From Bacteroidota bacterium (GTDB lineage Bacteria > Bacteroidota > Bacteroidia > 2-12-FULL-35-15), in NCBI GenBank assembly GCA_025363555.1, contig JANYDQ010000277.1, positions 1-36,453 of the forward strand: a stretch of DNA of 36,453 bases, in the 5' to 3' direction. The notes under the pieces were generated by a model. That model worked only from the letters and a program-made list of their open reading frames with translations, was not told where the DNA came from and did no database searches. How positions within the stretch are numbered: the first letter of the stretch is position 1; every line of letters starts with the position of its first letter. Position numbers and translations under genes: made by a program. Shown one piece after another: positions 1-36,453 of the stretch.

Positions 1-35
1 TCCCATTCAATGAATGTTAATTACTATAACCTAAC

Positions 36-189
36 ACTACTAACCGACTAATTTTTTGAGATTCCTCACTTCGTTCGGAATGACAGGTGTTTCCAGTTGG
101 AGAGGCGCCCTAAATCCCATACAATGCTTGTCATTCCGAACGAAGTGAGGAATCTCTTTTTATTAATTAATTTTTTGTCGGTTAGTAGT
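36..189. repeat. Nested inverted repeat (long hairpin)
   Basis: Outer arms of 13 nt (36-48 and 177-189) pair perfectly. Inside them, 28-nt arms (58-85 and 129-156) are also perfect reverse complements, with a loop of about 43 nt. The inner arm contains TGTCATTCCGAACGAAG and ends GGAATCTC, a word type shared with the element inside the T9SS remnant near 13097-13137. It lies 3' of the minus-strand gene ending at 361, so it could act as a transcript end or simply be a dispersed element. Confidence 0.9.
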
Positions 190-363
190 ATTATTCTTTA
201 AAAGGATAGGATAATATTTTGAAAGAATGAGGTAATATTTCAAAAGAATAGTATTATTCTTTAAAAGGATAGGATAATATTTCAAAAGAACAGAGGTATA
301 TTTCGAGAGAATAGAATTTAGATGGCGAAAGAATAGTTCGTAGAGGTAGAAAGAAAATTTTTA
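175..363. repeat. Degenerate 21-bp tandem array (about 7-9 units)
   Basis: Units begin at 196, 217, 238, 259, 280, 301 and 322, exactly 21 bp apart, with more degenerate units on each side. Units at 196 and 259 are identical. The consensus resembles TTTCAAAAGAATAGRRTAATA. On the minus strand, in the same frame as the DUF4258 gene that stops at 361-363, the array is free of stop codons and reads as heptapeptides such as YYPILLK, NNTILLK and YYLILSK. There is no ATG in that frame. The rest of 1-360 contains only the hairpin annotated separately. Confidence 0.88.
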
Positions 364-795
364 TTTACAATCGCAACTATCCTTCTCCATTCTCAAATCA
401 ATAGTGGTGACCACTTTCGAAATCGTGTCGGCATCATCAATAACAATCCTCAAACTTTTTCCGGAAGATGTCATGCCTTCTATAGCGTAGGTAGGATAAG
501 GCTTATGATGCACATCACTCTTGCTGTAATTTACTTTTCCGCTACCCCTGGTTTCCCCTTTTCCTAAAATTTGCCTTATATCCGCTTCCGTAATATGCCT
601 GCACTCCATCCTGCATTGGGCATGTTGGGTATATTCCAGCCGTTGCCAGCCCAGTTCTTCCATCTTTGCCGAGTTGGGCAACTGGCATCCTTTGCCTTTA
701 TAAACAATGCTTACAATAAGCATCCCTATCAAAAACCCGAAACCATATAATCGGAAACGCCTGTATAAATCCGAATTTTTTCCCTGTATTGCCAT
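361..795 (-). CDS. DUF4258-like membrane-anchored protein
   Basis: A protein of 144 residues. A basic N-terminus is followed by one hydrophobic segment (about residues 16-33), then a soluble part. The C-terminal part fits the DUF4258 pattern: an HAQCRM segment, ITEADIRQIL, and a closing beta-rich stretch (YAIEGMTSSGKSLRIVIDD...KVVTTIDL). DUF4258 proteins are small and poorly characterised; some resemble toxin-like RNase folds, but nothing here shows catalysis. I infer an anchored protein with the domain outside the cytoplasm. It may be downstream of alanine dehydrogenase on the same strand with a 75-nt gap. Its stop is immediately followed, in frame, by the 21-bp array. Confidence 0.72.
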   Translation of the reverse strand: MAIQGKNSDLYRRFRLYGFGFLIGMLIVSIVYKGKGCQLPNSAKMEELGWQRLEYTQHAQCRMECRHITEADIRQILGKGETRGSGKVNYSKSDVHHKPYPTYAIEGMTSSGKSLRIVIDDADTISKVVTTIDLRMEKDSCDCK

Positions 796-870
796 ATAAA
801 AGTCTGTGTATTTAGTCTTGAGTAGTAAGTAAGTAAATCGGCATGGAAACTTTGTACTTTGTACTCTTTT

Positions 871-2088
871 TTAAAAAGCAGCCATCAGCAAATTAATATC
901 TTTATAAGGAAGGTGAAACATTTCGCCCAGCATTTGGTTGGTCAATGTTCCGTTATATAAATAAATCCCGTTTCTAACCCCGGCATCCCTGCGCAGCATA
1001 TTTTCCACACCGCCCTGTTCGCCTATGTTTAAAAGTATCGGGGCAAAAATAGTACTCAACGCATACGAAGCCGTGCGCGACACCCGCGAAGCAATATTAG
1101 GCACACAATAATGAATGACCCCATGTTTCCGAAACACCGGCTTGGAATGGTTCGTCACCTCCGAAGTTTCAAAACACCCACCCTGGTCTATGCTCACATC
1201 TATCACCACCGAACCCGTTTTCATATCACTCACCATTTCTTCCGTAACAATACACGGAGTCCTTCCCTGTTTAGAACGAATAGCACCAATCACCACATCA
1301 GCCGTTTTCAAATGCTTTGCCAGCACCCGGGGCTGTATCACCGAAGTAAAAACCCGCGTCCCGATAGATGTTTGCAAACGCCTCAACCTGTAAATAGAAT
1401 TATCAAAAACCTTCACCGAAGCACCCAGACCCAAAGCCGCCCGCGTAGCAAACTCTCCCACCGTACCCGCACCCAAAATAATAACTTCCGTTGGCGAAAT
1501 ACCCGAAATACCTCCCAAAATAGCCCCCTGCCCGTGGTTTACATTACTCAAATATTCTGCTGCTATCAATATCGAAGTGCCTCCCGCTATTTCTCCCATC
1601 GAACGAATAACGGTATAAATCCCGTCTTCGCCCTTTATCCAGTCGAAAGCAACAGCAGTAACCCGTTTTGCTATCAGTTGTTTTAAATAATCTTCCGGCT
1701 GAACGGTAAGTTGCAAAGCAGAAATCAAGGTTTGTTTCTGTTGCATCATTTCTATTTCCAGCGGAGAAGGAGGTGCCACTTTTAAAATAATATCCGCCTT
1801 ATACACTTCCTCTGCCGTAGCCACCACCTGCGCCCCGGCTTCACTGTAATCATGATCCTGGAAATTCGCCATCGCCCCCGCATCCGTCTCCACCACCACC
1901 TGGTGGCCATTATTCACCAGCAAACCCACCGCATCCGGCACCAGCGGAACCCTGTTTTCCTGGAACGAAATTTCTTTCGGAATCCCGATAAACAATTTCC
2001 CCTTCTTGCGCCCCACTTCCAGCATCTCCTCCTGCGGCATCCGTGCAGTCTGCGAAAGTTCCACCATAATTTCTTTCGATGTTTTCAT
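871..2088 (-). CDS. ald: Alanine dehydrogenase
   Basis: A protein of 405 residues matching the alanine dehydrogenase / transhydrogenase alpha family, which oxidatively deaminates L-alanine to pyruvate and ammonium with NAD. The N-terminal domain begins GIPKEISFQENRVPLVPDAV, typical of the family. A Rossmann glycine motif GAGTVGEFATRAA lies near residue 206. The C-terminal lobe contains VIDVSIDQGGCFETS and a VPNIASRVSRTAS segment. The N-terminal extension of about 30 residues before GIPKE and the length just above 400 suit the Bacteroidota version. The start codon has a good upstream promoter candidate (2115-2144). Role: cytoplasmic amino-acid catabolism. Confidence 0.93.
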   Translation of the reverse strand: MKTSKEIMVELSQTARMPQEEMLEVGRKKGKLFIGIPKEISFQENRVPLVPDAVGLLVNNGHQVVVETDAGAMANFQDHDYSEAGAQVVATAEEVYKADIILKVAPPSPLEIEMMQQKQTLISALQLTVQPEDYLKQLIAKRVTAVAFDWIKGEDGIYTVIRSMGEIAGGTSILIAAEYLSNVNHGQGAILGGISGISPTEVIILGAGTVGEFATRAALGLGASVKVFDNSIYRLRRLQTSIGTRVFTSVIQPRVLAKHLKTADVVIGAIRSKQGRTPCIVTEEMVSDMKTGSVVIDVSIDQGGCFETSEVTNHSKPVFRKHGVIHYCVPNIASRVSRTASYALSTIFAPILLNIGEQGGVENMLRRDAGVRNGIYLYNGTLTNQMLGEMFHLPYKDINLLMAAF

Positions 2089-2114
2089 ACTTTTTAAAAT
2101 CAGTAAATCAGAAA

Positions 2115-2144
2115 CAAATTTATGAAAACTATTTCAATCCCAAC
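2115..2144 (-). promoter_or_regulatory. Candidate promoter of alanine dehydrogenase
   Basis: On the minus strand TAAATTTG (2115-2122) matches the Bacteroidota -7 consensus TAnnTTTG. A GTTG (2141-2144) lies 18 nt upstream as a weak -33 box. The predicted transcript start is about 20 nt before the ATG. This is pattern matching only. Confidence 0.5.
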
Positions 2145-2235
2145 CCCTAAACTTACATAGTTATCAAAATCCAATTGTTAGTACCGCCCCAACACCCCCA
2201 TTTACCGCCCATACCAAGCCACATCAAATAGTTAT

Positions 2236-2391
2236 TTTGGGCGTGTCCCCCGATGAAGAATCGGGGGTCGGGCTTTCCGCTCCAATCTTTTTTGTCCCCC
2301 CGCTGTCAAACTTAGCTTGTCAAAATGCCAACGCAACAAAAAAGGATTTCCGCTACAATCCCTCACGCTACGCATCCTGAAGTTCGCACGA
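2236..2391. repeat. Dispersed structured repeat, copy 1 (partner at 12729-12841)
   Basis: The element begins GGGCGTG, contains GTCGGGCTTTCCGCT, CAATCTTTTTTGT and ACAAAAAAGGATTTCCGCT, and ends CAATCCCTCACGC. The poly-T and poly-A blocks form a central stem. Relative to copy 2, this copy carries an extra internal hairpin (CCCCCGAT / ATCGGGGG) near its 5' end and a longer central loop. It fits a dispersed, REP-like intergenic element. Confidence 0.85.
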
Positions 2392-2466
2392 ACCCTTTGT
2401 TTTCAAAATAAAATAATTTCTCTATCCCGAAATAAACAATTGTTACAACTAACCTCCTTCACCTTT

Positions 2467-2542
2467 TGACCTTGAAAAGGTCACATGTTTATAGAAATTA
2501 ATTTAACAAACAATTGTTCGACTCCTCCGGAGTCGCATGTTT
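2467..2542. repeat. Twin small hairpins, each followed by CATGTTT
   Basis: Hairpin A (2467-2483) is TGACCTT, loop GAA, AAGGTCA. Hairpin B (2519-2535) is CGACTCC, loop TCC, GGAGTCG. Both are immediately followed by CATGTTT (2484-2490 and 2536-2542). The stems differ while the tail is conserved, as expected for compensatory change within a repeat family. Apart from these hairpins, the repeat at 2236-2391 and a promoter candidate, I see nothing else in the 2089-2564 spacer. Confidence 0.75.
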
Positions 2543-2564
2543 CCGGTTAATGGCTTTGCTATAT

Positions 2565-3278
2565 TTATGGCATCACCACCGGACCCAAAACAACAATCCA
2601 AAGAACATAACCTATAATTCCTCCTATTAATCCGGAAACAATAAAGGTTTTTCTTTGTATAAGTGGAATGAATTTGAAGATGACAATGGACGCAATTATG
2701 ACACTTATTAAAGCAGTAATTCCAATTATAGTTCCTATGGGTAAATGGAAATGATTGGCAATATGTATTTCATCCATTCTTTCTCTAAATTCTCCTTTCA
2801 GTAAATAATCGCCTGTCCACATAACTATATTACAAATCTGGCGAAGCCAAAACAAAGAAAAGAAAACCAACAGCCATTGCCATAACCTAAGTTGATTTGT
2901 TGTATAAAATGATTTACGGAAAAAGATAATTAATAAAAACCCGAGTGTTCCTGTAAGCATGGTTTGCAGGGGTCCCCAAAGAGTTATCCAAAACCCATCA
3001 TAATTTCTTTTATGAGCAATCCGCAAAAATTTTTCTTTCTCAGGAAATTCTTTTTCTTTTTTAATTAGATTTCCATATTTTTCAAAAACAGAAGTAACAA
3101 AGGCATTTTCTGTTGTATCTTTATTAAACCAAAATGTATAAGCATAACTTATTTTAGCATCATACCCCAATGCCTTTGCAGCAAAGTAATGCCCTGCTTC
3201 ATGGCTTAGCGTTCCGATTACTGCAAAAACAATAAACCCGGTAATTAAATACAGCAAAAGTTTTTTATCTGATTTCAT
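2565..3278 (-). CDS. Membrane protein with HEAGH motif (M50-like)
   Basis: A protein of 237 residues with about five hydrophobic segments (roughly 8-26, 96-116, 128-148, 180-202 and 215-234). The first segment runs into HEAGH (residues 26-30), which matches HExxH of site-2-protease-type (M50) metallopeptidases, followed by YFAAKALGY as in that family. The second metal-ligand motif of classical M50 enzymes (an N/D-rich LDG-type segment) is not evident; a WTGDYLLKGEF stretch before the fourth helix could contribute an acidic ligand. I infer an inner-membrane protein, possibly a divergent intramembrane protease. It is separated from the upstream T9SS cargo gene by a terminator-like hairpin. Confidence 0.7.
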   Translation of the reverse strand: MKSDKKLLLYLITGFIVFAVIGTLSHEAGHYFAAKALGYDAKISYAYTFWFNKDTTENAFVTSVFEKYGNLIKKEKEFPEKEKFLRIAHKRNYDGFWITLWGPLQTMLTGTLGFLLIIFFRKSFYTTNQLRLWQWLLVFFSLFWLRQICNIVMWTGDYLLKGEFRERMDEIHIANHFHLPIGTIIGITALISVIIASIVIFKFIPLIQRKTFIVSGLIGGIIGYVLWIVVLGPVVMP

Positions 3279-3284
3279 CTTATA

Positions 3285-3330
3285 AAAACAAAGCGACCTT
3301 CCAACTAAATGAAAGGTCGCTTTTTGTTTT
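3285..3330 (-). terminator. Terminator-like hairpin between two minus-strand genes
   Basis: AAGCGACCTT and AAGGTCGCTT form a 10-bp stem around an 11-12 nt loop, flanked by A-rich sequence on the left and T-rich on the right. On the minus strand the stem is followed by TTGTTTTTA. It lies 13 nt downstream of the gene ending at 3343 and just ahead of the ATG at 3278, so it either ends the cargo transcript or forms part of the next gene's leader. Confidence 0.75.
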
Positions 3331-3342
3331 AAGTAACGGTGT

Positions 3343-6228
3343 TTATTTTGTTATCACCAGTTTCTGAACTGCTTTTTTACCATCAGTAGATATGTTCAAT
3401 AAATATGTACCTGCCGAAATGCTGTTTACATTCAACTCCAGTTTTTGTCCCTGTGCCGGTTTGTCAAACGACCAGTTGCCCACCACTCTTCCTGCAACAT
3501 CAGTAAGTTGAACCAATGCTACAGAACTTACATTGTTTTCGAAAGTAACATATACTTCTGCTGTTGCAGGGTTTGGATATATTTGAATACCGTTGTTATA
3601 AGCTAATGAATTGATACCCGTAGTACCTATCATAGCAACCACCGGCACTCGCGAACTGGTACAAATGGTTGGAGAAGGTACTACTACCCAGTCATAAAAA
3701 TAATAATAATACTGTGCACCTTGATTGGAGCCGGTAATATTGATTACATTGCTGATAGTATAAGGATAGTTAACCCCTGAATTACTCCTGCGCAACCATG
3801 GTGCCGCCACTCCGAAACTTGTCTGGTTTACTGATGTTTTGGTAGTAAGCTGATAACCTGTTCCTGTTGGTATGGTCCAGTTTAAAGTAACCACGGTGGT
3901 ATCGGCAGGCAGTGTAACCAACATAGAATCGATCACCACCCCTGAATTATTAAGTAAATCTATTTCTCGTGTACCTGCCGAATCAGTAATAATTTTTACG
4001 GATTGCAAGGTGCAGGTATTCATTACATCAAATATATCAGCACCATTAAAGGCAGTTGCGCTGTAATTAGATGCCCCTGTATGATTTATCTGTCCGGTAT
4101 GTCCTATTGTACCTGCATAAGAAGTAGCTTCATCCACATAATAAGTAGTAGTGGTAGTAAGGAAAGGGGTGGTATAAGAAGCCCCTGTGGTTAACAACGT
4201 TCCGCCTGTAGCCATGTTGTACCACGAAAGTGCACCGCCCGAACCTGCTGCTGTTAATGTTAACGAAGCAGGCACTGATGAATTTGCACCAGTTCCTGTT
4301 GGCATAGGTGCAGGCAATACATTGACAGTAGTAGGGGTAGAACTAAAGTTTCCGCAAACTCCAACTATGGATACCGAATAATTTCCTGAAATCATTGGCA
4401 TTACAGATTGAGTGGTTGCCGTAAACCCACCCGGACCCGTCCAGCTATAAGATGCTGCCGGAGTACTGGATAAAGTAAGCGTGCCGGCACAAGCAGTAGC
4501 CGAACCTGAAGAACTTACTACCGGTGTTTCATTTGGATTTAAAGTAATGGTTAATGTAGGCGAAATGTTGGTACAGCCGGAACCGTTGGTTACAGTTACA
4601 TTATAAGTACCAGTAGTGGAAACAGTTAATGATTGTGCTGCAGAAGCATCAGACCAAAGATAAGAACTAAAACCATTTGCTGCAGTTAAAGTAGTGGTTT
4701 GCCCGGTACATAACACCGTTTGCCCCGAAATAGTATTACCTGTAATATTGCATTGACCTTCAATAACGCTAACAAACTGGTCGGCTGCTAAATTAGTAAA
4801 ATGATTGGTGAACTGGTGAGAGGGCCAGTCAATACGGGCAGAGTCAACAATAGTGTTGGTTCCAATTCCGAAATGGCATTGCATGGAATAAGCATTTCCA
4901 TAACTTTCTCCTGCACGTACTTCGCGTTCTTGTTTTCCCCATGGTCCGTAAATAGTAACTTTTGCTCCTATTGCATCAGGATTACTAACTGTTCCAGTTA
5001 AACTAAAAGTAATAAAATGATTGCCGTTATTGATAGAATTCAAATACAATACATCGTCAGTAGAGGTGGGTGAATTATATACATTACCATAAGAAGCAAA
5101 CACATCTATTTTACCATCGTGGTTCAAATCTCCTGCACCGAAAGAAAGAAAATTAGTGCCTGCAAAAACTCCCGGAGTTTGGGTATAAGTGCCATCATGG
5201 TTATTGCGATACATTACCCAGTTTGGTCCTGTTACCAAAATATCCAGCCAGCCATCGTTATCAAAATCTTCTACCATCGATTCTATAGCATCAAAATTAA
5301 CAGTGAAACCCGAACCTGCGGTTACATCAGTAAACATACCGCCATTGTTTTGTAATATCTGGCTAGCCTCTCCATGATTGGTCATAACTACATCCATATC
5401 CCCATCGTTATCCATATCTCCAAAACTCGTAGTCCAGGTTTGTTTAAAATCGGTTACTTCAAAGCCATGTGCCTGGGCTGCTTCTGTAAATACGTTACTT
5501 CCATTGTTCACAAACAAACGGTCTCTTCTGCGCACATCGGTATTGCTGTTTGTACTTTGGCGGCAATGACAAATGTATAAATCCAAATCACCGTCACCGT
5601 CAAAATCTGTCCATACGCTACCATAGTTACCCGAATCGTAAGGGTCGCCACCGTAAGTTAAACCCGGGTTAATGTTGGTTGTAATTAACGATTGTGTGGC
5701 AGTTAATGTTCCAGCATTGTTCTGGTATATTTTTGCATAATCATTATCATCATTTACTTCTAAGTCCACCCATCCGTCATTATTAAAATCTCCGAACAAT
5801 ACATTTTGAACAAAGTAATTTCCGGTTAGCTGGGTCATAGTAGCGGTAACAACTCCTGCATTATAAAACAATTTTACCAGTTCAGCATAGCCACTTCCGG
5901 TTACCACATCTTTCCATCCGTTGTGGTCCACATCCGCAGCAGCCATTCCCCAAACCGTTCCACCGGGAACAGTTCCAAGATTAAAATGCTGATAAGTACC
6001 ATTTGTATTTTGTAATTCAAGAATAAGAACATGAGACTGGTCCATTTTCAGGATGTCGTCCAGCCCGTCATTGTTCACGTCAACTACTGTTACCGAACAT
6101 CCACTATGCGAGGCAATGGGTAATAAAGAATTGGAATTGGTAAATGCAAATTGAGCGTTGGCAGTGAATGCTCCAAACACGCAACAAGAGGCAATTACAA
6201 AAGATTTAAAGAGTGTAATTTTTTTCAT
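3343..6228 (-). CDS. CRTAC1-like FG-GAP/VCBS and ASPIC/UnbV protein with T9SS sorting domain
   Basis: A protein of 961 residues with an N-terminal signal peptide ending near TANAQ. Residues of about 45-400 hold repeated calcium-loop motifs of the FG-GAP/VCBS type (DVNNDGLDDI, DFNNDGWVDL, DFDGDGDLDLY, DMDNDGDMDVV, DFDNDGWLDIL, DLNHDGKIDV), predicting a beta-propeller. About 395-490 is an ASPIC/UnbV domain (NPDAIGAKVTIY... through DSARIDWPS). Ig/PKD-like and low-complexity beta regions follow (about 495-690). The last 80 residues are a T9SS type A sorting domain (IYPNPATAEVYV ... GTYLLNISTDG). I infer a secreted or cell-surface protein cleaved by the T9SS sortase; ligand unknown. Confidence 0.92.
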   Translation of the reverse strand: MKKITLFKSFVIASCCVFGAFTANAQFAFTNSNSLLPIASHSGCSVTVVDVNNDGLDDILKMDQSHVLILELQNTNGTYQHFNLGTVPGGTVWGMAAADVDHNGWKDVVTGSGYAELVKLFYNAGVVTATMTQLTGNYFVQNVLFGDFNNDGWVDLEVNDDNDYAKIYQNNAGTLTATQSLITTNINPGLTYGGDPYDSGNYGSVWTDFDGDGDLDLYICHCRQSTNSNTDVRRRDRLFVNNGSNVFTEAAQAHGFEVTDFKQTWTTSFGDMDNDGDMDVVMTNHGEASQILQNNGGMFTDVTAGSGFTVNFDAIESMVEDFDNDGWLDILVTGPNWVMYRNNHDGTYTQTPGVFAGTNFLSFGAGDLNHDGKIDVFASYGNVYNSPTSTDDVLYLNSINNGNHFITFSLTGTVSNPDAIGAKVTIYGPWGKQEREVRAGESYGNAYSMQCHFGIGTNTIVDSARIDWPSHQFTNHFTNLAADQFVSVIEGQCNITGNTISGQTVLCTGQTTTLTAANGFSSYLWSDASAAQSLTVSTTGTYNVTVTNGSGCTNISPTLTITLNPNETPVVSSSGSATACAGTLTLSSTPAASYSWTGPGGFTATTQSVMPMISGNYSVSIVGVCGNFSSTPTTVNVLPAPMPTGTGANSSVPASLTLTAAGSGGALSWYNMATGGTLLTTGASYTTPFLTTTTTYYVDEATSYAGTIGHTGQINHTGASNYSATAFNGADIFDVMNTCTLQSVKIITDSAGTREIDLLNNSGVVIDSMLVTLPADTTVVTLNWTIPTGTGYQLTTKTSVNQTSFGVAAPWLRRSNSGVNYPYTISNVINITGSNQGAQYYYYFYDWVVVPSPTICTSSRVPVVAMIGTTGINSLAYNNGIQIYPNPATAEVYVTFENNVSSVALVQLTDVAGRVVGNWSFDKPAQGQKLELNVNSISAGTYLLNISTDGKKAVQKLVITK

Positions 6229-6247
6229 TTTAATTGGATTAGGTTAG

Positions 6248-6263
6248 TCCCGCACGTGCGGGA
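6248..6263. repeat. 16-bp perfect palindrome in the leader
   Basis: TCCCGCACGTGCGGGA is perfectly self-complementary. It lies about 20 nt upstream of the ATG at 6228 and 51 nt downstream of the cytochrome stop at 6315, in otherwise AT-rich sequence. No U-tract follows on either strand, so a standard terminator is unlikely; an operator-like site or a small dispersed repeat are the alternatives. Confidence 0.85.
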
Positions 6264-6314
6264 TATTTATTTTTATTTATTATTTATTTTAAGAGTGCAA
6301 AGAGAGTAAATTAT

Positions 6315-8264
6315 TTATGATTTAACAACTTTTTTGTAAAATACTTTATTAAGGGTAAATATTCGGATATAATAAATGCCCGAAGCAAATGGCAAATCTA
6401 TTCTGAACTCCGACTGGTAACCGGAGTTGATGAGCCTGCTTACCTGTCTTCCGCGAGCATCCACCACTTCTATCGAATTAATTAATGTACCATATTCGGA
6501 AGAAACAAATACATGTCCGTCCATTGAAATGGTAGGGAACACTTTTACCACACCATCAGTAAGGGAATTTATTACTACTGGCAAATTTATATTATTCAAA
6601 CTATCAGCAGCTATTAGTATGGGTGTTTGGTCTGCATTCTGATACATGGTTCTGAACCTGTTAATTGGCGCACTGTTCAGCTGGAACATTTCGTCCACCC
6701 ACTTAGGCGGAACAGATTGGTAATATACTTTTGTTTTAACATGCAGGATGCCCGAAAAGCCAAGCAACGGAACATGAAAGTGAACGTAATCCACACCACT
6801 GCCTTCCACCGCAGCTACTTTATTAAAATCATCATCGGCTAACGCATCGTTCGAAACCAAAGTAGTATCATACATAGGTGCAGTGGTGGTAAATCCTGCC
6901 GGAGGAATTCTATTGTCCTTTAATAATACAGCACCACGCTCCAGCACAGAAGTGAAATTGCCATTTACATCTCCCATCACTTCTTCATATATTTGCGAAA
7001 CCCCTGATTGGGCAATAATATTATGATGAGGTTCGTAAGCAGGAGTTTCGCCCAATACACGGTAGTTAGCATTGTAAATACCTGATTGGAACACGGTATC
7101 GTTAGTTGCATTAAGCACCACAAATTGCACCACAGCCCTGCGCGAAGGATAGCCGGAAGGGAATTTATGTCCTGCTTTGTTTTCTATTCTTACTTTAAAA
7201 AAGGCAGTATCGGAAGTTAAATTTTCCACCGTTGTTTGCAGGTTAATGGATTTTGTTCTTAACAAAGTTAATGTTGCCGCAATGGTAGAATCAAATTTAT
7301 CTGTGGGTACAATTATTCCCAACGAGTCCCTGTTGTTTTTTAAAATGTTGAGCATAAAACTATTTCCGCCCACAAACACATGCTGATTAAAAGGAGTGCG
7401 GGGAGTTAACCCAAGGAAACCATTGGCAATAGTAATGGCATCCTGTATTTGGGGCATGTGGCAGGTTTGGCATTTAATATTATTTCCGGGAAAATTAGAA
7501 TTCTCGAATTCATGAAAAGTAGCTTGTTCCACAAAATGCCCCCCGGTGAGATTACCGGACAAATCAGCGGTTTGTGTAACCAATGTATGACACGAAGAAC
7601 AAAGTTTTCCGTTGTCCATATGGGCACTGTAGGTTGGTGTAAATCCTTCGTACAACTGCATAGGTCCCACGGAAGGGGCGGTAAAAGGTCCATACTCCAC
7701 ATGATTGGTATCAAAAGGAATATCTCCGGAAAAGGTAAACCCCGTACCAGGTCCTATTTTATGGCAGGCGCCACAGGCAACTCCATCTATCCCTAATGAA
7801 TCGCCATCTATTTGGTTTACTCCGTAATATTGATTGCCGTGATACAAAGAAGTGTATCGACCCATAGGTGCATGGCAGGAAGTACACTTGTTCTGCAGTT
7901 CGCCCGAATGTGCAGGGTTGGTAATTATTTCCTGCGATACTTTTGCCCTCCATAGCGGGTCGCGGGCGGAGTTTGCCATCATGGTACTTTCCCAGCGTTC
8001 TACTAAGTTTACATCTGCTCCCGATTCGTCTATGTTGGAAACATGAGCCGAATCGTATCCATGGCATCCTTTGCAACTGGACGAAGGAAGAAAAAATTCT
8101 CCGGGAGCTATGGGTGCACGAGTTCCAACACTTTTAAATTGGGTGATTTCAGCATCCGTATGAAATCTTTTAACAGATGGTTTTGAAAAAGCAGTGTTAA
8201 GGCATTTGAAACCAAGTGCAGATAAAATAACAAAACTTATAATGGTAATTTTTTTGAAACTCAT
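6315..8264 (-). CDS. Five-haem c-type cytochrome with T9SS sorting domain
   Basis: A protein of 649 residues starting from the internal ATG at 8264. The frame stays open to 8390, but that would overlap the upstream gene and translate through the predicted promoter. The chosen start gives a normal signal sequence (MSFKKITIISFVILSALGF). Five CxxCH haem sites occur: CKGCH (64-68), CTSCH (127-131), CGACH (164-168), CSSCH (222-226) and CQTCH (265-269). A beta-rich central part follows, and the last 80 residues or so form a T9SS type A sorting domain (VVKVFPTISMDGHVFV ... ASGIYYIRIF). I infer an exported multihaem electron-transfer protein carried to the cell surface; the redox partner is unknown. 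Confidence 0.9.
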   Translation of the reverse strand: MSFKKITIISFVILSALGFKCLNTAFSKPSVKRFHTDAEITQFKSVGTRAPIAPGEFFLPSSSCKGCHGYDSAHVSNIDESGADVNLVERWESTMMANSARDPLWRAKVSQEIITNPAHSGELQNKCTSCHAPMGRYTSLYHGNQYYGVNQIDGDSLGIDGVACGACHKIGPGTGFTFSGDIPFDTNHVEYGPFTAPSVGPMQLYEGFTPTYSAHMDNGKLCSSCHTLVTQTADLSGNLTGGHFVEQATFHEFENSNFPGNNIKCQTCHMPQIQDAITIANGFLGLTPRTPFNQHVFVGGNSFMLNILKNNRDSLGIIVPTDKFDSTIAATLTLLRTKSINLQTTVENLTSDTAFFKVRIENKAGHKFPSGYPSRRAVVQFVVLNATNDTVFQSGIYNANYRVLGETPAYEPHHNIIAQSGVSQIYEEVMGDVNGNFTSVLERGAVLLKDNRIPPAGFTTTAPMYDTTLVSNDALADDDFNKVAAVEGSGVDYVHFHVPLLGFSGILHVKTKVYYQSVPPKWVDEMFQLNSAPINRFRTMYQNADQTPILIAADSLNNINLPVVINSLTDGVVKVFPTISMDGHVFVSSEYGTLINSIEVVDARGRQVSRLINSGYQSEFRIDLPFASGIYYIRIFTLNKVFYKKVVKS

Positions 8265-8287
8265 GGGCGAAAACTTATATGGGGCAT

Positions 8288-8318
8288 CAAATGTACATAA
8301 ATAGGGCGAGAGTAAAAA
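8288..8318 (-). promoter_or_regulatory. Candidate promoter of the multihaem cytochrome
   Basis: On the minus strand TACATTTG (8288-8295) matches TAnnTTTG, with TTTT (8315-8318) 19 nt upstream as a weak -33 box. Initiation would fall about 18 nt before the ATG at 8264, which supports that start over the longer frame. Confidence 0.5.
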
Positions 8319-8349
8319 TGATTTAACAACTAAATTTTCAATTCTTAAA

Positions 8350-9762
8350 TTACGGAAACAGCACCCCGTTACATTCTGTACAATTGGCAAGCGGAATAGT
8401 TGCTTTGTACTTTAGGTTAATGCTGTTAATAAATTCGTTGGCAATCAAAGCATATCCTTTTTGATTGGGATGATAGCCATCTAAACTGTAAAACCCTCCT
8501 GTTACAAATTCTGCATTAAAGTCTGTACCATTCCATTTCACTCCCGTTTTCACAGTTTTAAAATACTCGTACATATCCACCAGTGCCAGGTTATACTGCA
8601 CCGCTTTTTCGCGGATAACAAAATTGTAAGTAGTAATGGCATTATCAATAGCATACACTTCTGTACTATCCAGTGCATAGCGGGTGTTCATCAACTGAAC
8701 TATCAAACCATACTTATTACACTTCATAGAATCTAACGGTACGGAAAGGGTAAGGTATTCGCCATTATGAAGTTGTCGGGCACCGCCCGAAACAGTGTTA
8801 TCAGCTATTACAAAACCATTATTACCCGCATGAAAATGAATGAGCGGGTATAAACTATACACATCATTCAGCGAATCAGCCTGTATCTGGGTCATTAAAG
8901 CCGCATTCCAGGGCACTAATGTATAATATGGAAAGTTTCTGAAATCGGGAATGGTAGCAATAGCGCCCTTTGCACCATGTGCCGTTAACCCGCCAAGCAA
9001 CGTATCTAACCGTGCACTAAACATTACCGAGGGCGGAATAGGAGCAGAAGTTCCGCCACTGCCGGCATAATTATAAATATCTTCCATACCCAGCCAGGCA
9101 GTAATAAAGGTAGCATTCTGTCCTATGGCATCACCATATATAGTGGACATTCCGGGGTTGGAAGCAATTCGGTTGTAATAAGGGTTTTTATTTCCGGAAG
9201 CAAAACTGTTTCCAAAAGCAGGGTTAAAATAATCGGCTGTATTGGCAAAAGGAACTGCAAGGTTCTGAATACCGTTTCCGGCAATGCCCACCAAATAGGG
9301 CGAAGCGGCACTCAAAGAAATAGAATGATTGTTGGGATTTAAAGCAGTTACATGCTGGCAATCGGTTTTGTAACCCAGTTTAAATGGAGAAAGAAACGGA
9401 CTTACCCACGGTTTGGTATTTAATCCTAATCCATTATCATCCGGCATCAGCGCCTGGTTAAAAGCACTGCCTCCCACTAATTTGAACTGCCCGGCAAGCA
9501 ATGCCGGAAGAGAAAGTTGTTGTCCTTTTGCGTACAAAGCCCCGTCCTGGTAGCCCGCCATGTAATCTCCTCCAATAGCAATTGTTTTACGAAAATCAGC
9601 ATTACCCGAGCTTGGAGTGGGTACTTTTAAATCGGGGGTACAAGAGCTAATCAGGCAACAGGCAATGGGCAGCAGGCAATAGGCAATAAGTAATAGGGAG
9701 GAATTAATTGTTATGCTGAACTTAGCAGGTAATGGGCTTGTTGAACTATCGAAGTATTTCAT
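8350..9762 (-). CDS. SGNH/GDSL-hydrolase-like lipoprotein, probably lacking the nucleophile
   Basis: A protein of 470 residues. A hydrophobic N-terminus ends in a lipobox (LISSC, Cys42), predicting an outer-membrane or periplasmic lipoprotein. The SGNH fold is suggested by a block-I segment (IAIGGDYMAGYQDGALY, about residues 61-77) and a C-terminal block-V DGYHPN with the Asp-x-x-His pair. Bacteroidota relatives usually read GNSLTAG or GDSxTAG in block I; aligned this way, Asp takes the place of the catalytic Ser. It may therefore be non-hydrolytic, or the alignment may be off. The coding sequence for residues 1-40 looks derived from dispersed repeats. It follows nfu by 11 nt on the same strand. 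Confidence 0.75.
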   Translation of the reverse strand: MKYFDSSTSPLPAKFSITINSSLLLIAYCLLPIACCLISSCTPDLKVPTPSSGNADFRKTIAIGGDYMAGYQDGALYAKGQQLSLPALLAGQFKLVGGSAFNQALMPDDNGLGLNTKPWVSPFLSPFKLGYKTDCQHVTALNPNNHSISLSAASPYLVGIAGNGIQNLAVPFANTADYFNPAFGNSFASGNKNPYYNRIASNPGMSTIYGDAIGQNATFITAWLGMEDIYNYAGSGGTSAPIPPSVMFSARLDTLLGGLTAHGAKGAIATIPDFRNFPYYTLVPWNAALMTQIQADSLNDVYSLYPLIHFHAGNNGFVIADNTVSGGARQLHNGEYLTLSVPLDSMKCNKYGLIVQLMNTRYALDSTEVYAIDNAITTYNFVIREKAVQYNLALVDMYEYFKTVKTGVKWNGTDFNAEFVTGGFYSLDGYHPNQKGYALIANEFINSINLKYKATIPLANCTECNGVLFP

Positions 9763-9773
9763 TAATTAAAAAT

Positions 9774-10022
9774 CTAAACAGTTGCTTTTATATTTACGGC
9801 TTCCACTCCCCTTATTTCGGGAGCTACCCGCTTTATGGATTCTTCTATTCCTGCTTTCATCGTCATTCTGCTCATGGAGCACGATTTGCAAGCGCCTAAT
9901 AATTCCAGCTTCACAATGTAATCATCCGTAATTTCCAGCAACGACACATTGCCCCCGTCTGCCTGCAAATACGGGCGAATCTGTTCTAATACCTCTTCTA
10001 CTTTTTTTGTTAGTTTTTTCAT
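9774..10022 (-). CDS. NifU C-terminal domain (Nfu-type) iron-sulfur scaffold
   Basis: A protein of 82 residues covering a stand-alone NifU C-terminal domain. EVLEQIRPYLQADGGNVSLLEI is the characteristic helix and DGG turn, and ACKSCSMS (Cys45 and Cys48) is the CxxC that binds a bridging cluster. Proteins of this family hold and transfer Fe-S clusters in the cytoplasm. It lies downstream of the Mrp ATPase gene on the same strand, a pairing consistent with cluster assembly or delivery. A 36-nt dispersed repeat (10025-10062) begins three bases before the start codon. Confidence 0.93.
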   Translation of the reverse strand: MKKLTKKVEEVLEQIRPYLQADGGNVSLLEITDDYIVKLELLGACKSCSMSRMTMKAGIEESIKRVAPEIRGVEAVNIKATV

Positions 10023-10024
10023 GC

Positions 10025-10062
10025 TACTACGAATTACGAATCTATACCAATTACGAATTGTT
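10025..10062. repeat. ACGAATTACGAAT repeat, copy 1 (upstream of nfu)
   Basis: Two ACGAATTACGAAT-type words separated by 6-7 nt. It is nearly identical over about 36 nt to the copy at 18142-18179, and related to 32886-32916. All three lie just upstream of minus-strand start codons. Confidence 0.85.
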
Positions 10063-10069
10063 TGTTGTT

Positions 10070-10141
10070 AGACCTCACCCCTGCCTGCCGGCAAGCTCAG
10101 CCCCTCGCCTTGAAGAAAGGAGAGGGTGACGGAGTGTGAAG
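10070..10141. repeat. CT-rich hairpin repeat, family copy A
   Basis: Contains AGACCTCACCCC, CCCCTCGCCTTGAAG, and AAAGGAGAGGG as an imperfect hairpin, plus an extra GCCTGCCGGCAAG hairpin. The same words occur in reverse orientation at 34364-34416. Immediately after it, 10165-10200 contains iterated TATTGCC phrases. Confidence 0.75.
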
Positions 10142-10198
10142 TATGTTATTTTAAAAGTATTCTTTGAGAATATTGCCTATTGCCTATTAACTATTGCC

Positions 10199-11281
10199 TT
10201 ATTTAACTAATTCTCCCTTTCTTGAATTCACAATACTTACCTGCTGTGCAACATTGCTTGCCATTTCCATAAATGCCAATGCCTGCGGAGTATTATCCTG
10301 CATCACTGCCGGACGACCTGCATCGCCTGCTTCGCATATACTTTGCACCAATGGTATTTCTCCCAGCAAAGGTACTCCTAATTTTTCTGCTAATGTTTTG
10401 GCTCCGTCCTTGCCAAAGATATAATATTTATTGTTGGGTAATTCAGCAGGGGTAAAATAAGCCATGTTTTCTACTATGCCCAACACCGGAACGTTTATCT
10501 GCGGCAACTGAAACATGCCTACTCCCTTTTGTGCATCAGCCAAAGCCACCTGCTGGGGTGTACTTACTATCACTACTCCATTTAACGGAACAGCAGCTAC
10601 CAACGACAAATGTATATCTCCTGTGCCGGGTGGCAAATCAATAATCATATAATCCAGTTCTCCCCAATCAGCATCGGCAAACATTTGTGTGAGTGCTTTC
10701 GAAGCCATAGGTCCGCGCCAAACGATGGCTTGAGAAGTGTCTGCAAAAAAACCGATGGACAATAATTTCACTCCGTAACTCTCTACAGGAATAATTTTAT
10801 TGACACCATTTATAGGGCGTATCATTGGCTTTTCGTGTACCACATCAAACATGATAGTTTGTGATGGTCCGTAAATGTCAGCGTCCACCAGTCCGACAGA
10901 TGCACCCTGTTTTGCCAGTGCCACTGAAAGGTTGGAAGCAATGGTAGATTTACCTACTCCTCCTTTTCCTGATGCTACTGCAATTATATTTTTTACCCCG
11001 GGTAATAACGGTGCACTGTTTTTACTTGCTGTTACATTGGCGGTCATCTTCACTTCCACTATCGCTTCTTTGTCCACAAAATGAAGCACTGCATTTACAC
11101 ATGCTTTGTGAATCATCTCTTTCATAGGGCAGGCAGGGGTAGTAAGCACCACCGTAAAGTTTACATTCTTTCCGTTTACTTCCAGGTCTTTTATCATCCC
11201 CAACGTTACCAAATCTTTGTGTAAATCCGGGTCGTCCACATTTTTCAATGCTTCCAGTACTTGTTCTTTTGTAATATTCAT
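10199..11281 (-). CDS. mrp: Mrp/ApbC-type P-loop ATPase (iron-sulfur carrier)
   Basis: A protein of 360 residues. The N-terminal 80-90 residues form a DUF59/MIP18 domain (VLEALKNVDDPDLHKDLVTLGM; TTPACPMKEMI). The ParA-like ATPase follows, with the deviant Walker A GKGGVGKST at 105-113 and DLPPGTGDIHLS as the Walker B region. Members assemble or carry Fe-S clusters. The C-terminal CxxC seen in many Mrp proteins is not present: after GIVENMAYF the sequence is TPAELPNNKYYIFG, a form I associate with Bacteroidota homologues. The neighbour nfu (177 nt downstream, same strand) supports a role in Fe-S metabolism. Confidence 0.93.
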   Translation of the reverse strand: MNITKEQVLEALKNVDDPDLHKDLVTLGMIKDLEVNGKNVNFTVVLTTPACPMKEMIHKACVNAVLHFVDKEAIVEVKMTANVTASKNSAPLLPGVKNIIAVASGKGGVGKSTIASNLSVALAKQGASVGLVDADIYGPSQTIMFDVVHEKPMIRPINGVNKIIPVESYGVKLLSIGFFADTSQAIVWRGPMASKALTQMFADADWGELDYMIIDLPPGTGDIHLSLVAAVPLNGVVIVSTPQQVALADAQKGVGMFQLPQINVPVLGIVENMAYFTPAELPNNKYYIFGKDGAKTLAEKLGVPLLGEIPLVQSICEAGDAGRPAVMQDNTPQALAFMEMASNVAQQVSIVNSRKGELVK

Positions 11282-11387
11282 TTTGTTTTTTGAGATGTAA
11301 AGGTAATAAAATAGTGAATAGGCTATAGCGAATAGTTAACAGGTGCTTCGGACAAACAACAATATTGCAATAAAACAATTTAACAAT

Positions 11388-12335
11388 TTATTTTATCTCT
11401 TCCTTCTTTTCCAAATCCGTTCTTATTCTGTAAGCTATTCCAACATTAAAAATCATATAAGGTTCGGTAGAAGTATAAACCTGGCTATTAAAATACCTGC
11501 TATCATATCTTTCTTCTTTTGTATTATAAATATATTGTATCGGGCTTTTGCCAAGTGTATAACCTGCTTCGGCATACACCAAAATCTTTTTTGCTACAAA
11601 ATAATCTACAAATAATTTTATTTGCTCTTCATCGTACCGGACATAATCATTAAAATTTTCTTTTGATAAACGAAATGAACGGGTGAATGATTTAAAACCC
11701 AACCCTGTGTACAACCTGTTTTTAATAATATTGAATTCCGCTTTATAATTGGTGGGAAGTATTCCATATAAATATATTCGCTTATTTATTTTCCAATCCA
11801 CACCCACCAACGGAATAAAGAAATTTCCGAATGCTTCATTATTATAATACAATCCTGCTTTTATTTTAATGTTTTCTTTCAGTTGAAAGTTTTCTATAAC
11901 TATTCCACCCAATTGAAAATCCTTATCATTTACAGGCGCTCTGAAATCGGAAGCAATCTTGGGAATCACCATCGTTACTGTTTTCCATTTTTTATTTTTA
12001 GAAACAAACTGAAACCCCAGAGGCATGGAAACACTTGCCAGTTGCCTGGTATCCCAATAATCGTAAGCCGAAGTGAGAGAGGATTTAATTATTTCGGAGT
12101 TAATGCGAATCAAAAGTGTATTTCCGTTTTTAAATTCTTTTGGAACAAAAAGATTTAAAAAATAATTATCGGTTTGGTTCTTAGCTGGAATAGTGGCATA
12201 CGGACTAATCGGGTATTTATAAGTTGTATTAAAAGTTTGGTAACTAAAATTAACAATATCCACAAAAGGCTGGGCAATGGTTTTTGCAGTAACAAGAGAT
12301 ACTATTATAATGAGTAAACGGAATTTGTTTTTCAT
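11388..12335 (-). CDS. Putative outer-membrane beta-barrel protein (DUF6268-like)
   Basis: A protein of 315 residues with a signal peptide ending near KTIAQ. The mature chain has alternating hydrophobic/polar strands and many aromatic residues (YLYGILPTNYKAEF, KIKAGLYYNNEAFG), as in outer-membrane barrels. The last strand is not terminal: after MIFNVGIAYRIR a short charged tail (TDLEKKEEIK) follows. I associate the overall pattern with DUF6268-type Bacteroidota barrels, but without a search this is tentative. Function unknown. It stands alone between Mrp and a repeat-flanked small gene. Confidence 0.72.
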   Translation of the reverse strand: MKNKFRLLIIIVSLVTAKTIAQPFVDIVNFSYQTFNTTYKYPISPYATIPAKNQTDNYFLNLFVPKEFKNGNTLLIRINSEIIKSSLTSAYDYWDTRQLASVSMPLGFQFVSKNKKWKTVTMVIPKIASDFRAPVNDKDFQLGGIVIENFQLKENIKIKAGLYYNNEAFGNFFIPLVGVDWKINKRIYLYGILPTNYKAEFNIIKNRLYTGLGFKSFTRSFRLSKENFNDYVRYDEEQIKLFVDYFVAKKILVYAEAGYTLGKSPIQYIYNTKEERYDSRYFNSQVYTSTEPYMIFNVGIAYRIRTDLEKKEEIK

Positions 12336-12377
12336 CTTACAAAGAAAAAGAAAATAAATGAAGTGTGTAAGAAAATT

Positions 12378-12481
12378 TTAACCACAAAGCACACAAAGTT
12401 TTTAAACAGAGGTCGCTAAGGAAGTAATTGGTTTTTTTCTTTGTGTTCTTTTTGTAACCCCTTTGTGTACTTTGTGGTTAA
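12378..12481. repeat. ACCACAAAG long-hairpin element, copy 1
   Basis: The left arm at 12378-12398 (TTAACCACAAAGCACACAAAG, here split as TTAACCACAAAG plus CACACAAAG) pairs with 12461-12481 at 20 of 21 positions. A second CTTTGTGTTCTTT block at 12439-12451 offers an alternative pairing. It ends 7 nt downstream of the small gene at 12488. A direct second copy is at 12885-12987. Confidence 0.88.
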
Positions 12482-12487
12482 TTAAGT

Positions 12488-12670
12488 TTACTCTTCCCCC
12501 GACAAATCTTTTAAACAAAACAAAATGAAAGTAGAAATTACCGGCAGCAGCAGTCCGATTACAAACCATAGTTTCGGGTTTCTGCCCATCCGGTTTGCCA
12601 TTCGCGAAGTGATAATAGGAATGCTTAATAAAAACAACATTCCGATACTGAAAAAAATTACTGCACCCAT
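12488..12670 (-). CDS. Small two-helix membrane protein
   Basis: A protein of 60 residues with two strongly hydrophobic segments (about 3-20 and 35-53) separated by a short basic loop (TSRMANRMGRNPK), ending in an acidic tail (DLSGEE). This fits a small inner-membrane protein with a positive cytoplasmic loop. I do not recognise a family with confidence. It sits alone between a hairpin element on its 3' side and the dispersed repeat at 12729-12841 on its 5' side. The hydrophobic pattern and ATG make it more likely real than chance. Confidence 0.55.
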   Translation of the reverse strand: MGAVIFFSIGMLFLLSIPIITSRMANRMGRNPKLWFVIGLLLPVISTFILFCLKDLSGEE

Positions 12671-12728
12671 AATTGGTTACAAAGGTAAATATATTAAACC
12701 TGGCAGGTTAATCCGATTTAATACTAAT

Positions 12729-12841
12729 TTGGGCGTGCCCCTGCGGGTCGGGCTTTCCGCTTCAATCTTTTTTGTGCCCCGCCTGTTGCAACGCAAACAA
12801 AAAAGGATTTTCGCTGCAATCCCTCACGCTGGGCTTCCTGA
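12729..12841. repeat. Dispersed structured repeat, copy 2 (partner at 2236-2391)
   Basis: The same order of blocks as copy 1: GGGCGTG, GTCGGGCTTTCCGCT, CAATCTTTTTTGT, then ACAAAAAAGGATTTTCGCT and CAATCCCTCACGC, but with a short GCCCCTGCGGG in place of copy 1's longer hairpin. Same orientation as copy 1. This and the neighbouring elements fill most of the 12671-13466 spacer. Confidence 0.87.
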
Positions 12842-12884
12842 AATACTGCTTTTTTCCTCACCATTCCTTCCAGTTAAAAAAAAC

Positions 12885-12987
12885 TAACCACAAAGAACAC
12901 AAAGTTAATACACAGAGTTCACGAAGGCAGTAGGTGTTTTATTTTCTTTGTGTTCTTTGTGTAAACTCTTGGTGTGCTTTGTGGTTA
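12885..12987. repeat. ACCACAAAG long-hairpin element, copy 2
   Basis: The left arm TAACCACAAAGAACACAAAG (12885-12904) can pair with the outer right arm at 12972-12987 (15 of 16) or with an inner block at 12946-12962. It runs in the same direction as copy 1, 507 bp away, and shares internal words (ACAGAG, GAAGG, AGTA), so the two are homologous copies and not chance palindromes. Confidence 0.88.
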
Positions 12988-12994
12988 AATAAGT

Positions 12995-13165
12995 TCATTC
13001 CTTCACCACCTTCTTTCTCACCATTCCTTCTTCCGTTTTTATTTCCACAAAATAAATTCCTTTTGCAAAACTGCTTATATCTATTGTTACCAACCTGTCA
13101 TTCTGTCCTGAACTTGTTTCAGGATCATTCAGAATCTCACCGCCTAAAACAGTAAACAGTTTTAT
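12995..13165 (-). pseudogene. Remnant of a T9SS type A sorting domain
   Basis: On the minus strand an open frame of 56 codons ends in a stop at 12995-12997. It reads IKLFTVLGGEILND near its start and VTIDISSFAKGIYFVEIKTE...VRKKVVKE at its end, the classic final strands of a T9SS type A sorting domain. A stop codon precedes it (13166-13168) and there is no usable ATG, so the rest of the gene is gone. An imperfect hairpin repeat (13100-13135) lies within the frame between the two recognisable strands without breaking it. Probably the leftover 3' end of a secreted-protein gene. Confidence 0.82.
13100..13135. repeat. Hairpin repeat inside the T9SS remnant
   Basis: TCCTGAA (13106-13112) pairs with TTCAGGA (13118-13124) around CTTGT, and ATTCTG (13100-13105) pairs with CAGAAT (13130-13135). 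It is flanked by TGTCATTC and AGAATCTC, the same boundary words as the element at 129-156. Confidence 0.8.
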
Positions 13166-13202
13166 TTAAAATTGACTAATAAAAGGTAAAAATCAGGATT
13201 TC

Positions 13203-13412
13203 AGGAAGTTAACTGGGCTGTTCGGTAAACTTACTGCGCTGCCCGGTAAACTTACTGCGCTGCTTAGTAAACTTACTGCGCTGCCCGGTAAACTTACTGC
13301 GCTACTTAATAAACTTACTGCTTTGCTTAGTAAACTTACCGGACTGACCAGTAAACTTACTGCGCTGCCCGGTAAACTTACTGCGCTATTTAGTAAAACT
13401 ACCGGTGAAGTA
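13203..13412. repeat. 21-bp tandem array, ten units with exact period
   Basis: Ten 21-bp units start at 13203, 13224, 13245, 13266, 13287, 13308, 13329, 13350, 13371 and 13392 with no insertion or deletion; the consensus is GGTAAACTTACTGCGCTGCC plus C. On the plus strand one frame (13176-13427) is open and reads heptapeptides RKLTGLF, GKLTALP, GKLTALL, SKLTALP, GKLTALL, NKLTALL, SKLTGLT, SKLTALP, GKLTALF, SKTTGEV and then LKTN and stop. Several differences between units are synonymous. No ATG, GTG or TTG occurs in frame ahead of the array. Confidence 0.95.
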
Positions 13413-13466
13413 TTAAAAACGAATTAAAACCGGATTCGTAAATTCGTACCATTCGATATCTGTAAT

Positions 13467-16400
13467 CTACGCATCCAAATTTCCATATTCCAGTTTCTTC
13501 TTCTGGAAAAACAAAATTACTCTCAATACTATTATTAAGAAAGGAATATACATAGCCACTACCGGCAAGCCGAAATGTTTTAGAACAATAATAGATTTCC
13601 GTTTCAAACGTTCCGCAATTAAATACATAGCCGGAACCAGTAATAAAGTGAGCAGCGTTGCAAAACTCAAACCGAATATCATGGTCCACGAAAGCGGTCC
13701 CCAGAACACTACATTATCTCCCCCGAAATAAATATGAGGATTGCCGGAAGTAAGCAATGTTTCGAAATCAATATTTAATCCCACTGCCAGCGGAATCAAC
13801 CCAAGTATGGCAGCAGTAGCAGTTAATATTACGGGGGTCATCCTTGTGCGACCTGCTTCCACGGTAGCATCCCACAAACCCATTCCATTTGCCCGCGACA
13901 TCTCTGCAAACTCCACCAGCAATATTCCGTTTCGAACCACAATCCCCGCCAGAGCCACAATCCCGATACCTGTCATAACGATGCTCATGTCCATTTTAAA
14001 AATAGCAGTACCTAATAACACACCAATAACACTAAAGAATATTTCTGTCAAAATAATAAAAGGTTTTCCGATGGAATGAAATTGTAAAACCAAAATCAGC
14101 AATATTATTCCAAGCGAAGTTTTCATGGCACCGCCCAGGAAAGCACCTGTTTCGGCTTGTTCCACTTTGGAGCCTGTCATAGATACTTCCACATTCCCTT
14201 GTTTCTTATATCCTTTCAAAGCGTTTTCCACAGCAGCGGCTACTTCGTTTTCGTTATATCCGGCAGAAGCGTTGGAGGAAAGCGTAATCACCCGTTTCTG
14301 CATTTTCCGTTTTATACCATCGTAAGTATTACCATATTCAATATCGCAAAAAGCAGCAAGTGGCACACTTCTTAAAATGCCTCCTGAATTCATATCGCGA
14401 AAAGTAATTTTTAAATTGCGCAATGCTTCTATGTTGTTTCGCTGGTCGTATTGATAACGAATCTGGATAGGATACTCATCGTTAGCATCACGAAACTTGG
14501 AAGGCTTATCAATTCCGAAAACCGCATTTCTTATTTCCATTGCAATTTGCGAAGTAGATATTCCCTCCCTGTTGGCGCGCTCTCTGTCAATGTTAAAAAC
14601 AATTTCGGGTTTGTTACTTTCAAAATCAGATTTGAGGTTATCCACCCCCGGAATGTTTTGCCCGTCAAGAAAAAGTTTTAACCGAATGGAGTTGCTAACG
14701 AGGTCATCAAACTTATCACCCCGAATTTCAATGTTAATAGGTTTCTGAACGGGCGGACCTGCCTGTTCTTTTGCCACAGTAATATCTGCTCCCGGAATAT
14801 TCCATTTGAGTTTTTGAAGTTTTTCGAGGTATTCCATCGTAGATTTTCCTCCACGACTTTCAAAGCCGACAAATGAAATAGCAATCTTACCACGGTTTGG
14901 ATAATCGTTCTGGTCCTGGTCTTGCGGGTCGGTGGTTTGTTTGGTAACGTTGGTAATAATGGATTTTACCAATTTATTAGAATCGCCAAGCACTGAATTA
15001 ACTTTCATCTCCACTTGTTTCATCACCATGTTGGTCTTTAAAGGGTCTGTACCTGTAGGTAGTTTCACATACACAAAAACAAAGTTAGGGTCGCCCTGCG
15101 GGAAGAACACCACTTTAGGACTTCGAATTGCGAAAAATATAACAGTGAACACAAATAACACAAGAGTTCCTAGAAGGGCTAACCACGGGCGTTTTAGAAA
15201 GCGAATCAAAAAACGGGAATAACGTTCCCTGAATGCGGGCCAAAGTTTTGTTTGAAAAGCTTCGATAGCTTTGTACAAAAAGAAACGATGAAGCAACATA
15301 AAGAAGGCAAGGAAAATAGTGAAGTTTCCAAGTGCATAATGTCCTTTGGCGTAAGCCCATAAAACTATCAACCCATAAATAACCAACCTCATTTTGCCCA
15401 TCCTGCTTAGCTTTCCGTGATTGCGCTTTTCTTCTTCGTGAGGTTTCATAAAATCAACCGCAAACACAGGGTTAATAATATAAGCAACCACAAGGGAAGC
15501 AAGTAAAGTAGTGATTAAAGTAATAGGCAAATAAAACATAAACTTACCGATGATGCCGCTCCAGAAAGCAAGAGGAATGAACGGTGCGAGGGTGGTAAGT
15601 GTTCCGCTCAACACCGGAACAAACACTTCTCCAGCCGCCATCTTTGCAGCAGTTTTTATATCCCGCTCCCCGTTTTTAAATAGCCGGTGGGTGTTTTCAA
15701 TCACCACTATGGCATCGTCCACCACTATTCCCAGGGCAAGTAAAAAGGCAAATAATACAATCATATTTAACGTAAAGCCATACATCGGGAAAACCATAAA
15801 CGCCAGGAACATGGACAGGGGCACAGATGCCGCCACGAAGATGGCATTGTTCACTCCCATAAAAAACATAAGGATAAGAGTTACTAAAATAAATCCGATG
15901 ATGATTGTATTAATCAAATCGTGAAGAGTGCTTCTTGTTTTTTCCGACTGGTCGCCTGTAACAGTTACCTGAAGCGTGGAAGGCAACTCTTTCGAATCCT
16001 GCATTTGTTTAATGGCAGCCGTAATATTATCAGACGCTTCAATTAAATTTTCGCCCGAACGCTTTACAATGTTTAAGGTAATTACATTTTTCCCGGCAAG
16101 TCTTGCATAACTTTCCTGCTCGTGGGTTCCGTCCACCACCTCTGCAATGTCCTTTAAATAAAGCTTTGCATTGGTAGGAGAACTGATAACCAGGTTTTTT
16201 ATTTCATCAATGGTTTTAAATTCTGCTTTAATAGTAAGGTTGCGTTTCATGCCATCCATCGGAACCAAGCCCCCGGAAATGTTCAGGTTCTCCGAACCCA
16301 CCGCTCTTTGAATATCTCCAAGGGTAAGCGTTGCAGCCTGTAGTTTATACATATCCACGTTGATTTGTATTTCGCGCTCCAAATCTCCCACCATCACTAC

Positions 16401-16931
16401 TTTCGAAATTTGCTTCATAGACTCTATCTTGTCTTTCAGCAAATCACCATACTTCTTTAATTTATTCAAATCAATGTTTCCGGCAAGATTGACATACATA
16501 ATAGGTAAATCAGAAAAATTAACTTCCATCACATTAGGCTGGCGGGTTAAGTCTTTTGGCAAATCGGTTGCCGCTTTTTCCACCGCATCTTTTACCTTTT
16601 GTTTCGCCAACGGCACATTTACATCGGTATTAAACTCCACCATTATTACCGATACATCCTGCAAGGAAGTAGAATTTAATTTCTTTACTCCCGAAATAGA
16701 TTTTAATTGTTTCTCGATGGGTTTGGTTACAAGGTTTTCTATATTGGTTGGAGAATTGCCCACATATACCGTGTTCACGTAAATGGTTGGCACCACTATT
16801 TCCGGAAAACTTTCTTTGGGTAAATTATTGTAGGCGGATACACCCATGATACAAATAATGATAGTAAGCACATACACGCTTAACTTATTATCTATTGCCC
16901 AGCTTGATGGTTTAAATTCTTTGAATTTCAT
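13467..16931 (-). CDS. RND efflux pump, inner-membrane permease
   Basis: A protein of 1154 residues with the AcrB/HAE1-type layout: an N-terminal helix (SVYVLTIIICIMGVSAYNNL), a large periplasmic domain beginning LPKESFPEIVVPTIYV, a first helix bundle with the proton-relay pair in GIVVDDAIVVIENTHRL, then the duplicated second half. The length exceeds the usual 1030-1050; extra hydrophobic sequence between the halves (YGLIVLWAYAKGHYALG..., about residues 515-560) accounts for much of it. It exports drugs or lipids using the proton-motive force. It is the last gene of the tetR / tolC-like / adaptor / pump series, 70 nt after the adaptor. Confidence 0.95.
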   Translation of the reverse strand: MKFKEFKPSSWAIDNKLSVYVLTIIICIMGVSAYNNLPKESFPEIVVPTIYVNTVYVGNSPTNIENLVTKPIEKQLKSISGVKKLNSTSLQDVSVIMVEFNTDVNVPLAKQKVKDAVEKAATDLPKDLTRQPNVMEVNFSDLPIMYVNLAGNIDLNKLKKYGDLLKDKIESMKQISKVVMVGDLEREIQINVDMYKLQAATLTLGDIQRAVGSENLNISGGLVPMDGMKRNLTIKAEFKTIDEIKNLVISSPTNAKLYLKDIAEVVDGTHEQESYARLAGKNVITLNIVKRSGENLIEASDNITAAIKQMQDSKELPSTLQVTVTGDQSEKTRSTLHDLINTIIIGFILVTLILMFFMGVNNAIFVAASVPLSMFLAFMVFPMYGFTLNMIVLFAFLLALGIVVDDAIVVIENTHRLFKNGERDIKTAAKMAAGEVFVPVLSGTLTTLAPFIPLAFWSGIIGKFMFYLPITLITTLLASLVVAYIINPVFAVDFMKPHEEEKRNHGKLSRMGKMRLVIYGLIVLWAYAKGHYALGNFTIFLAFFMLLHRFFLYKAIEAFQTKLWPAFRERYSRFLIRFLKRPWLALLGTLVLFVFTVIFFAIRSPKVVFFPQGDPNFVFVYVKLPTGTDPLKTNMVMKQVEMKVNSVLGDSNKLVKSIITNVTKQTTDPQDQDQNDYPNRGKIAISFVGFESRGGKSTMEYLEKLQKLKWNIPGADITVAKEQAGPPVQKPINIEIRGDKFDDLVSNSIRLKLFLDGQNIPGVDNLKSDFESNKPEIVFNIDRERANREGISTSQIAMEIRNAVFGIDKPSKFRDANDEYPIQIRYQYDQRNNIEALRNLKITFRDMNSGGILRSVPLAAFCDIEYGNTYDGIKRKMQKRVITLSSNASAGYNENEVAAAVENALKGYKKQGNVEVSMTGSKVEQAETGAFLGGAMKTSLGIILLILVLQFHSIGKPFIILTEIFFSVIGVLLGTAIFKMDMSIVMTGIGIVALAGIVVRNGILLVEFAEMSRANGMGLWDATVEAGRTRMTPVILTATAAILGLIPLAVGLNIDFETLLTSGNPHIYFGGDNVVFWGPLSWTMIFGLSFATLLTLLLVPAMYLIAERLKRKSIIVLKHFGLPVVAMYIPFLIIVLRVILFFQKKKLEYGNLDA

Positions 16932-16971
16932 AATTTAATTTCTTTTTCTTTTTTGTTTAAATCCTGCAATC

Positions 16972-16990
16972 TCTCCCTTCGGGGAGGTAA
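16972..16990. repeat. Short CTCCC-TTCG-GGGAG hairpin in the efflux operon
   Basis: CTCCC (16973-16977), a TTCG tetraloop and GGGAG (16982-16986) lie in the 70-nt gap between the adaptor and pump genes. It belongs by appearance to the CT-rich intergenic repeats. On the minus strand no clear T-tract follows, so a full terminator is unlikely. Confidence 0.6.
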
Positions 16991-17000
16991 GGAGGTTTTT

Positions 17001-18104
17001 TTATTTTTTATACACCACCGCACCACCATCTATTACCAAATCATATCCTGCTGTAACCAGCACATCGCCTTCTTTTAAACCAGATGTAATCTCTGCCATT
17101 CCGTTATATTCTTTACCAATAGTTACCAGTTGTTTTTTAGCCACATTGCCCTGTGCCACATATACAAAAGGTAAATTACTTTCATCTTTCTGAATTGTTT
17201 TTACAGGAACAATAATTAATGGAGCCCCGGATTGATAATCATTAATGTTCAATTTAGCAACCATGTTCGGGTGGTATTCTTTTTTATCATCCAGAAAAAC
17301 TTCTACTGTAAACGAACGGGTGTTGGTATTAATGGAACGCGACACAAAATTTACTTTTGTAACCAACGAATCATTGGTGTCAGGGAAACGAACAATTACT
17401 TCACTTCCTTTTTTAATTTTAGAAGCATAACTTTCTGCCACATCTGCCTTTACTTTCAAATTCGAAAAATTAATAATTCGAACCGAAGGCAAACCCGGCA
17501 TCACCATTTGTCCTAATTTAATATCTACTGCATCTACTGTTCCGTTTATGGGCGAAATAACTTTAGACATGCGCAACTGCTCATTCAGTGCACCCATTTT
17601 TTTCTCCATGCTTTCCTTATTTGTTTTTGCCTGCAGAAACTGCACTTCTGTTCCTATCTTTTGGTCCCATAAGTTTTTTTGTTTATCATAAATCTGGTTC
17701 ACCAAATCTGCATTGGTTTGCAAATCCGACATCTGCTGACTGATAGCCTTTGCATCCGTTTCTGCAAGCACATCTCCTTTGTGCACTTCATCTCCTACTT
17801 TCACATTTATCTTTGTTACTGTTCCTGGCATTTCCGAAGAGATGCTCACGTTCTCATCTGCATCTACCCTGCCCACCACATCAATATAATTTTTGAAGGT
17901 AGCGGCTTTTAAAGTTTCTACAGAAATGGCAACTCCATTTTGAGCAGAATCGCCTTTGTTAATTTCTGCCTCCAGTGCAGCTATCTTCGATTTGATTTCG
18001 GCTTCTTGTTTTTTCAAGGCGGTTAATTCATCGTTTTTATCAACAGGCTTGGAACAAGCTACCAGCATTGAAATTACACTTACTGCTACTATTATTTTTT
18101 TCAT
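17001..18104 (-). CDS. RND efflux periplasmic adaptor (membrane fusion) lipoprotein
   Basis: A protein of 367 residues with a lipoprotein signal ending in LVAC (Cys17), followed by a short coiled coil (ELTALKKQEAEIKSKIAALEAEI). The barrel-sandwich half-motif GTVTKINVKVGDEVHKGDVLAETD lies near 90-113, the alpha-helical hairpin at about 115-175, and the second half-motif (VISPINGTVDAVDIKLGQMV) after it. Beta-barrel and membrane-proximal domains close the chain. It bridges the RND pump and the TolC-like channel in the periplasm. It sits between those two genes; a copy of the ACGAATTACGAAT repeat lies 38 nt upstream of its start. Confidence 0.94.
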   Translation of the reverse strand: MKKIIVAVSVISMLVACSKPVDKNDELTALKKQEAEIKSKIAALEAEINKGDSAQNGVAISVETLKAATFKNYIDVVGRVDADENVSISSEMPGTVTKINVKVGDEVHKGDVLAETDAKAISQQMSDLQTNADLVNQIYDKQKNLWDQKIGTEVQFLQAKTNKESMEKKMGALNEQLRMSKVISPINGTVDAVDIKLGQMVMPGLPSVRIINFSNLKVKADVAESYASKIKKGSEVIVRFPDTNDSLVTKVNFVSRSINTNTRSFTVEVFLDDKKEYHPNMVAKLNINDYQSGAPLIIVPVKTIQKDESNLPFVYVAQGNVAKKQLVTIGKEYNGMAEITSGLKEGDVLVTAGYDLVIDGGAVVYKK

Positions 18105-18141
18105 CTTTGCTATATTGTTAAATTGTTTTATTGTTATGTGT

Positions 18142-18179
18142 TACTACGAATTACGAATCTAAACGAATTACGAATTGTT
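18142..18179. repeat. ACGAATTACGAAT repeat, copy 2 (upstream of adaptor gene)
   Basis: Nearly identical over about 36 nt to the copy at 10025-10062 (three mismatches by eye). It occupies the 146-nt gap between the TolC-like and adaptor genes. Confidence 0.87.
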
Positions 18180-18250
18180 AAACTTTATGTTTTATTGTTA
18201 TCTTGTTTTTAAAGTACTACCTAATGAACCAATGACCAATGAACTAATAA

Positions 18251-19594
18251 CTACTTAAGATTTCCGTTTGCTTTGTCAAAATCTATTTTTGCAATTATGG
18301 CATCATATAGCGCACTTATATAATTGGTTTGTGCTTCTTTCAATGCCGTTTCTGCATTCAATACTTCCAGGTTGCTTCCTACTCCGGCATCGTATTTTTT
18401 CTTTGCTACCGATGCCACATCTTCTGCTATGGCAATATTTTTCTTTTGGTTTTCCAGTGATGCAGCCGAATTAGTTAGGTTGGTGGTGCTTGTAGCCAAC
18501 TCCAGGTCAATAGATTTTTTGATAAACTCCATGTTGTTCTCTGCTTTTTGCACATTAAGTTTCGCCTGCTGAACTTTCACATTTTTCAAAAACCCGTTGA
18601 ATATTGGCACCTTAACGGTTACACCAATTATAGCGGTAGGATACCATGGGGTAGTACGATCAAAAAGGTCAAATTTCGAACGATACGCATTCTCGCTCAA
18701 ACTACCATAAGCAAAAGCGTAAGGAAGGTATGCATACTTTTTCCGTTTCAAATCCACCTTTGAAAGTTTAAAACTTGTTTCCATTATTCCATATTCTATC
18801 CTCTTCGAATAATCAAATTTATCAGACCCTGCAGCAGGCAAATCCACCTTCATATCTTCCAGTTTGTCTGTCAATGTAAGGTCGGCATTTATTTCCATTC
18901 CCATCTGGTACTTTAATAAATACATTCCTGTGCTTAACAATCTGTCCACTTTTTCTTTTTCTACCAACAGGTTATTGTATGCTACCGTTAACCGGTCGAA
19001 ATCTATTTTCTCCACAAAACCGTTATCCATCAATGCTTTTGTGTCGTCCATTGTTTTTTTCAATCGTGCAATGTTTGCATCTAATAGTTTTACTCTTTCA
19101 TTACTTACCAATACCATGTAATAAGCTTTGCTCACAGTAGCAGCAACTTCCACTTTGGTGCGGGCAATAGCTCGAGTGGAAAGTTCGATATAGAGTTTGG
19201 AACCTTTTAATCCTGAAAAAAACTCGGCATTAAATAACAACTGGCTGGCATCCGCCCCTGCAGCAGCCTGGTAGGGTGCGCCAAATTTCAACACCGCATC
19301 AGAACCTGGTTGTCCGCCAAACAAACCACCTGCACCCGGTATTACTGTGGTAGGAAACTCCACAAAATCTTTTACATCAAAACTTGCATTGATTTGCGGC
19401 AAGCCCGAAGCCCTTATTTCTGCTACTGTTTTATGCGCCAGCTCTTCATCTATCATTGAATTTTTTATATCGTGCTGGTTTTGCATGGCAAAATCTACTG
19501 CCTGCTTTACCGAAAAAGAATAGCTCGATTTTGTTTGGGCAAATGAGTTGAGGATTGATATTGTTAATCCAAGTACTAAAATTATTTTTTTCAT
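18251..19594 (-). CDS. TolC-family outer-membrane efflux channel
   Basis: A protein of 447 residues with a signal peptide ending near NSFAQ. It shows the duplicated outer-membrane-efflux layout: long amphipathic helices (for example VEVAATVSKAYYMVLVSNERVKLLDANIARLKKTMDD and the matching second-half helix ENQKKNIAIAEDVASVAKKKYDAGVGSNLEVLNAETAL) and short barrel strands. The YDAGVGSNLEVLNAE segment is a hallmark of this family. It provides the outer-membrane exit duct for the adjacent RND pump and adaptor. Confidence 0.94.
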   Translation of the reverse strand: MKKIILVLGLTISILNSFAQTKSSYSFSVKQAVDFAMQNQHDIKNSMIDEELAHKTVAEIRASGLPQINASFDVKDFVEFPTTVIPGAGGLFGGQPGSDAVLKFGAPYQAAAGADASQLLFNAEFFSGLKGSKLYIELSTRAIARTKVEVAATVSKAYYMVLVSNERVKLLDANIARLKKTMDDTKALMDNGFVEKIDFDRLTVAYNNLLVEKEKVDRLLSTGMYLLKYQMGMEINADLTLTDKLEDMKVDLPAAGSDKFDYSKRIEYGIMETSFKLSKVDLKRKKYAYLPYAFAYGSLSENAYRSKFDLFDRTTPWYPTAIIGVTVKVPIFNGFLKNVKVQQAKLNVQKAENNMEFIKKSIDLELATSTTNLTNSAASLENQKKNIAIAEDVASVAKKKYDAGVGSNLEVLNAETALKEAQTNYISALYDAIIAKIDFDKANGNLK

Positions 19595-19693
19595 CTTATA
19601 ATTATATGGTTATATGGCTGTATTGTTATAGGATTATATTGTTATTACTAAGCTTGTCAGCAATACGACAATAAAACAATATGACAATTTATT

Positions 19694-20314
19694 TTATTCG
19701 TCTTCCGTTACCTGTTTATATTTATTAATCATTTTATGTCCTTTGATGGTGCATATTCCGTGAAGGAAATGGTCAAGCATAGCCAACTGAATATCTACCA
19801 TCTTAAATTTTTCAGGAGGAAATATTTCAGGATTCATGCCCATTACTATTTGTTCTATTCTTAATATAGACAGTACTTTCGAATTAATATCTTCTCTTAC
19901 CAGTCCTTCTTTAATTCCTCTTTTTATAGCTCCTTCCACCATGCCTTCCATACAATCTTCTTTAAATTTCATAAATTGTTTCCATGCGTTGGGATGGTAT
20001 TTTTGCAAATCATAAAATATATTGGGGTTTACTTTGCCAAACATTGTCCCCATGTGTTTCATTAAATTCATTACCTCTTCAATAACATTGGCTGAATTTT
20101 TTGTAATATCGTTCAGTTCGCATTTGTCTTTATTCAACCCTTCTTTCATTAATGTTTCCACCACTTCGTTTTTATCTTTAAAAAAAAGATAAATGGTTTT
20201 TTTGGACATGGCAAGGTGTTTGGCAATGTCGTCCATGGTAATGCTTTTGATACCGTATTTAAAAAACAACACTTCTGCTGCTTCTAAAATACGTTCTTTT
20301 GTCGGGGTTTCCAT
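19694..20314 (-). CDS. TetR/AcrR-family transcriptional regulator
   Basis: A protein of 206 residues. The N-terminal helix-turn-helix (about 5-50: TKERILEAAEVLFFKYG, ITMDDIAKHLAMSKKTIYLFF) is typical TetR, followed by an all-helical ligand and dimer domain. It is the first gene of the series leading to the RND efflux genes, 100 nt ahead of the TolC-like gene. By analogy with AcrR-type repressors it probably senses an efflux substrate and represses its own operon. An inverted repeat GGAAAC-N16-GTTTCC lies on its promoter and is a natural candidate operator. Confidence 0.93.
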   Translation of the reverse strand: METPTKERILEAAEVLFFKYGIKSITMDDIAKHLAMSKKTIYLFFKDKNEVVETLMKEGLNKDKCELNDITKNSANVIEEVMNLMKHMGTMFGKVNPNIFYDLQKYHPNAWKQFMKFKEDCMEGMVEGAIKRGIKEGLVREDINSKVLSILRIEQIVMGMNPEIFPPEKFKMVDIQLAMLDHFLHGICTIKGHKMINKYKQVTEDE

Positions 20315-20334
20315 TTTTTTAAAAAATTCGGGTG

Positions 20335-20375
20335 CAAAACTATGGAAACATTATTAATTCCCAACGTTTCCGTAT
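20335..20375 (-). promoter_or_regulatory. Candidate promoter and operator of tetR and efflux genes
   Basis: On the minus strand TAGTTTTG (20335-20342) matches TAnnTTTG and GTTGG (20361-20365) sits about 19 nt upstream as a -33 box. The same stretch carries inverted half-sites ATGGAAAC (20342-20349) and GTTTCCGTAT (20366-20375). A repressor bound there would cover the promoter. The regulator's actual site is not proven. Confidence 0.55.
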
Positions 20376-20514
20376 GATTATTTTGTTAAATTATTGTAAT
20401 GTAAGAATAGCAACTATTAAAAAATGGAGACATTTTTTAGTATAAGAGCCTAGGAAGTGTAAAAAGTAAATGAGAGTTTCAATAATATTAGCAATCTACC
20501 AAAACGGCTTTATT

Positions 20515-20886
20515 ATGAAACTCTCAAGTAAAATAGAAAACAAAGACAAACTAATTGAACTTTTCGCCGGATTTTTTGACGAAAATTTTATAAAAGAAAC
20601 CAGCAGGATAACAAAATTTGTTCAGCGAAAAAGCAAGCTGCATTACGACCTGCTTTCACAGGAAATATTAGACACTACTTTACAAAACGGAACAACACCG
20701 GATTGTAAATATCCCTTACACGACTTGCGAGCAAATGATTTACGGTTGGAAGATTTAGGATATTTTAAAGTAGAAAGGGTTAGAGAAATAGAAAAAACAG
20801 GAGCCTTTTTCCCGAGTCGTTTAAAATTTGGAGAAAAAAATGGTGCGGGTTTTTTTATTTTTTATTCTGTTTTTGCACCTTGGTAA
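20515..20886 (+). pseudogene. Decayed IS4-type transposase fragment
   Basis: An open frame, translated here from an ATG at 20515 although it is open from 20470. The first part (IELFAGFFDENFIKETSRITKFVQRKSKLHYDLL) matches the N-terminus of IS4-family DDE transposases. It then jumps to a segment like DLGYFKVERVREIEKTGAFFPSRLKFG, which in full-length proteins belongs to the catalytic core more than a hundred residues later. The chain ends soon after in unrelated sequence. The protein therefore has a large internal deletion and has lost its C-terminus; it cannot be active. No intact flanking inverted repeats were recognised. Confidence 0.75.
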
Positions 20887-21393
20887 TTATCCTTTTTTTA
20901 GGTGTATTTTTCTTTGGTTTTTTCTTTCCACCGGCACCTTTTTTACCTTTTCTACTTTCGTAAAATTACTGTCATTTAAGGTAAGAGTTCTTTTTTTGTA
21001 ATCTATTATTGCATTAAACAGTAAAAAAATGTCTGCCCCCAGTACTCCATCTATTTCCGGCAACCCCATGGCAACAAACGAAGCATTGACATGAGATAAG
21101 TCGAGCATTATTCCAGGATATTCTATTATCTCCAGTTTGCCTATCTTCATTTTTTTTATAATGGTGTGATGAGTGTCTATTTTAGTACCTCCCACACCGG
21201 TAGTACTTTTGGAAAACTTGGTTAGTTTTTGCCCTTTTATATGCGTCTGCATCCTTTTTTTGTCGAACACAGTATGAGAGGCACCCGTATCAATAATCAT
21301 TTTAGTTACTTTACCATTTACCTGCATTTTCATCACCAGGTGAAATCCAAAACCGTGTTTGGATAGAAGTTGAAAAGGAATTATATGTTTCAT
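20887..21393 (-). CDS. Retropepsin-like (clan AA) aspartic protease
   Basis: A protein of 168 residues. IIDTGASHTVFD (Asp35) is the catalytic DTGAS motif of a single-domain retropepsin-like protease, with a supporting DGVLGADIF segment near 114-122 and a closing IDYKKRTLTL strand. Such proteins act as homodimers, each chain giving one aspartate. No signal peptide is evident, so a cytoplasmic location is likely. The last 25 residues or so are very basic (VEKVKKVPVERKNQRKIHLKKG) and may be an extra tail. Its natural substrate is unknown. Downstream of malate dehydrogenase on the same strand. Confidence 0.87.
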   Translation of the reverse strand: MKHIIPFQLLSKHGFGFHLVMKMQVNGKVTKMIIDTGASHTVFDKKRMQTHIKGQKLTKFSKSTTGVGGTKIDTHHTIIKKMKIGKLEIIEYPGIMLDLSHVNASFVAMGLPEIDGVLGADIFLLFNAIIDYKKRTLTLNDSNFTKVEKVKKVPVERKNQRKIHLKKG

Positions 21394-21452
21394 AATTTTA
21401 ATAAATACAAGTGGCTACTCAAAGCAGCTTTATTGACAATACATTTATTTAA

Positions 21453-22388
21453 TTAAGCAGTAATCGTGTTTAATACATTATTCATATTTCTTACCGCATC
21501 TGCCGATTTTGCAAAGGCAGCTTTTTCTTCGTCATTTAATTTCACATCCGTAATTTTGTCCCAACCGTTTTTTCCAATGATAACAGGAACTCCAAGGCAA
21601 ATATCTTTTTGTCCGTATTCACCATCAAGATAAACACTGCAAGGAAAAAGTTTTTTCTGGTCGTTCAAAATACTGTCAACCAAAGCTGCAACGGCTGCTC
21701 CCGGAGCGTACCAGGCAGAAGTGCCAAGCATTCCGGTTAAAGTAGCCCCTCCCACCATGGTATCGGCAGCTACCTTTTTCAAACCTTCTGCACTTAAAAA
21801 CTGGGCAACAGGAACCCCTTTGTAAGAAGCCAGGCGGGTAAGCGGAATCATAGTAGTATCACCATGTCCACCTATCACCATGCCTTCAATATCGTTTGCC
21901 GATGCGTTTAATGCCATGGAAAGATAACATTTGAAACGGGCACTGTCTAAAATGCCGCCCATGCCAATAATCCTGTTTTTCGCAATTTTACTTTCTTTCA
22001 ACGCCAGGTAGGTCATGGTATCCATCGGGTTGCTCACTACCACTATTATTGCATCGGGCGAATGTTTCAACACATTTGAAGTAACTGTTTTCACAATTCC
22101 TGCATTTATTCCTATCAGCTCTTCCCTGGTCATTCCCGGTTTGCGCGGCACACCGCTGGTTATTACCACCACATCACTTTTGGCGGTTTTTCCATAATCG
22201 TTGGTGCTTCCGCTCACTGCTGTGTTAAACCCTGTTAAAGTGGCGGTTTGCATCATATCCAATGCTTTGCCTTCTGCAAAATTTTCTCTGATGTCGAGCA
22301 AAACTACTTCCGAAGCTATTTTACGGAATGCTATTACATCGGCACATGTTGCGCCTACATTACCTGCTCCTACTATTGTTACTTTCAT
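21453..22388 (-). CDS. mdh: Malate dehydrogenase
   Basis: A protein of 311 residues with the NAD-binding GAGNVGATCAD at the N-terminus. The substrate loop VPRKPGMTREEL (two arginines) and the GGHGDTTMIPL segment with the catalytic His are typical of malate, not lactate, dehydrogenase of the LDH-like type. Normal length. It interconverts malate and oxaloacetate in the cytoplasmic TCA cycle. The 60-nt gap to the aspartic protease gene holds no clear terminator. Confidence 0.96.
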   Translation of the reverse strand: MKVTIVGAGNVGATCADVIAFRKIASEVVLLDIRENFAEGKALDMMQTATLTGFNTAVSGSTNDYGKTAKSDVVVITSGVPRKPGMTREELIGINAGIVKTVTSNVLKHSPDAIIVVVSNPMDTMTYLALKESKIAKNRIIGMGGILDSARFKCYLSMALNASANDIEGMVIGGHGDTTMIPLTRLASYKGVPVAQFLSAEGLKKVAADTMVGGATLTGMLGTSAWYAPGAAVAALVDSILNDQKKLFPCSVYLDGEYGQKDICLGVPVIIGKNGWDKITDVKLNDEEKAAFAKSADAVRNMNNVLNTITA

Positions 22389-22652
22389 ATTATGTTTTTA
22401 ATTAAAATTATTTTTATTTTTCAGAGCGCTAAATTATAAAAGAAATGAGTACATCATTAATTTTTTCGCCAATTGTTTTTCGCTTTGTTGAAAAAATAAA
22501 ATGGATGCGTTCCGGAAAGACTATTATATATCCCCTATTTTCAAAATTTGTATGGTTTTTTATATTTTTCGTCTAAAAGCGCTGTTATATATCAATATTA
22601 TTTCTAATTTCACAGCCGGTTTTAAAAAGAAACCATTAAAAAACCCTTAACT

Positions 22653-23498
22653 ATGAAATACAAAATACTAATCTCTATTGTTGCTTTAATAATAACAGCG
22701 ATATTATTTGATTTTAAAGAAGAAGCGCACGGAAGCTCAAATGGTGCGCCCACCATTGTTACCGGCTCGCCCGGAGACGGAAACAATACCTGTGCAAAAT
22801 CCAATTGTCATACGGGCTCATCAGTAGTTGTTTCTCCAGGTTGGATAACATCCAACATACCGGCAGGAGGTTATACTCATGGAACCACCTATACAGTGAC
22901 CGCTACCGCAACAGAGGCATCATTAGTAAAATTTGGTTTCGAAATATCACCCCAAAGTGCTTCCGGCACATTAGTGGGGACATTGGTAGCCGGACCAGGA
23001 ACACAACTTACAGGAGGTGGAAAATACATTACCCACAGTTCAAGCGGAACCATGGGAACTATGGGATCCCATACCTGGACATTCTCATGGACAGCACCGG
23101 CAACCGGAAACACACCCTTTACCTTTTATGGTGCTTTTAACTGTAGTAATAATAATGCAATGAAAACGGGCGATATTATTCACACTTCTACATTAGCTGT
23201 AATACCTTCGTCTGTGGGAATTGAAGAAATAGCTGACAAAGCAACCGTAAATTTATTTCCTAATCCTATAAACGATGCCCTGACACTGGAATATACCTTA
23301 GCTACAGCATCTCCTGTTTCTGTAACCATGTTTGATTTACAGGGAAGAAAAATTGCTGATTTGATTTCTGAAAAAGAAAAAAATGCAGGAAAATACACTG
23401 CAACGATGGATATGAATTCATATCAGCCCGGAATGTATTTTATTACTTTAGCAGCAGGAAATGCTGTTTCTTCAAAGAAAGTAATGATAGTTCGTTAA
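22653..23498 (+). CDS. Choice-of-anchor V-like secreted protein with T9SS sorting domain
   Basis: A protein of 281 residues with an N-terminal hydrophobic signal (ILISIVALIITAILFDF). The segment TGSPGDGNNTCAKSNCHTGS (about 36-55) is characteristic of the choice-of-anchor V / Reelin-like group. It includes CAKSNCH, a CX4CH pair that could be a non-standard haem site, though a disulfide is as likely. A beta-sandwich follows, and residues from VNLFPNPINDALTLEY to the end are a T9SS type A sorting domain. I infer an exported surface protein; function unknown. The 264-nt upstream gap to mdh shows nothing further. Confidence 0.85.
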   Translation: MKYKILISIVALIITAILFDFKEEAHGSSNGAPTIVTGSPGDGNNTCAKSNCHTGSSVVVSPGWITSNIPAGGYTHGTTYTVTATATEASLVKFGFEISPQSASGTLVGTLVAGPGTQLTGGGKYITHSSSGTMGTMGSHTWTFSWTAPATGNTPFTFYGAFNCSNNNAMKTGDIIHTSTLAVIPSSVGIEEIADKATVNLFPNPINDALTLEYTLATASPVSVTMFDLQGRKIADLISEKEKNAGKYTATMDMNSYQPGMYFITLAAGNAVSSKKVMIVR

Positions 23499-23529
23499 TT
23501 TTTAAAATGTAAAATTATTACTTCCGTGC

Positions 23530-23571
23530 TTAATAGTAAATTAATACCTTTGGTTCTTAATTTACTATTAA
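23530..23571 (+). promoter_or_regulatory. Promoter box enclosed in a 15-bp perfect inverted repeat
   Basis: TACCTTTG (23545-23552) matches TAnnTTTG. It lies in the 12-nt loop of perfect arms TTAATAGTAAATTAA (23530-23544) and TTAATTTACTATTAA (23557-23571). The ATG follows at 23578. The arms may be a dimer operator over the promoter, or a stem in the RNA or DNA. Confidence 0.7.
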
Positions 23572-23577
23572 ACTAAA

Positions 23578-24870
23578 ATGAAAAAACACCACCCGCTTTT
23601 ACTACTATTTTTTTTCTTTTTTATTATTTCCACTATTTCTTTTTCGCAGGCACCAGCTATTGAATGGCAACATTCATTTGGTGGATCGGCTGACGACAAA
23701 GCATTATCAGCCATTCAAACCCTGGATGGAGGTTATATTGCTGCCGGCAGCACCGAATCTGTGGACAGTGATGTGGTGGATAATAAAGTGAAATTAAATT
23801 GTTGGGTAATAAAATTATTTAACAACGGAAAGCTGGATTGGAAAAAATGTATAGGCGAAGAAACCGCACACCAGGCAAATGATATAATACAGACTAAAGA
23901 CAGGTGCTATGTGCTGGCAGGAAGCACCATGCTGAAGGGCGGGAATTATTCCGGCATACACGGAGGCGATGATTACTGGCTCACCAAATTGAATGCCGAC
24001 CTGGTTGCTCAATGGACGCGAACTTATGGAGGCAAATCGGACGATGTAGCAAAATCAATACAAGCAACCAGGGATGGAGGTTATATAGTAGCCGGCTGGG
24101 GCGGGGCTGCGGGAATCAACATTACCCGAAACCTAGGAGGCAATGATTTCTGGTTATTGAAATTAAATAAACAGGGAAGCATCCAGTGGCAAAACAGCCT
24201 GGGAGGCAGTGGTATTGACAATGCAGCCGCTGTTACTCCAACTCCGGATGGCGGCTACGTTGCCGCTGGTTATTCAAGTTCCAACAATTTGAATGTAACA
24301 GGCAATCATGGCGCTGCCGACTGCTGGATAGTGAAAGTGGATTCCGGCGGAATCATTGAATGGGAAAAAAGCATGGGTGGCAGTAGCTTGGATTATGCTT
24401 ATTCCATTGAACTGACAAGTGATAATGGTTTAATAATTGCCGGTGCAACAGAATCAACAGATGGGGATGTTATTGGCAATCATGGAAAATCGGATGCATG
24501 GATAATCAAAACAGATAGCCACGGAAAAATGGAGTGGCAAAAATGCCTGGGAGGAAAAAATGACGATGCCGCTTATTGTGTAAGGCAAACCAAAGATGGT
24601 GGTTATATTATTGCCGGCAGCACCAGTTCCAATGATGGCGATGTAAAAGGAAATCATGGCGGCATGGATGCCTGGATTATAAAACTTGATGAAAAAGGAA
24701 CTATGAGCTGGCAAAAATGTTTGGGAGGAAGTAAGGATGAACAGGCAAAAACCATTCGTCAAACAGTCGATGGCGGTTATATTATTTCGGCATATTCAAA
24801 ATCTGCCAATGGTGATGTAAGCTCCAACAAAGGAAATTACGATTACTGGATTATTAAATTAAAACCATAA
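23578..24870 (+). CDS. Secreted protein with seven W-GG-DGGY repeats (propeller-like)
   Basis: A protein of 430 residues with a signal peptide (ending near SFSQ). Seven repeats of about 55-60 residues follow, each with a WQKCLGGSxDDxA-type opening, a DGGYIIAGSTSS middle and an (D)YWIIKLD-type strand; the second repeat is the most divergent (DRCYVLAG). This pattern resembles SBBP-type repeats in Bacteroidota. Seven similar blades suggest a seven-bladed beta-propeller. Unlike its neighbours it ends directly after the last strand (DYWIIKLKP) with no T9SS sorting domain. Four bases separate its stop from the TPR gene, so the two are cotranscribed. Confidence 0.85.
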   Translation: MKKHHPLLLLFFFFFIISTISFSQAPAIEWQHSFGGSADDKALSAIQTLDGGYIAAGSTESVDSDVVDNKVKLNCWVIKLFNNGKLDWKKCIGEETAHQANDIIQTKDRCYVLAGSTMLKGGNYSGIHGGDDYWLTKLNADLVAQWTRTYGGKSDDVAKSIQATRDGGYIVAGWGGAAGINITRNLGGNDFWLLKLNKQGSIQWQNSLGGSGIDNAAAVTPTPDGGYVAAGYSSSNNLNVTGNHGAADCWIVKVDSGGIIEWEKSMGGSSLDYAYSIELTSDNGLIIAGATESTDGDVIGNHGKSDAWIIKTDSHGKMEWQKCLGGKNDDAAYCVRQTKDGGYIIAGSTSSNDGDVKGNHGGMDAWIIKLDEKGTMSWQKCLGGSKDEQAKTIRQTVDGGYIISAYSKSANGDVSSNKGNYDYWIIKLKP

Positions 24871-24873
24871 ATT

Positions 24874-25986
24874 ATGAACAAACATTTGTTATTTTGTGTT
24901 TCGTTGCTCTTCATCTGTTTTTCCGGAAATATTTTTTCACAGGAAGAAGAAAAAGCCAAAGTGGATACGCTGGATGCAAATACAATAATTATAAGGGCAG
25001 GAAACGCAAAGGTTGATTCGGCTGCTGTTCACGAAAAGAAACAGGAAGCTAAGATTGCAAAAAGATTATATAATGATGCTATAAAGGAATACTCCAAATT
25101 ACTAAAGAAAGATAAAGGAATGTTTGCTCCGTATTATTACATCGCAAAGGTTCACATGAAAACAAAAGATTACAAAGAAGCCATAGAATATTTTACCAAA
25201 GCGATTATAATAGATTCTACACACGATGATGCTTTCCGCGACAGGGGCATAGCAGAGGCAGCTTTGGAAAAATATTCGGAAGCAAAAAAAGATTTTAATA
25301 TAGCAATAAGCTTAAATCCGAACGACCCGATAACCTATTATCAACGTGGAATGCTGGCTGAAAAAGGCAAAGACAAACAGCCGGCTTACGAAGATTATGA
25401 AAGTGCATTGGATTTAAAACCCAATTACCCGGATGTGCTTTTCAGAAGAGGAATGTTGCTGACCATGTATAAACAGGATTACGTGCTTGCTATCGGTGAT
25501 TTTAATAAAGTTACTGATTTAGACTCTGCCTACTATATTGCTTATTTCTGGAAAGGGAAAGCCTATTTTCTTGGAGGAGATTTTAAATCTGCTGATAAAG
25601 AACTAACCACCTTTCTTCATATCGATTCCAGCAGCGTAGAAGCAATGATAATGCGCGGTGCAGCAAGATTAAACTATAATGACTATTCGAATTCCATTCG
25701 TGATTTTGATGAAGTATTGAAAATAGAACCCAAAAATTTTATTGCTTTAACTAACCGGGGACTGGCAAAAGGAATGCAAAAAAATATTACAGGAGGATTA
25801 GAAGATTTAGACCTGGCAATTAAAATAAAATATGATTATTCACCGGCATATATTAACAGGGCACTAGTAAAATATATGAACAAAGATAAAAAAGGCGGGT
25901 GTGCAGATTTGAAAAAAGCAGATGGATTGAATAATGCAAAAGCTTATGAATTGTTACAAAAATATTGTAAATCGGAAGTGAAATAA
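24874..25986 (+). CDS. Secreted or periplasmic TPR-repeat protein
   Basis: A protein of 370 residues with a signal peptide (LLFCVSLLFICFSGNIFSQ). From about residue 60 the chain is a string of tetratricopeptide repeats, roughly eight, with tell-tale FTKAIIIDSTHDDAFRDRGIA, FNIAISLNPNDPITYYQRGML, YESALDLKPNYPDVLFRRGML and FDEVLKIEPKNFIALTNRGLA segments. TPR superhelices bind partner proteins; no enzymatic motif is seen. The gene starts immediately after the propeller-like protein and probably works with it outside the cytoplasm. It converges with the metallophosphatase gene, leaving only 15 nt between them. Confidence 0.9.
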   Translation: MNKHLLFCVSLLFICFSGNIFSQEEEKAKVDTLDANTIIIRAGNAKVDSAAVHEKKQEAKIAKRLYNDAIKEYSKLLKKDKGMFAPYYYIAKVHMKTKDYKEAIEYFTKAIIIDSTHDDAFRDRGIAEAALEKYSEAKKDFNIAISLNPNDPITYYQRGMLAEKGKDKQPAYEDYESALDLKPNYPDVLFRRGMLLTMYKQDYVLAIGDFNKVTDLDSAYYIAYFWKGKAYFLGGDFKSADKELTTFLHIDSSSVEAMIMRGAARLNYNDYSNSIRDFDEVLKIEPKNFIALTNRGLAKGMQKNITGGLEDLDLAIKIKYDYSPAYINRALVKYMNKDKKGGCADLKKADGLNNAKAYELLQKYCKSEVK

Positions 25987-26001
25987 AATAAATGTTATTG
26001 G

Positions 26002-27060
26002 TTAAAATCCCTCTATCTGCTTTGGCTCCTCCCCTGCCCTGTAAACAATTGTGGTGTGCAAACCGTTAGGTTCATATACTACTTTAACAAATCCTGTTTT
26101 TTTATCCTCCTGAAAAACGGAGTCGAACTTTTTCTTTTTACGAAGAGGAGATAATTTACTTCCTGCCCCGCTCACAATATATCTGTTGTTATCTCCCATA
26201 ATGCATTGCAGGTTGTGGTCGTGCCCCGAAGCATAAATAATATTGTTATACTGGTTGAGAATTATTAATATTCTTCCTCGCATTCTTCTGTATTTGGGTT
26301 GAGCTAAATCTTGAGAATAAGAACGGTACAAACCCATGAACCCAAAAACACCTAAAGGAGTTTTATTTAATAAAAACCTCGTGGGCTGTTTGTTTTTAGA
26401 ATGTTGTCCGTTGGAAAACATAGGATGATGAGCAGTTATAATTACCTGCTCGTTATTTTGTTTTGCAACATTCAACAAGCTATCCAGGTGAATATAAAAC
26501 AATCGTTCAGTATTTTTCTTTGAACCGGTTTTGTTTTTTTTATGCCTGTGAAGAAACCATTGAGTGTCTATGGTAATTAAACGAATGTTTTTATTCAGCA
26601 TCACCGAAGTTGGTCCGGGCAGCCCATCGGATGGTAGAAATGTCGCATTGTTTTTATTTGCAATGCTTGATTTTGTTTTCAAATATTCGCTTACATATTT
26701 TTCCTGGTTTTTTATTCTTTTTAAACCGCTTGATGATTGCTCTGCCCAATCATGATTGCCGGGAATAAAATAAACCTGCCCTTTATATTTGTTTAAAATA
26801 GTTAACTCTGATTCCAAATGCGCTGCAGATTTTCTGTCATTCTTTTTTAATCCGGCAGGATAAATATTATCGCCTAAAAAAACTACTGCACTATTTGTAT
26901 TTTTAAGCAGCTCATCCTGGAGCATTAATAGTGCCTTTCCCGATAAAGTATCCTCACCAGCATCACCAATCAGGTAAACGGAATAGTTGCCTGTGTTTTG
27001 AGAAAAAACGGAAAGAGAAAAGACATTAAAAAGGAACAGAATAAGAGATATTGGTTTCAT
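26002..27060 (-). CDS. Calcineurin-like metallophosphatase (exported)
   Basis: A protein of 352 residues with an N-terminal signal peptide (ISLILFLFNVFSLSVFS). The dinuclear metal site is complete: GDAG (about 32-35), GDNIYP, GNHDW, AHHPMF, and GHDHNLQ, in the right order and spacing for the metallophosphatase superfamily. It probably hydrolyses a phosphoester in the periplasm, resembling purple-acid-type phosphatases in Bacteroidota; the substrate is not identified. It starts 12 nt after the NAD(P)HX repair gene on the same strand. Confidence 0.92.
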   Translation of the reverse strand: MKPISLILFLFNVFSLSVFSQNTGNYSVYLIGDAGEDTLSGKALLMLQDELLKNTNSAVVFLGDNIYPAGLKKNDRKSAAHLESELTILNKYKGQVYFIPGNHDWAEQSSSGLKRIKNQEKYVSEYLKTKSSIANKNNATFLPSDGLPGPTSVMLNKNIRLITIDTQWFLHRHKKNKTGSKKNTERLFYIHLDSLLNVAKQNNEQVIITAHHPMFSNGQHSKNKQPTRFLLNKTPLGVFGFMGLYRSYSQDLAQPKYRRMRGRILIILNQYNNIIYASGHDHNLQCIMGDNNRYIVSGAGSKLSPLRKKKKFDSVFQEDKKTGFVKVVYEPNGLHTTIVYRAGEEPKQIEGF

Positions 27061-27072
27061 CAGGGCAGGAAA

Positions 27073-28584
27073 TTATTCCCGGATAAATTTATAAGCATCG
27101 GCAAGATGTTCGATAATGTCAGATGCAATCATTGTTTCAGAAGTTTTATGATATACCGCAAAATCTCCTGCCAATCCATGTATATATACTCCCATTATAC
27201 AAGCTTGTTTTGGGGAATAGCCTTGAGCCAGCAGCGAAGTAATAATTCCTGTAAGCACATCACCGCTTCCCCCGGTTGCCATTCCCGGGTTTCCTGTTGA
27301 ATTAAAATACACTTCTCCGTTAGGAGAAGAAACAGAAGTATGAACACCTTTTAAAACCACAAAAACATTATATTTAATCGAAAAATCAATTTGTTCTTTC
27401 AACCTTTCTTCTGAATTGGAAACCTTTCCCACTAACCGTTCGAACTCTTTAATATGAGGCGTGAATATACTGTTTGCAGGAATAAAAGATAGCCATGTTT
27501 TATTTTCAGAAAGTATATTAATTGCGTCTGCATCAAATACAACAGGCACAGCGCTATTCTGAATTACCAGTTTTAATACATTTTGTGTTTGTTTCTCATT
27601 CCCTATTCCGGGTCCTATTCCTATCGCATTGTATTTTTCAATCCTGATATTATCGGAAATAAAATTACTTTCAGAATCAACATCTGCCATTGCTTCCGGA
27701 ATTGATGTTTGAATAATATCATAACCACAGGCGGGAATACGAGCAGTTACTAATCCTGCACCGTTATGCACACATGCTTTGGCTGAAAGTACAGCCGCCC
27801 CTATCTTTCCTTTGCTTCCGGCAACGATGAGTGCATGTCCGAAATTTCCTTTGTGAGCATTTTTGCTTCTTGTTTTTATAAATGACTTAACATCTTCTTT
27901 CGTAATAAAATAATTATTGGTTTGTGTTTCTGAAATATATTGCTGACTTAATCCAATATCAAGCCAATTAAATTCACCAATAAAATCAGCATTTTCAGGA
28001 AACATAAAAGATAGTTTAGGAAATTGAAAAGTCAGGGTGAGATCTGCCTTTATGATAGTATCATTTACTCCATTTGATTTATCACCAAACAAACCGGATG
28101 GAACATCAATGGAAATAATCTTCAGATTTAGCTGATTAATGAAATGAATACAATCAGCAAGTAAGCCATCTGTAGGTCTGTTAATGCCAGTTCCAAGAAG
28201 TGCATCAATAATAAGCGGGGCTTCCCTTCTTTCAAATTCTAAAGACTTGATCTCCTCAACAGAATGTATTTCCTTAAACTCTATTTTGGTTTTTAATCGA
28301 TCATAATTAACTATAAAATCCTCACTACGTTTTTCAGAATAATTAACAATTATAACCTTGACAAAATAACCATGATCAAGTAAAAATTTTGCCAGAACCA
28401 TACCATCACCCCCATTATTACCCAATCCGCAAAAAATTACATAATTGCGGATTTCAGTTTTGTTTACGATTGAATCATAAACAGCCCGTGCGGCTCTCTC
28501 CATTATATCAACAGAAGAAATAAGTTCCTCTTCAATGGTAAATTTATCCGCTTCGCGAATTTGCTCTACAGAAAATATTTTCAT
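27073..28584 (-). CDS. nnr: Bifunctional NAD(P)H-hydrate epimerase / ADP-dependent hydrate dehydratase
   Basis: A protein of 503 residues. The first half (about 1-215) is a YjeF N-terminal epimerase domain (FCGLGNNGGDGMVLAKFLLDHG; DALLGTGINRP; DVPSGLFGD). The second half (about 225-500) is the ribokinase-like dehydratase domain, with KGNFGHALIVAGSKGKIGAAVLSAKA and the catalytic GNPGMATGGSGDVLTGI. Together they repair hydrated NADH and NADPH. The start codon overlaps the stop of the DUF2752 gene by four bases (ATGA), implying translational coupling. Confidence 0.96.
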   Translation of the reverse strand: MKIFSVEQIREADKFTIEEELISSVDIMERAARAVYDSIVNKTEIRNYVIFCGLGNNGGDGMVLAKFLLDHGYFVKVIIVNYSEKRSEDFIVNYDRLKTKIEFKEIHSVEEIKSLEFERREAPLIIDALLGTGINRPTDGLLADCIHFINQLNLKIISIDVPSGLFGDKSNGVNDTIIKADLTLTFQFPKLSFMFPENADFIGEFNWLDIGLSQQYISETQTNNYFITKEDVKSFIKTRSKNAHKGNFGHALIVAGSKGKIGAAVLSAKACVHNGAGLVTARIPACGYDIIQTSIPEAMADVDSESNFISDNIRIEKYNAIGIGPGIGNEKQTQNVLKLVIQNSAVPVVFDADAINILSENKTWLSFIPANSIFTPHIKEFERLVGKVSNSEERLKEQIDFSIKYNVFVVLKGVHTSVSSPNGEVYFNSTGNPGMATGGSGDVLTGIITSLLAQGYSPKQACIMGVYIHGLAGDFAVYHKTSETMIASDIIEHLADAYKFIRE

Positions 28585-28877
28585 TTTAATAGTTTAATGA
28601 TGTAACTGATTACAATAACAGTAATTGAAATGACAAAAGAATATTTAATAATGATAGCTCCGTTTTTAAATTTAAAGAACAAATGTAAGAAAGTAATACA
28701 TAAGGTGAGTAAAACAGGAATTAAAGCAGGATATAAATGAAAGCTCTCCACGCAATTTCCTTTCAGCAATTCAATAAAGGCACGTTGCATCCCGCAACCG
28801 GGACAGTCAATTCCCGTTATTGTTTTATAAGGACAAGATAAAAGATGATTTTCTAACCATTGAATAAACAAAATCAT
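28581..28877 (-). CDS. DUF2752 membrane protein
   Basis: A protein of 98 residues with the DUF2752 signature CPGCGMQRAFIELLKG near residues 24-39. Two hydrophobic segments follow (about 50-67 and 78-95). DUF2752 proteins are small inner-membrane proteins of unknown function, often next to CCC-motif or TM2-type genes in Bacteroidota, and that is the arrangement here. Its stop overlaps the next gene's start (ATGA). Confidence 0.88.
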   Translation of the reverse strand: MILFIQWLENHLLSCPYKTITGIDCPGCGMQRAFIELLKGNCVESFHLYPALIPVLLTLCITFLHLFFKFKNGAIIIKYSFVISITVIVISYIIKLLK

Positions 28878-28890
28878 TTATTTAAAAATA

Positions 28891-28918
28891 AAGGAGTCGC
28901 GATTAAGCAAGACTCCTT
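28891..28918 (-). terminator. Terminator-like hairpin after the CCC-motif gene
   Basis: AAGGAGTC (28891-28898) and GACTCCTT (28911-28918) pair perfectly over 8 bp with a 12-nt loop. On the minus strand the stem is followed by TATTTTTAAA. It lies 19 nt downstream of the gene stop at 28937. Confidence 0.7.
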
Positions 28919-28936
28919 AAAAAAAATAGAAAATTA

Positions 28937-29326
28937 TTAATGTTTTCCCCATACATTCAAAAGTCCGCCGGAAATAGCTGCTCCGATAATACAAATGTAA
29001 ATAATTAAGAAAATAAGATAGGCGGCAGAAATACATGTTCCTACAATTGCGCAAACTTTTCCAGCTTTCAAATTTTTAAAGGATGCTTCTGTATAGAGAG
29101 CAGGGTTTTGGTTATATAATTTGATTGCTTTTCCTGATAATACTAATGCAATTATTCCAAGTATCAAACCTATTATTCCATAACAAAAACAACCTACAAT
29201 GGAAATGATTCCTAATACCAACACCGCAGTAGCATTAGGTAATTGTTGCTGCCAGAAGGGTTGAGAAAATTGTTGTTGAAATTGCGGATTAGTGTTTTCC
29301 TGGTGGGGTGTTCCCTGATTTTCCAT
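28937..29326 (-). CDS. CCC-motif / DUF4190-type membrane protein
   Basis: A protein of 129 residues from the ATG at 29326. A longer frame reaches 29395, but it would overlap coaE and lacks the family's usual start. A Gln/Pro/Asn-rich N-terminus (NPQFQQQFSQPFWQQQLP) is followed by two or three hydrophobic helices (LGIISIVGCFCYGIIGLILGIIALVL and later AIVGTCISAAYLIFLIIYI). This matches the CCC-motif / DUF4190 group of membrane proteins, commonly beside DUF2752 as here. Function unknown. Confidence 0.82.
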   Translation of the reverse strand: MENQGTPHQENTNPQFQQQFSQPFWQQQLPNATAVLVLGIISIVGCFCYGIIGLILGIIALVLSGKAIKLYNQNPALYTEASFKNLKAGKVCAIVGTCISAAYLIFLIIYICIIGAAISGGLLNVWGKH

Positions 29327-29385
29327 ATTAATTATTTTTAATTTTTTTCGAAAGTAATAAGAATATCTCTGATAGGCAAAATTAT

Positions 29386-29970
29386 TTACCTGCAAAGGAA
29401 AGAATGAATTTTTAAAACTTGCGGAATCAGCAATTGCATTTCATCATTATGAATAACAAATTGCGAACGTTTAATCTTTTCTTCATCACTTATTTGATTC
29501 TTCATGCGTTGCTCCACCTGTTCCTTCGTAATACCACCTCTGTGCATGGCTCTTTGTATTTTTAAAGCAATGGGAGCGGTAACGGTGATAACAGTATCAA
29601 CCTGTTTGTTGGCACCACTTTCGAATAAGATGGCAGCTTCTTTTAAAATATATTGTGGATCAGAATGTTTTTTTACCCACTCCTCAAATCTTACTCCTAC
29701 AGCGGGATGTAAAACAGAATTGAGCTGATGCAATTTCTCTTTGTTACTGAACACAACAACAGCTAATTTGCTTTTGTCAATCTTTCCCTCTTTATCAAGA
29801 ACAGCTGCACCAAAAAGTTTACTAATTTTATTGTTTAACCTTGAATCATTATAAAGTAATTTTTTAGATTCTTCATCCGCATAAAATACCGGGATACCAA
29901 GCAACTCAAACACTTTGCATATAGTGGTTTTACCACTGCCCATTCCGCCTGTTATCCCCACTTTTATCAT
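29386..29970 (-). CDS. coaE: Dephospho-CoA kinase
   Basis: A protein of 194 residues with the P-loop GITGGMGSGKTTICKVF at the N-terminus, the FYADEESK segment after it, a LNSVLHPAVGVRFEEW substrate-binding part, and VTVTAPIALKIQRAMHRGG in the LID region. All are standard for coaE, the last step of coenzyme A synthesis. It is 3 nt downstream of YbbR, an order common in Bacteroidota. Confidence 0.96.
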   Translation of the reverse strand: MIKVGITGGMGSGKTTICKVFELLGIPVFYADEESKKLLYNDSRLNNKISKLFGAAVLDKEGKIDKSKLAVVVFSNKEKLHQLNSVLHPAVGVRFEEWVKKHSDPQYILKEAAILFESGANKQVDTVITVTAPIALKIQRAMHRGGITKEQVEQRMKNQISDEEKIKRSQFVIHNDEMQLLIPQVLKIHSFLCR

Positions 29971-29973
29971 CTC

Positions 29974-30951
29974 TTACTTCTTAATAATGTATTCCACTTT
30001 TTCAGGATATATTTTCACTGCTCGGATTTCGGAAGGGTATTTAACCAGTTGTACTTTCAATTTATTATTACCTGTTTCAATGGTTTTATAGTCAACAATT
30101 GCTTTAAATTGAGAAACATTTATCTTTTCATAGTTATCAAACGCTACATTATATTTTACAGAAATTTTATCAGGGAACGTTTTTAAAACAAACCGCAACG
30201 GAAGGTTTTCTACCTCAAGAGGGATTTCAATAACAGCTTCTGTAAATTTAGTAACGTTAAGAGTAGCCTGTACCGATGGTTGCGACAACTCCGCATATTT
30301 CAAATCCGGCGTTTTGCTTATATTTAATTTTAGTGATACCGAACCGGTAACGTTTTTCAAATTAACCGGAACTGTTTCCACCTGCTTGATTTTATCCACA
30401 ACATCCGATGCTCCCGAAACATCAATAAATGCGGGTGTTAAAATGAGACTGTCCTTTTGCTGGTATTGATTTTGAAAAGTGATAGACACTTTTGCCCTGA
30501 CAGGAACCCGCTTTGTTTCTTTTTTATTATAATTCAGAAAAATGGCACCGGGATATACTTTCAGAATTTTAATAGCACTGTTAAACTGCGAAGTAATTTT
30601 ATCAAGCCGGGAATTGCTTAGCAGGTAATAATGATTTTTTGACGTAAGTGGTGTCGCGTCTTGTATATCAATAGAAAGGGTTACGCTTTTATGTCTTAAC
30701 TGGTACCACAATAAATTAAAACCGGTTGACTGAATATCTATATCAATTATGTCGGGCAACGGGTTTGCAATTACTTTGTCAGCGGGAAAATTAATATACT
30801 TAACCGGAAAATTTACCGATATTACATACTCCTTGGAAAGCATCATCATCAGCCAGAAAAATACAGAGATGACCAGGCAAAATGAAAAAGTAATCACCCG
30901 GCTTTTAAAACGACCTTCTGTTCCGGCTATATGTCTTATTCTTCTTAACAC
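29974..30951 (-). CDS. YbbR-like domain protein
   Basis: A protein of 325 residues starting at a GTG codon (no suitable ATG nearby). A transmembrane helix (ITFSFCLVISVFFWLMMML) is followed by repeated beta-strand domains of YbbR type, for example VSVNFPVKYINFPADK, VPVNLKNVTGSVSLKLNIS and ATLNVTKFTEAVIEIPLEVENLP. YbbR proteins regulate the diadenylate cyclase CdaA in some bacteria; here the cyclase is not adjacent, so its partner is unclear. It is coupled to coaE, with a promoter and the yajC terminator directly upstream. Confidence 0.9.
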   Translation of the reverse strand: MLRRIRHIAGTEGRFKSRVITFSFCLVISVFFWLMMMLSKEYVISVNFPVKYINFPADKVIANPLPDIIDIDIQSTGFNLLWYQLRHKSVTLSIDIQDATPLTSKNHYYLLSNSRLDKITSQFNSAIKILKVYPGAIFLNYNKKETKRVPVRAKVSITFQNQYQQKDSLILTPAFIDVSGASDVVDKIKQVETVPVNLKNVTGSVSLKLNISKTPDLKYAELSQPSVQATLNVTKFTEAVIEIPLEVENLPLRFVLKTFPDKISVKYNVAFDNYEKINVSQFKAIVDYKTIETGNNKLKVQLVKYPSEIRAVKIYPEKVEYIIKK

Positions 30952-30974
30952 ACTTTCTTCGTATTATTTTACGA

Positions 30975-31003
30975 CAAATTTACAAAACGATTCAACAAAA
31001 AAA
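30975..31003 (-). promoter_or_regulatory. Candidate promoter of YbbR-coaE
   Basis: On the minus strand TAAATTTG (30975-30982) matches TAnnTTTG and lies 23 nt ahead of the GTG start. The region where a -33 box would sit is the T-tract of the preceding terminator. Confidence 0.5.
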
Positions 31004-31036
31004 ATAGCGTTGAGCAATTTCATTACTCAACGCTAT
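31004..31036 (-). terminator. Intrinsic terminator after yajC
   Basis: ATAGCGTTGAG (31004-31014) and CTCAACGCTAT (31026-31036) pair perfectly over 11 bp with an 11-nt loop, followed on the minus strand by a run of eight T. It lies 19 nt after the yajC stop. Confidence 0.93.
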
Positions 31037-31055
31037 CTAACCTCGCAATCAATTA

Positions 31056-31376
31056 CTATTTAGGGTCTGAACCAATCAGTGAGGATGAATCCATGGATAC
31101 AGCACTCTTTTCAATTTTCAGCTTGTGTCCTCCTTCTACTTCTATGATAAAAGTTTTTTCCTGCACCTCCACTATTTTCGCGTGAATACCTCCAATAGTT
31201 ACAATTTTATCGCCTTTGGCAATGTTCTCACGAAATTTCTTTTGGTCTTTCGATTTTTTTAATTGAGGGCGAATCATAAAAAAATAAAATACTACAATGA
31301 TTAAAATTAAAGGAATAAATTGCCCCATTGGGTTTCCTCCTGTTGCGCCACCTGTCATTAATAATGTGTTGATCAT
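31056..31376 (-). CDS. yajC: Preprotein translocase accessory subunit YajC
   Basis: A protein of 106 residues with one N-terminal transmembrane helix (MGQFIPLILIIVVFYFFMIRP) and a QLKKSKDQKKFRENIAKGDKIVTIGGIHAKIVEV segment, the YajC signature. It associates with the SecDF-YajC complex in the inner membrane. It follows nusB and DUF1573 on the same strand and is closed by a strong terminator. Confidence 0.95.
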   Translation of the reverse strand: MINTLLMTGGATGGNPMGQFIPLILIIVVFYFFMIRPQLKKSKDQKKFRENIAKGDKIVTIGGIHAKIVEVQEKTFIIEVEGGHKLKIEKSAVSMDSSSLIGSDPK

Positions 31377-31427
31377 TTTCTTGTTTTTTGTTTTTATTGT
31401 TATTACTATTTATTTGTTATTCTTGTT

Positions 31428-31895
31428 CTACTCTTCGGGTACATTTATAATGGAAGTAATGGTTAATACCCGAGTGCTGGGATTACAGTTAGTAACCAGG
31501 GTTACAGTTTTTTCCACCATGCCTGATTTTCCTTCGCTGTTAAACACTACATCTATTTTCGATTCCTGTCCGGGTTTTACAGCCCCTTTAGGATACGTAG
31601 GAACTGTGCAACCACAACTGCCCTGTGCGGATGAAATAACCAAATCAGAACCGCCTGTATTTTTAAATACAAACGAATACGAAACTTTTTCTCCCTGGGT
31701 TATTCTTCCGAAATCGTGCTTCTCTTCGTTAAAAACCATTGCTGGTGCAGACCCCGGCAGAGCAGGTTTGCCTGATGCGGTGGATGGCACATTTATTACA
31801 TCTGTTGAAATGGTTGATGAACCCTGGTCTTTCGGTTTACAAGAAACAGAAAACAAAATGACTGAACCAATTATTATATTAAAACTTAACTTCAT
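31428..31895 (-). CDS. DUF1573 lipoprotein
   Basis: A protein of 155 residues from the ATG at 31895; a GTG at 31910 would add five residues. A lipobox FSVSC is followed by a mature domain with EEKHDFGRITQGEKVSYSFVFKNTGGSDLVISSAQGSCGCTVPTYPKG, the hallmark of DUF1573 (SCGCT near the middle). The fold is an Ig-like (MSP/HYDIN-type) domain; the role is unknown. It is between nusB and yajC, a conserved Bacteroidota position. Confidence 0.92.
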   Translation of the reverse strand: MKLSFNIIIGSVILFSVSCKPKDQGSSTISTDVINVPSTASGKPALPGSAPAMVFNEEKHDFGRITQGEKVSYSFVFKNTGGSDLVISSAQGSCGCTVPTYPKGAVKPGQESKIDVVFNSEGKSGMVEKTVTLVTNCNPSTRVLTITSIINVPEE

Positions 31896-31931
31896 ACTAT
31901 TATTTTTCACCGTTACTTATTATTTATTTTT

Positions 31932-32879
31932 CTACTCCATTAATCCTCTTCCCATTTTATTCAATTTGTTTTCACTTTTTAAATCAGCTACCAGCTTATC
32001 TAAAATACCGTTAATGAATACCTTGCTTTTTGGGGTGCTGTATATTTTCGAAATTTCAATGTATTCATTCAAACTTACTTTAACAGGAATGCTTGAAAAA
32101 TGGGTTACTTCCGAAATTGCCATTTTCATCAGCAAAACATCCATCATTGCTATACGCTCCACTTCCCAGTTTTTGGTTTTATCGCCAATTAACTTTTCTA
32201 TTTCTTCGTTTTTGAGAATGGTTTGCTCAAACAATTCTTTTACAAACAGCTCGTCCTCTTCTTTGTCTTTATACATCGGAATCAAATTAAATTCCACCGT
32301 ACTGTCTTCTTTAAACGATTCTATTGTTTTTACAACCATAGGATTTACAATGTAAATATCATCGCCCCAGTTCAAATCTTTTTCCTCGTAATAATGATTC
32401 ATCAAATCGAAGTCGGCTATGTTTTCTGTAAAAATATCAAGTATTAACTTCTGATGTGTTTTGTATGAATCATCGGCTACAAACATGTATTTCCAGTAGT
32501 GGTCGGATGCTTTTATGTTCTTGAAAATCTTTTTTACCAGTTCAAAATCATTGTTCCAGTTTATTCTCCTGTTGTTTATTTCTCTTTTTAAATGAATGTT
32601 TTCACTCAATTGCTGAATGAATTTATTTTCAATAAACTTTAAATTCGGATTCAGATTTTCTTTTGTTGCCAGGTGTTTCGATTTCGCATCCTCCGTTATC
32701 ACCGAAGCAACATGCCTCAACTCCAGCAATAGCGCTAACTGATAAATGTACAAATCATAAATCTTATCTATTGCATTAAACAAATTGCGCTCGCCCTTTG
32801 CCAAATCTTTTGTATCCGATTGGAAAAAGCTGTACAATGCCCGCATCACTATTATTCTAATATACCTCCTGTTTAACAT
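31932..32879 (-). CDS. nusB: Transcription antitermination factor NusB (long Bacteroidota form)
   Basis: A protein of 315 residues, about twice the usual NusB length. The N-terminus has LNRRYIRIIVMRALYSFFQSD as in NusB, then a helical insertion. The C-terminal portion (about 225-300) carries the standard domain: RIAMMDVLLMKMAISEVTHFSSIPVKVSLNEYIEISKIYSTPKSKVFINGILDKL. NusB with S10 binds boxA RNA. Such long versions are typical in Bacteroidota. A copy of the ACGAATTACGAAT repeat lies 7 nt upstream. Confidence 0.94.
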   Translation of the reverse strand: MLNRRYIRIIVMRALYSFFQSDTKDLAKGERNLFNAIDKIYDLYIYQLALLLELRHVASVITEDAKSKHLATKENLNPNLKFIENKFIQQLSENIHLKREINNRRINWNNDFELVKKIFKNIKASDHYWKYMFVADDSYKTHQKLILDIFTENIADFDLMNHYYEEKDLNWGDDIYIVNPMVVKTIESFKEDSTVEFNLIPMYKDKEEDELFVKELFEQTILKNEEIEKLIGDKTKNWEVERIAMMDVLLMKMAISEVTHFSSIPVKVSLNEYIEISKIYSTPKSKVFINGILDKLVADLKSENKLNKMGRGLME

Positions 32880-32885
32880 TACCTC

Positions 32886-32916
32886 AACGAATTACGAATT
32901 TTAACGAATTACGAAT
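32886..32916. repeat. ACGAATTACGAAT repeat, copy 3 (upstream of nusB)
   Basis: Two ACGAATTACGAAT words (32887-32899 and 32904-32916) separated by four bases. Spacing differs by a few bases from the copies at 10025 and 18142. Confidence 0.83.
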
Positions 32917-32956
32917 AACAACAATTTTTACTTCAATAAATAATTACAAAGAACCA

Positions 32957-34066
32957 TTAAAAACTCAACTTTACTTTTCCTATTTCAGCAATGCGCTTTT
33001 CTGCAATCCTGTTTGCAGCCATATAGGTAGGGATGTTCTGCTCTTTTGCTATTTTAAAAATAGATAACGTAGTGTCATATATTTTCTCCGCATGAGCCAT
33101 GGCGCGTTCGCGGTTATAACCCTGCAATTCGTAAAACACATTGATAATACCTCCTGCATTCACAACAAAATCTGGAGCGTATAAAATGCCTTTTTCAATC
33201 ACCATTTTGCCATGCACGTTTTCATCGGCTAACTGGTTGTTTGCTGCACCGCAAATAATGGCACATTTTAAACGATTCAACGTATCCGTATTAACAGTTG
33301 CGCCCAAAGCACAGGGAGCATAAATGTCCATGTCCAAATCGTACAACTTGTTTGCGTCCTGTATAATTTCTGCACCCGAATGTTTTGCAACTGCTTTCAA
33401 CCGGTCTTCGTGAATATCGTATATAGAAACCTTTGCGCCTTCTTTTACCAGGTGTTTCACCAGGTTATCGCCTACGTTACCAATTCCCTGCACCACTATT
33501 TTCTTGCCTGCAAGGCTATCGCTTCCCCATTTTTCTTTGGCAGATGCTTTCATTGACAAATAAACACCATACGCTGTAACAGGCGATGGGTCGCCACTGC
33601 CACCCATATTCACAGGCAAACCACTCACAAAATCTGTTTCCATTTTAATGTACTCCATATCCCGGGTGTTTACCCCTACATCTTCGGCAGTAATGTATTT
33701 TCCGGAAAGACTGTTTACAAACTTTCCGAACCTGCGCATCAGTACTTCATTCTTTTGAGTCTTGGCATCGCCTATAATTACTGCTTTTCCCCCACCTAGG
33801 TTCAACCCCGCCACAGATGATTTATAAGTCATACCACGCGAAAGGCGCAACACATCGGTCAATGCTTCCATTTCATTATTATATGCCCACATACGAGTGC
33901 CGCCCAAACTGGGACCCAAAACGGTATTGTGTATCGCTATAATTGCTTTCAAGCCTGTGTCGTTGTCGTTACAAAACACCACCTGTTCGTGGTTATGCAA
34001 TGCCATTTGAGCTATAACAGGGTTTTCTGCCAAGGAAGATTTTTTGATGTCCTGAACTTCTATCAT
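32957..34066 (-). CDS. Leucine/Glu/Phe/Val dehydrogenase
   Basis: A protein of 369 residues of the Glu/Leu/Phe/Val dehydrogenase superfamily. The N-terminal domain contains LGPSLGGTRMWAYNNEMEALTDVLRLSRGMTYKSSVAGLNLGGGKAVIIGD with the catalytic and substrate lysines. The NAD-binding domain has VVQGIGNVGDNLVKHL. It matches the leucine dehydrogenase type (about 360-370 residues), which deaminates branched-chain amino acids to keto acids; substrate preference cannot be fixed by eye. A good promoter candidate lies upstream (34158-34190). Confidence 0.92.
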   Translation of the reverse strand: MIEVQDIKKSSLAENPVIAQMALHNHEQVVFCNDNDTGLKAIIAIHNTVLGPSLGGTRMWAYNNEMEALTDVLRLSRGMTYKSSVAGLNLGGGKAVIIGDAKTQKNEVLMRRFGKFVNSLSGKYITAEDVGVNTRDMEYIKMETDFVSGLPVNMGGSGDPSPVTAYGVYLSMKASAKEKWGSDSLAGKKIVVQGIGNVGDNLVKHLVKEGAKVSIYDIHEDRLKAVAKHSGAEIIQDANKLYDLDMDIYAPCALGATVNTDTLNRLKCAIICGAANNQLADENVHGKMVIEKGILYAPDFVVNAGGIINVFYELQGYNRERAMAHAEKIYDTTLSIFKIAKEQNIPTYMAANRIAEKRIAEIGKVKLSF

Positions 34067-34157
34067 CGTTTAAAGTTTTAAGAATTTATTTGTTGGTGTC
34101 TTTATTTAATAAGTAATTTTGCCCCCTTTAAATTCAAAGGTTTTACATTATCAATGG

Positions 34158-34190
34158 CAAAAGTAAATTTAATTTTTAAAAGCCGACAAA
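34158..34190 (-). promoter_or_regulatory. Candidate promoter of Leu/Glu/Phe/Val dehydrogenase
   Basis: On the minus strand TACTTTTG (34158-34165) matches TAnnTTTG and TTTG (34187-34190) lies 21 nt upstream. The upstream box is itself part of another TACTTTTG. Confidence 0.55.
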
Positions 34191-34263
34191 AGTAATTCAA
34201 AATAGCGCACGAAACAGGTTTATTTAACTAAAAAATAATAATCATACGTATTTTTTGAAATAC

Positions 34264-34327
34264 AATATCAACACCTTACGCCTTCATCCTCTCTGCCTAA
34301 AGAAAAGAGAGGTGAGAACCGGTGATG
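34264..34327. repeat. CT-rich hairpin repeat, family copy C
   Basis: Contains CCTTCATCCTCTCTGCC and AAAGAAAAGAGAGGTGAGAACC as an imperfect hairpin. It is upstream of the ABC exporter start. Confidence 0.65.
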
Positions 34328-34363
34328 TACTCATAAAAATAGAAATTAAATTACAAAGTGTTT

Positions 34364-34416
34364 CACACTTAGGCTCCCCTCCCCTTTCTTCAAGGGGAGG
34401 GGCCGGGGTGAGGTCT
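34364..34416. repeat. CT-rich hairpin repeat, family copy B
   Basis: CTCCCCTCCCCTTTCTTC and AAGGGGAGGGG form a long stem, followed by CCGGGGTGAGGTCT. The reverse complement shares AGACCTCACCCC and CCTTGAAGAAAGG words with copy A at 10070-10141. It ends 12 nt ahead of the chosen ABC exporter start. Confidence 0.78.
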
Positions 34417-34428
34417 TACAAAACAAAT

Positions 34429-36231
34429 ATGAAATCACTCAAACACATTAACAAGTATTTTTTGAAATACAAATGGCGATTGATATTAGGAATAGTTTTT
34501 ACTGCTATTTCAAACGTTTTTGCGGTGTATTCGGTAACTTTTGTGCGCACTGCTTTCGATTACCTCAAAGAAATTCAAACAGGTACACCCGCAGGCATCA
34601 ACCCTTATCACCAGCTGTGGCTTTATGCCGCAATGATAGTGGCACTTGCAATGGTAAGCGGTTTCTTCCTCTTTTTAATGCGCCAAACCATCATCGTGAT
34701 GTCCCGTCTCATTGAAAAAGATTTGAAAAACGAAATATTTGAGCATTACCAGCAACTCGATATTAGCTTTTACAAACGCAACAATACTGGCGATTTGATG
34801 AACCGCATCAGCGAAGACGTAAGCCGTGTGCGTATGTACATTGGTCCGGCTATCATGTATATTGTAAATACCATTATTACTTTTATTCTTACCATTGTAG
34901 TAATGACAGATGTAGATTTAAAACTCACCCTGTATGTGCTCCTCCCCTTGCCGTTCCTTGCCGTTTCCATTTATTATGTAAGTAATATCATCAATAAAAA
35001 AAGCACCAAAGTGCTGGAACAACTCTCTGACATCACCACACTTGCCCAGGAAGCCTTTTCGGGAATACGGGTGTTAAAAGCATACGGGCGCGAACAGCAT
35101 TCCATCAACGAATTTGCAAAGCAAAGCATTGAATACCGAAAACGCACCATGGGACTCGTCAAAATAGAATCCCTCTTTCAGCCTTTTATGATTTTGCTGA
35201 TTGGGTTAAGCACCATTTTTACCATTTACATTGGCGGTATGCAGGCTATTTCCGGCAAAATAACATACGGAAACATTGCCGAATTTATTGTCTATGTCAA
35301 TCGCCTTACATGGCCCATAGCTTCACTCGGCTGGGTTACTTCCCTTATACAACGCGCTGCCGCTTCGCAAACGCGCATCAATGAGTTTCTCCACACATTG
35401 CCCCAGATAACCAACACCGCCACCCGCCAAACCATCTTGCAAGGCGATATTGAATTCCGAAACGTGTCCTTCACTTATCCCGATTCCGGTATAAAAGCAT
35501 TGAATAATGTTTCGTTCAGCATCAAACACAATTCTTCCCTCGCCATTATTGGGCGCACCGCTTCCGGAAAATCAACCATTGCCAATTTGCTGTGCAGGTT
35601 GTACGATGTCGATTCGGGAGAAATACAGATTGATAACATGGATATCCGTCACCATCATTTGTATTCCTTGAGAAGTCAGATTGGATATGCACCCCAGGAA
35701 GTATTTTTGTTTTCAGACACAATAGCTAACAATATTGGCTTTGCAACCTCTGCCCCCGAAACCACATCACCTCCTCCCTCTCCCACCTCTCCCCCTGCCA
35801 CCATTCGCAACGCTGCTATTGTTCAGGCAGCAAAAGATGCTGCTATTTATGCTAATATTATAGAGTTTCCTGCCGGGTTTGAAACTATCGTTGGAGAACG
35901 CGGTATTACCCTTTCCGGCGGACAAAAACAGCGGATTTCCATCGCAAGGGCATTAATCAAACATCCCCAACTGCTCATTTTTGACGATTGCCTTTCAGCT
36001 GTCGATACACAAACCGAAGAAGAAATACTCACTAACCTGAAACGCCTCATGAAAAACAAAACTTCTATTATCATCAGCCACAGGGTTTCTTCGGTCAAAA
36101 ACGCTGATAATATCATAGTCCTCGATGCCGGACAAATAGTCGAAACAGGAAAACATACCGATTTAATGAAAAAACAAGGCGTGTATTTCGAATTATATAA
36201 AATGCAATTGCTCGAAGAGGAAGTACATTAG
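34429..36231 (+). CDS. ABC exporter, fused permease and ATPase (MdlA/YheI-like)
   Basis: A protein of 600 residues from the ATG at 34429. The open frame extends back to 34255, but that part translates dispersed hairpin repeats, so the internal ATG is preferred. Six transmembrane helices are followed by the nucleotide-binding domain: Walker A GRTASGKST, Q-loop APQEVFLFSD, signature LSGGQKQR, Walker B LLIFDDCLSAVD, H-loop IISHRVSS. The residue after the Walker B Asp is Asp instead of Glu, as in MdlA/YheI-type half-transporters, which suggests a degenerate ATP site or a heterodimer. A Pro/Ser/Thr-rich insert (about 442-461) lies between Q-loop and signature. Substrate unknown. Confidence 0.93.
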   Translation: MKSLKHINKYFLKYKWRLILGIVFTAISNVFAVYSVTFVRTAFDYLKEIQTGTPAGINPYHQLWLYAAMIVALAMVSGFFLFLMRQTIIVMSRLIEKDLKNEIFEHYQQLDISFYKRNNTGDLMNRISEDVSRVRMYIGPAIMYIVNTIITFILTIVVMTDVDLKLTLYVLLPLPFLAVSIYYVSNIINKKSTKVLEQLSDITTLAQEAFSGIRVLKAYGREQHSINEFAKQSIEYRKRTMGLVKIESLFQPFMILLIGLSTIFTIYIGGMQAISGKITYGNIAEFIVYVNRLTWPIASLGWVTSLIQRAAASQTRINEFLHTLPQITNTATRQTILQGDIEFRNVSFTYPDSGIKALNNVSFSIKHNSSLAIIGRTASGKSTIANLLCRLYDVDSGEIQIDNMDIRHHHLYSLRSQIGYAPQEVFLFSDTIANNIGFATSAPETTSPPPSPTSPPATIRNAAIVQAAKDAAIYANIIEFPAGFETIVGERGITLSGGQKQRISIARALIKHPQLLIFDDCLSAVDTQTEEEILTNLKRLMKNKTSIIISHRVSSVKNADNIIVLDAGQIVETGKHTDLMKKQGVYFELYKMQLLEEEVH

Positions 36232-36253
36232 TGCTCTGATTATTGACATTACC

Positions 36254-36322
36254 ACTCACCCCTTCATCCCTCTCCTTTTTTACAAAGCACTTCACATCCC
36301 AGCTCCCCTCTCCCCAATGTCA
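36254..36322. repeat. CT-rich repeat, family copy D
   Basis: CTCACCCCTTCATCCCTCTCC resembles copy C, and CAGCTCCCCTCTCCCC resembles copy B (each word shown is within a longer element). It directly follows the ABC exporter gene. Confidence 0.6.
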
Positions 36323-36349
36323 TTAAGTTAAGGAAATGATTTTTGCCTT

Positions 36350-36453
36350 GAAAAGCCCGAAGGACTTGAATTTGAATAGCCCCGAATGAAATTCGGGGAA
36401 ACAGAACAGAATAAATAATCAACAACCCTTAAAGGGTTCAATATAATCCCTGA
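36350..36453. repeat. Chain of short hairpins (REP-like) at the window end
   Basis: CCCCGAAT-GAA-ATTCGGGG (36380-36398) is a perfect 8-bp hairpin, AACCCTT-A-AAGGGTT (36424-36438) a perfect 7-bp hairpin, and AGCCCGAAGGACTT a weaker one. TTGAAT follows the weak one and TTCAAT the AACCCTT one. This looks like dispersed REP-type units and runs off the window. Confidence 0.7.

Follow-up and report, generated by a model that had tools for sequence, protein, structure and literature searches.

Intergenic tandem arrays of Bacteroidota that hold to a 21- or 42-bp period and vary freely in sequence

It is well supported that certain lineages of Bacteroidota carry intergenic, non-coding tandem arrays that are locked in their period, at 21 or 42 bp, and blind to the sequence they repeat. 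Here we describe one such array within a 36,453-bp stretch of DNA (the window), which is a complete contig (C279) from a 4.3-Mb draft genome, together with its counterparts elsewhere in the phylum, where the trait is patchy yet wide and extends over several families. As to their origin, we give roughly even credence to the idea that these minisatellites stem from duplications measuring two or four turns of the helix, and that they are kept in phase thereafter. We recognised no description of period-locked 21-bp arrays in the open-access literature.

The window array and its surroundings

The array occupies positions 13206-13415 (no strand assigned) and consists of ten 21-bp units with the consensus AAACTTACTGCGCTGCCCGGT and with a lag-21 identity between units of 0.735. 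It is real, given that it scored 260 in TRF as against a maximum of 68 over 100 dinucleotide-shuffled versions of the window. Its head-to-tail units fall into the size range of minisatellites (about 10-100 bp), and since they abut one another, the unique spacers of a CRISPR array are missing. The sequence-only reading had described ten exact units free of indels and had counted them as the second 21-bp array of the window, and both statements hold: a looser array at 186-318 (likewise no strand assigned) has a 21-bp period, a 63-bp higher order and an unrelated unit. The same reading had pointed to an open plus-strand frame of KLTAL heptads, which we likewise recover from stop to stop at 13176-13427 and judge not to be a gene, as it comes without a start, a codon-phase bias or a protein family above cut-off. 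The frame opens behind a TGA at 13173-13175, reads KLTGLFG KLTALPG KLTALLS KLTALPG KLTALLN KLTALLS KLTGLTS KLTALPG KLTALFS KTTGEVL across 13206-13415, and continues after the tenth unit with KTN and a TAA at 13425-13427. K-L-T is thus indeed kept in nine of the ten units. No in-frame ATG, GTG or TTG precedes the array, as had been said, the sole in-frame TTG lying within it (13323-13325). A plasmid collection searched with the KLTAL peptide gave no match.

The long gap that holds the array also contains a match to the Flavo-1 RNA family (RF01705; 12742-12839, minus strand; 58.3 bits, gathering score 42). A remnant of the type IX secretion sorting domain Por_Secre_tail (PF18962; 12995-13162, minus strand; 31.5 bits, cut-off 27) adjoins the array, the remainder of its gene being absent. 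Besides, two long palindromic copies of a AACCACAAAG...CTTTGTGGTT repeat are located at 12371-12485 and 12875-12993, for which Rfam returned unrelated miRNA models only, and an inverted pair, GAGATTCCTCACTTCGTTCGGAATGACA / TGTCATTCCGAACGAAGTGAGGAATCTC, is found at 61-165, directly ahead of the 186-318 array. Positions 13467-20314 are occupied by what we take, by eye, to be an RND efflux operon comprising an inner-membrane pump, a membrane-fusion protein, an outer-membrane channel and a TetR-like regulator.

Recurrence of the period across genomes

The KLTAL peptide was used as a proxy probe, which detects only units that resemble it by chance. Of the 36 genomes in the window's genus, eight gave matches; at a first look, candidates numbered 27-61 in these eight genomes versus 0-9 in the other 28. 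The matches that were fetched turned out to be 21-bp arrays (one of them 42-bp) with different units, many of which contained stops. In sampled stretches scanned with TRF, which overlooks arrays that have less than about three copies or whose copies are less than about 70% alike, a period of 21 or 42 bp was seen in 16/26 arrays of G034 (340 kb), 10/13 of G032 (200 kb), 7/7 of G000 (89 kb), 2/3 of G022 (40 kb) and 2/4 of G024 (18 kb). In G018, which is counted as a bearer, 140 kb contained six arrays, none of which had either period at the threshold applied, and the four array-free species likewise had six arrays in 360 kb, none of them at 21 or 42 bp. A tree of a neighbouring protein (30 rows) placed the bearers in one clade of the genus with a support of 89/86; it includes six of the eight, because G018 and G019 were without the protein used. 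Those relatives of the genus that carry a name are MAGs of uncultured Bacteroidetes or Bacteroidia, some of them lake-derived according to their isolate names, and two, RH-15aug16-189 and RH-23may17-974, correspond to G032 and G034, both of which bear arrays.

Outside the genus, four bearers were found among 395 genomes of the class, and sampled stretches of G161, G219 and G150 contained single arrays. A phylum-wide draw of 395 genomes contributed three further matches (G436, G541 and G568), which were 21-bp arrays with, again, other units. In G299, which belongs to another family and whose relative G417 also bears arrays, 94 of the 97 arrays with periods of 10-70 bp within 393 kb had a period of 21 bp (79 arrays) or 42 bp (15 arrays). 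This corresponds to about 240 such arrays per Mb and 4.2% of the sampled bases, densities that lean upward, as do those for the stretches of G000, G022 and G024 and for part of G032 and G034, because part of the contigs (in G000, G022 and G024, all) were chosen for having shown a match; contigs C2-C4 of G299 were selected independently of matches. The lag-21 identities of true 42-bp arrays range over 0.14-0.52, well under their lag-42 identity. For the listed arrays of 21 and 42 bp, lag-7 identity came to 0.10-0.45, so that these are not built of 7-bp units.

Length, sequence and placement of the arrays

The units are mostly unrelated to one another, even within a single genome: in G299, only 8 of 3081 unit pairs agreed at no less than 16 of their 21 positions, a level that no pair attained in a single shuffled set. 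A few units are common to different species. Their length, by contrast, is held. When units were compared with their consensus in 136 arrays, substitutions outnumbered indels by 2646 to 62 (~43:1), as opposed to 530 to 92 (~5.8:1) in the intergenic DNA of close species pairs in the genus (Fisher p 3e-31, with some species entering several pairs and the events not all independent). For the window's genus alone, 1118 substitutions and 9 indels were counted within arrays. The period is already present in the smallest possible repeats, as 13 of 13 two-copy pairs of period 19-90 outside arrays and long ORFs in array-bearing genomes were at 21 or 42 bp; nine more pairs had periods of 16-18, where chance matches are expected, and the array-free set also contains one 21-bp pair.

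Most arrays are intergenic and lie in gaps of every orientation, both in G299 and in the samples from the genus, with gene positions for these counts being defined by a simple ORF rule rather than by a gene finder; at least three sampled arrays fall within long reading frames. In G299, an array is found in 28 of the 47 gaps that measure 150 bp or more and in none of the 97 shorter ones. Median array lengths were 187 bp for the 21-bp and 221 bp for the 42-bp type. The same variants come back in every other unit, and for many arrays 42 or 63 bp is a better fit than 21, a pattern of the kind that block duplication produces. Several arrays stand beside genes for helical-looking proteins (by eye) of about 200-320 aa, including L049:7990-8649, L051:18563-19234, L053:10209-11159 and L132:14974-15585, among others; a Pfam search with ten such array-side proteins returned a single match over the cut-off, to a CarboxypepD_reg domain in one of them.

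Origin of the arrays

With 10.5 bp per turn of the DNA helix, 21 and 42 bp amount to two and four turns. Under the account that we favour, a process active in bearing lineages would duplicate any intergenic DNA it meets, two or four helical turns at a time. In-register block duplication, giving rise to the 42- and 63-bp higher order, would enlarge the arrays to about 6-11 copies, substitution would make their units diverge, and copies that fall out of register would be lost. The two-copy pairs at 21 and 42 bp favour a lock that is set by the maker of the arrays, although they may also be leftovers of arrays since lost. Whether the maker could be a dedicated, sequence-independent DNA ruler, i.e. 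an enzyme or nucleoprotein that tandem-copies exactly two (or four) turns, keeps phase and converts a large share of the longer gaps into phased arrays, is a more doubtful matter, to which we attach limited confidence. Two candidate agents were discarded, namely reverse transcriptase (PF00078), which the strongest bearers lack, and Y1 transposase (PF01797), which occurs in bearers and non-bearers alike. Nor do the arrays show the dispersed shared palindrome of a REP/Y1 system, their units being mostly unrelated.

We rank this duplication step above its main rival, selection for phased DNA, which we consider possible at a tentative level only. Here, duplications of any length would arise and only those of 21 or 42 bp, which keep phase, would be retained in the service of nucleoid organisation or gene insulation, be it that one side of the helix serves as the contact surface for a nucleoid protein or filament, or that in-phase repetition sums small bends. 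The indel deficit favours selection on the product: indels are about sevenfold below expectation despite common substitutions, which is easier to understand under phase selection than under a mutational step alone. That both periods are whole turns at 10.5 bp, and that arrays occupy so many of the larger gaps of G299, speaks for phase selection as well. Yet the two-copy pairs are at 21 or 42 bp before an array function is plausible, and the units had no excess of intrinsic bend over dinucleotide shuffles under two wedge models. Besides, conserved placement did not emerge from the comparisons: the position in G034 that is orthologous to the window gap has different genes and is array-less. In G034 and G032, arrays with unrelated units lie upstream of a gene that we took by eye for an ECF-type sigma gene, with only ~90 bp around its start aligning; such arrays also lie upstream of tilS in G000 and G034, where only ~45 bp around the start align. 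However, we rejected conserved placement at these two genes, as other bearers are array-less there, the alignments are short and coincidence is possible. As a separate matter, spectral power at 21 and 10.5 bp was raised over a column-permutation control for A, T and purine profiles; this hint of sub-helical A/T phasing was set aside and not used, because the control destroys base runs and because A+T content did not show the increase.

That the arrays might act as RNA, with 21-nt units that are transcribed, fold into hairpins and influence mRNA stability or termination, appears unlikely to us. Dyads are enriched: in G299, the longest dyad arm reached at least 6 bp in 18% of the 21-bp and 43% of the 42-bp arrays compared with 4% and 17% of intergenic controls, and the 42-bp arrays of the genus scored 6.09 versus 4.21 when shuffled. 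This enrichment is clear in 42-bp arrays, however, and weak in 21-bp ones, most of whose units lack a notable dyad (p<0.05 in only 2 of 26 sampled). Moreover, divergent gaps carry arrays too, and Rfam found no match to the window array up to E=1.

Less probable still is that the arrays are mobile elements of the MITE type that enclose a minisatellite, in the manner of BrickBuilt, a reading that we rejected on the strength of flank tests, in which the arrays revealed no common ends, shared or private. A dispersed inverted-repeat element of G299 (L212:7040-7560, core GCGAAGGGGCGATTGCCTGTCAG), present in many copies, lies on both sides of two arrays, and one array is bounded by long private inverted flanks, as a mobile element would have it. 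But this element adjoins just 4 of 94 arrays, inverted flank scores of at least 20 were obtained for only 4 of 126 arrays, and units vary among arrays, whereas a mobile minisatellite would bring its unit along.

The remaining option, that the window array encodes protein, was raised by the sequence-only reading, which regarded the base changes as often synonymous and selection-like and left the choice between an exapted or decayed coiled-coil-like protein and a non-coding element. An open KLTAL frame is trivial, because any frame free of stops in a single 21-bp unit stays open through all of them, and two of the six frames are in fact open through the array, KLTAL on the plus and AVSLPGS... 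on the minus strand. Across units, the codon-substitution pattern lacked any third-position concentration, column variability summing to 1.3, 1.1 and 1.6 for codon positions 1, 2 and 3 (permutation p 0.73), and the impression of synonymous change is accordingly not borne out. We extended the codon-phase and open-frame tests to 58 non-redundant arrays from the window genome and related genomes, none of which displayed codon-phase concentration at p<0.05 and eight of which had no open frame at all (9.65 expected after column shuffling). Open frames were slightly commoner than in column permutations (mean 2.28 versus 1.94 per array, reached in 1 of 200 permutations), a surplus in favour of coding that may simply reflect dinucleotide bias, which column permutation does not preserve. 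A search for the same heptad revealed no second array of this unit in its own genome, and the relatives found with the KLTAL peptide are full of stops (7 TGA, 8 TAG and 11 TAG within single matches), meaning that copies elsewhere do break the frame, which the sequence-only reading had named as evidence against coding. Pfam yielded only sub-threshold matches for the KLTAL frame (PF04513 at 22.2 bits, cut-off 38). For all its open frame and its nine K-L-T units, an exapted or decayed heptad-repeat protein is thus close to refuted by the missing start, the even variation over codon positions and the stops in relatives. The window array is non-coding: it conserves the precise length of its unit, but neither codons nor sequence, and the KLTAL frame is a by-product that arises because the period equals seven codons.

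Discussion

Within one genome, ordinary minisatellites have many periods. The arrays described here resemble such VNTRs in their tandem structure and their higher-order block duplication, but differ in that arrays with unrelated units hold to nearly the same period and have a strong deficit of indels. Within the Bacteroidota, BrickBuilt, a 23-nt minisatellite MITE of Porphyromonas gingivalis with 19 copies per genome, is similar in that its copies, which are always intergenic and apparently non-coding, are made of short, spacerless head-to-tail units, yet these copies share one unit, a leader, a tail and terminal inverted repeats (PMC4596501). In the present arrays, by contrast, the period is 21 or 42 bp, units are mostly unrelated and ends are not shared; neither dispersed copies of the same unit nor a common leader and tail bearing terminal inverted repeats were found.

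The nearest precedent for a preference of length without one of sequence is offered by heptanucleotide repeats, for which a proposal is reported that the polymerase contacts its template over a length of 7 nt; the TAACTGA arrays of Beggiatoaceae described there have one shared sequence (PMC4679880). Our arrays have a preferred unit length in common with these repeats, and differ in their units of 21 or 42 bp, which diverge by substitution rather than by indel. In G036 (L221-L224), 10 of 17 arrays in 80 kb were heptamer arrays of several units, which are perhaps the same phenomenon at one-third of the length, and heptamer arrays were also numerous in G032.

Tandem repeats are usually viewed as products of slippage or recombination that follow no fixed step and drift in length. 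Here it is the length that is near-invariant and the sequence that is free, which applies to many arrays in each genome that bears them and to several families of the phylum. A practical caution follows for gene finders and human readers alike, in that 21-bp arrays mimic open heptad-repeat proteins. For the biology of these bacteria, the constancy of length points either to duplication by a helical ruler or to a genome-wide need for phased intergenic DNA, either of which would be new, and the existence of array-rich and array-free sister species within one genus turns the choice between them into a testable question.
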